Part shown: positions 1-64,000 of the stretch, one piece after another
Numbering within the stretch: position 1 is the first letter of the stretch
How the letters are laid out: every line of letters begins with the position of its first letter
NCBI GenBank assembly: GCA_000733915.1
Contig: JPOM01000001.1
Span: forward strand, 496,001-560,000
From: Caulobacteraceae bacterium PMMR1
Lineage (GTDB): Bacteria > Pseudomonadota > Alphaproteobacteria > Caulobacterales > Caulobacteraceae
Direction of reading: 5' to 3'
Length of the DNA: 64,000 nucleotides
The notes under the pieces: generated by a model
The model's input: only the letters and a program-made list of their open reading frames with translations
The model's database searches: none
Told to the model about the DNA's origin: nothing
Program-made: the position numbers and the translations under genes

Positions 1-62
1 ATCCCGCGCACCGTCAGCCAGCCCCGGAAGAGAACCTCCTCGCCAAGGACCTCGAGCTTCAC
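1..62 (-). CDS. Partial protein, N-terminal 20 residues only (possibly Nudix-like)
   Basis: A reading frame opens with GTG at 62 on the minus strand and runs off the window start. The GTG overlaps the TGA of the DUF423 gene in a GTGA junction, so the two are probably translationally coupled. The visible residues begin VKLEVLGEEVLF and include RGWLTV. That loosely resembles the start of ADP-ribose/GDP-mannose pyrophosphatase-type Nudix hydrolases, but 20 residues are too few to assign. Function is unknown from this window. Confidence 0.4.
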   Translation of the reverse strand, partial: MKLEVLGEEVLFRGWLTVRG

Positions 63-418
63 CGGGGCCCCTCGCGCACGAGGACGACCAGCAGCGCCAG
101 CCAGCCGGCGATCAGCATCAGCCCGCCCAGGGGCGTCAGCGCGCCCCAGGCCCGCACGCCCGTGACCGCCAAGAGGTCGAGCGAGCCGGCGAAGACGAGG
201 CCGCCGACGCCGAACAGCCAGACCGCCGCCCCGCCCAGCCGCCGGCTGCGGGCGAGCAGGCTCGCTGCGGCCAGCGCCGCCGCCGCATGGACGCCCTGAT
301 AGTGCGCGCCGGTCTCCAGCCACGCCTTGGCGGCGGGGGCGGCCCCATGCGCGGCGAAGGCGCCTGTCGCCACCGACAACAGGCCGTTCAGCGCCGCCAG
401 ACCCAGGCTCCACCGCAT
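59..418 (-). CDS. DUF423 family small membrane protein
   Basis: 119 residues starting at ATG 418. The protein is almost wholly hydrophobic, with about four membrane segments. It carries the DUF423 (YgdD-like) hallmarks: an N-terminal small-residue helix with GAFAAHG, then a WLETGAHYQGVHA-type segment. Members are inner-membrane proteins of unknown function, and the length fits the family. The stop overlaps the GTG of the next gene by 4 bp, so it is the first of at least two coupled genes. The 175 bp upstream (419-593) separate it from the divergent gene at 594 and should carry both promoters. Confidence 0.85.
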   Translation of the reverse strand: MRWSLGLAALNGLLSVATGAFAAHGAAPAAKAWLETGAHYQGVHAAAALAAASLLARSRRLGGAAVWLFGVGGLVFAGSLDLLAVTGVRAWGALTPLGGLMLIAGWLALLVVLVREGPR

Positions 419-593
419 CGCACTTGGCTCCTCGCCGCTCGTCCCGGAGCATCGGGCGTCCGATCGGGTGAGCTGACCGACGCAAGGTCACCGTTGCGCC
501 GGACGCACCCTCGACCTTACCCTCCGCCGGCCGGGCGGCAAGCGGTCCCCGCCCGAGAGGGACCGCGCACGCCAGGCGAGGAGACGGCCGGCC

Positions 594-1712
594 ATGCTGA
601 CCAAGGGCGACGACTTTCCGATCCACCAGACCCCCGAGCCGATCGCCTATGCGGGGACGGACCGGAACTTCTACGATCGCTACTTCTTCAACGGCTATGC
701 GCCGGCGGGCGAGGCGGGCCGGGCGGACGCCTTTTTCGCCTGCGCCTTTGGCGTCTATCCGCATCTGAACGTCGCGGACGCGGCTTTCGTGGTGGTGCGC
801 GACGGGGTGGAGACGGCGCTGCACGCCAGCCGGCACCTGAACATGGAGCGCATGGACCTGCAGGTCGGGCCCGTCGCCATCGAGGTTCTGGAGCCCCTGC
901 AGCGGCTCAGGGTGAGCGTGGACGCGCCGGAACAGGGTCTCCGCGCCGAGCTCATCTTCGATGGCCGCGCCTTCCCCATCGAGGAGCCGCGCTTCATCCG
1001 CCGCCAGGGCCCGCGGACCCTCATGGACGTGACGCGTTTGACCCAGAACGGGCGCTGGACCGGCTGGATCGAACTCGACGGCCGGCGCGAGAGCGCCGAC
1101 GGCTTCTGGGGCACGCGCGACCGCTCCTGGGGGGTGCGCCCGATCGGTGCGCGCGATCCGCAGGAGACGCCTCCCGCCGCCCCGCCTCAGTTCTATTGGA
1201 TCTGGGCGCCGGCGAGCTTCGAAAGCGGCAGCTTCTTCTTCCACGTCAACGAGGACGCGGCGGGCCGGGCCTGGAACAAGCGGGCGGTCTGGGTCCGCGA
1301 CGGGGCCAGCGCAAGCGCGCAGGATCACAACGATGACGCGACGGTGAACGTGCAGTGGCGGTCGGGGACGCGGCATGCCGATGGGGCTCGGGTGACCCTG
1401 CGCGACGAGGGCGGCGAGCGCGTCATCAGCTATCGCCCGCGCTACGAGTTCTTCATGCTGGGCCTGGGCTACGGCCATCCCAAGTGGGGCCACGGCATGC
1501 TGCACGGGCCGCTGACGGTGGAGCGCGAGGACTTCCGCCTCGCCGACCTCGACCGACGCCTGCCGCAGCACCTGCACGTGCAGGCGCTCTGCGAGGTGAC
1601 CTATCGCGACCCCTCGGGGCGCGAGCTCGCCGGCCGCGGCGTCCTGGAGCAGCTGGTGATCGGCCCTCACGCGCCGTCCGGATTCACCGACGTTCTGGAT
1701 ATGGCCCGGTGA
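594..1712 (+). CDS. DUF7064/DUF7065-like protein (hydroxyneurosporene synthase/AttH-like fold)
   Basis: 372 residues from ATG 594, with GAGGAG about 10 nt upstream. The N-terminal part (YFFNGYAPAGEAG, then FACAFGVYPHLN) and the C-terminal part (YEFFMLGLGYGHPKWGHG, then EQLVIGPHAPSGF) look like the paired DUF7065 and DUF7064 domains. These are beta-barrel domains related to AttH/CrtC hydratase-like proteins, often found beside phosphotransferase or acyl-CoA genes. There is no signal peptide, so it is probably cytoplasmic. The stop overlaps the GTG of the next gene in GTGA, so it heads a coupled three-gene operon. Substrate unknown; the family call rests on remembered similarity. Confidence 0.65.
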   Translation: MLTKGDDFPIHQTPEPIAYAGTDRNFYDRYFFNGYAPAGEAGRADAFFACAFGVYPHLNVADAAFVVVRDGVETALHASRHLNMERMDLQVGPVAIEVLEPLQRLRVSVDAPEQGLRAELIFDGRAFPIEEPRFIRRQGPRTLMDVTRLTQNGRWTGWIELDGRRESADGFWGTRDRSWGVRPIGARDPQETPPAAPPQFYWIWAPASFESGSFFFHVNEDAAGRAWNKRAVWVRDGASASAQDHNDDATVNVQWRSGTRHADGARVTLRDEGGERVISYRPRYEFFMLGLGYGHPKWGHGMLHGPLTVEREDFRLADLDRRLPQHLHVQALCEVTYRDPSGRELAGRGVLEQLVIGPHAPSGFTDVLDMAR

Positions 1713-2737
1713 CGCTCGCCGAGCGCCTGCAGGCCTATCTCGCCGATCTCTGGGGCCGGCCGGTCGCGGTGGAGAACCTGTCGCGCATCCCCGGCGGCGC
1801 CAGCCGCGAGACCTATCGCTTCGACGCGGTCGTGGGCGGCGAACGGCGCGGCTTGATCCTGCGGCGCGACCCGACCGCCAGCCTGATCGACACCGACCGT
1901 CGGCTCGAGTTCCTGGCCTTCCGCTCCTTCCAGCACACGGCGGTGCCTGTGCCCGAGGCCATCGCGCTCGAGCCCGGGAGCGGGCACGTGCTGGAGCGGC
2001 CGTTCTTCCTCATGGGGCGCATCGAAGGCGGCGCGGCGGCGAGCCCCTTCAACGCGGGCGCCTATGCGCCGCACGAGGCCGCCCTCGGCAAGCAGGTCTT
2101 CCAGATCCTGGGCGCCATAGCCGCCGCCGATCCCGCCGGCCTGCCCCTGGCCGAGGTCGCGCCCGCGCCTGCGCCCGACCAGGCCTGGGCGCGCGAGCTC
2201 GCCTATTGGGAGGGCGTGATCGACGCCGACGAACTGCACCCCCAGCCCATCGTGCGCGCCGCCATCCGCAGCCTCCGCCGCTATCCGCCCGCGCCGGCCC
2301 AGAAGATCGCGGTGGTGCATGGCGACTACCGCTCGGGCAACTTCCTGCACGACGGGGCGGGACGGATCGTCGCCGTCCTGGACTGGGAGATGGCGCATCT
2401 CGGCGACCCGCTGGAAGACCTCGGCTGGGTGCTCGATCCGCTCTGGGGCCACTTTGTGGAGGGCTATGCGGCGGGGCTGATCCCGCGTGCGGAGGCTATC
2501 GCCATCTGGGAGCGCGCCAGCGGGCTGACCGCCGACCCGGCCGCCCTGGCCTGGTGGGAGCTCTTCGCCGCGGTGAAGGGGCTAGGCATCTGGATCAGCG
2601 CGGCCAAGGAGTTCGTGGCCGGCGGCCTGACCGACCCGGTGCTGGCCTTCTCCGCCTGCTATACGGCGCGGCGGCACGACCTGATCGTCGCGGAGCGCTT
2701 GGTCCAAAGGCTCGAGCGCCTGGAGGCTGCGGCATGA
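1709..2737 (+). CDS. Phosphotransferase family protein (APH/ACAD10-11 kinase-like)
   Basis: 342 residues from the GTG at 1709, chosen because it forms a GTGA overlap with the upstream stop; the open frame extends far upstream only by chance. The protein-kinase-like fold is visible: an N-terminal lobe with RIPGGASRETYRF, the catalytic loop VVHGDYRSGNFLHDG at about residue 205 (HGDxxxxN Brenner motif), and the metal-binding VLDWEMAHLGDPLEDLGW about 20 residues later. This matches the aminoglycoside phosphotransferase family branch (ACAD10/11 N-terminal-like) that acts on hydroxyacyl-CoA or other small hydroxylated substrates rather than antibiotics. It is coupled on both sides by 4-bp overlaps. 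The substrate is not deducible. Confidence 0.85.
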   Translation: MTLAERLQAYLADLWGRPVAVENLSRIPGGASRETYRFDAVVGGERRGLILRRDPTASLIDTDRRLEFLAFRSFQHTAVPVPEAIALEPGSGHVLERPFFLMGRIEGGAAASPFNAGAYAPHEAALGKQVFQILGAIAAADPAGLPLAEVAPAPAPDQAWARELAYWEGVIDADELHPQPIVRAAIRSLRRYPPAPAQKIAVVHGDYRSGNFLHDGAGRIVAVLDWEMAHLGDPLEDLGWVLDPLWGHFVEGYAAGLIPRAEAIAIWERASGLTADPAALAWWELFAAVKGLGIWISAAKEFVAGGLTDPVLAFSACYTARRHDLIVAERLVQRLERLEAAA

Positions 2738-3192
2738 GGCCGACCGCGTCGGAGATGGCCCTGGGCGGGTTCCTGGCCCTGATCGAGCCGCCGCCGCCGG
2801 AGTCCGCGGGCGACTTCGCCGCCGGCCGCGCCGGGGCCGCCGCGATGGTCTCCGCCCTGGTGGCGCAAGAGGCCGAGCAGGGCGCCCGGGTCCGCGCCTG
2901 GGAGAACGCGGCGATGCGCGCCCTCTTCGCCAGCGCCGCGGGGCGCGCGCCCGAGGCGCTTCGGGGGCGGCTGAAAGCCGCCGCCGCGGGGGGCGACCTG
3001 GACCTTGGCATCGCGGCGCTCGACCGGGCCAATGCGGAGCTCCGCACCCTGCTCATCGCCCTGCACGAAGCCGCGGAAGCGGACCCGGGCCCCGCCGGCC
3101 GGACGCTGGAGCGCGAGATCCTGGATCTTCTGCTCCAGTCCGCCCGGGCGCGGCGACTTTACCTGCCGACCGAGCCTCCGCCGGCCGGCTAG
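2734..3192 (+). CDS. Hypothetical helical protein, third gene of phosphotransferase operon
   Basis: 152 residues from ATG 2734, overlapping the phosphotransferase stop in ATGA. The sequence is Ala/Glu/Arg/Leu-rich and predicted all-helical, with no signal peptide or membrane segment. I do not recognise the family by motif. Tight coupling to the phosphotransferase and the DUF7064-like protein suggests the three act together, perhaps with this one as a small accessory subunit; that is inference from position. The gene ends 4 bp before the converging SapC-like gene. Confidence 0.7.
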   Translation: MRPTASEMALGGFLALIEPPPPESAGDFAAGRAGAAAMVSALVAQEAEQGARVRAWENAAMRALFASAAGRAPEALRGRLKAAAAGGDLDLGIAALDRANAELRTLLIALHEAAEADPGPAGRTLEREILDLLLQSARARRLYLPTEPPPAG

Positions 3193-3196
3193 ACGG

Positions 3197-3976
3197 TCAG
3201 GCGCTCGCGGCTTGCGGCGAGCGCTGCAGGGTCACGGCGATCAGGCGGTCCCAGCCGAACAGCGAGTTCAGGTGCGCATAGATCTGCTGCAGCGCGCCGT
3301 TGTCGCGCAGCTCCGCCAGCTTGTCGGCCGGCAGCGCGTTGAGCTTGGCCTCCGACACGCCGAAGTAGTCCGCGATCTGGATCGGCTCGCCCGCCGTCCC
3401 ATCCGGATTGCGCGGCGTGAACATGGCCTGCTTGGACTCGAGCAGGTCGAGGTCCCGCAGCATCTGCACGAAGGACTCGGTGCGCTGGCGCTCGGTCTCA
3501 AAGTCGGTGCAGAACTGGATGCAGTTCCGGGCGAATTCGGTCGGCTCGCCGTTCTCGAACAGTCGAACCTCGCCGTCTTCCGCGATCATCGGAGCGGCCC
3601 GGTCGATGCAGACCAGCAGGCGCTGATTGCCCTCGTCGTTGGCCAGGACGAAGGGATAGCGGCGGATGAAGGCCGGCACATAAGCGTCGGCCTGGAAGAT
3701 GCCGTCCTTCACAAACAGGTTCTCGTTGGGCCGGATGCTCATGACGGCCAGCGGCGCATAGGCTTCGCCGCCGAAGATGATGGGATAGCAGGCGCCGGCC
3801 GGACCGAACTCGGTGACGGTCAAGGGCACCGCGTGGGCGGTCTCGGCGAAGGCGAAGGGCTTGTCGACCCGGTTCAGCCCCAGCCGCCCGTGCACCTCAG
3901 GGTTCAAGGGCTCAGGACGCTGGTAGAACAGCACGTTCCCGGCCAGGGCGCCGCCGGCGTCTTCAGTATTCGACAT
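3197..3976 (-). CDS. sapC: SapC family protein
   Basis: 259 residues from ATG 3976 (MSNTEDAGG), preceded by AGAAG-type purines. The frame stays open upstream to 4108 but that stretch is low-complexity and unlikely to be translated. The core contains FAFAETAHAVPLTVTEF, YPIIFGG and a segment on facing the highest-ranked peptides (PFVLANDEG), typical of the SapC family first named for Campylobacter S-layer loci and common in Caulobacterales. Biochemical role is not established. No S-layer or secretion genes lie near it here; it is a single gene converging on the phosphotransferase operon and divergent from the RimK fusion. Confidence 0.85.
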   Translation of the reverse strand: MSNTEDAGGALAGNVLFYQRPEPLNPEVHGRLGLNRVDKPFAFAETAHAVPLTVTEFGPAGACYPIIFGGEAYAPLAVMSIRPNENLFVKDGIFQADAYVPAFIRRYPFVLANDEGNQRLLVCIDRAAPMIAEDGEVRLFENGEPTEFARNCIQFCTDFETERQRTESFVQMLRDLDLLESKQAMFTPRNPDGTAGEPIQIADYFGVSEAKLNALPADKLAELRDNGALQQIYAHLNSLFGWDRLIAVTLQRSPQAASA

Positions 3977-4168
3977 CTTGTTCGGGCTTCTTCTGGACTG
4001 AGGGTCGGGCGAAGGCCGGGTTCCTAGCGGATGCCCGGTCGGGCGGCAACGCACGTTCGGCCGCAGCGCTTGACGGGCCTGCGGGGCCTCGGCCTCATCG
4101 CCACGCAAACGTCATGCGGGCCGGTATAGGCTCTGGCTCGCTGTCCTGCTCGAACCACGAGACCTCCT

Positions 4169-5608
4169 ATGTCCGACGGCGACGCCGTGTCCGCGCCGCA
4201 GAAGCTCCGCCCGCCGGTGTTCGGCTGGGAGGAGTGGGCCGCCCTGCCCGAGCTCGGCCTGCCGGCCATCCGCGCCAAGATCGACACCGGGGCCAAGACC
4301 TCGGCCCTGCATGCGGTGGCCATGGAGCCCTACGGCCCGCCGGAGAAGCCCCGCGTACGCTTCCGCGTGCTGCCCATCCCCGGGCGGGCGGACGTGCAGG
4401 TCGCGTGCGACGCGGAGCTGATCGACCGCCGGGCCATCACCTCGTCCAACGGCGAGACGGAGCTGCGCTTCGTGGTGCGCACGCCGCTGCGGATCGGGCC
4501 GCACGCCTTCGAGGCGGAGGTGTCCCTGACCAACCGGGACGCCATGACCTATCGCATGCTGCTGGGCCGCCAGGCGCTGGATGCGGCGCGCGCGCTCATC
4601 GACCCCCGCCGGTCGCTCGTGCAGGGCGAGCTGAACTATGGCGTCTACGATGCGAGCCTGGCGGTCGCGCCGAGCGAGCCCGAGCCCCTGCGCATCGCCC
4701 TGCTCACCGCCAACCCGAACAACTACTCCAGTCGCCGCCTGATCGAGGCGGCGACCACGCGCGGGCACCGGATCGAGGCCATCGACACCACTCGCTGCTA
4801 TATGAACATCAACGTGCGCGCGCCCGGCGTGCTCTACGACGGAGCGCTGCTGCCGCGCTACGACGCGGTGATCCCCCGCATCGGCGCGCCGCTGACCGCC
4901 TACGGCCTGGCGGTCGTGCGCCAGTTCGAGATGACCGGCGCCTGGTGCCTGAACCGGGCCGGGGCGATCGCCGCGGCGCGGGACAAGCTGCACGCGCTGC
5001 AGGTGCTGGCTCGGCGGGGCGTCGCCATGCCCACCACCGCCTTCGCCCGCTCGCCCAAGGACACTGGCCACGTGCTGGGGCTCGTCGGCGGCGCGCCCTT
5101 GGTGGTCAAGCTCCTGCAGGGCAGCCAGGGCCGGGGCGTGGTGCTGGCCGAGACCAACCAGGCCGCCGCCTCAGTGATCGGCGCCTTCCGCGACCTGGAG
5201 GCGGACATCCTGGTCCAGGAGTTCGTGGCCGAGGCCAAGGGCGCGGACATCCGCTGCTTCGTCGTGGGCGCACGCGTGGTGGCGGCCATGAAGCGGCAGG
5301 CCAAGCTCGGCGACTTCCGCTCCAACCTGCACCAGGGCGGAGAGGCGAGCGCGGTGCGGATCACCGCGGCGGAGCGCGACCTGGCGGTGCGGGCCACGCG
5401 CGCGCTCGGCTTGCAGGTCGCGGGCGTGGACATCCTGCGCGCCGAGGACGGGCCCAAGGTCATCGAGGTCAACGCCTCCCCGGGGCTGCAGGGGATCGAG
5501 GCGGCCTCGGGCAAGGACGTCGCCGCCCTGATCGTGCGCCACCTGGAGCGTCGCGTGCGCCCCGAGGCCCCGGCCCCTGCGGTCGGGTTCGCGGACGTGG
5601 CCGCGTGA
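4169..5608 (+). CDS. rimK: RimB-RimK fusion: retropepsin-like (PF05618) domain plus ATP-grasp glutamate ligase
   Basis: 479 residues. Residues about 10-150 match the ATP-dependent zinc protease/RimB family (PF05618), with a retropepsin-like D-T-G-A motif in AKIDTGAKTSALHA. From about residue 175 (LRIALLTANPNNYSSRRL) to the end is a full RimK ATP-grasp ligase: VVKLLQGSQGRGVVLAE for ATP binding, LVQEFVAEAKGADIRCFVVG, and VIEVNASPGLQGIE with the metal-binding Glu/Asn. RimK adds glutamates to ribosomal protein S6; RimB, studied in Pseudomonas as a separate protein, modulates that. Here both are on one chain. No clear Shine-Dalgarno is visible before ATG 4169. The fusion is directly visible; coupled ligase/protease control is inference. 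Confidence 0.88.
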   Translation: MSDGDAVSAPQKLRPPVFGWEEWAALPELGLPAIRAKIDTGAKTSALHAVAMEPYGPPEKPRVRFRVLPIPGRADVQVACDAELIDRRAITSSNGETELRFVVRTPLRIGPHAFEAEVSLTNRDAMTYRMLLGRQALDAARALIDPRRSLVQGELNYGVYDASLAVAPSEPEPLRIALLTANPNNYSSRRLIEAATTRGHRIEAIDTTRCYMNINVRAPGVLYDGALLPRYDAVIPRIGAPLTAYGLAVVRQFEMTGAWCLNRAGAIAAARDKLHALQVLARRGVAMPTTAFARSPKDTGHVLGLVGGAPLVVKLLQGSQGRGVVLAETNQAAASVIGAFRDLEADILVQEFVAEAKGADIRCFVVGARVVAAMKRQAKLGDFRSNLHQGGEASAVRITAAERDLAVRATRALGLQVAGVDILRAEDGPKVIEVNASPGLQGIEAASGKDVAALIVRHLERRVRPEAPAPAVGFADVAA

Positions 5609-5665
5609 TCTGATCCGGCGATGGTTCGTTAACCGAAGCGCGGCATTCCATCGAACGGAGGTGAC

Positions 5666-6082
5666 ATGCTGGCCGCCCTGCCGCTCCTGATCCTGCCGGT
5701 CGTCGTCTACAACCTCTACGCCCTGGCGCTGCCGGGCGGTCTGAGGTCGGTGGAGGCCCAAGCGCGCCTGCAGGGCCCGATCGTGACCGTGCCCATGGCG
5801 TCGGGCGGGCAGTGGATCGTAAGCTGGGGCGACCTCCTGGTCTTCGCCTCGCTCGTGATCCTGTTTGTCGAGCTCCTGAAGTCCACGACCAGCCGTCAGA
5901 CGGCGATCATCAACCATTCGCTGTCGATGCTGCTCTTCATCGCCTGCCTGGTGGAGTTCCTGCTGTTCCGTCCCTTCGCGACCTCGGCCTTCTTCCTGTT
6001 GTCGGCCATGGTGCTGCTGGACGTGCTGGCGGGGTTCATCGTGACGATCGCCTCGACCCGGCGGGAGATCGACCTGCGCTGA
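5666..6082 (+). CDS. Hypothetical integral membrane protein
   Basis: 138 residues from ATG 5666, with an excellent GGAGGTGA Shine-Dalgarno 4-5 nt upstream. Four hydrophobic segments are apparent: the N-terminal LLILPVVVYNLYAL, LLVFASLVILFVELL, SMLLFIACLVEFLLF and FFLLSAMVLLDVLAGFIV. The short C-terminus is charged (STRREIDLR). The family is known to me only as hypothetical proteins of related bacteria; no catalytic motif is visible. It follows the RimK fusion by 57 bp, a gap holding GTTAACC (a single CtrA-like half-site), so it may have its own promoter. Confidence 0.75.
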   Translation: MLAALPLLILPVVVYNLYALALPGGLRSVEAQARLQGPIVTVPMASGGQWIVSWGDLLVFASLVILFVELLKSTTSRQTAIINHSLSMLLFIACLVEFLLFRPFATSAFFLLSAMVLLDVLAGFIVTIASTRREIDLR

Positions 6083-6112
6083 GCGCAGCCCAGGCGCTTC
6101 GGCCCCGGCGCT

Positions 6113-6178
6113 TCAGCTCAGGAAGGTGAACACCAGGGCGACAAGGGCGACGTCGAGGACTCGGGCGGCGAGGCTCAT
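6113..6178 (-). CDS. Possible 21-residue membrane peptide
   Basis: ATG at 6178 opens a frame MSLAARVLDVALVALVFTFLS ending in TGA at 6113. It would be a single hydrophobic helix with an N-terminal Arg. It sits alone in the 141-bp gap between the membrane protein at 5666 and the minus-strand gene at 6224. No strong ribosome binding site is visible. Frames this short are common by chance in GC-rich DNA, so it is listed only as a candidate. Confidence 0.15.
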   Translation of the reverse strand: MSLAARVLDVALVALVFTFLS

Positions 6179-6223
6179 GCCCGCCCCGGCTGCAAGCCGG
6201 GCGCCAGCGGCTTAAGGGTTCGT

Positions 6224-6511
6224 TCACACCTCGGTCCGGGCGATCCGTCCCGGCCTGGGACGGCGGTCGGCCGCGCCGGAGTACTCCGTCCCGAGATAGG
6301 CGCCCCGCGCCGTCTCCAGCACCGGCGCTCCGCCCTTCAGCCCGCGGCGCTGGGCGCCCCCGCCGATCAGCTGGGCGGCGAAGGCGGCGAAGGCGCGGCG
6401 GTGCTGGCCATCGCCGAACCGGCGCTGGGGCGGATCGGGGATCGGCGTCTGCGCCGGCTCCTCTGGCGAGGGCGCGGCGACGGGCACGGGCAGGCGCGGG
6501 TCCTGGCTCAT
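6224..6511 (-). CDS. Conserved hypothetical small protein
   Basis: 95 residues from ATG 6511, with a GGAGGGG purine tract immediately upstream. The N-terminal third is proline-rich and probably disordered. The C-terminal half (AFAAFAAQLIGGGAQRRGLKG, then LETARGAYLGTEYSG, then DRRPRPGRIARTEV) has the compact conserved look of a small family of alphaproteobacterial hypothetical proteins. No enzyme motif, membrane segment or signal peptide is visible. It lies 67 bp downstream of the small membrane protein gene at 6579 on the same strand. Confidence 0.65.
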   Translation of the reverse strand: MSQDPRLPVPVAAPSPEEPAQTPIPDPPQRRFGDGQHRRAFAAFAAQLIGGGAQRRGLKGGAPVLETARGAYLGTEYSGAADRRPRPGRIARTEV

Positions 6512-6578
6512 CCCCTCCAGCCATAGGCCGGCGTGCTTAAGGCCGCCTTTGCGGGCAGGGTTAAGACGGAGACGGGAC

Positions 6579-6818
6579 TCAGTCCTTAGGGCGGCTGTCG
6601 TCGTCGAAGCCCTTTCGGGCCGAATAGAACGCCAGCCACATCAGCAGCGCCCCCAGGCCGCCGGTGGCGACGACGCCGAAGGCGATCATCAGGCCCAGGA
6701 ACAGATTGCCCCCTGTCCAGCTCCCCGAGAATCCGGACGAGACGTGGAAGGTCCAAGCCATGAAGCCCAGCACCAGGGCCAGGCCCAAGACGGTGATGAC
6801 CGCGCCGGTCCGGTTCAT
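6579..6818 (-). CDS. Hypothetical two-helix membrane protein
   Basis: 79 residues from ATG 6818, overlapping the stop of the ABC ATPase gene by 4 bp (ATGA). Two hydrophobic helices are seen (AVITVLGLALVLGFMAWTF and LFLGLMIAFGVVATGGLGALLMWLAF), followed by a charged tail ending RKGFDDDSRPKD. It is too small to be the permease expected for an SsuB-type ATPase, and no permease or binding protein is nearby. The coupling suggests a functional link with the ATPase, but the role is unknown. Confidence 0.7.
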   Translation of the reverse strand: MNRTGAVITVLGLALVLGFMAWTFHVSSGFSGSWTGGNLFLGLMIAFGVVATGGLGALLMWLAFYSARKGFDDDSRPKD

Positions 6819-7587
6819 GAGGGCTCCTGCTCGACGGCCGAACCGGCGCCCGACATCGCCTGTTCCAGGGCCGCGCTGACCCGCTCGACGGCGTGACGAA
6901 AGCGCGCCTCGGTGCGGAACTGCGGCGGTCGGGGCAGGGGCGCCTCGACGGTCTCGGTGTGCGCGATCCGTCCGGGGCCGGAGCTCAGCACCACCACGCG
7001 CTCGGCCATATAGACGGCCTCCTCCACGCTGTGGGTCACGAACACCAGAGCCGGCTTCTGCTCGGCCCACAACTCCAGCACGTCGTCGGCCAGGCGGCGG
7101 CGCGTGATCTCGTCCAGGGCCGCGAAGGGCTCGTCCAGGAGCAGCAGCCGCGGGCGGGTCACCAGCGCGCGGGCGAGGCTGACCCGCATGGCCATGCCGC
7201 CGGACAGCTGAGCGGGCTTCTGCCGCTCCGCCCCCTTCAGGCCGACCCGCTCCAGCGCCGCCTGGGCGCGGGCGCGCGCCTCGTCCCGGGGGCGCCTGCG
7301 AGCTCCAGCGGCAGGGCGGCGTTGTCCAGCGCATAGGCCCAGGGCATCAGCGTCGGGGCCTGGAACACGACCGCCGTCTCGCCCCGGCCCGGCGTGCGCA
7401 CGACCCGGCCCCGCGTGGGCGCCTCGAGCCCCGCCAGCAGCCTGAGCGCCGTGGACTTGCCGCAGCCGGACGGCCCAACCAGGGCGGTGGCCGAGCCGGG
7501 CGCCAGCGCCAGGCTGATCGGGCCCAGGGCACGGCGGCCGCGGTAGTCGACCTCCACGGCGTCAAGGGCGGCCAAGGTTGCGCTCAT
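6815..7587 (-). CDS. ABC transporter ATP-binding protein, SsuB/TauB/NrtD type, frameshifted
   Basis: ATG 7587 opens the N-terminal half, with Walker A GPSGCGKST at about residue 40 and VVFQAPTLMPWAYALDN (Q-loop), typical of nitrate/sulfonate/taurine importers. The frame is lost near 7289 in a run of Cs and Gs, where one base appears missing. The other frame continues through LSGGMAMRVSLARAL, Walker B LLLLDEPFAALD and the H-loop FVTHSVEEAVY to the stop at 6815. Restoring one base gives 257 residues, the normal family length. Start codons of this gene and the divergent PBP are close together. No cognate permease or binding protein is adjacent. The break may be an assembly error or real inactivation. 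Confidence 0.8.
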
Positions 7588-7672
7588 GCGACGCCTTGTG
7601 GCGGCCCGCGGCCCGGCGCGCAACCGGTCGCCTTCCGCCCGGGCGCGGGCGCCGCTAGACGCGAAGGCAGCC

Positions 7673-9607
7673 ATGGCGCCCGCCGCACCCATCCGCGCCG
7701 ACCTCTCCCACGCCCAGGCGGTGCGCCGGGCGCTGCGCGTGCGGCTGGCCTGGACCATGGCGGCCTTCGTGGGGCTCGGCCTGCTCTTCTGCGCCGTCTG
7801 GGGCTGGCGGCTGGTGTTCGACGGCCTGCCGCGCATTCCCCGCGACACCGCGGCCCTGTGGTCGCTGAACCGCCCGCCCGGCATCACCTTCCAGGACCGC
7901 GTGGGCCAGGTGATCGCCATCCGCGGCTCCCGCCACGGGGAGGAGCTGAAGCTCTCCGAGCTTCCGCCCTACGTCCCGCGGGCGTTCCTCGCCGCGGAGG
8001 ATCGGCGGTTCTGGTCCCATCCGGGGGTCGACCTCCTCGGCGTGGGCCGCGCCCTGCTGGCCGACGCCCGGGCGCGCGGGACGGTCCAGGGCGCCTCCAC
8101 CATCGACCAGCAGCTCGTCCGCACCCTCTGGCTCGGGCCGGAACAGACGCTGCACCGCAAGGCGCAGGAAGCGGTGCTGGCGCTCATGCTGGAACAGAGG
8201 CTCAGCAAGGCGGCGATCCTGAGCCTCTATTTGAACCGGGTCTATTTCGGCGGCGGCGCCTACGGGGTGGAGGCGGCGTCGCAGACCTACTTCGGCAAGT
8301 CCGCGCGGCAGCTGACCCTGGCGGAGGCGGCGGTGCTGGCCTCGCTGCCCAAGGCGCCGACGCGGCTGGACCCGACCAACGACTACACCCGCGCCCTGAA
8401 GCGCTCCCGCCGGGTGCTGAAGGCGATGCGCGACCTGGGCTGGATCAGCGCGCCCGCCTACGCCCAGGCGCTCGCCCAGCCGGTGGTGCTGGCGAGCGGC
8501 CGCCCGGGCGAAGGGGCGTTCGGCTATGCGCTCGACCTCGCCGCGGAGCAGGCCCGCCAGCTGGCCGGCCGGCAGGCGCCGGACCTCATCGTGCGGACCT
8601 CGCTCGACTCGCGGCTGCAGAACCTCGCCGGCGAGGCGGTGGCCGAGGGCGTGCGCGCCGCCGGGCCCGGCGGGGCGAGCCAGGGCGCTCTGGTGCTGCT
8701 GAGCGCGGACGGGGGCGTGCGCGCCCTCGTCGGCGGGATCGACCACCGCATGAGCGCCTTCGACCGGGCGGTGCAGGCGCGCCGGCAACCCGGCTCCGCC
8801 TTCAAGCCCTTCGTCTACGCCGCCGCCCTCGAAGCCGGGCTGAAGCCGGGCGACGTCCGTGAGGACAAGCCCCTGACGCTCGGCGCCTGGAGCCCGACCA
8901 ACGCCAGCGGCGGCTATGTGGGGCGCGTGACCCTCGCCGAGGCGCTGGCGCGCTCCATCAACACCGTCGCGATCCGGGTGGCCGGGGAGGTCGGGCCGGA
9001 GCGGGTGGCGGCCCTGGCGCGGCGCTTCGGCTTGGAGAGCCTGCCGCCCCGGCCGGGCCTGACCCTGGCGCTGGGCGCCTACGAGGTGACGCCGCTGGAC
9101 CTCGCGGTCGCCTACCAATCGATCCAGACCGGCGGGCTCAGGGTCCAGCCGCGCCTGATCGAGGCGGTGGCCAACGCCCGGGGCGACGTGCTCTGGCAGG
9201 CGCCGCGCCCCGCGCCCCGCCGGGTCTTCGACCCCGAGCTCGACGCCCAGCTCATCGCCATGCTGCAGGGCGTGATCCAGCACGGCACCGGGCGCAAGGC
9301 CGACATCGGCCGGCCCGCCGCGGGCAAGACCGGCACCACCACCGACAACCGCGACGCCTGGTTTGCGGGCTTCACCCCGGACTTCACCTGCGTGGTCTGG
9401 ATGGGCGACGACCGCGGCCGCCCGATGCAGGGCGTGCAGGGCGGCGAGGCCCCCGCCCTGGTTTGGCGGCGCGTGATGTTGGCCGCGTCGGAGGGGCTGG
9501 CGCCCCGGGCCTTCGTCAGCGCGCCCGAGCCTGACGCCCGCCCGGCCTTCTACCGCGATCTCGCCCAGGCCCTGGAGCGGCAGGCGGCCGAGGCGCCCTC
9601 CCGCTGA
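7673..9607 (+). CDS. Class A penicillin-binding protein (bifunctional peptidoglycan synthase)
   Basis: 644 residues from ATG 7673, chosen for AAGG upstream; an ATG at 7586 is in frame but overlaps the divergent start. One membrane anchor lies at about residues 25-48. The GT51 domain shows AAEDRRFWSHPGVD (catalytic Glu near 109), QGASTIDQQLVR, RKAQEAVLALMLE and LYLNRVYFGGGAYGVEAAS. The transpeptidase domain shows QPGSAFKPF (nucleophile Ser near 374), ARSINTVA (SxN) and KTGTTTDN (KTG near 551). It polymerises and cross-links glycan strands in the periplasm. Oddity: STIDQQ replaces the usual STITQQ in glycosyltransferase motif 2. PBP1a/1c subtype is not resolved. Confidence 0.9.
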   Translation: MAPAAPIRADLSHAQAVRRALRVRLAWTMAAFVGLGLLFCAVWGWRLVFDGLPRIPRDTAALWSLNRPPGITFQDRVGQVIAIRGSRHGEELKLSELPPYVPRAFLAAEDRRFWSHPGVDLLGVGRALLADARARGTVQGASTIDQQLVRTLWLGPEQTLHRKAQEAVLALMLEQRLSKAAILSLYLNRVYFGGGAYGVEAASQTYFGKSARQLTLAEAAVLASLPKAPTRLDPTNDYTRALKRSRRVLKAMRDLGWISAPAYAQALAQPVVLASGRPGEGAFGYALDLAAEQARQLAGRQAPDLIVRTSLDSRLQNLAGEAVAEGVRAAGPGGASQGALVLLSADGGVRALVGGIDHRMSAFDRAVQARRQPGSAFKPFVYAAALEAGLKPGDVREDKPLTLGAWSPTNASGGYVGRVTLAEALARSINTVAIRVAGEVGPERVAALARRFGLESLPPRPGLTLALGAYEVTPLDLAVAYQSIQTGGLRVQPRLIEAVANARGDVLWQAPRPAPRRVFDPELDAQLIAMLQGVIQHGTGRKADIGRPAAGKTGTTTDNRDAWFAGFTPDFTCVVWMGDDRGRPMQGVQGGEAPALVWRRVMLAASEGLAPRAFVSAPEPDARPAFYRDLAQALERQAAEAPSR

Positions 9608-9635
9608 CGCCCCGAAACCTCTAAGTGGGCCGCCC

Positions 9636-11454
9636 ATGCCTGCGCCCTCCCGTCCCGCCGCCGACGCACGCCCGCCCATCGCGGCGCTGCGCGACGTGCG
9701 CCTCGCCGACGGCCCCCGCCCGCTGTTCGAGGGCGTGGACCTCGCGGTGGAGCCCCGGGTGCGCGCCTGCCTGGTCGGGCGCAACGGCGCGGGCAAATCG
9801 ACGCTGATGCGCCTCATCATGGGCCAGGTGGAGCCCGACGCGGGAGAGCGCTTCCTGCAGCCCGGGCTGAACGTGGCTTATGTGCCCCAGGAGCCCCTGA
9901 TCGAGGGCCCGACGCTGCGCGACCACGTCACGTCCGGCGGAGCCCCGGGATGGCGGGCGGACAGCTGGCTGGCGACCTTCCGCCTGGATCCCGACAAGCC
10001 GGCGGCGGGCCTCTCCGGCGGGGAGATGCGCCGCGCCGCCCTGGCGAGGGCGTTTGCGAGCGAGCCCGACCTGATCCTGCTCGACGAGCCCACCAACCAC
10101 CTTGACATCCTCGCCATCGAGACGCTGGAGGCCGAGCTGAAGGCCTATCGCGGCGCGGCCCTGATCGTCAGCCACGACCGCACCTTCCTGGAGCGGGTCA
10201 CGACCCGCTGCTTCTGGCTTTCCAACCGCAAGGTTCGCCGGCTCGACCAGGGCTTCGCCGACTTCGACGCCTGGGCCAGCGCCATCGAAGCGGAGGAGGC
10301 GGAGGCGCTCCGCCGCCTGAACAAGGCCATCGAGCGGGAGACCGCCACCTTCTACAGCTCCATCACCGCGCGCCGCACCCGCAACGAGGGCCGGGCGCGC
10401 TCGCTGGAGGCGCTCCGGCGCGAGCGGGCCGAGCGGATGCGCGACCAGACGGGCCAGCTGCAGCTCGGCGTCGACTCAGGCGCGACCTCGGGCCGGCTGG
10501 TCGCGGAGCTGAAGGGCGTGGCCAAGGCGTGGGGCGACAAGCCGGTGCTTCGCGGCTTCTCCACCCGGGTGCTGCGCGGCGACCGGCTGGCGGTGGTGGG
10601 GCCGAACGGGGCGGGCAAGACGACGTTGGTCAAGCTGCTGCTGGGAGAGGCGACCCCTGACGCGGGCGAGGTGCGGCTGGGCGTCGGGCTCGAGGTCGCC
10701 TACCTCGATCAGGCGCGCGACGACCTGAAGGCCGAGCTGACCCTGTGGGAGGCGCTGGTTCCGGGCGGCGGCGATCAGCTGCTCGTGCGCGGCCAGCCCA
10801 AGCACGTGGCCGCCTACGCCAAGGATTTCCTGTTCCGCGAGGCGCAGCTGCGCCAGCCGGTGGCCAGCCTGTCGGGCGGCGAACGCAACCGCCTCCTGCT
10901 GGCCCGGGCCCTGGCCAAGCCCGCTAATCTGCTGGTTCTGGACGAGCCCACCAACGACCTCGACATGGACACCCTGGAGCTGCTCGAGGATATGCTGGAC
11001 GCCTACGAGGGCACCCTGATCCTGGTCAGCCACGATCGTGACTTCATCGATCGGCTGGCGACCTCGACCATCGCCCTCGACGGCCGCGGCCGGGCGGTGG
11101 AGACGCCGGGCGGCTGGTCGGACTTCGTGCGCCAGAATCCGGGTTTTCTCTCGCCCGTCGAGGCCGCCGCCCTGAAGCCCGCGCCCCGCGCCGCCGCCCC
11201 GCCGCGCCGCCCCCGCCCGCAAGCTCAGCTACAAAGACGCCCGCCGCCTGGCGGAGCTGGAGGTCCTCGTGGCGCGCCTCCCCGACGAGATCGCCGCCCT
11301 GGAGAAGACGCTCGAGGACCCCGGCCTCTTCGCCCGCGACCGCCCGGCCTTCGAGCAGGCCATGGCCGCCCTGGCCAAGGCGCGCGCGGACCTCCTCGCC
11401 GCCGAGGAGGCCTGGCTCGAGCTGGAAGCCCGCCGCGAGGCGCTGGAGGGTTAG
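9636..11454 (+). CDS. ABC-F family ATPase (Uup-like), C-terminal frameshift
   Basis: Two fused ABC domains without membrane segments: Walker A VGRNGAGKST, signature LSGGEMRRAALARA and Walker [13 protein letters not shown]; then [23 protein letters not shown] and [12 protein letters not shown]. An Arg/Glu-rich linker lies between them. This architecture is ABC-F, acting on ribosomes rather than transport. Past about residue 520 the frame turns Pro/Arg-rich, while another frame restores a Uup-like C-terminal coiled coil (KLSYKDARRLAELE to LELEARREALEG) ending at 11454. One extra base near 11195-11222, in C-rich sequence, explains this; corrected length is 605 residues. It ends 9 bp from the converging transketolase gene. 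Confidence 0.85.
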
Positions 11455-11463
11455 GGCTGGGGC

Positions 11464-13442
11464 TCAGAGCCGCGCTTCGGCGGCGGCGACCACCGCCTCG
11501 GGGGTGATGCCGAACGCCTGGTAGAGGCGCTCGAAGGGGGCGCTGGCGCCGAAGCCGGTCATGCCGACGAACCCGCCCGCCTCGCCGATCAGCGCGTCCC
11601 AGCCCTGGCGCACGGCGGCCTCGACCGCGACGCGCACCGGCGCGCGCCCGACGACGCTCTCGCGATAGGCCGCGTCCTGCTCGAAGAAACGTTCGAAGCA
11701 GGGCACGGAGATCACGCGCGTGGGCACGCCCTGCGCCTGCAGCCGGTCGCGCGCGGCCAGCGCGATGGCGACCTCCGTGCCGCTGCCGAAGAGGCTGACG
11801 CGCGCCTCGCCGCCCTCGGCCGGGGCGAGCTCATAGGCGCCGCGGGCGCAGAGGTTCTCGCCCGCCGGGGCGGTGCGCACCGCCGGGGTCTTCTGGCGCG
11901 ACAGGGCCATCACCGAGGGCGAGGCCTTCAGGCTCAGCGCCACCCGCCAGCACTCCGCCGCCTCGACCGCGTCCGCGGGCCGGAACACGTAGAGGTTCGG
12001 CATGGCGCGCAAAGAGGCGAGGTGCTCGACGGGCTGGTGCGTCGGGCCGTCTTCGCCCAGGCCGATGGAATCGTGGGTCAGCACGTGGATGACGCGGATG
12101 CCCTGCAGCGCCGCCATGCGGATCGCCGGCCGGCTGTAGTCCGCAAAGGCCAGGAAGGTGCCGGAGTAGGGGATCACGCCACCGTGCAGCGCCATGCCGT
12201 TCATGGCCGCCGCCATGCCGTGCTCGCGCACGCCCCAGTGCACGTAGCGCCCGGCGTAGTCGGGGGCGTCGAAGGCGCCCATGCCCTTAACCAGGGTGTT
12301 GTTGGAGCCCGTCAGGTCGGCGGAGCCGCCCACCATCTCCGGGACGGCGGGGATCAGGGTCTCCAGCGCGGCGCCGGAGTGCACGCGGGTGGCGTTGACG
12401 GGAGCCTCGGCGGCGGCCTTGGCGATGTGCGCGTCGAGCGCTTCGAAGGCGTCGGCGGGCAGGTCGCGATCAATCACCGCGCGGCGGAAGGCGGCTGCGC
12501 GGGGCGAGCTTTCCAGCCGCGCCTCCCACGCCTTGCGGAGCTTGGCCCCCGCCGCCCGGCGCTCTTCCAGGCGCGGGCCACCTCCTCGGGCAGCTCGAAG
12601 GGGGGGTGCGTCCAGCCCATGGCGGCGCGCGAGGCCTCGATCTCCTTGTCGAACAAGCTGTAGCCGTGGCTGTGCGGATCGCCCTCCTTCGGGCCGGCGC
12701 CCTTGGAGATCTTGGTCTTGCAGGCGATCATGGAGGGGCGGTCCTGCCTGGTCGCCCAGGCGAGGGCGCGGCGGATCTGGCCCTCGTCGTGGCCGTCGAT
12801 GGTCCGGGTCGCCCAGCCCGCCGCCTTGAAGCGCGCGACCTGGTCGCCCGTCTCCGCGATGGTGGCCTCCCCGTCGATAGTGGTGTTGTTGTCGTCGAAG
12901 AGCACCGTCAGCTTGGACAGGCGGAAGCGACCGGCGATGGAGATCGCCTCGTGGCTGATCCCCTCCATGAGGCAGCCGTCCCCGGCGACGACCCAGGTGC
13001 GGTGGTCCACCAGCTCGGGCCCGAAGCGGGCCGAAAGATGCCGCTCGGCCATGGCCATGCCGACCGCCGCTCCCAGCCCCTGGCCGAGGGGGCCGGTGGT
13101 GGTCTCAACCCCCGGCGTGTGGCCGTATTCCGGGTGACCCGGCGTGACGGAGCCCCACTGACGGAAGTTGCGCACCTCCTCCAGGCTCACCGGCTTGAAG
13201 CCGGTCAGGTGCAGCAGGCTGTAGAGCAGCATGGAGCCGTGGCCCGCGGACAGCACGAAGCGGTCGCGGTCGGGCCAGTTCGGGTCGCGCGCGTCGTACT
13301 TCAGGAAGCGCGTCCAGAGCACCGCGGCGACGTCGGCCATGCCCATGGGCATGCCCTGGTGGCCCGAACGCGCCTTGTGCACGGCGTCCATCGACAGGAC
13401 CCGGATCGCGTCGGCCATGCGCGTCAGCGGAACTTGCGCCAT
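11464..13442 (-). CDS. tkt: Transketolase, with single-base frameshift
   Basis: Thiamine-diphosphate enzyme of the non-oxidative pentose phosphate pathway. From ATG 13442 (MAQVPLTRMADAIRVLSMDAV) the first frame carries GHQGMPMG, VTPGHPEYGHTPGVETTTGPLGQG and the ThDP motif GDGCLMEGISHEA. The frame is lost at about 12570, where one G seems missing after a TGG codon, and resumes as RDLPADAFEALD, GGSADLTGSN, GVREHGMAAAMNG and DGPTHQPVEHLASLR through to 11464. With one base restored it is 659 residues, a standard length with all motifs. Since transketolase is normally essential or nearly so, a sequencing or assembly indel is the likeliest cause. Confidence 0.92.
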
Positions 13443-13617
13443 CGGTGGGGAGGTCCCTGCGTCGAGTCGGGTCCTTATGCCCGCGGGGCCCGTCTGCGCG
13501 ACTGGGACGGCGGCCGCAAGGGACCTAGGCGTCGCGGGCTGAAGGCGGCCCGCCCTTGACCGCCCCTGTCCGCTCGTGAAGGTGCGGGCCGTCTGAACTG
13601 ATCGCCTCGGAGACCCC

Positions 13618-14361
13618 ATGGAGCTGGAGTGCTTCGCGCTCGGAAACCGTCCGCCGGAGATCGTGCCCGGCCGGCCTCAGCGCGGCTGGATGGACAGCTT
13701 CACCGACCGCCATCCCTACCGCTGCTTGCCCCTGACCATGGCCAACACCACCGGGTGGGAGATCCTCTGCCCCGTCGGCTTCACGGCGGAGTGGAACGGC
13801 GGCCCCGGCCAGGGCGACATCCAGCTGAAGCCCGACCGCCCGCACCCGGACTTCCACGAGTTCGTGAAGAGCCACTTCACCCATGGGGTGGTCACCTTCC
13901 ACACCGGCTATCTGTTCCGCACGCCCAAGGACTGGGACCTGTGGTGCGGGGGGCCGCCCAACCTGCCCAAGGACGGCATTCAGCCTCTGTCGGGCATCGT
14001 GGAGACGGACTGGCTGCCCTTCCCGTTCACCATGAATTGGGTGTTCACGCGGCCGGGACGGGTGCGCTTCGAGAAGGGCGAGCCCTTCTGCTTCATCGCC
14101 CTGACCCCGCACCGGGTGCAGGAGCAGGTGCAGCCGGTGTTGCGCTCCCTGGCCTCGGACCCGGCCCTGACCCAGCAGTACAATGTCTGGATGCGCGAGC
14201 GGAACAGCTTCAACGCCCGGCTCGGCAAGCGCGACCCCGAGGCGATCCGCGAGGCCTGGCAGCGCTACTACTTCCGGGGCGAGATTCCGGAGGACCTCGG
14301 GTCCGCGCCCGCAGACCACGTGAACAAGCGCCGGCTGAAAGCGCCTCGCATCGGGCGCTGA
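13618..14361 (+). CDS. DUF6065 family protein
   Basis: 247 residues from ATG 13618 with GGAG five bases upstream. The sequence is rich in Trp, Pro and aromatic residues (GWMDSFTDRHPYRCLPLTMAN, split by CPVGFTAEWNGGPGQGDI, then HGVVTFHTGYLFRTP, then WLPFPFTMNWVFTRPG). This pattern fits DUF6065, a family of cytosolic proteins without known function, often near secondary-metabolite or glycan genes. No signal peptide or catalytic motif is recognised. Its last 94 bp overlap the 3' end of lnt on the opposite strand. Confidence 0.75.
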   Translation: MELECFALGNRPPEIVPGRPQRGWMDSFTDRHPYRCLPLTMANTTGWEILCPVGFTAEWNGGPGQGDIQLKPDRPHPDFHEFVKSHFTHGVVTFHTGYLFRTPKDWDLWCGGPPNLPKDGIQPLSGIVETDWLPFPFTMNWVFTRPGRVRFEKGEPFCFIALTPHRVQEQVQPVLRSLASDPALTQQYNVWMRERNSFNARLGKRDPEAIREAWQRYYFRGEIPEDLGSAPADHVNKRRLKAPRIGR

Positions 14362-15893
14362 AGCGCGGGGCTGAGGCTCAGCAGCACCAGCAGCCAGAAC
14401 GGCCCGTCCTTCCAGCGCGCATAGGGGGTCGGGGCGAGCGCCGGCGGCAGGCGCGCATCGACCACGCCCTCGCGGCCAAGGCCCAGGGTCGCGCGCGGGC
14501 GGCCGTAGGCGTCGATCACGCCCGACACCCCGACCGGCGTGGCGCGCACGATCGGCAGGCCTTCCTCGATGGCGCGGTAGCTCGCCAGGTTGAAGTGCTG
14601 CTGGGGCCCGCTGATGCGGCCGAACCAGGCGTCGTCGGAGACATTGACGATCCAGGCCGGGCGGTGGGCCAGGCCCGGCATGTAGCCGGGGAAGAGGCTC
14701 TCGTAACAGATCAGAGGCTGGACCGGCGGCACGCCTGGGGGCGCGATCGGACGGGGCGAGGGGCCGGGCGTAAAGGGCGAGCGCACGCTGACCAGTTGGC
14801 GCAGGCCGAGCGGCGCCAGAACGCCCTCCGCGGGCAGGTACTCGCCGAAGGGCACAAGGTGGTGCTTGTCGTAGACGGCGACGGCGCGAAGGTCTGCGCC
14901 CTCGCGGCGGAGCGCCAGGAGGGTGTTGAAGGCGCGGGGCGCGGTCGACCCCGGCGCCGGGGCGTCCCAGCGATAGCCGCCGGTGAGGAGCGTGGCGCCG
15001 GGCTTGAGCGCATCGCGGATGGCCGCCTCCGTCCAGGTCCCCGGGGCCAGGTAGTCGTTCAGCGCGTCGGGGACGGCGCCTTCGGGCCAGACCACCACGT
15101 CGGGCGCGCCGGGCAGGGCGGTGAGCCGGGCGTAGCGCTGCACGGCGCGGGTCACGTCGGCTTCGCTGACGCGGGCGAGCTCGGGCAGGTTCGGCTGCAC
15201 CACGCGCACGAGCGGTCCCGTCTGCGGATCGGGCCGCGCCCTGGCCAGGCGCGCCGCCCCCCAGCTCCAGACCCCGATCAGCGCCAGGGCGGCGAGGGCC
15301 TGGGCAAGCCAGGCGCGGGCGGGGCGGGGCCGGTCGAAGCGCAGAGCGGGGGCGGCGGCGACGGCCAGGGTGATCAGGCTCAGGCCATAGGCGCCGATCA
15401 CCGCCGCCGCCTGGCTCATGGCCGAGCCCGCGCGCCAGGCCTCGCCGGGCAGGTCCCAAGGAAAGCCCGTCAGCATGTGGCCGCGCAGCCATTCGAAGAC
15501 GGCGAACGCGGCGGCGAAGACCAGCACTCGGCCAGGACCGGGCGGCTTGAGCACGGCGTAGGCCAGGCCCGCGCCGCCCCAGAGCAGGCCGATCAGCCCG
15601 GGCACCAGGGCCACCGCGAAGGGCGCCTGCCAGGCATGGGCCGCGGCGTCCACAAAGAAGGGCTCGGCGATCCAGAAGGTGGAGACGAACAGGTAGCCGA
15701 AGCCCGCCGCCCAGCCCCGCACAAAGGTCGAGCGCAGCGGTCGCTCGGGATCGGCCGTGTCCAGGCTCCAGAGCACGGCGGCGAAGCCGAGCAGGCCCGG
15801 GGTAAGGCCGAACGGCGGATGCGCCAGGGCGGCTGCGGCCCCGCCGGCCAGCCCGACCGCCCAGCCGTGGCGCCGCCTCAGCGCCGGCCTCAC
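14268..15893 (-). CDS. lnt: Apolipoprotein N-acyltransferase
   Basis: 541 residues. The N-terminal half holds about six membrane helices, and the periplasmic carbon-nitrogen hydrolase domain follows. The catalytic triad is visible: Glu near 270 in VVWPEGAVPD, Lys near 341 in VYDKHHLVPFGEY and Cys near 395 in LICYESLFPG. A final helix (FWLLVLLSLSPAL) anchors the C-terminus. Lnt adds the third acyl chain to lipoproteins in the inner membrane. It is the last gene of the miaB-phoH-ybeY-corC-lnt operon, overlapping corC in ATGA. The last 30 or so residues lie in a 94-bp antisense overlap with the DUF6065 gene. Confidence 0.95.
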   Translation of the reverse strand: MRPALRRRHGWAVGLAGGAAAALAHPPFGLTPGLLGFAAVLWSLDTADPERPLRSTFVRGWAAGFGYLFVSTFWIAEPFFVDAAAHAWQAPFAVALVPGLIGLLWGGAGLAYAVLKPPGPGRVLVFAAAFAVFEWLRGHMLTGFPWDLPGEAWRAGSAMSQAAAVIGAYGLSLITLAVAAAPALRFDRPRPARAWLAQALAALALIGVWSWGAARLARARPDPQTGPLVRVVQPNLPELARVSEADVTRAVQRYARLTALPGAPDVVVWPEGAVPDALNDYLAPGTWTEAAIRDALKPGATLLTGGYRWDAPAPGSTAPRAFNTLLALRREGADLRAVAVYDKHHLVPFGEYLPAEGVLAPLGLRQLVSVRSPFTPGPSPRPIAPPGVPPVQPLICYESLFPGYMPGLAHRPAWIVNVSDDAWFGRISGPQQHFNLASYRAIEEGLPIVRATPVGVSGVIDAYGRPRATLGLGREGVVDARLPPALAPTPYARWKDGPFWLLVLLSLSPALQRPMRGAFSRRLFTWSAGADPRSSGISPRK

Positions 15894-16879
15894 GTGGCGC
15901 CCTCGGCCGCCGCCAGCGCGCCGGCCCCGCTTGCGGGCTCCGCCGGCGGGCGGATGCGCAGGCGACGGATGCGACGGGGGTCTGCGTCGATGATTTCGAA
16001 CTCCAGTCCCGCCGGGTGCACGATGACCTCGCCGCGCTGGGGCACGCGACCGGCCAGGGTCGCGACCAGGCCGGCGACGGTGTCGATCTCCTCCTCCTGG
16101 TCGGCGGGGGTCAGCTCCTGGCCGAGCAGGCCCTCGAGCTCCTCCAGCGGTGCGCGGGCGTCGGCCTCGTAGACGCCGTTCGGTCGGGCCACGATCTCGG
16201 GCTCGGCCTGCTCGTCGTGCTCGTCGCTGATCTCGCCGACCACCGCCTCGATCAGGTCCTCCAGGGTGACCAGGCCGTCGGTGCCGCCGAACTCGTCGAT
16301 GACGAGCGCCATGTGCGTCCGCCGCACCCGCATCCGCAGCAGGAGGTCGGCGCAGCGCATGGAGGCCGGCACATAGAGGACGTCGCGTCTCAAGCGATAC
16401 AGCACCGGCTCGCGCCAGGCGGGGCGGGGCTGGTCCTCCGGCTCGCCGCCCATCTCTGGATCGGGAGGGGCGATCAGGCGCAACAGGTCCTTGATGTGCA
16501 CCACGCCCACAGGGTCGTCGAGGCTCTCGCGATAGATCGGCATGCGCGAGTGCTCGACCTCCACGAAGCGACGGACGACGTCGAACAGGGGCGTGGAGAT
16601 CTCCAGCGCGGCGATATCGGCGCGGGGCGTCATGACGTCCTGCACGCGCAGCGTCTGGAACTGCTCAGCCTGGTCGACGAGATCGACCTCCGCGCGGCTG
16701 GCGTCCGGGCCCGGCTCGCCGGTCGCGCTCGGGACGGGGGCGCTGGCGGCCTGGGCGGCGGCGCGGCGGCGGGCGACCCAGGCCTCGATCAGGTCGAGCA
16801 CGCCCGCGCGCCCGGGGCGGCGGCGGTGGTGACGGGGTTCGGGTTGGGCGGGGCGACTTCGGCCGTCGTCGGGCATCAC
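15890..16879 (-). CDS. corC: CorC/HlyC-type CBS-domain protein
   Basis: 329 residues with a basic, low-complexity N-terminus and no DUF21 membrane domain, so it is the soluble CorC type. Two CBS motifs follow ([15 protein letters not shown] with [21 protein letters not shown], and [21 protein letters not shown] with [18 protein letters not shown]). The C-terminal CorC_HlyC domain carries [19 protein letters not shown]. The family is linked to magnesium and cobalt handling. It lies between ybeY and lnt with 4-bp overlaps on both sides, the usual alphaproteobacterial order. Confidence 0.92.
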
Positions 16880-17364
16880 TCTCCGCTCGCCGCATAGGGA
16901 TCGCCGACGCTCAGTCGCGCCAGGATCTCGCGTTCGAGCCCTTCCATGACCTCCGCCTCCGCGTCGGTCTCGTGGTCGTAGCCTAGCAGGTGCAGCACCC
17001 CGTGCGCCACCAGGTGTTGCAGGTGGTGGGAGAGCCGCTTGCCCTGCTCGGCCGCCTCCCGCGCGCAGGTCCCAAAGGCGAGGGCGACGTCGCCGAGATG
17101 CGGCTGAGCGAACGCCGGCGCAGGGAAGGACAGGACGTTGGTGGGCCTGTCCTGGCCCCGGAAGCGGGCGTTCAGGTCGCGAACCTCCGCGTCCGAGGTG
17201 AGGAGGATGGCCACGCCGGATCCGCCCTCCCCCGTCCGGGCCGAGCCGGGGGCGGGAGCGAGGGCGAAGGCGAAGGCCTGCTCCGCCGCGTCGATGCAGA
17301 GCGCTTCGGCGTCGGGCAGGGCCGCGGTCCAGGCCGCGTCGGCGATGTCGACCTCCAGGCTCAT
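16876..17364 (-). CDS. ybeY: Endoribonuclease YbeY, 16S rRNA maturation and ribosome quality control
   Basis: 162 residues from ATG 17364. The zinc-binding signature [12 protein letters not shown] lies near residue 125, preceded by the conserved [13 protein letters not shown] and LGDVALAFG segments. YbeY acts in 16S rRNA 3'-end maturation and ribosome quality control. It lies 19 bp after phoH and overlaps corC by 4 bp, the typical phoH-ybeY-corC grouping. Length is normal for the family. Confidence 0.95.
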
Positions 17365-17383
17365 TGGCCGGGCGCAGGCGGGC

Positions 17384-18358
17384 TCAGCCGCGGTCGCGCT
17401 GGGCGGCGTCGGCGTCGTAGGCGCGCACGATCCGCTCCACCAGCGGGTGACGGACCACGTCCGTGGCCTCGAAGCGCGCCATGGCCACGCCCTTGACCCC
17501 CGTCAGGATCGAGACGGCGTGGGCCAGGCCGGAGTCCCGCGGATTGACCAGATCGACCTGGCTCGGGTCGCCCGTCACCACCATGCGCGCGCCTTCGCCC
17601 AGGCGCGTCAGCACCATCTTCATCTGCAGCCGCGTGGCGTTCTGGGCCTCGTCCACGATGACGAAGGCGTGGCTGAGGGTGCGACCGCGCATAAAGGCCA
17701 GGGGCGCGACCTCGATCTCGCCCCGGTCCCGGCGGCGACGCAGCGGCTCTGGGCCCATCAGGTCCGACAGGGCCTCCCAGATCGGCGCCATGTAGGGATC
17801 GACCTTCTCGGTCAGGTCGCCAGGCAGGAAGCCCAGCCGCTCGCCCGCCTCCACCGCCGGGCGGGTGATGACCATGCGGTCCACCTCGCCGCGCATGAGC
17901 AGGCTCGCGCCATAGGCGACGGCGAGGAAGGTCTTGCCCGTGCCCGCCGGGCCGATGCCGAAGGTCAGCTCGTGGTGCGCCAGAAGGTCGAGGTAGAGCG
18001 CCTGGGCCGCGGTCTTGGGCGTCACCGCGCCCCGCCGGCCGACGGGAAGCGCCGCTGCGAGGTGGGCCGCGGCGCCCTCCTCGCCCGCCCGGGCCAGGGT
18101 GATGGCCGCGCGCACGTCGCTCTCGCCCACCTCGGCGCCGGAGGCGACCCTCTGGGAGAGGGACTGCACCGCGCGCCTGGCCTGGACCCGCGCCTTCGCC
18201 GGGCCGCTCAAGCGCACGCCGCCGCCCGGCGTCTCGAGCTGCACGGAGAAGGCGTCCTCGATCAGGGCGGCGTGTCGGCCGCGCGGGCCGGAGACGGCGC
18301 GGGTCTCAGCGTCGCTGAGCGGCAGGAACTCTTCAGCGCCTTGCGGGCCTGGGCTCAA
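17384..18358 (-). CDS. phoH: PhoH family ATPase
   Basis: 324 residues. The start is TTG at 18358, overlapping the miaB stop in a TTGA junction; no better start lies downstream that keeps the conserved [21 protein letters not shown]. Walker A is [15 protein letters not shown] near residue 135, followed by [19 protein letters not shown], Walker [14 protein letters not shown] and [11 protein letters not shown]. PhoH proteins are cytoplasmic RNA-associated ATPases, linked with YbeY in RNA processing. The gene sits in the middle of the miaB-phoH-ybeY-corC-lnt operon. Confidence 0.95.
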
Positions 18359-19737
18359 GCGGCGACCTCGTGCGGCGCGGCGGCGGGCGTCGTGGCCAGC
18401 GCACCGGCGAGGCTGTTGGTTCCAAGCCCCGTGATCGTGACCTCGGCGATCTGGCCCAGCAGGCTGTCCGGGGCCTCGGCCCAGACGGCCTGCAGATAGG
18501 GCGACTTGCCGACCAGCTGACCCGGCCGCCGCCCGCGGCGCTCGAAGAGCACGCGGACCCTCCTGCCGACCGTGCCCGCGTTGAAGGCGGTTTGCTGCGC
18601 GTCGATCAGGGCCTGCAGGCGCGCCAGGCGTTCGGCCTTGACCTCCTCCGCGACCTGGTCTGGCAGGGCGGCCGCGGGCGTGCCCGGCCGGCGGGAATAC
18701 TTGAAGGTGAAGGCGGCGGCATAGGCGGCCTCCCGCACCAGCGCCAGCGTCGCCTCGAAATCAGCCTCGGTCTCGCCGGGGAAGCCCACGATGAAGTCGC
18801 CCGAGAGCGCGAGGTCCGGCCGCGCGGCGCGCAGCCGCTCCACCAGACGCAGATAGCCCGCCGCGGTGTGCTTGCGGTTCATGGCGCGCAGCACCCGGTC
18901 CGATCCCGCCTGCACCGGGAGGTGCAGATAGGGCATCAGCTGAGGCAGGTCGCCGTGGGCCGCGATCAGGTCCTCGCCGAGGTCGTTGGGGTGGCTCGTC
19001 GTGTAGCGCAGCCGCTCCAGGCCCGGGATTTCCGCCAAGCGATACAGCAGCCGCGCCAGGCTGACCGGCCTCCCGTCCGGGCCCTCGCCGGCGTAGGCGT
19101 TGACGTTCTGGCCGAGCAGGGTGACCTCCCGCACGCCCTGGGCGGCGAGGCCCTCGGCCTCCTGCACGATGGCGGCGACGGGGCGCGACCACTCCGCGCC
19201 CCGGGTATAGGGCACCACGCAGAAGCTGCAGAACTTGTCGCAGCCCTCCTGCACGGTCAGGAAGGCGGCGGGGCCGGAGACGACGCGTTGGGCGGGCAGG
19301 GCGTCGAACTTGGCGTCCGGCGCGAAGTCCGCCGCCAGCCGCTCGCCCCGCGCCCGGGCGGTGCGCGCGATCAGCTCGGGCAGCTGGTGATAGGCCTGCG
19401 GCCCCACCACGAGGTCCACCGCCGGCGCCCGCGCCATGATCTCCGCGCCCTGCGCCTGGGCGACGCAGCCGGCCACGGCGATCGTCATGCTTGCGCCGTC
19501 CGCGGCGCGGGCGGTCTTGAGCGCCTTCAGCCGCCCGACTTCGGAGAAGACCTTCTCCGCCGCCCTTTCGCGGATGTGGCAGGTATTCAGCACGACGAGG
19601 TCGGCGTCCTCGGGGCTGTCGGCCACGGCATAGCCTAGCGGGCGCAGCACATCGGCCATGCGCTCGCTGTCGTAGACGTTCATCTGACAGCCGTAGGTCT
19701 TGATGTAGAGGCGCTTTTCAGGCGCGGTCTCAGCCAT
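18355..19737 (-). CDS. miaB: tRNA-2-methylthio-N6-dimethylallyladenosine synthase
   Basis: 460 residues from ATG 19737. The UPF0004 domain has three cluster cysteines ([23 protein letters not shown]). The radical SAM domain has [15 protein letters not shown] near residue 175, and the TRAM domain lies at the C-terminus. MiaB inserts sulfur and a methyl group at A37 of tRNAs using two [4Fe-4S] clusters. Upstream in-frame sequence to 19851 is not used: it is low complexity and overlaps the end of thiF/moeB. It is the first gene of the miaB-phoH-ybeY-corC-lnt block. Confidence 0.96.
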
Positions 19738-19744
19738 GGCGGAC

Positions 19745-20521
19745 TTATGGGCGCGCGGCGGCCCCGCCGCAAGCCGCGGCGTCCGCGCAGACCGGGCAGG
19801 CGGGGTCGGGGGCGACGCGCACCGTGCGGCTCTCGCCGGAAAGGCCGTCATAGATCAGCAGCCGCCCGGCGAGGGGCTCGCCCGCGCGGGCGATCCGCTT
19901 GATCGCCTCCAGCGCCATCATGGAGCCGATCACGCCGGCCAGCGCGCCGACGACGCCGACCGCAGCGCAGGTCTCCGCGTCCGGCGGGATCTCCGGCACC
20001 AGGCACCGCCAGCAGGGACGGCCCTTGAACACGCCGACCTGGCCCGTCCAGCGTCCGAGCGCGCCCGAGACCAGGGGGACCCCGGCCGCGACGCAGGCGG
20101 CGTTGACGGCGAAGCGGGTCGCGAAGTCGTCCGTGCCGTCCAGCACCAGGTCGTAGCCGGCGACGGCTCGCCCTGCGTTGGCCGCGTCCAGCCGCAGCGC
20201 ATGCGCCTCCACCTGTACGTGCGGATTGAGGCCGCGCAGACGTCGCGCCGCCGCGTCGACCTTGGCCTCGCCCACCTCGGCGGTGGCGAAGAGCACCTGG
20301 CGCTGCAGGTTGGACAGGCTGACCGTGTCCGGATCGAGCAGGCCGAGGACGCCCACCCCCGCCGCGGCGAGGTAAAGCGCGGCCGGCGCGCCCAGCCCGC
20401 CTGCGCCCACGACCAGCACGCGCGCCGCCCTCAGCCGCTGCTGGCCCGGGCCGCCGATCTCGCGCAGCACCAGGTGGCGGGCGTATCGCTCGACCTCGTC
20501 GGACGAGAAGGGCGCGCTCAT
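19745..20521 (-). CDS. moeB: HesA/MoeB/ThiF family adenylyltransferase
   Basis: 258 residues from ATG 20521, overlapping the upstream oxidoreductase stop in ATGA. E1-like fold: nucleotide-binding [30 protein letters not shown], catalytic [12 protein letters not shown], and zinc-site pairs CWRC and CPVC. It activates a ubiquitin-like sulfur carrier (MoaD or ThiS) by C-terminal adenylation for molybdopterin or thiamine synthesis. No moaD, thiS, moaE or thiG lies in the window. MoeB versus ThiF cannot be settled from sequence alone; thiC is 35 kb away. Confidence 0.88.
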
Positions 20522-22110
20522 CCGAAGCGCCCCCGGCGATGGTCGCGCAGGATCTCCCGCGCGGCGTTGTGGCCCGGCGCGCCGGTGACGCCGCCGCCGG
20601 GGTGGCTGCCCGCGCCGCACAGGTAAAGGCCCCGCACGGGGGCGCGGTAGGCGCCGTGGCCGAGGACGGGCCGCGCGGCCCAGAGCTGGTCCAGGCTCAT
20701 GCGGCCGTGGAAGATGTCGCCGCCGACCAGGCCGAAGCGCCGCTCCAGGTCGAGGGGGCTTAGCGCCAGGCGTGCGACGACGGAGGCCCTGAACCCGGGC
20801 GCATAGGCCTCCACGGTGTCCAGGATCAGCTCGGCGCAGGTGTCGCGGGCCTCGTCCCAGCTCGCGCCGCCGGGGAGGGCGGGGGCGAACTGCTGGCAGA
20901 ACAGGCTCGCCACGTGCGCTCCAGGCGGGGCCAGGCTGTCGTCCACGGTGGAGGGGATCAGCATCTCCACGATCGGCGCGCGGGACCAGCCGCCGGCCTT
21001 GGCGTCCCGGAACGCCACGTCCATGTAGCGGAGCGAGGGCGCGATCACGATGCCGGCCTTCAGGTGCTCGCCCCCGTCGTCCGGCGCGCCGGTGAAGCGC
21101 GGCGGCTCCGACAGCGCGACGTTCATGCGGAACGTGCCTGAGCCGCAGGCGTAGGCGCCGATCCGCGCGCGGAAGTCCTCCGGCTGCGCCTCGACCGGCA
21201 CGAGCCGCTCGAACAGCAGGCGAGGGTTGAGGTTGGAGGCCACGCGCCGCGCCGTGATCGCCTGGCCCGCTTCGGTGCGCACGCCGACCGCTCGGCCGCC
21301 CTCGACGAGCACCTCCGCGACGGGGCAGTCGGTGACGATCTCCACGCCGGCCGCCCGGCAGGCGCGGCGCATCGCCTGGGTGATCGCGCCCATGCCGCCG
21401 ATGACGTGGCCCCAGGCCCCCTTGACCCCGTTCACCTCGCCGAAGACGTGGTGGAGCAAGACATAGGCCGAGCCCGGAGTGTCAGGGCTGGCGTAGTTGC
21501 CCACCACCGCGTCGAAGCCGAAGGCCGCCTTCACGGGCTCCGCGTCGAACCATCGGTCCAGCACCTCGGTCGCGCTCTTGGTGAAGAGGTCCAGCACGTC
21601 GCGCTGGCGCTCCAGGCTCAGCCCTCGCGCGACCGACGCCGTCTGGATCAGCCGGAGAAGCTCGCCCACGCCGCCCCCTGCGTTGGGCGGGGTCTTCAGG
21701 ACGGTGGAGCGCAGCACCTCGGCGGCGCCCTCCAGCATGGCGGAGTAGGCGGGCAGGCGCTCGGCGTCGCGCGAGGAGAAGCGCGCGAACTCGGCCTGGG
21801 TGCGCTGAAGCCCGCCGCCGACGATCAGGCGATCGCCGCCTGGCAGGGGCAGGTAGTTCGCCACCGGCCGAGAGACGATGCGCAGGCCGTGGCCGTGCAG
21901 GTCCATGTCGGCGATGACCTTGGGGTTCAGCAGGCTGACGGTGTAGCTGGCGGTGGAGTTGCGGAACCCGGGATGGAACTCTTCGGTCACCGCCGCGCCG
22001 CCGACGACGCTGCGGCGCTCCAGCACCCGCACCTTCAGCCCCGCCCGCGCGAGGTAGTAGGCGCAGACCAGGCCGTTGTGGCCGGCGCCGATGACGACGA
22101 CGTCGAGCAT
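20518..22110 (-). CDS. NAD(P)/FAD-dependent oxidoreductase, phytoene-desaturase/PYROXD2-like
   Basis: 530 residues from ATG 22110. It begins with a classical FAD Rossmann motif (VVIGAGHNGLVCAYYLARAG) followed by VLERRSVVGGAAVTEE. Further on are LHHVFGEVNGVKGAWGHVIGGMGAI and the C-terminal flavin-closing segment LYLCGAGSHPGGGVTGAPGHN. This pattern matches the PYROXD2/CrtI-related oxidoreductases rather than a true phytoene desaturase, and no carotenoid genes are nearby. Substrate unknown. It overlaps moeB/thiF by 4 bp downstream and follows a 41-residue gene. Confidence 0.88.
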   Translation of the reverse strand: MLDVVVIGAGHNGLVCAYYLARAGLKVRVLERRSVVGGAAVTEEFHPGFRNSTASYTVSLLNPKVIADMDLHGHGLRIVSRPVANYLPLPGGDRLIVGGGLQRTQAEFARFSSRDAERLPAYSAMLEGAAEVLRSTVLKTPPNAGGGVGELLRLIQTASVARGLSLERQRDVLDLFTKSATEVLDRWFDAEPVKAAFGFDAVVGNYASPDTPGSAYVLLHHVFGEVNGVKGAWGHVIGGMGAITQAMRRACRAAGVEIVTDCPVAEVLVEGGRAVGVRTEAGQAITARRVASNLNPRLLFERLVPVEAQPEDFRARIGAYACGSGTFRMNVALSEPPRFTGAPDDGGEHLKAGIVIAPSLRYMDVAFRDAKAGGWSRAPIVEMLIPSTVDDSLAPPGAHVASLFCQQFAPALPGGASWDEARDTCAELILDTVEAYAPGFRASVVARLALSPLDLERRFGLVGGDIFHGRMSLDQLWAARPVLGHGAYRAPVRGLYLCGAGSHPGGGVTGAPGHNAAREILRDHRRGRFG

Positions 22111-22123
22111 GTCGGGCTCGGGG

Positions 22124-22249
22124 TCAGTCCGCCGGGCGGAAAGTCTGGCGCAGGAACCGGTTCCAGCCGCGCTGGGTGCGGCTGCGCCAAGCGCCGATCA
22201 GAGGCGTGAGCGGCCCCAGCAACCCGCGCCCCCGCCTCCTGTGCGCCAT
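22124..22249 (-). CDS. Small basic protein, 41 residues
   Basis: ATG 22249 starts three bases after the phaR stop codon, and TGA at 22124 lies 14 bp before the oxidoreductase start, so the frame fits exactly between two real genes. The peptide starts MAHRRRGRGLLGPL and ends in a Trp/Arg-rich half with WRSRTQRGWNRFLRQTF. It has 11 arginines, no membrane segment and no recognised domain. Its perfect packing in the operon is the main evidence; conservation in relatives would settle it. Confidence 0.45.
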   Translation of the reverse strand: MAHRRRGRGLLGPLTPLIGAWRSRTQRGWNRFLRQTFRPAD

Positions 22250-22251
22250 CC

Positions 22252-22872
22252 TCAGCCCTTCTCCGCCAGCTTGGCGAGCTGGGCCTGCATGGCCTCCATC
22301 TGGCGCTTGAGTTCGGCAAGGTCGTCCCCGCCCGCCGGCGCCGCCGGCGTCGCCGGGGTCGCCTGTGCGGTCGCAGCCTCGCCCGCCGGGGCGTAGGCGA
22401 AGGGCGTGAACATCTTCATCGCCCGGTCGAAGAGCGCCATGTTGGCGCGCACCTGCTCCTCGAACAGGCCGTAGCCGGCGCCGGAGCCGAAGGCGCTCAT
22501 CTGCTCCCGCATCCGCTCCTGCTGCTTGGCGAAGGCTTCCAGCGACAGCTCCAGATAACTCGGCACGAAGCTCTGCATCTGGTCGCCGTATAGCCGGATC
22601 AGCTGCCGCAGGAACTGGATCGGCAGCAGGTTCTGGCCGCGGTTCTCCTCGTCGAAGATGATCTGGGTCAGGACTTGGCGGGTGATGTCCTCGTTGGTCT
22701 TGGCGTCGTAGACGACGAAGTCGTGGCCCTCGCGGACCAGGGCGGCGAGATGCTCCAGCGTCACGTAGGAGCTCGACCCGGTGTTGTAGAGCCGCCGGTT
22801 GGCGTACTTCTTGATGACGATGCGCTCGTCGGCGGCCCCGGTCTCGCCGGGGACGGAGGACATGTCGGGCAC
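22252..22872 (-). CDS. phaR: Polyhydroxyalkanoate synthesis repressor
   Basis: 206 residues if translation starts at GTG 22872, which has GGAG eight bases upstream; ATG 22863 would give 203. The N-terminal PHA-accumulation regulator domain is clear: IVIKKYANRRLYNT, SSYVTLEHLA, DFVVYDAKTNEDITRQVLTQII. The C-terminal half has the second PHB-accumulation segment (FLRQLIRLYGDQMQSFVPSYLE) and a terminal coiled coil. PhaR binds PHB granules and represses phasin and synthesis genes. No phaA, phaB or phaC is in the window. Confidence 0.93.
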   Translation of the reverse strand: MPDMSSVPGETGAADERIVIKKYANRRLYNTGSSSYVTLEHLAALVREGHDFVVYDAKTNEDITRQVLTQIIFDEENRGQNLLPIQFLRQLIRLYGDQMQSFVPSYLELSLEAFAKQQERMREQMSAFGSGAGYGLFEEQVRANMALFDRAMKMFTPFAYAPAGEAATAQATPATPAAPAGGDDLAELKRQMEAMQAQLAKLAEKG

Positions 22873-22970
22873 GGCCGATACTCCTGCCGGCGCTGCTTGA
22901 GGCGGGCTCCGGCGCGTTGCTGCGTCGGCCCGGAGTATCGCCCGTCCGGCCCGGGAAGGCAAAGACGCCG

Positions 22971-24140
22971 TCAGGCCATCGCCTGCTCGAGGTCGGCGAT
23001 CAGGTCGCCGGCGTCCTCCACGCCCACCGACAGGCGCACGAGCGCGTCGGAGATGCCGAGCTTCGCCCGCTGCTCCGGCGGGATGGAGGCGTGCGTCATG
23101 ATCGCGGGATGCTCGATCAGGCTCTCCACGCCGCCGAGGGACTCCGCCAGGGTGAAAAGCTGCGTCCGCTCCAGCATCCGCCGCACGCCGTCCAGGTCGC
23201 GGTCCAGGATCGCCGTCACGATGCCGCCGAAGCCGTGCATCTGGCGTGCGGCCAGGGTATGCTGCGGATGGCTGGCGAGGCCCGGGTAGATCACCCGCCG
23301 CATGTCGCTGCGACCCTCCAGCCAGCGCGCGATCGTGAGCGCGTTCTGGCAGTGCCGCTCCATGCGCAGCGCCAGCGTCTTGACCCCGCGCAGCGCCAGG
23401 AAGCTGTCGAAGGGCGAGGCCACCGCCCCCACGGCGTTCTGCAGGAAGCGCATCCGGTCCACGAGCTCGCGGTCGTCGCGCACCACCGCCACCCCGCCCA
23501 CGATGTCGGAGTGGCCGTTCAGGTACTTGGTGGTGGAATGGACCACGATGTCGAAGCCGAGCTCCAGCGGGCGCTGGCACCAGGGCGAGGCGAAAGTGTT
23601 ATCCGCCGCGGTCCACACGCGGCGACGCCGGGCGAGCGCGGCGATGGCCTCCAGGTCGCACAGGCGCAGCATGGGATTGGTCGGCGTCTCGACCCAGATC
23701 AGGCGAGTCTTGGGGGTGATCGCCGCTTCGATGGCGTCGAGGTCCGAGAGGTCCACGAAGGAGAAGCTTAGCCCCGCCGAGCGCGTGCGCACCTTGTCGA
23801 ACAAGCGGAACGAGCCGCCGTAGAGGTCGTCTGAGGCGATGACGTGCGCCCCCGCGTCGAGCAGCTCCAGCACGGTGGAGATCGCCGCCAGGCCCGAGGC
23901 GAAGGCGAAGCCGGCTGCGCCGCTCTCGAGGTCGGCCACGGCGCGCTCGAAGGCGAAGCGGGTCGGGTTGTGGCTGCGCGAGTATTCGAAACCCTTGTGC
24001 ACGCCGGGCGAGGTCTGGGCGTAGGTCGAGGTCGCATAGATCGGCACCATGACCGCGCCGGTCGTCGGGTCGGGGGACTGGCCGCCATGGATGGCGCGGG
24101 TGGCGAAGGCCTGGCGATTGGACGGGTCGGAGACGGACAT
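22971..24140 (-). CDS. Cystathionine gamma-lyase/gamma-synthase family PLP enzyme
   Basis: 389 residues from ATG 24140. Cys/Met-metabolism PLP family: YSRSHNPTRFAFERAVADLE, GFAFASGLAA, the cofactor-site ADNTFASPWCQRPLELG and the Schiff-base Lys in HSTTKYLNGHSDIVGG near residue 206. It comes directly after cystathionine beta-synthase on the same strand. A lyase role (cystathionine to cysteine, reverse transsulfuration) is therefore likely, though MetB-type synthase activity cannot be excluded by sequence. The 190-bp gap upstream holds a hairpin and a LexA-box-like repeat. Confidence 0.9.
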   Translation of the reverse strand: MSVSDPSNRQAFATRAIHGGQSPDPTTGAVMVPIYATSTYAQTSPGVHKGFEYSRSHNPTRFAFERAVADLESGAAGFAFASGLAAISTVLELLDAGAHVIASDDLYGGSFRLFDKVRTRSAGLSFSFVDLSDLDAIEAAITPKTRLIWVETPTNPMLRLCDLEAIAALARRRRVWTAADNTFASPWCQRPLELGFDIVVHSTTKYLNGHSDIVGGVAVVRDDRELVDRMRFLQNAVGAVASPFDSFLALRGVKTLALRMERHCQNALTIARWLEGRSDMRRVIYPGLASHPQHTLAARQMHGFGGIVTAILDRDLDGVRRMLERTQLFTLAESLGGVESLIEHPAIMTHASIPPEQRAKLGISDALVRLSVGVEDAGDLIADLEQAMA

Positions 24141-24209
24141 GCGGGCTCGTACAGGGGCAGGGACGGCCGCCTCATAGGCCCGTTCGCGGCAGGTGCACAG
24201 AGACGCGCA

Positions 24210-24231
24210 TTGGGCCTTGCGTCCGGCCCAA
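24210..24231. terminator. 7-bp stem hairpin between cbs and the cystathionine lyase gene
   Basis: TTGGGCC at 24210-24216 pairs perfectly with GGCCCAA at 24225-24231 around an 8-base loop. On the minus strand it lies after the end of cbs and 70 bp before the lyase start. There is no uridine tract, so it could be a weak terminator, an mRNA-stability structure or a 5'-UTR element. The stem is seen directly; its role is inferred. Confidence 0.4.
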
Positions 24232-24247
24232 GGCTCAGCTAGGACTG

Positions 24248-24262
24248 GAACATAAGCAGAAC
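24248..24262 (-). promoter_or_regulatory. Candidate LexA (SOS) box, alphaproteobacterial type
   Basis: On the minus strand the sequence reads GTTCTGCTTATGTTC, an exact match to the alphaproteobacterial LexA consensus GTTC-N7-GTTC. A TTGTTC that includes the first half could act as a -35, with TAGCTG 17 bases on as a poor -10. No DNA-repair gene is adjacent; the downstream minus-strand gene is the cystathionine lyase. About one such match is expected by chance in 64 kb of 70% GC DNA, so the intergenic position is the main support. Confidence 0.35.
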
Positions 24263-24330
24263 AAAAGTGATGATGGACACGCAGCAGGCGGAGGACGCGT
24301 CAGTGGCGCCTCGCGGACGCCGGACCTCGC

Positions 24331-25755
24331 CTACGCCGCGCGACGGAGGTGGTTGATCAGGTCCACGCGGGTGATCAGGCCCAGGAACTCGTGGCCGTCG
24401 AGCACGATCGCAACCTCGTCGCGCTCGAAGACCGGGATCAGGGCCTCCAGGCGCTCGTTGGCCTGAAGCGTGTTCAGCTTGGCGGTCATCGCCGAGACGA
24501 CGGGCTTGCGGAAGGCCTGCTCGCGGTCTGCGCCTTCGACGGCGTCCAGCAGGTCGCTCTCGTCGATGATGCCGATTAGGCGTCCGCCGTCCATGACCGG
24601 CAGCTGGCTCACGTCGGCGACGCGCATGCGCTTATAGGCGGTGTCGAGGGTGTCCTCGGGCCCGACGGTCACCGCGCCGCCTTCCTTGACGCCTCGGGCG
24701 ATCAGGTCGCGCAGGTCGCCATGCAGCGGCCGGTCCGCCAGGCCCTGCTCGGCCAGCCAGTAGTCGTTGAAGACCTTGGACAGGTACTTGTTGCCGCTGT
24801 CGCAGACGAAGGTGACGACGCGCTTCGGCTCGGTCTGGCGCCGGCACCAGCGCAGCGCCGCCGCCAGCAGCGTGCCCGAGGAGGAGCCGCCCAGAACCCC
24901 GGCCTTGGCCAGCAGCAGGCGCGCGTGCTCCACGCTTTCCTGGTCGGTGATGGTGAAGGCGTTGCCTTGACGCACGAAGCTCAGGTCGCAGTTGTCGGGG
25001 ATGAAGTCCTCCCCGATCCCCTCCACGATCCAGGAGCCCGGCGTGATCCGCTCGTTGTCGTTGATCAGAGGCGCCAGGATCGAGCCCTTAGGGTCGGCCA
25101 GCACCATCTCGGTCTTGGGCGACACGGTGCGGAAGAACCGTCCGAGGCCGGTCAGGGTGCCGCCTGAGCCCACGCCCACCACCACCGCGTCGATGTCATG
25201 GCCGAGCTGCTCCCAAAGCTCGGGCCCGGTGGTGGTCTCGTGCGCCAGGGGATTGGCCGGATTGCAGAACTGGTTGATGTAGAGCGCGTCCGGCATGTCG
25301 CGGGCGATGCGCTCGGCCATGTCCTGGTAGTATTCCGGGTGGCCCTTGCCGACGTCGGAGCGGGTGATGCGCACATCGACGCCCAGGCCGCGCAGGTGCT
25401 GGATCTTCTCCCGCGCCATCTTGTCGGGAACCACCAGCACCAGGCGGTAGCCCTTCAGGATGCCGACCTGGGCCAGGCCCAGCCCCGTGTTGCCCGCCGT
25501 CGCCTCCACGATCACGCCGCCGGGCTTCAGCCGGCCGTCGGCCTCCGCCTGCTCGATCATGGTGCGTGCGATGCGGTCCTTGATCGAGCCGCCGGGGTTG
25601 GCGTTCTCGAGCTTCACGAACAGGCGGCAGGGGCCGGTGTCGAAGCCGCTCAGCTCCAGCACGGGCGTGTTGCCGATCAGCTCCAGCGCGCTGGACACCG
25701 GCGCGGGCAGGCTTTGCAGCACGGAGGCGGGCGCCTTAGCCGAGGGGGCGGTCAT
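24331..25755 (-). CDS. cbs: Cystathionine beta-synthase
   Basis: 474 residues from ATG 25755. The PLP fold-type II domain includes LELIGNTPVLEL, the cofactor Lys in NPGGSIKDRIA near residue 60, EATAGNTGLGLAQV and VGVGSGGTLTGLGRFF. Two C-terminal CBS domains follow (TAYKRMRVADVSQLPVMDGG and IIDESDLLDAV, then KLNTLQANERLEALIPVF and LGLITRVDLINHLRR). The CBS domains and the adjacent lyase gene favour cystathionine beta-synthase over O-acetylserine sulfhydrylase. It condenses homocysteine with serine. The gene follows ycgN by 125 bp. Confidence 0.93.
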   Translation of the reverse strand: MTAPSAKAPASVLQSLPAPVSSALELIGNTPVLELSGFDTGPCRLFVKLENANPGGSIKDRIARTMIEQAEADGRLKPGGVIVEATAGNTGLGLAQVGILKGYRLVLVVPDKMAREKIQHLRGLGVDVRITRSDVGKGHPEYYQDMAERIARDMPDALYINQFCNPANPLAHETTTGPELWEQLGHDIDAVVVGVGSGGTLTGLGRFFRTVSPKTEMVLADPKGSILAPLINDNERITPGSWIVEGIGEDFIPDNCDLSFVRQGNAFTITDQESVEHARLLLAKAGVLGGSSSGTLLAAALRWCRRQTEPKRVVTFVCDSGNKYLSKVFNDYWLAEQGLADRPLHGDLRDLIARGVKEGGAVTVGPEDTLDTAYKRMRVADVSQLPVMDGGRLIGIIDESDLLDAVEGADREQAFRKPVVSAMTAKLNTLQANERLEALIPVFERDEVAIVLDGHEFLGLITRVDLINHLRRAA

Positions 25756-25880
25756 GGGAGGGTCCGTAGCGGAAGGGGGCGAAATCGGTTGAGCTTGGCG
25801 CTGTTCGGGGCCGACCCGCCCCGCGTCGCGCCGCATCCTGGACGACGTTGCCCCAGCGGCAGGGCGCGAGGCAAGCGCGC

Positions 25881-26351
25881 TCACTCCACGTCGTCAAGGA
25901 GCTCGGGCGCGGGGTGGTCGATGGCGTCCTCGATCTCCTCCAGCTCGTCCTCGGAGAAGGTCTTGCCGCGCACGCTGACGCCCGCCCGGTGCACGCTGTC
26001 CGGGTCGCCGGTCCGCAAGGGATGCCAGCTCGGCAGGCCGCGCCCCTCGTGCAGGCGGCGGTAGGCGCAGGTCGGCGGCATCCAGGTCAGGGCCTCGATG
26101 TTCCAGGGCGTGAGTTTGATGCAGTCCGGCACGTGGCGCTTGCGGCGCGCGTAGTCGCGGCAGCGGCAGGTCGCGTCGTCGAACAGGCGGCAGGCGGCCC
26201 GGGTCGGGATCACCTCGCCCGTGTCCTCGTCCTCAAAGCGCACCAGGCAGCAGCGGCCGCAGCCGTCGCACAGGCTCTCCCACTCCTTGGCGCTCATCTG
26301 GTCCAGCCGCTTGGCGTCCCAGAACGGCGGATCCTGCTCGGCGTCGCTCAC
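25881..26351 (-). CDS. YcgN/UPF0260 family cysteine-cluster protein
   Basis: 156 residues from ATG 26351. Cysteine-rich motifs are seen: CDGCGRCCLVRFEDEDTGE, then CRLFDDATCRCRDYARR, VPDCIKLTP and PPTCAYRRLHEG. This is the CxxCxxCC metal-cluster arrangement of the YkgJ/YcgN (UPF0260) family. Function is not established. The gene sits between metH part 2 (49 bp upstream) and cbs in the sulfur-metabolism block, probably by co-transcription. Confidence 0.92.
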   Translation of the reverse strand: MSDAEQDPPFWDAKRLDQMSAKEWESLCDGCGRCCLVRFEDEDTGEVIPTRAACRLFDDATCRCRDYARRKRHVPDCIKLTPWNIEALTWMPPTCAYRRLHEGRGLPSWHPLRTGDPDSVHRAGVSVRGKTFSEDELEEIEDAIDHPAPELLDDVE

Positions 26352-26400
26352 GTCGGCCCCTATGCGCGCCGAAGACGGCGGGCGGAAGGCGCGACGGACG

Positions 26401-29105
<2,705 letters not shown>

Positions 29106-29106
<1 letters not shown>

Positions 29107-29474
29107 TACGCGTCCTTAAGGGCGGGCTCGCGCCCGGCGAGCTGGAGGCGGCGGGAGATCACCGCCTGGGGAACGCCGGCCGCCTGCAGGGCGCGCCAGC
29201 CTAAGGGATTGGCGAGCCGCACCTTGAGCACGCCCAGGGCGGCGGCGAGCTCGTCGGGGCCGGCGGTGCGGATAGCGCGGAGCAGCTGGTCGGCGCCCGC
29301 GGAGGGCTTGGCGGGCGCGGCGGCGGGCAGGGCGCCGACCCGCTCCAGGATCTGGAAGAAGGCGCGGCCGAGCGCGGCGGCGGCGGCGTCGCTCACCGCC
29401 GGGCGGTTCAGGCGCGTTCGCATCTGCCGCAGAGCCTCGACCTCGACATCGGAAAGCTTCAGGGCGTCCGCCAT
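29106..29474 (-). CDS. Uncharacterised protein coupled between the two MetH genes
   Basis: 122 residues from ATG 29474, which overlaps the stop of metH part 1 as TGATG; a GTG one codon earlier would also work. Its TAA overlaps the ATG of metH part 2 as TAATG, so it is translationally coupled on both sides. The sequence has two helical halves joined by an Ala/Pro linker ([16 protein letters not shown]): [21 protein letters not shown] and [23 protein letters not shown]. No cysteine, metal or cofactor motif is visible. I do not recognise the family. Position suggests a role with split methionine synthase, such as docking the two halves; this is inference. Confidence 0.75.
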
Positions 29475-30538
29475 CACGCCAGCTCGAACGGTTCCAGGCC
29501 CGCCAGGCGCAGGGCCGGGCGGCGCTCAGGCAAGGCCCGGGGCGGAAGCCCCTCCACCGCTGCGGAGATGGCGCGGATGTGCTCCGGCGTCGTGCCGCAG
29601 CAGCCGCCCACGATGTTGACGAGCCCCGCGCGCGCCCACTCGCCCACGAAGGCGGCCGTCTCCTCCGGGCGCTCGTCGTATTCGCCGAAGGCATTGGGCA
29701 GACCGGCGTTGGGATAGGCGGCCACGAGCACGTCGGCGACGCGGCTCATCTCGACGATGTGGGGGCGCATCAGCTCCGCGCCCAAGGCGCAGTTCAGGCC
29801 CGCCGCGAAGGGCCGGGCATGGCTCACCGAGGTGAAGAAGGCCTCCACCGTCTGGCCGGACAGGGTGCGCCCCGAGCGGTCGGTGATCGTGCCGGACACC
29901 CAGATCGGCAGCGGCTCCAGCCCCTCTTCGTCCAGGTCCAGGATCGCCTTGATCGCCGCCTTGCAGTTCAGGGTGTCGGTGACCGTCTCGATCAGGAAGA
30001 GGTCGACCCCGCCTTGATGCAGCGCCCGCGCCTGGTCGCGATAGGCGGCGTAGACCTGATCGAAGGTCACCTTGCGCGCGCCGGGGTCGTTCACGTCCGC
30101 CGACATGGACAGCATGACGTTCAAGGGCCCGATCGCGCCGGCGACGAAGCGCGGCTTGTGCGGCTCGGCCGCCGTCCAGCGGTCGGCGGCTTCGCGGCCG
30201 AGGCGCGCGCCCTCGAGGTTGATGTCGCGCACGTCCTGCGCCGTCAGGCCGTAGTCCGCCTGGGCGATCACCGTGCCAGAAAAGGTGTTGGTCTCCGAGA
30301 TGTCCGCGCCCGCGGCGAAGTAGGCCTCGTGAAGGCCCGTCACGATGTCGGGACGGGTCAGGTTCAGGATGTCGTTGTCGCCCCGCATCTGGCCGGGCAG
30401 GTCGGCGAAACGCGCGCCGCGGTAGTCGGCCTCGTCCAGGCCTTGCTTCTGGATCATCACGCCCCAGGAGCCGTCGAGCACCAAGATCCGCTCCCGCGCG
30501 ATCCGATGCAGGCGGTCGATCCGCTCGGCCCGGGTCAT
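29474..30538 (-). CDS. metH: Methionine synthase part 1: homocysteine S-methyltransferase domain
   Basis: 354 residues from ATG 30538, overlapping the metF stop in ATGA. It is a TIM-barrel homocysteine-binding domain: [40 protein letters not shown], and zinc ligands Cys in [14 protein letters not shown] and the Cys pair in [11 protein letters not shown]. The length matches the first module of MetH only. The folate, B12 and activation modules are in the separate gene at 26401-29106. Splitting of MetH at this point is known in several alphaproteobacteria. Confidence 0.95.
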
Positions 30539-31482
30539 TGGGCCGCCTCCGTCTGCACGCCCCGCACTCCCAGCACCCGGCAGATGGCGTAGACCAGGTC
30601 CGCCCGGTTCAGGGTGTAGAAGTGGAAGGCGCGGAAGCCCTCCTCCTCCAGCTTGGCGCACATCTCGGCCGCGACGGAACAGGCGATCAGGCGGCGCGTG
30701 TCGGCGTCCTCGTCCAGGCCCTCGAACAGGGTTCCCAGCCAGGCGGGCAGGGCGATGCCGCAGGGGCCCGCCATGCGCTGCAGGCCGCGGAAGTTGGACA
30801 CGGGCATGATCCCCGGCAGGATCGGGATCCGCACGCCCGCAGCATCCGCCTTGTCGCGGAAGCGCAGGAAGGCGTCGACGTCGAAGAAGAACTGGGTGAT
30901 CGCGCGCGTGGCGCCCGCGTCGATCTTGGCCTTCAGCACCTCGATGTCGTGCTCGATGGAGGGGCTCTCCGGATGCACCTGCGGATAGAGCCCGACGCTG
31001 ATCTCGAAGGGGGCGATGGCGCGAATGGCGCGGGCGAGCTCGGTGGCGTTGTTGTAGCCGTCCGCGCGCGGCTGATAGGCGCCGCCGATCTGGCCGGGCG
31101 GGTCGCCGCGGAGCGCCACGATGTGGCGCACGCCGGCGCGCCAGTAGTCGCGCACGACCTCGTCCACCTCCTCCCGCGAGGCGCCCACGCAGGTCAGGTG
31201 CGCCGCGGGCGTCAGGCGCGTCTCCTCCAGGATGCGCTTGACGGTGCGGTGCGTCCGCTCCCGCGTCGAGCCGCCCGCCCCATAGGTGACCGAGACGAAC
31301 GAGGGGTGCAGCGGCTCCAGGCGGCGGATCGCCTGCCAGAGGCTCTCCTCGGCCTCGGGCGTCCGCGGCGGTGAGAACTCGAAGGAGACCTCGAGCCGCT
31401 CGGTGGCGCGCTCGCCGGCGCGGGCCACAGGGCCCAAGGCGGTCTGCCGAGGCCGGACCTCGGCGGCGGCGGTCGCACTCAT
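30535..31482 (-). CDS. metF: Methylenetetrahydrofolate reductase
   Basis: 315 residues from ATG 31482, overlapping the ArsR-methyltransferase stop by 4 bp. Typical MetF motifs: VSFEFSPPRTPEAEE, SFVSVTYGAGGSTRERTH, HLTCVGASREE, HIVALRGDPP, and GATRAITQFFFDVDAF with LPGIMPVSNF. It is an FAD enzyme reducing methylene-THF to methyl-THF, the methyl donor for MetH. It is the second gene of the arsR-metF-metH-x-metH operon. Confidence 0.96.
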   Translation of the reverse strand: MSATAAAEVRPRQTALGPVARAGERATERLEVSFEFSPPRTPEAEESLWQAIRRLEPLHPSFVSVTYGAGGSTRERTHRTVKRILEETRLTPAAHLTCVGASREEVDEVVRDYWRAGVRHIVALRGDPPGQIGGAYQPRADGYNNATELARAIRAIAPFEISVGLYPQVHPESPSIEHDIEVLKAKIDAGATRAITQFFFDVDAFLRFRDKADAAGVRIPILPGIMPVSNFRGLQRMAGPCGIALPAWLGTLFEGLDEDADTRRLIACSVAAEMCAKLEEEGFRAFHFYTLNRADLVYAICRVLGVRGVQTEAAQ

Positions 31483-32456
31483 GCGGCGCTCCTCTGGGGG
31501 TGGGCGGCGGCGGGGCGGTCCGCGCGCCAGATCTTCACGGTCAGGCCCTCCGGCGTGGCGGGGGGCAGGGCGGCGTGGACCTGCGCCTCAAGCCCCGCGG
31601 CGCCCAGCCAGCGCGCAATCTCCTCGTCGGAGAAGCCCAGCCGGCGATGCTGGTGCGCGGTCCTCAGATACTCCAGGCCGTGGGGCGCGAAGTCGACGAT
31701 CAGCAGGCGGCCGCCGGGCGCGACGAGCCGGGCCGCCTCCGCCGCCGCCGCGCCGGGGTCGGAGAGGTAGTGCAGCACCCAGTGGAGCACGACCAGGTCG
31801 GCCGAGGCCGCGGGCAGGCCCGTCGCGGCGACGTCGCCGTGGCGCAACTCGCAGCGGGCGAGCTGCGCCTCCGCCGCCCTGGCCCGCGCGAGGTTGAGCA
31901 TCTGCTGGCTGAGGTCCAGGCCGACGGCGCTCTGCGCCCGCGGCGCGAGCAGGGCCAGCATGCGGCCGGAGCCGGTGCCGAGATCGATCAGCCGATGGAA
32001 CGGGCCCGGGCCGGCGGCGTCGGCGATCGCGCGCTCCACCGCGTCTTCGGCGACGTGCAGGGCGCGGATCTGGTCCCACTGCGGCGCATTGCGGGCGAAG
32101 TAGTCGGCGGCCTCCGCCGCGCGGGCGCGCTGAACCGCGCAGAGCCGCTCCCGATCGCGCGCCAGCAAGGGGTCGTCCCGGTCCAAGCGGGCCAGCATGG
32201 CGTCCAGGAAGGCGCGCCCTTCGCCCTCGGCCGGCAAGCGGTAGAACACCCAGGCCCCGTCCGGAAACCGCTCGATCAGCCCGGCTTCGGCCAGCAGCTT
32301 CAGGTGGCGCGAGACCCGCGGCTGGCTCTGGTCCAGCACCTGGCCGAGCTCCAGCACGGCCAGCTCCTCCTGGGCGAGCAGGGCAAGGATGCGCAGCCGC
32401 GTCGGCTCCCCCGCCGCGCGCAGCCGTTCCACCAGGTCCGAGGCGCTACCCGTCAT
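31479..32456 (-). CDS. ArsR-family regulator fused to a SAM-dependent methyltransferase
   Basis: 325 residues from ATG 32456. Residues 1-95 form an ArsR winged helix (EPTRLRILALLAQEELAVLELGQ with SQPRVSRHLKLLAEAGLIE), without the usual metal-binding cysteines. From about 140 there is a class I methyltransferase (LIDLGTGSGRMLALLAP, VGLDLSQQML, VVLHWVLHYLSDP). Such proteins head metF/metH operons and are proposed to sense SAM or SAH; SahR is a related ArsR regulator of methionine genes in Proteobacteria. A perfect palindrome sits 8 bp before its start, which argues for autoregulation. Sensing by the methyltransferase domain is inference. Confidence 0.9.
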   Translation of the reverse strand: MTGSASDLVERLRAAGEPTRLRILALLAQEELAVLELGQVLDQSQPRVSRHLKLLAEAGLIERFPDGAWVFYRLPAEGEGRAFLDAMLARLDRDDPLLARDRERLCAVQRARAAEAADYFARNAPQWDQIRALHVAEDAVERAIADAAGPGPFHRLIDLGTGSGRMLALLAPRAQSAVGLDLSQQMLNLARARAAEAQLARCELRHGDVAATGLPAASADLVVLHWVLHYLSDPGAAAAEAARLVAPGGRLLIVDFAPHGLEYLRTAHQHRRLGFSDEEIARWLGAAGLEAQVHAALPPATPEGLTVKIWRADRPAAAHPQRSAA

Positions 32457-32462
32457 GGCGCA

Positions 32463-32492
32463 TATAAAGATATCTTTATGTCCTTATGTAAA
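32463..32492 (-). promoter_or_regulatory. Promoter of the arsR-metF-metH operon, predicted leaderless
   Basis: Minus strand: TTTACA (32492-32487) and TTTATA (32468-32463) are separated by 18 bp, resembling a sigma70-type -35/-10 pair. If the -10 ends at -7, +1 falls on 32456, the A of the ATG. No Shine-Dalgarno is present, which agrees with a leaderless mRNA. The operator palindrome at 32464-32479 overlaps the -10 and spacer. Confidence 0.5.
32464..32479. promoter_or_regulatory. Perfect 16-bp palindrome, probable operator of the ArsR-methyltransferase
   Basis: ATAAAGATATCTTTAT is fully self-complementary and lies 8 bp before the ArsR-methyltransferase start, inside the proposed promoter. It is AT-rich in a 70% GC region. 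ArsR dimers bind such inverted repeats, so a protein bound here would block RNA polymerase on the whole metF-metH operon. The site is seen directly; the binding partner is inferred. Confidence 0.7.
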
Positions 32493-32671
32493 GGGGCGCC
32501 GCTGCGGCCCCCGGGCCACAGGGGAAGCGGAACCACGTCGGTTGCAGTGACATCTCCCGCGAGGGAACAACCCGGGCCTTGAAACGGTCACGACTTCGCA
32601 TCAGGTGCGCGATTAGATGCGGCCAAGCTCGCTCGCCACGCGAGCGCGGCCCCCGCAGGAGACTGAAGCCA

Positions 32672-33517
32672 ATGTCGGTTCGGCGTTTCATCACCACGGC
32701 GACGTTGGCCTGGGCCATCCTCGCCGGCGGCGCGCCCGCCTGGGCCGAAACCGCCGCCCAGTCCATGGAGGCGCTCTCCCGCGCCGCCGGCGCGCCCGCC
32801 CAGCCGGTGCGCGATCCCTGGGAGCCCGCCAACCGCCAACTTTACCGCTTCAACCACGCGCTCGACCAGGCGCTGTTCCGCCCGCCGGCGGTCTTCTACC
32901 GCCACGCCGCCCCGCGGCCGGTGCGCCAGGGCGTGCACAACGTCATCACCAACCTGGAGCAGCCGTCCATCTTCGTGAACGACGTGCTGCAGGTGCGCCC
33001 CTCCGACGCGCTCAGGACGGCGGGTCGCTTCGTGGTGAACACTACCGTCGGCGTGCTGGGCGTGTTCGACGTCGCGACCGGCGCAGGCCTGCCCGGCCAC
33101 GACGCCGACTTCGGCCAGACGCTCGGGCGTTACGGCGCCGGGTCGGGTCCGTACATCTTCCTTCCGGTGCTGGGCCCCTCCAACGTTCGCGATCTCGCAG
33201 GCCGCGCGGTGGACAGCGTTATCGACCCGGTCAACCTCGCCGTGCGCAAGCAGCCGGCCATCTGGATTTCCCGCGCCGTCGTGGGCGGCCTGGACGCCCG
33301 AGCCGCCGTGGATCCCGCGCTGAAGGACATCGACCGCACCGCGACCGATCCCTACGCCACCATCCGCTCCGCCTACGACCAGTCGCGCCGCAGCCTGATC
33401 AGCGGCGAAAAGGTCGATGTGCAGGCGCTGCCCGACTTTGGGCCGGAACCCGCCGCGGGACCCGCGCGCTCCCCGCCTCGGGCCCAGGCGACGCCCGTGC
33501 CCCCCGCCAAGCCGTAA
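32672..33517 (+). CDS. mlaA: MlaA family phospholipid-transport protein (VacJ)
   Basis: 281 residues from ATG 32672 with AGGAG 11 nt upstream. A Sec signal peptide (RRFITTATLAWAILAGGAPAWA, cleaved near residue 25) is followed by the VacJ domain: RDPWEPANRQLYRFNHALDQ, FVVNTTVGVLGVFDVATG, DFGQTLGRYGAGSGPYIFLP and LGPSNVRDLAGRAVD. MlaA sits in the outer membrane and removes mislocalised phospholipids with MlaC. Oddity: there is no lipobox cysteine, so it is not a classical lipoprotein. mlaC follows 13 bp later; mlaFEDB are not in the window. Confidence 0.93.
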   Translation: MSVRRFITTATLAWAILAGGAPAWAETAAQSMEALSRAAGAPAQPVRDPWEPANRQLYRFNHALDQALFRPPAVFYRHAAPRPVRQGVHNVITNLEQPSIFVNDVLQVRPSDALRTAGRFVVNTTVGVLGVFDVATGAGLPGHDADFGQTLGRYGAGSGPYIFLPVLGPSNVRDLAGRAVDSVIDPVNLAVRKQPAIWISRAVVGGLDARAAVDPALKDIDRTATDPYATIRSAYDQSRRSLISGEKVDVQALPDFGPEPAAGPARSPPRAQATPVPPAKP

Positions 33518-33530
33518 GGACACCGCCGAC

Positions 33531-34202
33531 ATGATCAGCCCGACCTCGCGCCTGACGGGCCTCGCCGCCCTCGCGCTCACCCTCGCCGCGCCGATGGGAG
33601 CCGTCGTGCTGCCCGCCCCCGCCGCCCTGGCGCAAGCCGCGCGCGCCTCGCGCGATCCCCAGGCCGAGACGTTCGTGCAGAACGAAGCCTCCCAGGTGCT
33701 GTCGATCCTGAACGACAAGTCGCTGAGCCTGGAGGCCAAGAAGCGCCAGTTCCGCGCCATGGTCGACCAGGTCGCCGACGTGCCGCGGATCACCAACTTC
33801 GTGCTCGGAAAGTACGCGCGCACGCTCACACCGCAGCAGAAGCAGGCCTTTGCGGAGACCTTCCGCGAGTACGCCAACAGCGTCTACGAGTCGCGCCTGG
33901 GCGACTACCACGGCGAAGGCCTGAAGGTGACCGGCTCGGTCGAGCGGGCGCCCGGGGACGTGGTGGTCACCAGCCAGGTGGTCGGCGGCCAGGTCAAGCA
34001 GCCGACGCCTGTGAACTGGCGGGTGCTGAAGGGTCCCGACGGCCGTTGGAAGGCGGTGGACGTCCAGGTGGGCGGCGTGTGGCTGGCCTTCACCCAGCAG
34101 CAGGACTTCAACTCCACGCTCGACAACGCGCACGGCGACATCAATGTCCTGATCGCCCAGCTTCGCAGCCAGATGAACAAGAACGAAGCCGGCCGGCGCT
34201 GA
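33531..34202 (+). CDS. mlaC: MlaC family periplasmic phospholipid-binding protein
   Basis: 223 residues from ATG 33531 with AAGGA nine bases upstream. A signal peptide ends near ALAQA (about residue 35). The Tol-Ttg2/MlaC domain includes ETFVQNEASQVLSILNDKSL, FVLGKYARTLTPQQKQAF and WRVLKGPDGRWKAVDVQVGG, then VWLAFTQQQDF. MlaC ferries phospholipids between MlaA in the outer membrane and the MlaFEDB inner-membrane complex. It pairs with mlaA and ends 15 bp before the converging ettA. Confidence 0.92.
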   Translation: MISPTSRLTGLAALALTLAAPMGAVVLPAPAALAQAARASRDPQAETFVQNEASQVLSILNDKSLSLEAKKRQFRAMVDQVADVPRITNFVLGKYARTLTPQQKQAFAETFREYANSVYESRLGDYHGEGLKVTGSVERAPGDVVVTSQVVGGQVKQPTPVNWRVLKGPDGRWKAVDVQVGGVWLAFTQQQDFNSTLDNAHGDINVLIAQLRSQMNKNEAGRR

Positions 34203-34217
34203 TCCGGCCCAAGGGCG

Positions 34218-35885
34218 CTAGCGCCCGAACGCCTGGTACTTGATGCGCTTGGGGATCAGGCTGTCGGTGCCGAGGCGGCGCTTCTTGTCGTTCTCGTACA
34301 TCTCGAAATTGCCTTCGAACCACTCCACGTGGCTGTCGCCCTCGAAGGCCAGGATGTGCGTCGCCAGCCGGTCCAGGAACCAGCGGTCGTGGCTGATCAC
34401 GACGGCGCAGCCCGCGAACTGCTCGAGCGCCTCCTCCAGCGACTGCAAGGTCTCGATGTCGAGGTCGTTGGTCGGCTCGTCCAGCAGGATCAGGTTGCCG
34501 CCCGCGGCCAGGGTCTTGGCGAGGTGCACGCGGTTGCGCTCCCCGCCGGACAGCAGGCCGACCTTCTTCTGCTGGTCGCCGCCCTTGAAATTGAATGAGC
34601 CCACGTAGGAGCGCGTGTTCACCTCGCGAGCCCCGACCTTCATGACGTCGAGCCCGCCGGAAATCTCCTGCCAAATGGTCTTGTTCGGATCCAGGCTGTC
34701 GCGGCTCTGGTCGACATAGGCCAGCTTCACCGTGTCGCCCAGGCGGATCGAGCCGCCGTCGGGCTGCTCCTGGCCGGTGATCAGCTTGAACAGGGTCGAT
34801 TTGCCCGCGCCGTTCGGCCCGATCACGCCCACGATGCCGTTCGGCGGCAGGCGGAAGCTCAGGTCCTTGAACAGCAGTTTGTCGCCATAGGCCTTCTGCA
34901 GGTTCTCCACCTCCAGCACCAGATTGCCCAGGCGCGGGCCCGGCGGGATCTGGATGTGGGCATAGGTCTGGGCGCCGCGGGCGTTCTCCTGCTCGCGCAC
35001 CATCTCGTCATAGGCGGCCAGGCGGGCCTTGGACTTGGCCTGGCGGGCCTTGGCGTTGGAGCGGACCCACTCCAGCTCCTTGGTCATGGCGCGCTGGCGG
35101 GCTTCGCTCTCGCTCTGCTCCTGGATGATCCGCTTGGTCTTCTGCTCCAGCCAGCTGGAGTAGTTGCCCTCGTAGGGGATGCCCTTGCCGCGATCGAGCT
35201 CCAAGGTCCACTTGGTCACCTGGTCGAGGAAGTAGCGGTCGTGGGTGACCAGGATCACGCAGCCCGGAAACGCCTCCAGGTGGTGCTGCAGCCAGGCGAC
35301 GCTCTCGGCGTCCAGGTGGTTGGTGGGCTCGTCCAGCAGCAGCATGTCCGGCTTGGACAGGAGCAGACGGGCCAACGCGACGCGGCGCCGCTCGCCGCCG
35401 GAGAGCTTGTCCACCGGCCAGTCGGCGGGCGGGCAGCGCAAGGCGTCCATCGCCTGTTCGATGCGGCTGTCGATGTCCCAGAGATCGGCTGCGTCGATCT
35501 TCTCCTGCAGACTGTTCATCTCCTCCATGAGGGCGTCGGAATAGTCCTCGGCCATCTGGAGCGCGATCTCATTGTAGCGGTCGAAGATCTTCTTCTCTTC
35601 GCAGGCTGAGATGACGTTGCCATAGACGTTGAGCTGCTCGTCGAGCTGGGGCTCCTGCTCCAGGTAGCCCATGCGGGTGCCTTCGGCCGCGCGCGCCTCG
35701 CCCGAGAACTCGGTGTCGATGCCGGCCATGATCTTGAGCAGGGTCGACTTGCCCGATCCGTTGACCCCGACCACGCCGATCTTGGCGTCGGGATAGAACG
35801 ACAGCCAGATGTTCTCGAACACCTTCTTGCCGCCGGGGTAGGCCTTCGTCAGGCCCTGCATCTGGAAGATATGTTGTGCGGCCAT
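34218..35885 (-). CDS. ettA: Energy-dependent translational throttle protein EttA
   Basis: 555 residues from ATG 35885, the standard EttA length. Two ABC domains: [29 protein letters not shown] with [11 protein letters not shown], then [29 protein letters not shown] with [12 protein letters not shown]. The arm and linker regions ([20 protein letters not shown]) match EttA rather than Uup. It is an ABC-F ATPase that binds the ribosomal E site and gates initiation according to ATP/ADP. It is a single gene divergent from the TPR lipoprotein and is the second ABC-F protein in this window. Confidence 0.96.
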
Positions 35886-36067
35886 GGGCGCGCGCGCTCG
35901 CTTGTCTGGTGCCGGAGGTGCGGGGAACGGGGGCGCAGATAGCCGCCGCAGCGCCTCGGCGCAACGGCCTGTCCGGGATCAGCCCCTGTGAGACGGGAAG
36001 GGCTCTGCCGCTCCCGCCGTGCGCGCGTGCGCTTGCCCGGGCGGCGGCGGGCGTGTCAGATCGGCTC

Positions 36068-37854
36068 ATGCGCGCGCGACGAGCCTCTCCCCTGGTCCTG
36101 GCCCTGCTGGCGGCGACGAGCCTGGGGGCCTGCGCCACCCAGGGCGGGCCCGCGCCGACGGTCGCGGCGGGCCTGCGCGGCCCCATGCCGGCGTCGAGCG
36201 GCCCCAATCCGGCTCCCGATCTGGCGTCCGACCTGCCGGGTCTCGGCGGGGAGAGCCGCTCGGTCTTCGGCCTCTATCTGGCCGCCCAGGCGGCCATCGA
36301 CGCGGGCTCCAGCCGCGAGGCCGCCGCCTACCTCGCCCAGGCCAGCGCGGCGGCGCCCGACCAGACGCACCTGCGCGACCGCGCCTTCACCACGACCTTG
36401 CTGTCGGGCGAGGTCTCCCGCGCCGCATCCATGGCGCCGGCCCAGGGAGACAGCCCCCAGGCGCTGCAGGGCCTCGGCCTCTTGACCCGCGCCACCGAGG
36501 CCCTGGCCGAGGGTCGCGCCAAGACGGCGGCGGCCCTGCTCGCCGAGCCCGGCATCCAGCCGCCCCATGCGCTGGCCGCCAGCCTGCTCCGCCCCTGGGC
36601 GCTCGCCCTGTCGGGGGACACGGTCGCCGCGCTGACGCCCCAGCCGGCGGGCTCCGACCGGGTCGCGGCCGCCTTCCTCACCCTCAGCCGCGCGCAGCTG
36701 CTGGAGCGGCTCGGCAAGCCCGCCGAGGCCGAGGCCTTGCTGAAGCCGCTCGCGGAGGGCGCGGGCGGCGTCTTCGCGCTCGCCTACGGCGGCTACCTTG
36801 AGCGGCGCGGCCGGGGGGAGGAGGCGCTGAAGCTCTACGAGGCGCGCCTAGCCAAGAACGCCGCCGACGGCGCCTTCCTCGCCGCCCGCGCCCGGGTGCA
36901 GGCGCACCGCCCCCGCCCGCCCTGCCCAGCCTGAAGCAGGGCGCGGCCCAGGCCCTGATCGCGCCCGCGGCCTTGATGCTCGCCACGCGCGAGGGCGACC
37001 ACGGCCTGGCGTACCTGCGGCTGGCCCTACGCATCGATCCCGCGATGGACGAGGCCTGGATCCTGGTCGGCGAGGCCATGATGGCCGCGGGCGACCGCGA
37101 CGCGGGCCGCGACGCCTTCGAACACGTCCGCCCGGCCTCGTCCGAATACGCCACGGCCCAGACGCGGCTGGCGATGAGCCTTTCCGCCGCCGGCGACAAG
37201 GACGGGGCCATGGCCGCGGCCGAGACCGCCTTCCGCGCCGCCCCCGAGACCCCCGAGGCGGTGCTGGTCTATGCCGAGCTGCTGCGCGCCGCGGAGCGCT
37301 ACGACGAGGCGGCGGCGGCGGTGCAGCGGCTGATTCCGGCCTATGGCGCGACCCCGCTCGGCTGGCGGCTCTACTACGTCAAGGGGGCCTGCGAGGAGCG
37401 CGCCGGGCGCTGGGCCGAAGGCGAGGCGGACCTGAAGCGGGCTGTCGAGCTGAAGGGCGACGACCCTGAGCTCTTGAACTACCTCGGCTATGCGTGGGCC
37501 GACCGCGGCGAACACCTGAAGGAGGCCGAGGCGATGCTGACCAAGGCCGCTGCGCTGCAGCCGGAGTCCGGCGCCATCGCCGACAGCCTGGGCTGGGTCC
37601 GCTTCCGCCTGGGCGAGCGGCGCGAGGCGCTTCGCCTGCTCGAGCGCGCGGCGGGGCTCTCGCCCGCGGACCCGGACGTGAACGAACACCTCGGCGACGC
37701 CTACTGGAGCGTCGGGCGCCAGCTCGAGGCGGCCTACCAGTGGCGGCGGGTGCTGACGCTGGATCCCGGCAAGCGCACGCGGGAGCGGGTGCAGGTGAAG
37801 CTCGCCTCCGCCAACGCCTCGGTGGCGGCGCACGCCGCCGCCGCCGCCCCGTGA
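36068..37854 (+). CDS. TPR-repeat lipoprotein, with single-base frameshift
   Basis: ATG 36068 starts a lipoprotein signal peptide with lipobox LGAC (Cys near residue 21). Tandem tetratricopeptide helices follow (SREAAAYLAQASAAAPDQ, GKPAEAEALLKPLAEG). The frame breaks near 36905-36935 in a CCCCCGCCCGCCC run. The other frame resumes as ALPSLKQGAAQALIAPAA and continues with TPR units (LNYLGYAWADRGEHLKEAE, AIADSLGWVRFRLGERREAL, VNEHLGDAYWSVGRQLEAA) to 37854. With one base restored it is 595 residues. It resembles TPR proteins commonly found before ispE in alphaproteobacteria. The function is probably as an envelope scaffold. Confidence 0.85.
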
Positions 37855-37864
37855 CGGCGAGCGC

Positions 37865-38761
37865 ATGAGCGAGGGCGGGCGGGCGTTTGCGCCGGCCAAG
37901 GTGAACCTGTTCCTGCACGTGAGCGCGCCGGCGCCCGACGGCTTCCACCCGCTGTCGAGCTGGATGGTGTTCGCCGACCTGGGCGACCGGGTCACGCTCG
38001 CGCCCGCCGACCGCCTGGAGCTGGTCGTGGGCGGGCCGTTCGGCGCGGAGCTGGCGGGGGAAGACCCTCAGCAGAACCTGGTCTGGCGCGCGGTCCAGGC
38101 CCTGATGGGCGCGGTTCGACGCCCCCTCCCGCCCTTCCGCCTGGGCCTGGAGAAACACCTGCCCGTCGCTGCGGGGCTCGGCGGCGGGTCCAGCGACGCC
38201 GGCGCGGCCTTGCGCCTCATCCGCCGGGAGCTCGGGCTGGCGCTGGACGATGCGGCGCTAGAGGCCCTGGCCGCCGGCCTCGGCAGCGACGGCCCGGCCT
38301 GCCTTTGGGGCCGCCCGGCGATCGGCGAGGGGCGCGGCGACCGGCTCAGGCCTGCGCCGCGCCTGGCGCCGGTGGACGCGGTGCTGGCCAACCCGCGCAC
38401 GCCCTGTCCGACGGGGGCGATCTACCGCGCCTACGATGCGGCCGGCGCGCCGGGCTCTGCGGAGGCGCCGCCCCTGCCCGAAGCGCTGGACGGAGCCCCC
38501 GAGCTGGCCGCGGTGCTGAGCCTCACCCGCAACGACCTGGAGCCGCCCGCCCGGGCGCTCGTCCCGGAGGTGGCCGACGTGCTGGACGTGCTGGCCGGCG
38601 AGCCGGAGTGCCTGTTCGCGCGCATGACCGGCTCAGGCGCGACCTGCTTCGCCCTGTGCGGCTCCGACATCGAGGCGGCGGCCCTGGCCGACCGGGTCGC
38701 CGCCCTCCGGCCCGGCTGGTGGGTCCGCCCTTGTCGCCTCGGCGGTCCCTGGGAGGACTGA
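37865..38761 (+). CDS. ispE: 4-diphosphocytidyl-2-C-methyl-D-erythritol kinase
   Basis: 298 residues from ATG 37865, ten bases after the TPR gene, so probably cotranscribed. GHMP kinase fold: FAPAKVNLFLHVSAPAPDGFHPLSS is split over the N-terminus, the ATP-binding LPVAAGLGGGSSDAGAALR lies near residue 100, and the C-terminal MTGSGATCFALC follows. It phosphorylates CDP-methylerythritol in the MEP isoprenoid pathway. Length is normal. Confidence 0.95.
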   Translation: MSEGGRAFAPAKVNLFLHVSAPAPDGFHPLSSWMVFADLGDRVTLAPADRLELVVGGPFGAELAGEDPQQNLVWRAVQALMGAVRRPLPPFRLGLEKHLPVAAGLGGGSSDAGAALRLIRRELGLALDDAALEALAAGLGSDGPACLWGRPAIGEGRGDRLRPAPRLAPVDAVLANPRTPCPTGAIYRAYDAAGAPGSAEAPPLPEALDGAPELAAVLSLTRNDLEPPARALVPEVADVLDVLAGEPECLFARMTGSGATCFALCGSDIEAAALADRVAALRPGWWVRPCRLGGPWED

Positions 38762-38811
38762 GGGCGGGTCAGCGCCCGTCAGCCCCCGCCATCGCGTCCG
38801 CGCCCGAGCCG

Positions 38812-40242
38812 TCAGTACTCGTGCAGCGCCTCGCCGTGCAGAGCCGCGTCTAGGCCCTCGGTCTCGCCCTCCTCGGAGACCCGCAGGCCCGTGGTGAACC
38901 TGCAGACCATCAGGATCAGGAAGGTGGCGACCGCGGTCCACGCGATGGTGGCGACGCAGCCGATCGCCTGGGTGTAGAGGCTGTGCACCTTGCCCGCCGG
39001 ATTGATGGCGGCGTCGGCGAAGACGCCGGTCAGAAGCGCGCCGATCAGGCCGCCGATCCCGTGCACCCCGAAGGCGTCCAGGCTGTCGTCGTACTTGAAC
39101 AGGCGCTTGAGATACACCGCCGCGAGGAAGCAGCCGACGCCGGCGATGAGGCCGATGATCAGCGCGCCCATCGGGTTCACGAACCCCGAGGCCGGGGTGA
39201 CCGCCACCAGACCCGCCACCGCGCCCGAGGCGAGACCGAGCATGCCGGGCTTTTTCCGCTCCAGCCACTCCGCAATCATCCAAGCTATGGCCGCGGCGGC
39301 GGTGGCGATCTGGGTGTTGGCCATGGCGACGCCGGCGAGGGCGTTGGAGCCCACCGCAGACCCGGCGTTGAACCCGAACCAGCCCACCCACAGCAGGCTC
39401 GCCCCGATCATGGTGTAGACGAGGTTGTGCGGCGCCATGTTGTCTCGGCCGTAGCCCTTGCGGGGCCCGAGCACGAGGGCGCAGACCAGGCCCGCGACGC
39501 CCGCGTTGATGTGCACCACCGTGCCGCCCGCGAAATCCAGCACCGGCGGGGTCGCGCCGCCCAGGAAGCCGCCGCCCCACACCCAGTGCGCGATGGGCGC
39601 ATAGACGAACAGCGACCAGAGCACCGTGAACAGCAATAGGGCCGAGAACTTGAACCGCTCCGCGAAGGCGCCGGCGATCAGGGCCGGCGTGATGATCGCG
39701 AAGGTCATCTGGAACATCATGTAGACGTATTCCGGGATGGTGACGTCCGCTCCGGCGATCTGGAACGGCTTGTCCATCGTCACGCCCCGAAGCAAGGCCT
39801 TGCCCAGTCCGCCCCAATATTTGTTCTGCCCGGCGTCGACGTTCGTCCCGAAGGCGATGGAATAGCTCGCCACGTACCAGACCAACGTCACGACGCAGCA
39901 GATGGCGAAGGACTGGGCGACGGTGGCGATCACGTTCTTGCGCCGCACCATACCGCCGTAGAACAGCGCCAGGCCCGGGATGGTCATCAGCAGCACCAGC
40001 GCGGTCGAGGTCAGCATCCAGGCCGTGTCGCCGCTGTCGGGCTTGGCGTTGGAGTTGTGAGGGGCGGCCGGCGTAGCCGGGGCGCCCGCAGCCGCCGGCG
40101 CGCTCGCCGCGGGTGAGCTGGAGGCCGGCGCGCCGGCGGCAGGCGTCGCGGTCTGGGCCGTAGCTCCGCTCATCGCGCCCCATGCCAGGCCAGCAGCCAG
40201 CGCCGCGCCGGCGAGCCGCGCGGCCCAGGTCTTGTCCGTCAT
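38812..40242 (-). CDS. amtB: Ammonium transporter
   Basis: 476 residues from ATG 40242, chosen for AAGGGG six bases upstream; a GTG at 40287 overlapping glnK is in frame but less likely. A signal-peptide-like first helix is followed by an Ala/Pro/Ser-rich stretch, then eleven membrane helices with LALFYGGMVRRKNV, the conserved DFAGGTVVHINAGVAGLV (channel His) and FGVHGIGGLIGALLTG (second His). It imports ammonium and pairs with PII. It lies just downstream of glnK in the classical glnK-amtB operon and converges on ispE. Confidence 0.95.
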   Translation of the reverse strand: MTDKTWAARLAGAALAAGLAWGAMSGATAQTATPAAGAPASSSPAASAPAAAGAPATPAAPHNSNAKPDSGDTAWMLTSTALVLLMTIPGLALFYGGMVRRKNVIATVAQSFAICCVVTLVWYVASYSIAFGTNVDAGQNKYWGGLGKALLRGVTMDKPFQIAGADVTIPEYVYMMFQMTFAIITPALIAGAFAERFKFSALLLFTVLWSLFVYAPIAHWVWGGGFLGGATPPVLDFAGGTVVHINAGVAGLVCALVLGPRKGYGRDNMAPHNLVYTMIGASLLWVGWFGFNAGSAVGSNALAGVAMANTQIATAAAAIAWMIAEWLERKKPGMLGLASGAVAGLVAVTPASGFVNPMGALIIGLIAGVGCFLAAVYLKRLFKYDDSLDAFGVHGIGGLIGALLTGVFADAAINPAGKVHSLYTQAIGCVATIAWTAVATFLILMVCRFTTGLRVSEEGETEGLDAALHGEALHEY

Positions 40243-40283
40243 CTTGATCCCCTTCTTGTCGCCCATGTCCGCCCCGTTCCCGC

Positions 40284-40727
<444 letters not shown>

Positions 40728-40832
40728 CTAGGCGCCAGCTCGTCGCAGGCGCCTGCTTTCTGGGCGTTTCATAGCCTCAGCACTTTGGAAAGCCTTTCAT
40801 GCAAAGCTTCGGGTCAGGAGGCGTCGATTGCG

Positions 40833-42881
40833 ATGAGCACCACGACCAGCGCCAGACAAGCGCAGGGCCGCACCTCGCTCCGGGTCCACCGCTTCCAGGA
40901 CTGGGCAGGCGGCCGGGACGCGTCGCGGGCGGCGAGCGCCCTGGCGTGCGTGGGGGAGCTGGGCGAGATCGGCTACTGGCGGTGCTGGGGACCGGACTTC
41001 GAGTCCGTCTGGTCCGACGAAATGTTCCGCCTCTACGGCTTTGAGCCCGGCGCGGACACCTTGACGCTCGCCGACTACACCGGCCGCATCCATCCGGAGG
41101 ACCGCAACCGCGTCACGCGGGTCCTCGGCGAGGCGCTGGCGCATGATCGCCATGCGGACCTCGAGTATCGCATCGTCCTGCCCGACGGCGCCCTGCGCTA
41201 CGTCCGCTGCCGATCCCGCCGGGAGTGGAACGAGGCCGAGAAGCGCTTCGAGATCTTCGGTATCGTCATGGACCAGACCGCCCGCCTGGGGCGCCTCCGC
41301 GACCTTGCCGACGAGCAGGCCGCGGCGCGCTTCGTGGCGGAGAACGCACGGGACATCATCTCCCGCACCGCCGTGACTGGAGAGGTGCTCTACATCTCCA
41401 AGGCCGTGACCGTCATCACGGGCTGGCGGCCCGAGGACTTCATCGGCCGCTCGGTCTGGCACCTGATCCATCCGGACGACCTGGAGCGCGTGGCCGCCGC
41501 CATGCGCACCCTGTGGGATGACCGCCGGCGTCGCGCGTCCACCACCATCGTGTACCGCTTCAAGCGGCGGGAGGGCGGCTGGGTCTGGCTGCAGGCCAAT
41601 CCGCGGCTGGTCAAGGACACGCACGGCCGGGTGCTGGAGTGCGTCGACGTCATCCGCGACGTGACCGAGCGAAAGGCGCAGGAGGCCGAGCTCGCCGCCG
41701 CTCGCGCCGCCGCCGAGGCCGCCGCCGCCGCCAAGAGCGAGTTCCTGGCCAACATGAGCCACGAGCTGCGCACCCCGCTGACCTCCATCCTGGGCTTCGC
41801 CGACCTGATCGGCCAGTCGAGCGAGCTTGCGCCCGCCGATCGGCGCAGGCTGGAGCGGGTCCGCGACGCCGGCCGCACCCTGCTGGCCGTCGTCAACGAC
41901 GTGCTCGACTTTTCCAAGCTCGAGGCCGGCGGGCTGCAGCTCGACGTCCAGCCCTTCGCCCTGCCGCGCCTGCTGGAGGACGTGGCGGCGCTGGTGCAGG
42001 GCCAGGCGGAGGAGAAGGGGCTGGCTCTGAGCTGGGCCTGCGACCCCGACGCGCCGCCGCTGGTTGGGGACGCCACGCGCCTGCGCCAGGTGCTGCTGAA
42101 CCTCGCCAGCAACGCCGTGAAGTTCACCGCCGAGGGCGAGGTGGCGATCAGCGCGCGCCTGACCGCCTGCGACGGGGACCACGCCATCGTGCGCATCGAG
42201 GTCGCCGACACGGGAATCGGCATCGCGCCCGAAGCCCGCGGGCGGCTCTTCCAGCGCTTCCGCCAGATCGACGGCTCGATCTCGCGCCGGTTCGGCGGCA
42301 CGGGTCTGGGCTTGGCGATCTGCAAGCGGCTGGTCGAGCTCATGGGCGGCGAGATCGGGGTGGACAGCCGCGAGGGCGAGGGCTCGACCTTCTGGATCGA
42401 GGCGCCTCTGCCGGTTGCGGCGTCCCTGGACGTCCCCGCCGCGAGCCCGGAGCCGGCGGTCGCGCCCTCCAGGGGGCTGCGCGTGCTGGTGGCAGAGGAC
42501 CATCCCGCCAATCGCGAGCTGATCGCCGCGGTGCTGGGCGCGCTCGGCTGCGAGGTGGCTCTCGCCTGCGACGGGGTGGAGGCGGTCGAGGTCATGGCGG
42601 CCCAGGCCTTCGACCTCGTCCTGATGGACATGCAGATGCCCAATCTCGACGGCCCCTCGGCCGTGCGGCGGATCCGGAGCATGGGCGGTCCGGCGGCCGC
42701 CACGCCCATCGCGGCGCTTACCGCCAATGTCCTGCCCGATCAGGTCGCCGCCTGTCGTGCAGCCGGTATGGACGCGCACCTCGCCAAGCCCATCGACGCC
42801 CGCGCGCTCGCCGCCCTGCTGGACGACGTCGCCCAGGGCCGGCTCCGCGCCCGCGAGAGCCATAGCGCTCAGCGCGCCTGA
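40833..42881 (+). CDS. PAS-domain hybrid sensor histidine kinase with receiver domain
   Basis: 682 residues from ATG 40833, preceded by AGGAGG 11 nt upstream; an in-frame TTG at 40785 is less likely. Order: two PAS/PAC domains (about 65-165, EIGYWRCWGPDFESVWS; about 185-300, YISKAVTVITGWRPEDFIG), a short coiled coil, HisKA with FLANMSHELRTPLTSILGF (phospho-His near 308), HATPase_c (NAVKFTAEGEV, ADTGIGIAPEARG, GGTGLGLAICKRL), then a receiver with Asp in LVLMDMQMPNLDGP near 610. No membrane segment, so it is cytoplasmic. It is orphan, with no neighbouring response regulator. The stimulus is unknown. Confidence 0.93.
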   Translation: MSTTTSARQAQGRTSLRVHRFQDWAGGRDASRAASALACVGELGEIGYWRCWGPDFESVWSDEMFRLYGFEPGADTLTLADYTGRIHPEDRNRVTRVLGEALAHDRHADLEYRIVLPDGALRYVRCRSRREWNEAEKRFEIFGIVMDQTARLGRLRDLADEQAAARFVAENARDIISRTAVTGEVLYISKAVTVITGWRPEDFIGRSVWHLIHPDDLERVAAAMRTLWDDRRRRASTTIVYRFKRREGGWVWLQANPRLVKDTHGRVLECVDVIRDVTERKAQEAELAAARAAAEAAAAAKSEFLANMSHELRTPLTSILGFADLIGQSSELAPADRRRLERVRDAGRTLLAVVNDVLDFSKLEAGGLQLDVQPFALPRLLEDVAALVQGQAEEKGLALSWACDPDAPPLVGDATRLRQVLLNLASNAVKFTAEGEVAISARLTACDGDHAIVRIEVADTGIGIAPEARGRLFQRFRQIDGSISRRFGGTGLGLAICKRLVELMGGEIGVDSREGEGSTFWIEAPLPVAASLDVPAASPEPAVAPSRGLRVLVAEDHPANRELIAAVLGALGCEVALACDGVEAVEVMAAQAFDLVLMDMQMPNLDGPSAVRRIRSMGGPAAATPIAALTANVLPDQVAACRAAGMDAHLAKPIDARALAALLDDVAQGRLRARESHSAQRA

Positions 42882-42915
42882 CCCGCAGCGCGCCTGACCC
42901 GCAGGGCGCCTGACC
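42871..42915. repeat. 16-bp tandem repeat, about 2.8 copies
   Basis: The unit AGCGCGCCTGACCCGC occurs at 42871-42886 and 42887-42902, followed by a partial copy AGGGCGCCTGACC at 42903-42915. The stop codon of the histidine kinase lies in the first unit, and each copy contains a TGA in the same phase only if read in different frames, as 16 is not a multiple of three. It looks like slippage duplication at a gene end. Confidence 0.8.
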
Positions 42916-42974
42916 GGACGCGAACCCCCCGCGAGGAGGCCTCACGGGCGTCAGGCGATCGAGGGCCTAGGACG

Positions 42975-43412
42975 TCAGGCCAGGTCTTCGGTGATCAGCG
43001 CGATCTTGTAGTAGCCGCCCTCCTGAAGCGCGTTCACGATGGTCATGAAGGTGTTGTACTTCACCTCCTTGTCCGAGCGGATGAACACCGCCTCGGCGTT
43101 CGGGCCCGGCGGTCCGATGAGCGCCTGCAGATCCGCCGCGACATGGTCGGCGTCGGTCTGCTTGTCCTTCAGGAAAATCGCGCCCGACTTCTGCAGCGAG
43201 ATCACGGTCGGGGGCTTGGGCTTCTGGCCAGGCGGCGGCGGCAGCGACGGCGGCAGGTCGAGCTTGATGGACACCGTCGCCAGCGGGGCGGCCACCATGA
43301 AGATGATCAGCAGCACGAGCATGACGTCCACCATGGGCGTGACGTTCATGTCGGCGTTCTGGCCCACGGTGTAGCGGCCTTCGCCTCCGGGGCCCGACAG
43401 TTTAGCGGCCAT
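42975..43412 (-). CDS. ExbD/TolR family biopolymer transport protein
   Basis: 145 residues from ATG 43412. One N-terminal membrane helix follows MNVTPMVDVMLVLLIIFMVAAPL, which has the essential Asp within the helix, then a periplasmic domain with SLQKSGAIFLKDKQTDAD and FIRSDKEVKYNTFMTIVNAL. It would work with an ExbB/TolQ proton channel to energise TonB or Tol functions. No exbB, tolQ or tonB is adjacent, so its partner must be elsewhere. It is a single gene. Confidence 0.92.
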   Translation of the reverse strand: MAAKLSGPGGEGRYTVGQNADMNVTPMVDVMLVLLIIFMVAAPLATVSIKLDLPPSLPPPPGQKPKPPTVISLQKSGAIFLKDKQTDADHVAADLQALIGPPGPNAEAVFIRSDKEVKYNTFMTIVNALQEGGYYKIALITEDLA

Positions 43413-43553
43413 TCCAAAACTCCCTGCGGCGCCCGCGTCTCTTTCGGCGGTCGCTCGGTCGGCGCTTAGATTCCCGCCCCGGCTCGGCTTGTAAAGCGCT
43501 GAGGCGCGAGACGTTGCAGATTACACGCGCGGGCGGCGAGAATGCGACCGCCT

Positions 43554-43568
43554 TCGCCCCTGGGGCGA
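43554..43568. repeat. Short GC palindrome between tolR/exbD and quinone oxidoreductase
   Basis: TCGCCCCTGGGGCGA is a perfect odd palindrome around a central T. It lies in the 174-bp gap 43413-43586, 18 bp after the end of the oxidoreductase gene on the minus strand, so it could form a small terminator-like hairpin. No T tract follows. Nothing else is recognised in that gap. Confidence 0.35.
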
Positions 43569-43586
43569 GGGTTTAGAGGCGGGGGT

Positions 43587-44570
43587 TCAGAGATCCGGGC
43601 GCAGGATCGCCTTGCCGACCACCTGGCGCGTCGCGAGCAGGTCGAACGCCTCGCGCCAGCGCTCAAGGGGCAGTTCGGCATGGACGCGCGGGCGGATGCG
43701 GCCCTCCGCGGCCAGGCGCGCGACCTCGGCGCTGTTCTCGCGGCCCTTGTCCGGGAACTGGCGCCCATACTCGCCGGCGCGCACGCCCACGACCGAGAAG
43801 CCCTTGATCAGGGGCATGTTGACCGAGACGGTCGGGATGCGGCCGGAGGTGAAGCCGATCACCAGCAGGCGTCCGTCGAAGGCGATGCAGCGCACGCTCT
43901 CGTCGAAGACGTCGCCGCCGACGGGATCGTAGATCACGTCCGCTCCGCGCCCGCCGGTGATCGCCTTCACCGCGTCCCGGAAGCCGGCGCTCGTATTGAC
44001 GATCGCATCGGGAGCGTACTCGCGCTCGACCACCTGCAACTTCGCGTCGGAGGCGGAGGCGGCGATCACGCGCGCGCCCAACGCCTTGGCGAGGTCCACG
44101 CAGGCCAGGCCCACGCCGCCCGCCGCGCCGTGGACCAGCACCCACTCGCCGGGCTTCAGCTGCGCCCGCCGGACCAGGGCGACATAGGCGGTGAGATAGG
44201 CGGCGGGGTAGGCGGCCGCCTGGCCCCAGTCGAGCCGCTCGGGCTTGCGGCCGATCGCGGCGGCCTCGACCACGACATACTCGGCGAAGGCGCCCAGCCG
44301 CGCCCCGCCCACGACCAGATCGCCCACGCGCCAGCCCTGCGCGCCCGGGCCCAGCGCATCCACCTCGCCGGAGAAGTCCAGGCCGGGCGTGAAGGGCAGG
44401 GACGGCTTCAGCTGGTATTCGCCGCGGGTCATCAGAAGGTCGGGGAAGTTGACCGAGGCGGCGCGCACCCGCACCCGCACCTCCCCCGGGCCAGGCTCGG
44501 GCCGATCGACCTCCGCCAGGCGGCACCCGGCGTAGTCGGGTCCCAGCGCCTGGACCTGCAGCGCCCTCAT
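43587..44570 (-). CDS. NADPH:quinone oxidoreductase family protein (MDR superfamily)
   Basis: 327 residues from ATG 44570, overlapping the esterase stop in ATGA. Medium-chain reductase layout: the catalytic domain with SVNFPDLLMTRGEYQ and PFTPGLDFSGEV, then the NADPH-binding VHGAAGGVGLACVDLAKALGA and GADVIYDPVGGD. It lacks catalytic zinc ligands, as expected for QOR-type enzymes. It forms an operon with the HSL-type esterase and the TetR regulator upstream, suggesting a small-molecule catabolic or detoxification unit. Confidence 0.92.
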   Translation of the reverse strand: MRALQVQALGPDYAGCRLAEVDRPEPGPGEVRVRVRAASVNFPDLLMTRGEYQLKPSLPFTPGLDFSGEVDALGPGAQGWRVGDLVVGGARLGAFAEYVVVEAAAIGRKPERLDWGQAAAYPAAYLTAYVALVRRAQLKPGEWVLVHGAAGGVGLACVDLAKALGARVIAASASDAKLQVVEREYAPDAIVNTSAGFRDAVKAITGGRGADVIYDPVGGDVFDESVRCIAFDGRLLVIGFTSGRIPTVSVNMPLIKGFSVVGVRAGEYGRQFPDKGRENSAEVARLAAEGRIRPRVHAELPLERWREAFDLLATRQVVGKAILRPDL

Positions 44571-45637
44571 GCAGCGCGGGCGTGGGCCGGCTCGGGCAGC
44601 TCGCCGCGAAGCCCCTGGGCGACCAGGCCCGCGATCTCGCGGCAGGCGGTGTCAGCCGCAGGCGCCACGCCCGTGAAGCTGCAGAAGCTGTGGCAGAGGC
44701 TCTCGTAGCACCGGAACACGGTGGGCACGCCCGCATCCATTAGCCGCTTGGCGTAGGCCTCGCCCTGGTCGCACAGGGGATCGAAGCCGGCGGTGGCCAC
44801 GATGGCCGGGGCCAGGCCCGACAGGTCCGGCTCGCGGATCGGCGAAAGGCGCACGTCGGCGGGATCATCGCCCGGTCCGAGGTACTGGTTGACGAACCAG
44901 ACCATGGTGTCCCGGCTGAGGGGATAGCTGTCGGCGTAGGTGGTCATGGACTGGGTCTCGCTCGCCAAGTCCACGGCCGGATACACCAGAAGCTGCAACA
45001 CCGGCTGCGGCTCGCCGGCGCGCTTCAGCGTCTGGGTGATCACGGCGGTGAAGTTGCCGCCCATGCTGTCGCCGGACAGCGCGAGGCGGCCCTCCGCCAC
45101 GCCGAACCGCCCCGTGTTCGCCCGCGCCCAGCGGTAGGCGGCCAGGCAGTCCTGAAGCCCCGCGGGGAAGCGGTGCTCGGGCGCAAGGCGGTAGTCGATG
45201 GAGAGCACCGGCGACTTCGCGCAGTGCGCCAGGATGCTGCAAAAGGCGTCGTCGCTGTCCAGCCCGCCCAGGACGCCGCCGCCCTGGTGCAGGAAGACGA
45301 TCACCGCCGCCTCGGGCGCGAGCGAGGGCGGGAGATAGGCTCGCGCGGGGATGGGACTCTCGGCGCCGTCCACGCTCAGCGCCTCGACCCTGACGCCCGG
45401 CTCGCGCTTGCCCTGGCTCATGGCGAAGCCCTGGTCCGCGGCCGCGCGGGCCTGCTCCGGCGTCAGCGTCGAGATCGGCGGGAAGCGCCGCGCCTGATGC
45501 GCCAGGAACTGCAGCCGCGGGTCCAGCGTCCGCCCGCCGACATACACCGCCCCGCCCCCCGACAAGGCCCGCAGCACCGGTCGCGGCAGCGACAAAAGCG
45601 CCTTCAGCACGGCTTTCTGGGCGGCGATGTCGGCCAT
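44567..45637 (-). CDS. Alpha/beta hydrolase, hormone-sensitive lipase (esterase) family
   Basis: 356 residues from ATG 45637 with AGGGAG eight bases upstream. HSL-family motifs are clear: oxyanion hole in VIVFLHQGGGVLGG, where HQGGG replaces the usual HGGG; SIDYRLAPEHRFPAGLQDC; nucleophile Ser in LSGDSMGGN near residue 192; acid in TAGFDPLCDQGEAYA; and His in YESLCHSFCSF. No signal peptide. It is 11 bp after the TetR stop and overlaps the quinone oxidoreductase. Substrate unknown. Confidence 0.92.
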   Translation of the reverse strand: MADIAAQKAVLKALLSLPRPVLRALSGGGAVYVGGRTLDPRLQFLAHQARRFPPISTLTPEQARAAADQGFAMSQGKREPGVRVEALSVDGAESPIPARAYLPPSLAPEAAVIVFLHQGGGVLGGLDSDDAFCSILAHCAKSPVLSIDYRLAPEHRFPAGLQDCLAAYRWARANTGRFGVAEGRLALSGDSMGGNFTAVITQTLKRAGEPQPVLQLLVYPAVDLASETQSMTTYADSYPLSRDTMVWFVNQYLGPGDDPADVRLSPIREPDLSGLAPAIVATAGFDPLCDQGEAYAKRLMDAGVPTVFRCYESLCHSFCSFTGVAPAADTACREIAGLVAQGLRGELPEPAHARAA

Positions 45638-45648
45638 GGCGGGTCTCC

Positions 45649-46302
45649 CTAAGGTCGGCGCTGGTCCGTGCGCGGCAGGGCGGGCAAGCCGCCTAGGATC
45701 AGGCGCAGCGAGAAATCGGTGGCGGTCTCCACGTCGATGCGCCGCTGCTCGAGCATGAGCTCGCACACGTTCTGGGCGATGCCAATGCAGGCGACGGTGA
45801 GCAGGTCGAGGTCCACCGGCGGGGCGAGGCCGCGCTCGATGACCCCGCCAAGCGCGGTGCGCACCTCTTCGAACACCGCCACGCGGGCGGGCGAGTCGGA
45901 GTGGGCGATGCGGACCATCGGCTCGCCGGGCGGACGGCGGAGCTGCCAGCTCTCGTGCTCGTCGGCCATGAAGCTGAAGTAGGCGAAGAGCGCTCCGCGC
46001 ACGAAGCTCTCGAAGTCCTGCGCCTTCTCGTATTCGGCCCGCAGGATCGGCCGGAAGCGCTCCGCCCCGTCGTCGGCCAGGGCCTGGAACACCTCCTCCT
46101 TGGACCGGAAGTAATTGTAGAACGCGCCCACCGACAGCGACGTGCGGCGGATGATGTCGCGCACGGTCGCCGCCTCGAAGCCCATCTCGGCGAAGACCTC
46201 CCGGGCCGCCTCCAGGATGGACTCGCGGTTGGCCGTCTTGGTCTGCTCGCGCCGGCCGGCACCGGCGGGCAGCGGAGAGAGGAGGTTCGCGTCGTCAGCC
46301 AT
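45649..46302 (-). CDS. TetR family transcriptional regulator
   Basis: 217 residues from ATG 46302. The TetR helix-turn-helix lies at about 24-70 (ILEAAREVFAEMGFEAATVRD and SLSVGAFYNYFRSKEEVFQAL). The C-terminal ligand domain is variable. It leads the operon with the HSL esterase and quinone oxidoreductase and probably controls them. No inverted-repeat operator stood out in the 94 bp upstream (46303-46396). Confidence 0.93.
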   Translation of the reverse strand: MADDANLLSPLPAGAGRREQTKTANRESILEAAREVFAEMGFEAATVRDIIRRTSLSVGAFYNYFRSKEEVFQALADDGAERFRPILRAEYEKAQDFESFVRGALFAYFSFMADEHESWQLRRPPGEPMVRIAHSDSPARVAVFEEVRTALGGVIERGLAPPVDLDLLTVACIGIAQNVCELMLEQRRIDVETATDFSLRLILGGLPALPRTDQRRP

Positions 46303-46396
46303 GACGGACCGGGGCGATGAGGGGCGCAGGCTCACGCCTGGATCAGAGCCCAAGTCGCCGCCTGGGGGAAGGGGCGCCTGCGCCGGTCGGGCCTTC

Positions 46397-47398
46397 TCAG
46401 CGGGTGGGGTCGACGATGGAGGGGACCGACGGCTTGATCTCGGAGGGCTGGGCGAACTGACCGCCGGGGCGGAACCGCCAGAGATAGGTCGGGACGACCG
46501 CCTCAACCGCCGTCGGGGTCACGCCGAGGTCGGCCAGGGTCAGCGCGCCGGGCGCCACGACGTTGTCGCGCTTCAGGAGCTCGACCTGATCGGTGGTCAG
46601 GGGCGGCGGGATGACCGGCAGGACGGCGGACAGCACGTCGCCGGCGACCCCGATCAGGCGCGCGACCTCGAACGGCAGGGGAACCAGGGCGCGCCGCCGC
46701 TGGGTCTCGTTCAGCACCAGCTGCATCAGCTCCTTGAAGGTGTAGATCGCCGGCCCGCCGAGCTCGAAGATGCGCCCGCCCGCGGAGGCCTGCTCCAGGC
46801 TGCGCACGATCGCCTCGCCCACGTCGCCGGCGTAGACCGGCTGCATCCGCGTCTTGCCGCCGCCGATCAGGGGCAGGGCGGGGGCCACCGCGGCCATGGC
46901 GGCGAAGCGGTTGAAGAACTGGTCCTCCGCCCCGAACACCACCGAGGGCCGCAGGATCACGGAGTCCGGCAAGCGCGTGCGCACCGCCGCCTCTCCCGCC
47001 GCCTTGCTCCGCGCGTAGGCCGAGGCGGAGCTCGCGTCCGCGCCGATGGCCGAAACCTGGACCAGGCGCGTGATCCCGGCGCGGGCGCAGGCCTCGGCGA
47101 TCAGGGCGGGGCCGCGGGCATGCACGGCGTCGAACTTCTGCGCCCCGGCCTCGTAGAGCACGCCCACGAGGTTCACCGCCGCGACGCTTTCGGCGAGCGC
47201 GCGGGCGACGGAGTCCGCCACGCGGATGTTGGTCTGCACGAGCTCGATCTGGCCGACGTCGCCCATGACGCGCAGCTCCGGCGCCAGGTGCGGCCTGCGG
47301 ATGGCGACTCGGATGCGCCAGCCGTTGCGCGCCAGCGCCCGCACGGCGTAGCGGCCGATGAAGCCTGAGCCTCCAAAGACGGTGACGAGCCCCTGCAT
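46397..47398 (-). CDS. NDUFA9-like atypical SDR (complex I NAD(P)H-binding protein)
   Basis: 333 residues from ATG 47398. Extended-SDR Rossmann motif GLVTVFGGSGFIGRYAVRAL at the N-terminus, then VNLVGVLYEAGAQKFDAVH, VQVSAIGADASSASAYARSKAAGE (YxxxK variant) and ILRPSVVFGAEDQFFNRFA. These match the NDUFA9/YfcH-related proteins of alphaproteobacteria, which are homologues of a mitochondrial complex I accessory subunit. No nuo genes are nearby. It lies between the TetR operon and the transglycosylase. Confidence 0.9.
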   Translation of the reverse strand: MQGLVTVFGGSGFIGRYAVRALARNGWRIRVAIRRPHLAPELRVMGDVGQIELVQTNIRVADSVARALAESVAAVNLVGVLYEAGAQKFDAVHARGPALIAEACARAGITRLVQVSAIGADASSASAYARSKAAGEAAVRTRLPDSVILRPSVVFGAEDQFFNRFAAMAAVAPALPLIGGGKTRMQPVYAGDVGEAIVRSLEQASAGGRIFELGGPAIYTFKELMQLVLNETQRRRALVPLPFEVARLIGVAGDVLSAVLPVIPPPLTTDQVELLKRDNVVAPGALTLADLGVTPTAVEAVVPTYLWRFRPGGQFAQPSEIKPSVPSIVDPTR

Positions 47399-47482
47399 GG
47401 CGGACGGCGTGCTCCGAGAACGAACCGGCGCTGCGATAGACGACCCCCGCGCGCGGCGCAAACGGGAGCTGACGCGTGAGGC

Positions 47483-48772
47483 TCAGCCCGGGAGCGGGGC
47501 TGCGGGCGGAGCCGCTTGGGCGGCCTCGGACCGCAGGCGCTGGATCAAGTCCAGCGTCAGATAGCCGTCGGCGGGCAGGCCGCGGGCGCGCTGCCAGCTG
47601 CGGGTCGCTGCGCGCGTGTTCAGGCCGAAAGCCCCGTCCTGGGCGCCCGGATCGAAGCCGAGCGCCTTAAGCGACGCCTGGGCGGCGATCCGGTCCTCCA
47701 GGTGCAGCGGCGGGTCCTTGGGCCAGGGCGTCACGAGCGGAGGACGCCCGGCGACCCCGTCCGCGATCAGCCCGACCGCCAGGGCGTAGGCCACCGAGTT
47801 GTTGTAGACCCGGATCGCGAAGTGGTTCGGCCACGCCAGGAACGCTGGCCCGCGCCAGCCCTGGGGCAGGAGAAGCTGCGCGACCTCGCCCGCATCCGCC
47901 GCGGAGACGGGGCCGCCGTCGGCCATGCGCACGCCCAGCGCCTGCCACGCCGCCCAGGCCTGCTTTGGCCCCTCCGACAGGCCGTAGTCGAAGCCGGAGG
48001 GCAGGATCACCTCCCGCGCCCAGCGCTCGCTGGCGCGCCAGGCGGCCTTGCGGGACAGGAAGTTGGCGGTGGAGGCGAGCGCGTCCAGAGGCGAGCCCCA
48101 GATGTCCCGTCGCCCGTCGCCGTCCCCGTCCACGGCGAAATTGAGATAGTCCTCCGGCATGAACTGGGTCTGGCCCATGGCGCCCGCCCAGCTGCCCTTG
48201 AGCTGGCTGGCGCTCGCATGGCCCTCAAAGACGATGCGGAACGCCGCGATCATCTGGCCCTCGGCCCAGTCGCGCCGGCGTCCCTGCACCGCCTGGGTGA
48301 AGAGCGAGCGGAAGACGTCGTAGTCGCCCTGGATCGCGCCGAAGCTGGTCTCCATGCCCCAGACCGCGACCAGGATCTCCGACTGGACGCCGTAGCGCGC
48401 CGCGACCTCGCCGAGGCCGGGCAGCTCGGCCAGGCGCTGCTGGCCCTTGGCGATCCGCGCGGCGGTGACCGCCCCTTGCACATAGTCGCCGATCGGCCGG
48501 GAGAGCTCGGGCTGGCGGCTCTGCAGCGTCAGGACCCGCGGATCGGGAGTGAGCGGGTCCAGAATCGCGTTGACCCGCTTAGGGTCGAAGCCCGCGGCGA
48601 TGGCGCGGGCCCGCACCTCGCCCTTGACGAGCTCCACGGCGGGATCGACCGCCAGGGACGACGACGCCAGCGGCGCCGCGGGCGGCGGATCGGCTGGGCC
48701 GCTCGCACCCGACTGCGGCTGCGGCGTGACGCCCAGCCCGGCCACCGACATCAGAAACGCGCGACGATCCAT
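47483..48772 (-). CDS. Lytic murein transglycosylase (MltB/SLT_2 type) with peptidoglycan-binding domain
   Basis: 429 residues from ATG 48772. The N-terminal RRAFLMSVAGLGV resembles a Tat or Sec leader. The MltB-type domain includes the catalytic Glu in VAVWGMETSFGAIQGDYDVF near residue 143, GSWAGAMGQTQFMPEDYLNFA and DALASTANFLSRKAAW. The C-terminal PG_binding_1 domain holds LKALGFDPGAQDGAFGLNTR. It cleaves glycan strands in the periplasm. It lies downstream of ctrA beyond a GC hairpin. Confidence 0.93.
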   Translation of the reverse strand: MDRRAFLMSVAGLGVTPQPQSGASGPADPPPAAPLASSSLAVDPAVELVKGEVRARAIAAGFDPKRVNAILDPLTPDPRVLTLQSRQPELSRPIGDYVQGAVTAARIAKGQQRLAELPGLGEVAARYGVQSEILVAVWGMETSFGAIQGDYDVFRSLFTQAVQGRRRDWAEGQMIAAFRIVFEGHASASQLKGSWAGAMGQTQFMPEDYLNFAVDGDGDGRRDIWGSPLDALASTANFLSRKAAWRASERWAREVILPSGFDYGLSEGPKQAWAAWQALGVRMADGGPVSAADAGEVAQLLLPQGWRGPAFLAWPNHFAIRVYNNSVAYALAVGLIADGVAGRPPLVTPWPKDPPLHLEDRIAAQASLKALGFDPGAQDGAFGLNTRAATRSWQRARGLPADGYLTLDLIQRLRSEAAQAAPPAAPLPG

Positions 48773-48824
48773 GGGGGGAGCCTAGCGGCGGTCCGTGACA
48801 GGCCGCAATCACTTCTCGGACACT

Positions 48825-48867
48825 GGAATGGCCGGACAGCGGAAAGGCCGGACAGCGAAGAGGCCGG
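48825..48867. repeat. 16-bp imperfect tandem repeat downstream of ctrA
   Basis: GGAATGGCCGGACAGC (48825-48840) is followed by GGAAAGGCCGGACAGC (48841-48856) and a partial GAAGAGGCCGG (48857-48867). The third copy runs into the hairpin at 48861-48882. It lies between the transglycosylase start and the end of ctrA. The unit length equals that of the repeat at 42871, but the sequences differ. Confidence 0.75.
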
Positions 48868-48882
48868 GGTCGCCCCCGGCCT
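48861..48882 (-). terminator. GC hairpin, probable ctrA terminator
   Basis: AGGCCGGGG at 48861-48869 pairs with CCCCGGCCT at 48874-48882 across a four-base loop, a perfect nine-bp stem. On the minus strand it lies 29 bp after the ctrA stop and before the transglycosylase. No long T tract follows, but strong GC stems without T runs are usual in such genomes. Confidence 0.6.
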
Positions 48883-48910
48883 CCCGCGATGTTCATACGC
48901 CGGCCCGGGC

Positions 48911-49612
48911 TCAGGCCGCGGCGGTTTGCTGGCCTTCCTGCGGGTCGCGCAGCACATAGCCGCGGCCCCAGACGGTCTCGATGTGGTGCTGGCCGTTGGT
49001 GGCCGTCGCGAGCTTCTTGCGGAGCTTGCAGATGAAGACGTCGATGATCTTCAACTCCGGCTCGTCCATGCCGCCGTAGAGATGGTTGAGGAACATCTCC
49101 TTGGTCAGGGTCGTGCCCTTGCGGAGCGAGAGCAGCTCCAGCATCTGGTATTCCTTGCCCGTCAGGTGGACGCGGCAGCCGTTCACCTCCACGGTCTTGG
49201 TGTCGAGGTTCACGACCACGTCGCCGGTGCGGATCACCGACTGGGCGTGACCCTTGGAGCGCCGCACCACCGCGTGGATGCGCGCCACCAGCTCGTCCTT
49301 GTGGAAGGGCTTGGTCAGATAGTCGTCGGCGCCGCCGCCGAAGGTCTTGACCTTGGTGTCGATCTCCGAAGTGCCCGACAGGATCATGATCGGGGTGTTG
49401 ATCTTGGAGACGCGCAGCTGCCTCAGCACGTCGATCCCCGACATGTCCGGCAGGTTCAGGTCCAAGAGAATCAGATCGTAGTCATAGATCTTGCCGAGGT
49501 CGACGCCTTCCTCGCCCAGATCCGTCGTGTACACATTAAAGCCCTCCGACTTCAGCATCAGTTCGATGCTTTGCGCGGTGGCCGAATCGTCTTCGATCAA
49601 CAGTACACGCAT
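48911..49612 (-). CDS. ctrA: Cell-cycle master response regulator CtrA
   Basis: 233 residues from ATG 49612. The OmpR-type receiver starts [20 protein letters not shown], with phospho-acceptor Asp51 in [15 protein letters not shown], switch Thr in [11 protein letters not shown] and Lys in [15 protein letters not shown]. The winged-helix domain has [20 protein letters not shown] and [10 protein letters not shown]. The C-terminus ends QQTAAA, a two-Ala tail like the ClpXP degron of Caulobacter CtrA. Phosphorylated by CckA-ChpT, it controls flagellar, cell-division and methylation genes and silences the origin. Upstream DNA carries TTAA half-sites and GANTC sites. Confidence 0.98.
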
Positions 49613-49684
49613 GGACCCCTCCCGGGCTGCGTCCGAGCCAAGCTATGCAGCAAGCCGCCTTTTGCAGCCCGCCGTCCCATCACG

Positions 49685-49841
49685 TTAAGGCTAGGGCGGC
49701 AGTTACTTAAACATCGTTAATCGCCGTTGACCGTAGGGTGATTTGGAGTCCGGTCCAAGCGGAGCGATTCTCCTGGCGGGCGGGAATTGGCTGCGGCATG
49801 CGGACTCAGGCCAGGGCGCGGCGGGTTCACGACCGATTAAC
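49685..49841. promoter_or_regulatory. ctrA/fliI divergent control region: CtrA half-sites and GANTC methylation sites
   Basis: TTAA occurs at 49685-49688; TTAA-N6-TTAA at 49707-49720; TTAAC at 49837-49841, 25 bp before the fliI start. The N6-spaced pair fits the CtrA box (TTAA-N6/7-TTAA). GANTC sites for the CcrM methyltransferase lie at 49746-49750 (GAGTC), 49766-49770 (GATTC) and 49803-49807 (GACTC). In Caulobacter the ctrA P1 promoter is controlled by GANTC methylation state and by CtrA itself, and early flagellar genes are CtrA targets. Sites are seen; regulation here is inferred. Confidence 0.65.
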
Positions 49842-49865
49842 GCGAAGTGACCAGCGTCCCTCGCC

Positions 49866-51209
49866 ATGCGCAACCTGATCGCCGCAGTGGAGCTGATCGA
49901 TCCGCTCCAGGTCTATGGCCGGGTGGCGGCGGTGTCCGGCCTGCTGATCGAGGCGCGCGGAGGGCTGTCGCACCTGTCGGTGGGCGCCCGGGCGGAGATC
50001 GCCCGCCCTCGCGGCGAGGCGCCCCTGCCGGCCGAGGTGGTCGGCTTTCGCGAGTCGCGCGCCCTGCTCATGCCGTTCGGCGCGGTCGAGGGCGTGGCGC
50101 CTGGGGCGGAAATCCGCATCGCGCCCGAGCCCGCGTCCGTTCGCCCCACGCTGGCCTGGCGCGGGCGGATCGTGGACGCCTTCGGCCAGCCTATCGACGG
50201 CCAGGGGCCGCTGCCGCAGGGGCCGGTCCCCTATGCGCTGAGGCGCCCGCCGCCCGCCGCCCATGCCCGCGGCCGGGTCGGCCCGCGGCTCGAGACGGGG
50301 GTGCGCGCCATCGACGCCTTCGCCACCCTCTGCACCGGCCAGCGCATGGGCGTGTTCGCGGGCTCCGGCGTGGGCAAGAGCGTGCTGCTCTCGATGCTCG
50401 CGCGGGGGGCGGCGTGCGATGCGGTGGTCGTGGGCCTGATCGGCGAGCGCGGGCGCGAGGTGCGCGAGTTCGTCGAGGAGACGCTGGGGCCCGAGGGCCT
50501 CGCCCGCGCCGTCGTGGTGGTCGCCACCTCCGACGAGCCCGCTCTGAAGCGCCGCCAGGCCGCCTATCTGACGCTGGCGATCGCGGAGTTCCTGCGCGAC
50601 CAGGACCTGCACGTGCTCTGCCTGATGGACAGCGTGACCCGCTTCGCCATGGCCCAGCGGGAGATCGGCCTGGCCGCCGGCGAGCCGCCGACCACCAAGG
50701 GCTATACGCCGACCGTCTTCTCCGAGCTGCCCAAGCTGCTGGAGCGGGCGGGCCCGGGGCCGATCCGCCCGGACGGGACCGAGGCCGGGGCGATCACCGG
50801 GCTCTTCACCGTGCTGGTGGACGGGGACGACCACAACGAGCCGATCGCCGACGCCGTGCGCGGCATCCTGGACGGCCACATCGTCATGGAGCGCGCCATC
50901 GCCGAGCGCGGCCGCTTCCCCGCCATCAACGTCCTGAAGTCGATCAGCCGGACCCTGCCGGGCGCCCAGACCCCGCCGGAGCGCGCCGTCGCGCGGGACG
51001 CGCGCGAGACCCTGTCCGCCTATGCCGACATGGAGGAGCTGATCCGGATCGGCGCCTATCGCGCGGGCGCGGACGCCAAGGTCGACCGGGCGATCCGCCT
51101 GAACCCGGCGCTGGAGGCCCTGCTCAGCCAGGACAAGGGCGAGCGCACCGGCATGGAGGAGACCTTTGCGCGCTTGGCCGCGGTGATGGATGAGGCGGGC
51201 GCGCCGTGA
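49866..51209 (+). CDS. fliI: Flagellar export ATPase FliI
   Basis: 447 residues from ATG 49866. F1-beta-like ATPase: Walker [21 protein letters not shown] near residue 165, [16 protein letters not shown], Walker [22 protein letters not shown] and the FliI/YscN region [23 protein letters not shown]. It energises export through the flagellar type III apparatus with FliH and FliJ. It is divergent from ctrA and overlaps fliJ by 4 bp. An upstream TTAAC suggests CtrA control. Confidence 0.96.
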
Positions 51210-51613
51210 GCTGGGCCGAAAGCCTCGTCCGCATCGCCGACTACGAGGTGGAGACGCTGCAAAAGCGCCTGGCGGAGATCGCCGACCGCCGCAGGACCTG
51301 CGAGCGGGTGCTGGCCGCCCAGGACCACGAGAAGGCGCAGGAGGCCGCCCACGCGCGCGAGCACGCGGAGGCGGGGCTCTATCACGCGGGCTTCCTGGCG
51401 GGCTGGAAGCTCAGGCGCGCCAAGGCGGAGGCCGACCTCAGGGTCCTGGAGCTGGAGGAGGCGGGCGCCCGCGCGGCGCTTCGGGACGCCTTCGAGGCCC
51501 AGAAGAAATACGAGAAGGTGCTCGAGCGCATGGGCGCGAGCGCCGCGCGCGCGACCGCGCGCCGCGAGAGCGCCGCCCTGGACGAACTCGCACTGCGCCG
51601 CCGCGCACGATGA
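51206..51613 (+). CDS. fliJ: Flagellar export chaperone FliJ
   Basis: 135 residues, starting at GTG 51206 in a GTGA overlap with fliI. The whole chain is a long charged coiled coil ([21 protein letters not shown] to [20 protein letters not shown]), as expected for FliJ, the central stalk that inserts in the FliI hexamer. Sequence identity in this family is low, so the call rests on length, coiled coil and position after fliI. Confidence 0.88.
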
Positions 51614-51678
51614 CCTGAGGCGCGCGTCCGACCGAACGCCTCAGGCCGCGGCGTCTGCCGAAGGCGGGAGCGACCGGC

Positions 51679-52464
51679 TCAGCGGGGAGGCATGCGGATC
51701 GCGCCGTCCAGGCGGACGTGCTCGCCGTTGAAGTAACCGTTGCGGCACATCTCCACCGCCAGGGACGCGTACTCCTCCGGCTTGCCCAGGCGCTTGGGGA
51801 AGGGAACGCTGGCGGCGAGCGCGGCCTTCACGTTCTCCGGGGCGGCGTTCATCAGCGGCGTGTTGAAGATGCCCGGCAGGATGGTGTTCACCCGGATGCC
51901 TTCGCCCATCAGGTCGCGCGCGATCGGCAGGGTCATGCCCACTACCCCGCCTTTCGAGGCGGAATACGCGGCCTGGCCCATCTGGCCGTCGACGGCGGCG
52001 ACGGAGGCGGTGTTCACGATGACGCCCCGCTCGCCGTCGTCGTTCAGCGGCTCCAGCGTCAGCATGCCCGCCGCGGACTTGGCGATGCAGCGGAAGGTGC
52101 CGACGAGGTTGATCTGGATGATCATGTTGAAGGCGTCGAGGGGGAAGTGCTTGATCGCGCCGGTCTGCTTGTCCCGGCTGGCGGTTTTGGCGGCGTTGCC
52201 GGTGCCCGCGCAGTTGATCAGAATCCGCTCCTGGCCGTTGCTGGCCCGCGCCTTTTCAAAGCCCGCGTCAACCTCCGCGTCTGAGGTGACGTTCACCTTG
52301 CAGAACACGCCGCCGATGGACTTCGCCACCGCTTCGCCTTTCTCTTCGTTCATGTCGAAGATGGCGACCTTGACGCCGTGTTCGGCCAGCAGGCGCGCGG
52401 TGGCCTCGCCGAGGCCGGAGGCGCCGCCGGTGACGACGGCGGAGATGGAGGAGTTCAGCTGCAT
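51679..52464 (-). CDS. SDR family oxidoreductase, 3-hydroxyacyl-CoA dehydrogenase type II-like
   Basis: 261 residues from ATG 52464. Classical SDR: AVVTGGASGLGEATARLLAE, INCAGTGNAAKTASRDKQTG, catalytic Ser in IVNTASVAAVDGQ and YSASKGGVVGMTLPIARDL. The long insertion KHFPLDAFNMIIQINLVGTF and the end of FPKRLGKPEEYASLAVEMCRN resemble HSD17B10-type 3-hydroxy-2-methylbutyryl-CoA dehydrogenases. It probably acts in beta-oxidation or branched-chain degradation. It is a single gene divergent from the DUF1232 gene. Confidence 0.9.
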   Translation of the reverse strand: MQLNSSISAVVTGGASGLGEATARLLAEHGVKVAIFDMNEEKGEAVAKSIGGVFCKVNVTSDAEVDAGFEKARASNGQERILINCAGTGNAAKTASRDKQTGAIKHFPLDAFNMIIQINLVGTFRCIAKSAAGMLTLEPLNDDGERGVIVNTASVAAVDGQMGQAAYSASKGGVVGMTLPIARDLMGEGIRVNTILPGIFNTPLMNAAPENVKAALAASVPFPKRLGKPEEYASLAVEMCRNGYFNGEHVRLDGAIRMPPR

Positions 52465-52535
52465 GGGCGTCTTGTCCCTCAGAGGTGGCGGTGTCGCGAC
52501 GCCGTTCGACCGGCGCTCGCGTCCGCTTTAGCGTC

Positions 52536-52940
52536 ATGTCGGAGGAAGCCAAACCCCTTGCGGAGCCTGACGTAGCGGCAGCTTTGCCGATCTCCCGCGC
52601 GCTGACGCCCGTGAGCGTGCGGCTGAACGAGACGGTGGTGAAGCGCGGCTTCTGGCGCAAGGTCCGCAGGGTCGCCCCGCACGTGCCCTTCGCCGAGGAC
52701 GTGGTCGCGCTCTGGTTCTGCATGCGCGACCCTGCGACCCCGAACCGGACCAAGGGCATTCTGCTCGCCGCCCTCGCCTGGTTCGTCCTGCCGGGCTCGA
52801 TGGTGCGCTGGATGCCGGCCCTCGGCTTTGCGGACGATGCCGCGGTGATCGGCATCGCCATAGCCGTCGCCGAGAAGTCGCTGAGGCCCGAGCACCGCGA
52901 GGCGGCCCGCGCCGTGCTGCAGCGGATCGCGGGCGGCTGA
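52536..52940 (+). CDS. DUF1232 (YkvA-like) membrane-associated protein
   Basis: 134 residues from ATG 52536. The core has FAEDVVALWFCMRDPATPNR, then TKGILLAALAWFVLPGSMVRW with DDAAVIGIAIAVAEKSLRPEH, typical of DUF1232: a short amphipathic start and a hydrophobic hairpin. Function unknown. The 71-bp gap to the divergent SDR must hold both promoters. Confidence 0.85.
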   Translation: MSEEAKPLAEPDVAAALPISRALTPVSVRLNETVVKRGFWRKVRRVAPHVPFAEDVVALWFCMRDPATPNRTKGILLAALAWFVLPGSMVRWMPALGFADDAAVIGIAIAVAEKSLRPEHREAARAVLQRIAGG

Positions 52941-52985
52941 GACTCAGCGGGCGGACAAACGGCTACGCTCTCGGTTTCGTGTCTT

Positions 52986-53288
52986 TTGTCTGCTCAGGAA
53001 GCTTCTACAATCTTTGCCGTCGCGGTCAGACCCCAGCCCAAGAAGGCGACCCTGATCCACCAGGCCGAGGAGGACACGCGCAGCTTCATGCGCCCGTTCG
53101 GCCTGCGCGTGGAGCGGCTCTATTGGGCCAGCGACATCCGCATGCCCGGCCAGGTGCGCCAGCAGATCGAGCAGAAGATCGCCAACGAGCAGGCCGCGCT
53201 CGCCGCCCAGGCAGGGGACCGGGGCGACGCCCTTCGTCCAGCTGGGCCGATGACCCGCGGCGGAGCCCAGCCGCAGGTCGGCCCCTAG
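52986..53288 (+). pseudogene. Fragment of an SPFH/band-7 (prohibitin-like) protein
   Basis: An open frame from TTG 52986 to TAG 53288. Only its middle resembles a family: EEDTRSFMRPFGLRVERLYW, then ASDIRMPGQVRQQIEQKIAN and EQAALAAQA. That matches the C-terminal half of SPFH-domain proteins (QmcA/HflC-like), where helices rich in NEQAALAAQA follow the band-7 domain. The N-terminal membrane helix and band-7 core are absent and the last 20 residues are unrelated. It could be a decayed remnant or a chance-preserved piece. Its end overlaps the converging aldo/keto reductase by 4 bp. Confidence 0.45.
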
Positions 53289-54229
53289 GCGCTGGCCCGG
53301 TCGAGTTCCGCCAGGTCCTCGGCGGACAGGCTCAGCGTCACGGCCTTGATCAGATCGTCGAGCTGGGCGGGCCGGGTGGCGCTGGCGATCGGCGCGGTCA
53401 GGGCCGGGCGGGTGAGCAGCCAGGCGAGCGCGACCTGCGCCGGGGTCGCGCTCTGGCGGGCGGCGACCGCCTCCAGCGCCGCCAGGACCGCCGGCCCCTT
53501 GCCCTGCAGGTACTTCTTGACGCCGCCGCCGCGCGGGCTCTGGCCGAGGTCGGCCTCGCTCCGGTACTTGCCGGTCAGGAACCCCGAGGCCAGGGCGTAG
53601 TAGGGGATCACGCCGAGGCCCTCGCGCACGCAGAGGTCCTGCAGCGGCCCCTCGAAACGGGCCCGCTCCAAAAGGTTGTAGTGCGGCTGGAGCGCCTCGT
53701 AGCGCGGGGCCCCCACGGCGGCGGCGGCCTTGAGCGCGCTGGCGAGCCGCTCGGCGGTGAAGTTCGAGGCGCCGACCGCGCGCACCTTGCCCGCCGCGAT
53801 CAGCTGGCCGAACGCCTCGGCGGTCTCATCCTGAGGCGTCGCCTCGTCGTCGCGGTGGGCCTGGTAGAGGTCGATGTAGTCGGTCTGGAGCCGGCGCAGG
53901 CTGTCCTCGCAGGCCGCGGCGATATTGGCGGCCGAAAGACCAGGGCGGGCGGGCCACATGCCGACCTTAGTCAGGATCTTGACCCGCGCGCGCATCCCCG
54001 GCCGCGCCGCCAGCCAGCGCCCGATCACGGTCTCGCTTTCGCCCCCCGTGTGGCCCGGGACCCAGGCGGAATAGACGTCGGCGGTGTCGATCGCGTCGAA
54101 GCCGGCGTCCACGAAGGCGTCGAGCAGCCGGAATGAGGCCGCCTCGTCCGCGGTCCAGCCGAAGACGTTGCCCCCGAACACCAGCGGCGAGATCGTCAGG
54201 CCGGATCGGCCGAGCGGGCGCTTGTCCAT
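53285..54229 (-). CDS. Aldo/keto reductase
   Basis: 314 residues from ATG 54229 (MDKRPLGRSGLTISPLVFGG). AKR TIM-barrel motifs: FDAIDTADVYSAWVPGHTGG with the catalytic Asp/Tyr, VKILTKVGMW, DYIDLYQAHRDDEATPQDE with the catalytic His, and VRAVGASNFTAERLA. The C-terminal cofactor segment has APIASATRPAQLDDLIKA. It is of the AKR family without a specific substrate call. The 125-bp gap to the upstream regulator gene suggests its own promoter. Confidence 0.93.
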   Translation of the reverse strand: MDKRPLGRSGLTISPLVFGGNVFGWTADEAASFRLLDAFVDAGFDAIDTADVYSAWVPGHTGGESETVIGRWLAARPGMRARVKILTKVGMWPARPGLSAANIAAACEDSLRRLQTDYIDLYQAHRDDEATPQDETAEAFGQLIAAGKVRAVGASNFTAERLASALKAAAAVGAPRYEALQPHYNLLERARFEGPLQDLCVREGLGVIPYYALASGFLTGKYRSEADLGQSPRGGGVKKYLQGKGPAVLAALEAVAARQSATPAQVALAWLLTRPALTAPIASATRPAQLDDLIKAVTLSLSAEDLAELDRASA

Positions 54230-54354
54230 GAGCCTGACCTTATGCTGCGGCTTGAGAGGAAGCCTGCATCGCCCTAGCCTCGGTCTCGTGATCGCCGCAA
54301 CCCCCGAGCCGCCGCACTCCGCGGTGATCCTCACCTCGCTGCGTCGCGCTGAAC

Positions 54355-54666
54355 CTACTCCGCGGCGGCGCGGGCGGTGGCGACGAGCTGCTCCAGGGCG
54401 GCGACGTGGGCGGCGAAGGCGCGGCGCCCCTCGCGGGTGAGCGAAAGCCAAGTGCGCTGGCGGCCGCCAAGCGCGGCCTTGCGCAGGCGCACGTAGCCGG
54501 CGTCCGCCATCTGCGACAGATGCTTGGACAGCACCGAGTCGGAGACCTTCACCGCGTCGCGCAGGAAGGCGAACTCCGCCTCGTCCACGGCGCTGAGCAG
54601 GGTGGCGATCTGCAGCCGGGCAGGGGCGTGGATCACCGGGTCGAATTCGGGAAGCGGCGCGCTCAC
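54355..54666 (-). CDS. Winged-helix transcriptional regulator (PF13601-type)
   Basis: 103 residues from GTG 54666, overlapping the upstream membrane-protein stop in GTGA. One winged helix fills the chain: HAPARLQIATLLSAVDEAEF, then FLRDAVKVSDSVLSKHLSQM and ADAGYVRLRKAALGGRQRTW with LSLTREGRRAFAAHV. This is the MarR-like HTH_34 type often paired with a small membrane protein. The operon promoter contains two copies of CTTTCC-N5-GGAAAG, the likely operator. Confidence 0.88.
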   Translation of the reverse strand: MSAPLPEFDPVIHAPARLQIATLLSAVDEAEFAFLRDAVKVSDSVLSKHLSQMADAGYVRLRKAALGGRQRTWLSLTREGRRAFAAHVAALEQLVATARAAAE

Positions 54667-55118
54667 CGATGTCCGCCCTCGCCCAGCAGCTCGGCGCGGT
54701 AGGTCTTCTGCCAGACGTAGCCGCCGTAGGTCCCGATCGCGAACATCAGCGCGCCGAGCGCGAGCGCCGGCCAGTGCAGGCCATAGCTGCCCTTCAGCGC
54801 CGCCGCGAGGGAGAACAGCACCAGATAGATGCCCGCCAGGGTCAGGGCGATCGGTCGCGTGCGCCCGCGCCGGTAGCCATTGACAAAGAAGCCCAGCCGC
54901 CGGCGGCCGAGCACGAAGTAGACGAGGGCGGCGACGGCGATGAGGCCCTCGATGATCAGCGTTCCCTTGTCCGACGCCGCCTCCGAGGCGACCAGCCCGC
55001 CGAGCATGGCGCCGAAAATCGCATGCATGTAGACGGGGCAGCGCATCTTGTCGGCAAGCTGGTTGCGCGACGCCTGGGCGCTCTCCAGCGCCGCGGCCGC
55101 GAACTGTGCGTCGGTCAT
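54663..55118 (-). CDS. Four-helix membrane protein paired with winged-helix regulator
   Basis: 151 residues from ATG 55118, chosen because AGGAG lies nine bases upstream; in-frame ATGs at 55142 and 55178 lie inside the operator-promoter. After a short helical N-terminus come about four membrane segments (VYMHAIFGAMLGGLVA, TLIIEGLIAVAALVYFVLG, PIALTLAGIYLVLFSLAAAL, HWPALALGALMFAIGTYGG). Function unknown; pairs of this kind with HTH_34 regulators recur in proteobacteria. It is the first gene of the two-gene operon. Confidence 0.8.
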   Translation of the reverse strand: MTDAQFAAAALESAQASRNQLADKMRCPVYMHAIFGAMLGGLVASEAASDKGTLIIEGLIAVAALVYFVLGRRRLGFFVNGYRRGRTRPIALTLAGIYLVLFSLAAALKGSYGLHWPALALGALMFAIGTYGGYVWQKTYRAELLGEGGHR

Positions 55119-55134
55119 CGGGGTGGTCTCCTCA

Positions 55135-55202
55135 CTTTCCATGTCGGAAAGCGTATCGGCGACTTTCCAACTCGTCAAGTTAAAGCTTTCCGATGCGGAA
55201 AG
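55135..55202. promoter_or_regulatory. Twin operator CTTTCC-N5-GGAAAG with a third half-site
   Basis: Two inverted repeats of the same sequence, CTTTCCatgtcGGAAAG at 55135-55151 and CTTTCCgatgcGGAAAG at 55186-55202, lie with centres 51 bp apart, close to five helical turns. A lone CTTTCC is at 55163-55168 between them. They flank the promoter of the membrane protein/regulator operon and are the probable binding sites of the winged-helix regulator encoded by that operon. Confidence 0.75.
55150..55178 (-). promoter_or_regulatory. Promoter of the membrane protein/winged-helix operon
   Basis: On the minus strand TTGACG (55178-55173) and TACGCT (55155-55150) are separated by exactly 17 bp. Predicted +1 near 55143 gives a 25-nt leader with an AGGAG site. 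The -10 overlaps the proximal operator by two bases and the spacer contains the GGAAAG half-site, so bound regulator should exclude RNA polymerase. Confidence 0.6.
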
Positions 55203-55216
55203 TGAGTTGCGGCGCG

Positions 55217-55245
55217 TTGTGGCGGGCGGGGCGATCCCTTAAGGT
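55217..55245 (+). promoter_or_regulatory. Candidate thiC promoter
   Basis: TTGTGG (55217-55222) and TAAGGT (55240-55245) are 17 bp apart. Predicted +1 near 55252 matches the 5' edge of the TPP riboswitch. The match to consensus is moderate. The distal operator of the neighbouring divergent operon ends only 14 bp upstream. Confidence 0.4.
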
Positions 55246-55252
55246 CGGCGAG

Positions 55253-55336
55253 TTCTCCGGGGCGCCCGCAAGGGCTGAGACCGGCTTAGGCCGGAACCCG
55301 CCGAACCTGATCCGGGTCATGCCGGCGAAGGGAGTT
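55253..55336 (+). ncRNA. TPP riboswitch (THI element)
   Basis: The conserved THI-box strings are present: GGGGCGCCCGCAAGGGCTGAGA at the 5' side (start of the pyrimidine arm; first 20 bases 55259-55278) and ACCTGATCCGGGTCATGCCG plus GCGAAGGGA at 55305-55332 on the 3' side. P1 can form between TTCTCC near 55253 and GGAG near 55331. It lies 150 bp before thiC, its usual target, and should lower thiC expression when thiamine pyrophosphate is bound. Very secure by sequence motif. Confidence 0.95.
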
Positions 55337-55351
55337 GAACCGATCCGCTCA

Positions 55352-57316
<1,965 letters not shown>

Positions 57317-57323
57317 GGCGCGC

Positions 57324-58156
57324 TCAGAGCGCGGCGGCCGCCGGGCTGGCGGGCTTGCGCCGGGCGGGATGGACGAGGGCCGTCAGGGGGCGCTCCAGCG
57401 CCGCATAGGCCACGAGGCCCGCCGCGATGCCTGCGGCGACATAGAGCGGCAGCGCTACGGCCGGCAGGCGGTGCGTCAGCGGAGCGAAGAGCTTGACCGC
57501 CAGCGAGATCGCCAGGCCGTGCACGAGGTAGACGGAATAGCTGGCGTCGCCGAGCCTTTTCAGCGCGGGCCAGTCCGGCGTGCGGCCGGCATGATCCACG
57601 GCCAGCGCCCCCCAGACCACCAGCAGGGCGGGCGCGCCTCAGTAGAGCGGCCGCAGCAGGCCGTTGGGGTCGGTCGGGACCCACGAGCTGCACCGCAAAA
57701 AGGCCGACGCCGAGGGCCGCCGCCCCGGCGCCGATCGCCGCCCCCTCGCGCCGCCAGGAAAGGCACCCCGCGTCCAGACTTCCGCGAGCCAGACGCCGGC
57801 GATGAACTCGAGCATCAGCGGGCTCGTATAGGTCTGCAGCGCCTGGCCGGCGGGTCTGGCGAGCGCGCCCGCCACAACGAGCCCGACCGTGACGGCGCTC
57901 AGTGCCATGGCTTGTCTCGCCGCCGGAGGCGAGGCTGCCCAGCTGCTGCACGAACAGCGTGGCCAGGAAGAGCGCAAAGGCGAAGCCGCCGTCCAACAGG
58001 CCCTCGGTGAGCCGCAGTCCGCGCCTGCGGCCGCGCGCGGGGGGCAGGACATAGACGCCCGGCTGCGGCCCCATAGGCTGCCGGCGAGCGGCGGTAGGCC
58101 CGCACCGGCGCGCGGCGCACATAGACCCCGGGCTCGGGGCTTGCGATGGAGGTCAT
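57324..58156 (-). pseudogene. Disrupted acyltransferase-3-like gene, possibly chimeric
   Basis: ATG 58156 overlaps the stop of the export/GH16 gene in ATGA, so a coupled gene did start here (MTSIASPEPGVYVRRAPV). Coding signal then hops frames: FAFALFLATLFVQQLGSLAS near 58.0 kb in one frame, SPLMLEFIAGVWLAEVW near 57.8 kb in another, and a clean acyltransferase-3 C-terminus (LGDASYSVYLVHGLAISLAV) at 57324-57620. At least three frame changes are needed. The usual N-terminal acyltransferase helix is missing, and the start looks like a different membrane protein, perhaps an ExoQ/O-antigen-ligase type. In-frame stops are present, including one at 57639. Confidence 0.6.
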
Positions 58157-59490
58157 GGGCCGAACCGGTACATGCGGATGTAGTCGAGGGAGAACGCGGC
58201 CGGCCAGCGCGTGGTCGCATCCGGCTCGCCGGCCCAGACGCCGCCCACGGCCAGATTGGCCAGGATGTACATGGGCGTGCGCATATCGGCGGGCGTGGCC
58301 GTCCGCAGGGTCTCCACCCCGTCCAGGTAGAACACGACCTCCCGGGCGTCCCAGGCCACGCCATAGGTGTGGAAGCCGCCGTCGGCGGGATGCACCTCCG
58401 TCTTCTTGGTCGGGACATAGTTGGAGTGGATCGTCTGGAAGGCCTTGGTCGGATCGCCGATGCTTTCCATGACGTCGATCTCGGGCGGCCAGCCGCCGCT
58501 CGCGGGCAGGAGCCAAACCGCCGGCCAGAGCCCCTTGCCGGCGGGCAGCTTCACGCGGGCTTCGAAGTAGCCGTACTGCTGGGCGAAGCGACCGCGGGTC
58601 GTGATCAGGCCCGACACATAGGGCAGGCCGAGGGCGGCCTGTTCCACCGGGCTGGCCGGGCGCGCGATTAGGTCCAGGATCCCGTCGTGCAGGCGATAGG
58701 GTTGAAATCCGAACGGCCGTTGCGCCGGGTCGGTCATCTCCGGATCGACGTAGATCTGCCGTTCCTTGTTGCTGGCCAGGGTGCGGACGTCCCGCCCCGT
58801 CTTGCTCCCGTCGCCGAACACCGAGCGCCAGACGCCGTCGCGGTCCTCGGCGTCATGGCCGGTGCGGACGCGGCGAAAGGTTGTGAACTCCTCATCGAAG
58901 GTGAGCACCAGCGGCCGGCCGTCCGGGGCGCGGACCAGGGGCGGGGTCACCGCCGAGCTCGCCGCCCGCGTGCAGCCGGGCAACATCGCCAGTCCCGAGG
59001 CGCAGATGTGGGTGTCCGGCCCCTTCGCCAGGGCCACCGCCTGCATCAGGGTCGTCGGACCCGTCAGGGGGAAGATGCCAGGCGCGTTGACCGCGCCGTC
59101 GACGGTGATGCGCTCGCTCTGGGCGTCCTTCACCGCGACGGCGACCTCGGCGTGCTTGACGTAGCTGGACTCGAGCTTGGTCTGGATGTCGGTCGCGAGC
59201 TGAGCCGTGGTCTTGCCGGCGGCCGGCACCGCTCCGATCAGGGGCATGGTCACGCGGCCGGAGGAGTCGATCTGGACGGTGCGGTTCAGGTCGTTCAGCT
59301 GGAAGACCGAAACGTCCAAGGTGTCGCGCGGTCCGATGCGATAATCCTCGCCGGCCGCCAGCCCCGTACCCCCCTTCAGCGCGGCTGCGGCGAGCGGCGC
59401 GCTGGTCGCCGGGGCGTCGGCGGCGACGGCGGGTCGAGCGAGGGCGGCCAGCGCCAGGCTGGCGGCGGTAATCGTCAGTAGCCGGCTCAT
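58153..59490 (-). CDS. Chimeric protein: polysaccharide-export N-terminus fused to GH16 glycoside hydrolase
   Basis: 445 residues from ATG 59490 with GAAGG eight bases upstream. Residues 1-26 are a signal peptide. About 45-160 is a Wza/GumB-like polysaccharide export domain (YRIGPRDTLDVSVFQLNDL, VTMPLIGAVPAAGKTTAQLA, then the SLBB-like ITVDGAVNAPGIFPLTG). This stops abruptly at ALAKGPD. After CASGLAMLPGCTRAAS, which looks like a buried lipoprotein signal, comes GH16 (VLTFDEEF, GYFEARVKLPAGKGLWPAVW, catalytic EIDVMES near 336-342). GH16 enzymes of this type cleave beta-glucans or succinoglycan-like EPS. The fusion is in frame; it may result from a deletion. Confidence 0.8.
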   Translation of the reverse strand: MSRLLTITAASLALAALARPAVAADAPATSAPLAAAALKGGTGLAAGEDYRIGPRDTLDVSVFQLNDLNRTVQIDSSGRVTMPLIGAVPAAGKTTAQLATDIQTKLESSYVKHAEVAVAVKDAQSERITVDGAVNAPGIFPLTGPTTLMQAVALAKGPDTHICASGLAMLPGCTRAASSAVTPPLVRAPDGRPLVLTFDEEFTTFRRVRTGHDAEDRDGVWRSVFGDGSKTGRDVRTLASNKERQIYVDPEMTDPAQRPFGFQPYRLHDGILDLIARPASPVEQAALGLPYVSGLITTRGRFAQQYGYFEARVKLPAGKGLWPAVWLLPASGGWPPEIDVMESIGDPTKAFQTIHSNYVPTKKTEVHPADGGFHTYGVAWDAREVVFYLDGVETLRTATPADMRTPMYILANLAVGGVWAGEPDATTRWPAAFSLDYIRMYRFGP

Positions 59491-59628
59491 GCTCAGGCCT
59501 TCCAGCATCAGAAAAGACAGGGGTCGGGCGGAACCCGACGCGATCCGAACGCCCGAGCTTTCGCCACTGTTCCACAATCGGGCGACGATTTGTCCAGACG
59601 GCGCCGGCTTGGCCGAGCGGGCCGGGGG

Positions 59629-60708
59629 CTACTGCCAGACCACCTTGGGGTGGGCGCTGCGCCGCTGCAGCCGCTCCACGCCGGCGACCAGGGAGCTGGC
59701 GCCAGAAGCCCAACGGCCAGGCGAGGTGCATGGTCATGGCCGCAGGTCCGGAGGCGAGCACGACGGGGCTGCGGGCCTTTGCCGCCAGCAGCCCGCCCCA
59801 GAGCAGGCACGCCCCGCCCAGATCGCTGCGGGCAGGGCGCCCAGGGGCTGCACGGCCGTGAACGCCGCCAGCGCGACCGCAGGCGCAACCCCCATGGGCA
59901 GGAGCTGGCGAAGCTTCGGCCGGCGACGGTGGCGCAGCAACATGCGCGCGCGGCCCTGGCCGTAGGCGAGGTACTGGCGGAACAGCCCTCGCAGCGTCGT
60001 GCGGGGGTAGTAGGTGATCGTGAGCTCCTGGCTGAGCCAGATCCGCCCGCCCGCCCGGGTCAGGCGGGCGTCGAACTCCGCATCCTCGTTGGCGCGGAAG
60101 CTCTCGTCATAGCCGCCCACGGCGCGGAAGCGCTGCAGGTCGAAGAGCGCGTGGCGGCCGTGATCGACGAAGCGCGAGGCGCCGCCGGTGCGTTGGGCCG
60201 ATCCGCCCACCCCCAGCGCCGAGTTCTGGGCCGCGGCGACCGCGCGCTGGAAGCCCGCCTTGCCCTCGGTCCGTATGGCGACCACCACGGAGGCCGCGCC
60301 GGTGCGCTCGGCCTCGGCGATCAGGCGGGAGACGAAGCCCCGCGGATAGCCGGCGTGGGCGTCGACCCGCACCATCCAGCGCCGCGGCCCGGCGGCCAGC
60401 TGCACCGCACGGTTCACGCCGGCGGCCTGTAGTCTGCGGGGGTTGTCGATCAGGCGCACGCGGGGGTCCCGCCGCGCGATCTCGTCGACGATCTCGCGCG
60501 TGCCGTCGGTGGAGCCGCCGTCGCTGACGACCACGAGGGGCTGGGGCCAGTCGGGATCGTCCAGCAGGTGCGCGATCAGGCCCGCGATGTGCTCCGTCTC
60601 GTTCAGGCAAGGGATGACCGCGACCGCCGGGCCCGGCGCCGGTTCGGCAACGGCCCTGTCCTCCGCGCCAGCCCGCGCCCGCGCGTCCGACGTCGTCTGC
60701 ATCAGCAT
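59629..60708 (-). CDS. Family 2 glycosyltransferase, ExoA-like, with two compensating indels
   Basis: From ATG 60708 (or 60702): GT-A motifs AVAVIPCLNETEHIAGLIAH, VVVSDGGSTDGTREIVDE, VRVDAHAGYPRGFVSRLIAE and ANEDAEFDARLTRAGG, as in ExoA, a succinoglycan glucosyltransferase. C-terminal membrane helices follow. The start frame hits a stop at 59734, but shifting by one base near 59815 gives LLWGGLLAAKARSPVVLASG and LAWPLGFWRQL. A second one-base shift near 59702 in a CCC run returns to the start frame, ending VERLQRRSAHPKVVWQ at 59629. Two opposite homopolymer indels explain this. About 359 residues after correction. Confidence 0.82.
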
Positions 60709-60803
60709 GGGATGGCCCCGCTTACGCGCGCCGCAGCCCCGCTCGGCACGGCTTTGCCGCCGCTAAATCGCCTTGCGGGCTCCGGGTTGCAGGGGCGCTC
60801 AGC

Positions 60804-61010
60804 TCAGCCGCCGCCGCGAGCGGCGTGCACGGCCAGCAGCAGCGCCGCGCAGATCAGGTGCGCCGCCATCCCCGCCAGCCCGAAGGCCGTGGCCAAAGGG
60901 ACGAGGCGCCCCACCAGAAGCGCGAGCGCCAGCCAGACGCCGCCGCTGTAGAGTACGGCCAACACGACGCCGAGCGGCGGACCGGGCGCAGCTTTCTCGA
61001 GCTTGGGCAT
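60804..61010 (-). CDS. Small two-helix membrane protein
   Basis: 68 residues from ATG 61010. Two hydrophobic helices (VVLAVLYSGGVWLALALLVG and ATAFGLAGMAAHLICAALLL) with a Lys/Glu start and a short polar end. It lies between the glycosyltransferase and the next hypothetical gene. No family is recognised, and the ribosome binding site is not clear. Hydrophobic pattern and Met start support it moderately. Confidence 0.5.
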   Translation of the reverse strand: MPKLEKAAPGPPLGVVLAVLYSGGVWLALALLVGRLVPLATAFGLAGMAAHLICAALLLAVHAARGGG

Positions 61011-61076
61011 TAAACGCGCTCGCAGGACGGCAAACGCCCGTTCAACCGGCCTGGGCGCGGAAAGTTGCGCTGGACG

Positions 61077-61382
61077 TCAGGCCGGTACGCCGACCCGCTC
61101 CTTGGCTGAGAGCCGGGCGAGCCGCGCGGGGTCGAGCTGAAGCGCGCGGATCAGGGTCAGCAGGAAGCCGTCGCTGGAGGCCGCCATGCCCTTGAGAAAG
61201 CCCATGGTCAGGGCGGCCGCCTCCTTCAGGGCGAACTCGCAGTCGACCAGCGTGTTGTCGACCAGCGACACGGGCGCGCGACCGCTGAACATCGGCTTGC
61301 ACCGCAGGAAGGTGCAGCCCTCGAAGCTTGCGCCGTCGAGGTCCACGATCTGGTCTGCGAAGTGCTCCCCGCGGTGTCGCAA
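61077..61382 (-). CDS. Hypothetical protein with pentapeptide-like beta start
   Basis: 101 residues, apparently from TTG 61382 (GGGGAG lies after it, not before, so the start is unsure). Residues 8-50 (FADQIVDLDGASFEGCTFLR, FSGRAPVSLVDNTLVDCEF) show the alternating pattern of a short right-handed beta-helix or pentapeptide-like fold. The rest is helical (TMGFLKGMAASSDGFLLTLI). Similar small proteins occur as hypotheticals in related bacteria. Function unknown. It lies 120 bp downstream of tldD. Confidence 0.65.
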   Translation of the reverse strand: MRHRGEHFADQIVDLDGASFEGCTFLRCKPMFSGRAPVSLVDNTLVDCEFALKEAAALTMGFLKGMAASSDGFLLTLIRALQLDPARLARLSAKERVGVPA

Positions 61383-61502
61383 TGCTCAGTCAGCCCCTTG
61401 TGCCCAAGCCTCCTTTACAGAAGCTTCACCATTGGACCGAGGGGCAGGACGCCGCACCTCGCCATCTCCTGTGCATCATTTGTGCGACCTCGGGGCAGAG
61501 GC

Positions 61503-62933
61503 CTAGACCGCCGTGCCCCCGACCGTCAGGCCGCCGATCTTCAGCGAGGGCTGGCCCACGCCCACCGGCACGCCCTGGCCCGACTTGCCGCACACCCCGA
61601 TCCCGGGATCGAAGGCGAAGTCGTTCCCGACCATGCTGACCCTGGTCAGGGCGGTGGGGCCGTCCCCGATCAGGGTCGCGCCCTTCACCGGGTGGGTCAC
61701 CTTGCCGTCCTCGATCAGATAGGCCTCGGTGCACTGGAAGACGAACTTCCCGTTGGTGATGTCCACCTGGCCGCCGCCGAAGTTCGCGCAGTAAAGACCT
61801 CGCTTCGTCGAGGCGATCATTTCGGCCTGTGACGCTGACCCGCCTAGCATGGCGGTGTTGGTCATACGCGGCATCGGCATGTGAGCGTAGGACTGGCGCC
61901 GGCCGTTGCCCGTCGCGGCCAGACCCATCAGGCGCGCGCTCATCCGGTCGTGCATGTAGCCGACCAAGATGCCGTCCTCGATCAGCACGGTGCGCTCCGT
62001 CGGCGTGCCCTCGTCGTCGATGGTCAGGGACCCGCGCCGCTCCGGGATCGTGCCGTCGTCGATGACGGTCACGCCCGTCGCTGCGACCCGGTCTCCGATG
62101 CGGCCGGAGAAGGCGGACGAGCCCTTGCGGTTGAAGTCGCCCTCCAGGCCGTGGCCCACCGCCTCGTGCAGCAGCACGCCGTTCCAGCCCGGCCCCAGCA
62201 CCACGTCCATCTCGCCGGCCGGGCACGCCACCGCGTCCAGGTTGACGAGCGCCTGACGCAACGCCTCGTCCACCTGCGCCTGCCAGCGCTCGGGCCGGAT
62301 CCAGGTCTCAAAGTGCGCCCGCCCCCCCTCGCCGGAGGAGCCCGTCTCCCGCCGGCCGTCCCGCTCCACGGTGACGGAGATGTTGACGCGTGCAAGCGGG
62401 CGGATGTCGCGCAGCAAGGCCCCGTCGGCGCGCACGATCTCGATCACGCGCCGCTCGCCGCTGATGGAGGCGGAGACCTGGACCACCCGGGGGTCGCGCC
62501 CCCGGGCCCAGGCGTCGATCTCCTGCAATAGGGCCGCCTTCTCGCCGAAGGACGGCCGCGCCACCACGTCGTCGTCGCCATAGAGGCGGGCGTTGGTGCG
62601 GCGCGGACCCTCGGCCATGGTCCCGGCGTAGCCCCGCTTGGCGAGAGAGGCGGCGTCGGCGGCGCGCCGGATGGCGGCCTCGGAGACCTCGCTGGCGTGC
62701 GCATAGCCCGCCGTCTCGCCCGCCACGACCCGCAGGCCGAACCCCTCCGTGGTGTCGTAGGCCGCGCTCTTCAGCCGGCCGTCGTCAAAGACCAGGGACT
62801 CGCTCTCCGAGCGCTCGACGAACAGTTCGCCGTCGTCCGCCCCCCTAAGCGCCTCCGCCAGGATCGACTGCGCGCGCTGGGGATCGACCCCCGCTGCGTC
62901 CAGGAGCGAGGGGGCGGGCGTGATGGCGTTCAT
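61503..62933 (-). CDS. tldD: Metalloprotease TldD
   Basis: 476 residues from ATG 62933. The zinc motif is LLHEAVGHGLEGD near residue 256 (HExxxH), with the distal cysteine in the C-terminal DPGIGVCGKSGQG. Other conserved parts are SAYDTTEGFGLRVV, GYMHDRMSARLMGL and FGGGQVDITNGKFVF. TldD works with TldE as a heterodimeric protease that degrades unfolded peptides and processes some RiPPs. No tldE or RiPP precursor is seen nearby. Confidence 0.95.
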   Translation of the reverse strand: MNAITPAPSLLDAAGVDPQRAQSILAEALRGADDGELFVERSESESLVFDDGRLKSAAYDTTEGFGLRVVAGETAGYAHASEVSEAAIRRAADAASLAKRGYAGTMAEGPRRTNARLYGDDDVVARPSFGEKAALLQEIDAWARGRDPRVVQVSASISGERRVIEIVRADGALLRDIRPLARVNISVTVERDGRRETGSSGEGGRAHFETWIRPERWQAQVDEALRQALVNLDAVACPAGEMDVVLGPGWNGVLLHEAVGHGLEGDFNRKGSSAFSGRIGDRVAATGVTVIDDGTIPERRGSLTIDDEGTPTERTVLIEDGILVGYMHDRMSARLMGLAATGNGRRQSYAHMPMPRMTNTAMLGGSASQAEMIASTKRGLYCANFGGGQVDITNGKFVFQCTEAYLIEDGKVTHPVKGATLIGDGPTALTRVSMVGNDFAFDPGIGVCGKSGQGVPVGVGQPSLKIGGLTVGGTAV

Positions 62934-63034
62934 GCGGGTGACTCGGACCTTTCGTTCGCGCCCTTTAGATTGCGGCCCGCCCGCCCTGGGACAAGGGCGT
63001 GCGTCCCCGCGCGGCGCCGCGGCGATGCGGCGGA

Positions 63035-64000
63035 TCAGACGTCCAGGTCCTCGGCGGCGAACTCCGCATTCTCCTGGATGAACTGGAAGCGCGCCTCGGG
63101 CCGGCGGCCCATCAGCTTCTCCACCAACGCCTCCACCGGCTCCTCGGCGCGGGGCAGGGTCACCCGGGCGAGCGTGCGCGTGGCCGGGTTCATGGTGGTT
63201 TCCTTCAGCTGGGCCGGCATCATCTCGCCCAGGCCCTTGAACCGGCTGATGTCGGGCTTTTTGCCCTTGAACAGCGTGGCGATCAGCTCGTCGCGGTGGG
63301 CGTCGTCGCGGGCGTAGGCGACGGTGCAGCCGTGGCTCAGGCGATAGAGCGGCGGCAGCGCCAGATAGAGCCGCCCGGCCCGCACCACCTCCGGCAGGGT
63401 GCGATAGAAGAAGGTGATCAAGAGGCTGGCGATGTGCGCCCCGTCCACGTCGGCGTCGGTCATGATCACCACGCGGTCGTAGCGGAGGTCCTCCTCGCGG
63501 TATCGGCTGCCGCCCTGGACGCCCAGCGCCAGCATGAGGTCCGACAGCTCCGCGTTCTTGGCCAGCTTGTCCGTCGCCGCGGAGGCGACGTTTAAGATCT
63601 TGCCCCGCAGCGGGAGCACCGCCTGGGTCGCGCGGTCGCGCGCCTGCTTGGCGGAGCCGCCGGCGGAATCGCCCTCCACCAGGAAGATCTCCGAGTTCTC
63701 CGCCCCGGTCTTGGAGCAGTCGGCGAGCTTGCCGGGCAGGCGCAGCTTGCGGGTGGCCGAAGCGCGGGCGACCTCGCGGTCCTTGCGCCGCTTCAGCCGC
63801 TCCTCCGCCGTGTCGATCACGAACTGCAGCAGGGCGTTGGCGAGCTTGGGCTGGGCCGTCAGCCAGTGGTCGAGGGGATCGCGCAGCGCCGTCTCGACCA
63901 GCTTCTGCGCCTCCTGCGAGGACAGGCGCTCCTTGGTCTGGCCCTGGAACTCCGGGTTGCGAATGAAGACCGAGATGAGCGCGCCCGCGTGGGCCGCCAC
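63035..64000 (-). CDS. parE: DNA topoisomerase IV subunit B, C-terminal part
   Basis: 321 residues visible; the 5' end lies beyond the window. TOPRIM motifs: FLVEGDSAGGSAKQARDR with the catalytic Glu, VLPLRGKILNV, and VVIMTDADVDGAHIASLL (DxDxD metal site). The end has SRFKGLGEMMPAQLKETTMN and FIQENAEFAAEDLDV. The C-terminal FIQENA and the TOPRIM details favour ParE over GyrB. With ParC it decatenates chromosomes. It ends 101 bp upstream of tldD. Confidence 0.93.
   Translation of the reverse strand: MAAHAGALISVFIRNPEFQGQTKERLSSQEAQKLVETALRDPLDHWLTAQPKLANALLQFVIDTAEERLKRRKDREVARASATRKLRLPGKLADCSKTGAENSEIFLVEGDSAGGSAKQARDRATQAVLPLRGKILNVASAATDKLAKNAELSDLMLALGVQGGSRYREEDLRYDRVVIMTDADVDGAHIASLLITFFYRTLPEVVRAGRLYLALPPLYRLSHGCTVAYARDDAHRDELIATLFKGKKPDISRFKGLGEMMPAQLKETTMNPATRTLARVTLPRAEEPVEALVEKLMGRRPEARFQFIQENAEFAAEDLDV

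Follow-up and report, generated by a model that had tools for sequence, protein, structure and literature searches.

How is a small two-gene operon of Caulobacteraceae bacterium PMMR1 controlled, and does its control extend to the divergent thiC gene? The operon lies in a window of 64,000 nucleotides (the window being the whole stretch of DNA that we analysed) and encodes a membrane protein and a winged-helix regulator (Table 1). The earlier note on this DNA had read two copies of CTTTCC-N5-GGAAAG in front of the operon as twin operators of an autoregulatory switch. Our results show that the observation is sound, and that the case for autoregulation is better than stated. The number of operators was wrong, and neither looping nor an effect on thiC is supported. 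We consider it likely that a dimer of the regulator represses its own two-gene operon, its sole target, through three 17-bp operators, and that the signal to lift this repression comes by way of the membrane partner.

Table 1. Features of the operon, its promoter region and the neighbouring thiC (positions in the window)
Feature	Position	Strand	Sequence, basis or remark
HTH_34 winged-helix regulator, 103 aa	54355..54666	-	PF13601, E=2.1e-24
Membrane protein, 151 aa	54663..55118	-	N-terminal helix 2-24 and four long helices in the model; without a Pfam family
Shine-Dalgarno-like GAGGAG	55128..55133	-	sequence; 9 nt from ATG at 55118
Operator 3 (proximal)	55135..55151	-	CTTTCC-N5-GGAAAG, exact; CTTTCCGACATGGAAAG
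Predicted -10 TACGCT	55150..55155	-	inferred from sequence; 17-bp spacer to -35
Operator 2 (middle)	55163..55179	-	CTTGAC-N5-GGAAAG, 2 mismatches; CTTGACGAGTTGGAAAG
Predicted -35 TTGACG	55173..55178	-	sequence and column conservation aligned on operator 2
Operator 1 (distal)	55186..55202	-	CTTTCC-N5-GGAAAG, exact; upstream of -35; CTTTCCGCATCGGAAAG
TPP riboswitch	55248-55350	+	Rfam match, 71.7 bits; upstream of thiC
thiC	55484-57316		divergent from operon

The two exact palindromes, operators 1 and 3, stood up to coordinates and shuffles alike: their centres are 51 bp apart by pattern match in the window, as the earlier note had it. Chance does not explain this pair. Dinucleotide shuffling of the window, repeated 300 times, produced no exact palindrome, and only one pair among the window's 48 perfect 6-5-6 inverted repeats has identical half-sites less than 100 bp apart. 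A loose search that tolerated two mismatches found three matches in the window against a shuffle mean of 1.25. Hence, the evidential weight is on the exact pair and not on the loose count. The core TTTCC-N5-GGAAA occurs twice in the whole 2,673,433-base genome, both times at the operon promoter. With one mismatch allowed, the motif matches one other place in this genome, and so does a control with the reversed pattern.

Once the promoters of orthologous operons are aligned, the twin operators give way to three sites. Named genomes supplied 39 of our orthologue loci, other genomes of the family 30, and the phylum at large another 7. Left out before counting were a 29-residue fragment at a contig end (L042), the duplicates L048, L053, L055 and L070, and the own-genome pattern matches L001-L003. 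The 71 distinct loci that were counted, the window's own among them, are related, and the counts are not independent: 54 loci have three sites, 12 have two, 2 have one and 3 have none. The earlier note would have been given up if orthologous promoters lacked the motif; instead, two or three sites are retained in 66 of the 71. This layout spans Caulobacteraceae, Gammaproteobacteria, actinobacteria and Verrucomicrobia. Three sites are found, among others, in Brevundimonas, Caulobacter, Asticcacaulis, Sphingomonas, Aliidiomarina, Paraglaciecola, Aliikangiella and one Verrucomicrobiia genome. Within the actinobacteria, two sites occur in Dietzia (L034) and in Microbacterium (L029), and one in Kutzneria (L027). 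The other one-site locus (L040) is a distant relative, and its single site may be due to chance. The loci that show no site are L030, which is cut by a contig end, L035, where the operator-promoter stretch is lost, and the distant L041.

On the operon strand the sites follow each other as operators 1, 2 and 3, with centre spacings of 23 and 28 bp in the window. Our classification fixed the distance between sites 1 and 2. In a separate search that left it free at 18-35 bp, 51 of the 53 loci came out at 23 bp (48 of 50 distinct). Both exceptions, L009 and L066, are classed as two-site promoters. Of the 54 triple loci, 53 have sites 2 and 3 separated by 25-33 bp; at L037, the sites detected form two 23-bp steps, with no site 3 at threshold. 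Judging by the alignments, site 1 is not essential to the layout, because 12 loci lack it and keep sites 2 and 3 as their pair.

These spacings bear on the earlier suggestion of cooperative repression or looping. Cooperation fits the constant 23 bp between sites 1 and 2. The looping model would have a DNA loop bridge the outer two sites, which are exact and 51 bp apart in this genome, and would make the middle half-site an auxiliary. Such a loop is very improbable, for the following reasons. First, bare DNA does not readily form a loop as short as 51 bp. Second, the distance between sites 2 and 3 varies while that between sites 1 and 2 does not, so that the outer distance, compared between loci, ranges over the greater part of a helical turn. 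This spread is easier to reconcile with steric blocking than with a phased loop. Third, site 1 is missing altogether from the 12 loci with the shorter layout.

The half-site that the earlier note had placed between the palindromes is there, and it is one half of a full operator that is fused to the -35 box. Similarly, the promoter TTGACG-N17-TACGCT has the boxes and the spacer that were claimed for it, but it is not free-standing between two sites, being built into sites 2 and 3. The left half of operator 2 (CTTGAC) contains the -35 box. The last two bases of the -10 box overlap the first 2 bp of operator 3, and the expected start site also falls within this operator. A scan of the window for sigma-70-like consensus promoters leaves the operon's own promoter unflagged, and the -10 columns are weakly conserved across orthologue promoters. 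In operator 2, the right half GGAAA is nearly invariant among the two- and three-site promoters, and the left half has TTG in 58 of these 66 (29 TTGCC, 27 TTGAC and 2 TTGCT). The G is specific to operator 2, because operator 1 mostly has TTTCC at the equivalent columns. A change from CTTTCC to CTTGAC or CTTGCC is as expected if operator 2 doubles as a -35 box.

From spacing and sequence we infer the following promoter logic. Regulator dimers would occupy the three operators. Occupation of sites 2 and 3 would block RNA polymerase, because the -35 box is part of site 2, and the -10 end and the expected start lie under site 3. At site 1 a neighbouring dimer would probably bind cooperatively, 23 bp from site 2, and sharpen repression. 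The fixed 23-bp step suggests that neighbouring dimers touch, and it is repeated in the L033 promoter, where four sites are found and the extra operator lies one more step upstream. One could also argue that the regulator activates the operon from site 1, which is just upstream of the -35 box, and that sites 2 and 3 shut the operon off at high concentration. We regard this as very unlikely: site 2 covers the -35 box, two-site loci keep the pair 2-3, and it is site 1 that is missing in 12 loci. The geometry of the sites favours repression over activation.

It would also be possible to view the palindromes as RNA hairpins, in a terminator or leader structure, and not as DNA operators. A terminator scan does flag one of them (55202-55186, minus strand), with a tail unlike a classical T run. 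However, the predicted start falls inside site 3 and downstream of sites 1 and 2, so no complete hairpin would be transcribed from the operon promoter. Across orthologues the half-sites are conserved and the middle of the 5-bp centre varies freely, and no Rfam family other than TPP reaches threshold in the window. The hairpin interpretation is thus extremely improbable.

Some loci have departed from the common pattern in ways of their own. The L032 operators have the form GTTTCC-N5-GGAAAC: at each of the two sites, the outer base has changed in one half and correspondingly in the other. L035 (Glaciecola sp. 33A) is almost the same as L032, but the stretch with both operators and the promoter is missing, and a premature stop interrupts the regulator frame. 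Operators and regulator thus appear to be lost together there. Simple decay of a silent operon explains this loss as well, because the promoter is lost too, and an assembly error is possible. In L049 the operators are about 960 bp upstream of the regulator, and by eye a tandem duplication of the membrane gene is suggested.

Which protein would recognise these sites? The regulator scores 85.9 bits against the HTH_34 profile (gathering cut-off 27) and aligns with profile positions 2-80 of 80. With the ArsR/SmtB metalloregulator model NF033788 it scores 32.3 bits and does not reach the NCBIfam cut-off of 55. Its structural model (pLDDT 95.5) has a winged helix-turn-helix fold, for which PDB entry 1ub9 is the best structural match and is also found by profile search (E=1.4e-08). 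This entry is PH1061 of Pyrococcus horikoshii, a member of the HTH_34 family and the nearest solved fold; it is titled transcriptional regulator homologue, nothing more.

The motif and the regulator occur together. The tandem pattern is found in 11 of 398 genomes of the phylum, an orthologue of the regulator (E<=1e-18) in 13, and both in 10. Hence, 10 of 13 orthologue genomes carry the tandem motif versus 1 of 385 others (Fisher p about 1.3e-16). The three orthologues without the exact tandem pattern carry variants, and the seven orthologues from outside the family have two or three sites each. An exact palindrome lies within 2 kb of the orthologue in at least 30 of 39 orthologue genomes, to which another search adds G000, G009 and G016. 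Paralogues provide the control. None of 18 HTH_34 proteins from the family's genomes, with 34-47% identity, has the motif, and any site in the upstream stretch examined scores at most 9 of 12. These paralogues have DGNL or QGNL in place of SDSVLSKH in the recognition helix. Because proteins with another helix lack the motif, the motif appears to track the SDSVLSKH-type recognition helix. Phylogenetic footprinting, co-occurrence and the paralogue controls together strongly support what the earlier note had proposed, namely that the HTH_34 protein regulates its own operon. In principle, some other protein could bind the motif.

Does the regulator have a second target? Away from the operon there are 28 exact palindromes in 110 family genomes without an orthologue, and at least 8 in genomes with one. 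A reversed-pattern control gave 32 in 149 family genomes by hand count. Because these numbers are close, we find no second target among the off-operon palindromes listed for the 149 family genomes. Two of the 28, in G115 and G120, resemble true operators by eye.

Related cassettes are also found on plasmids. Of the 49 plasmid records that carry homologues with less than 60% identity, 26 are from Streptomyces. Six of these loci were examined apart, outside the 71: L123, L124 and L128 have two sites that score at least 10 of 12, L126 and L127 have one, and L125 has none. On the Arthrobacter plasmid of L128 a gene annotated as SdpI family protein (2988-3353) lies convergent beside the plasmid copy of the cassette.

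The earlier note had also allowed that the distal site might affect thiC. As a divergent switch, the sites would control thiC as well, and position makes this conceivable: site 1 ends 46 bp before the match to the TPP aptamer and 14 bp before a weak proposed promoter, TTGTGG-N17-TAAGGT. The sigma-70-like scan flags no thiC promoter there, although it passes over the operon's own promoter as well. Of 68 orthologue loci searched, thiC is matched at two, upstream in the window and downstream of the regulator in L057, although at least 600 bp beyond site 1 were available in 57 of the 59 distinct operator-pair loci in this set. Control of thiC is therefore unsupported, because the motif follows the operon and not thiC, and thiC is already controlled by the TPP riboswitch. 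A shared switch is most improbable. Elsewhere in this neighbourhood (57295-58418, minus strand), several short frames overlap and give, by eye, the impression of a single membrane acyltransferase-like gene interrupted by frameshifts.

If the regulator represses its own operon, what relieves the repression? Most likely the signal would be relayed by the translationally coupled membrane protein, because the 103-aa regulator has no separate ligand domain. The GTG start of the regulator and the stop of the membrane gene share 4 bp (GTGA). An ORF with at least two hydropathy segments at a cut-off of 1.4 lies immediately upstream of the regulator in 62 of 64 orthologue loci. For comparison, this rule picks out 7 of 46 co-directional neighbours at the named loci and 3 of 26 within the window. 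The two misses are L029 and L038; in L038 the intervening ORF is transposase-like by eye. Under a stricter rule (1.6, at least three segments) the counts are 43 of 64 against 6 of 46 and 0 of 26. In 17 of 18 cases, distant paralogues come after a larger membrane ORF, with 4-6 segments at 1.6 (controls 4 of 46 and 0 of 26), and this suggests the membrane partner as the source of the signal. All these contrasts are indicative only, because the loci are related and gene calling was crude. Comparison of the window's membrane protein with one paralogue membrane ORF gave no alignment. Among non-orthologue HTH_34 loci, one of which is the same gene as L079, 6 of 8 also follow a membrane ORF, with 3-7 segments. 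L112 (G000:C1:2384552-2384788), a second HTH_34 gene of its genome, has a DGNLS-type helix, follows a five-segment membrane ORF and is without the motif.

Structure comparisons tell little about the membrane protein itself. Its model is confident (pLDDT 94.1), and at the strict hydropathy cut-off two membrane segments are counted. Profile search reveals no clear relatives in the PDB (best E=0.051), Foldseek finds no match at E<=0.001, and the best VIA-align Z of 6.9 is within the range of unrelated helical bundles; this does not show that the fold is new. SdpI is not among the Pfam matches listed for this protein, nor, over 50 members (membrane proteins), among the 25 listed of 46 families; a remote relationship to SdpI is conceivable.

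The closest described logic nevertheless appears to be that of SdpR and SdpI. SdpR is a small winged-helix (ArsR-like) protein, and the name of the sdpRI operon puts the regulator gene first. Here, in contrast, the regulator is an HTH_34 protein, the membrane gene precedes the regulator gene, and the model of the membrane protein shows four membrane helices. What is shared is a two-gene operon that encodes a polytopic membrane protein and an autorepressor, the latter putative in our case (PMC1626106, in excerpt). According to the same excerpt, SdpI of Bacillus subtilis holds SdpR at the membrane upon sensing SdpC. By analogy, the membrane protein here may provide the signal, as a sensor or anti-repressor. 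For the operators, E. coli NanR offers a parallel, with three dimers on adjacent operator repeats (PMC8012715, in excerpt), as we propose here. NanR, however, is a GntR-type repressor of sialic-acid genes, and repeat architecture and target differ. The excerpts of the CsmR paper (PMC13286277) and of the TrpP/SdpI paper (PMC11995493) do not describe the present system. Among the matches listed in the open full-text literature, no title or abstract opening points to a study of the operon, the motif or the pairing of HTH_34 with membrane proteins.

Our study thus provides a concrete operator code (CTTTCC-N5-GGAAAG in three sites, with a 23-bp step and an embedded -35) for a family to which none of those listed matches, as far as titles and abstract openings tell, is dedicated. 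It also ties the HTH_34 family to uncharacterised membrane proteins across several phyla and on plasmids. One could speculate that HTH_34 proteins are generally one half of a widespread switch, in which a private autorepressor is captured or released by a co-encoded polytopic membrane protein upon an envelope signal. Each paralogue group would have its own partner and operators, here with 23-bp packing over a promoter whose -35 box is an operator half. We put this forward tentatively and think it rather doubtful in such generality. If the membrane partner does control the repressor, many unannotated gene pairs would become testable as envelope sensors.
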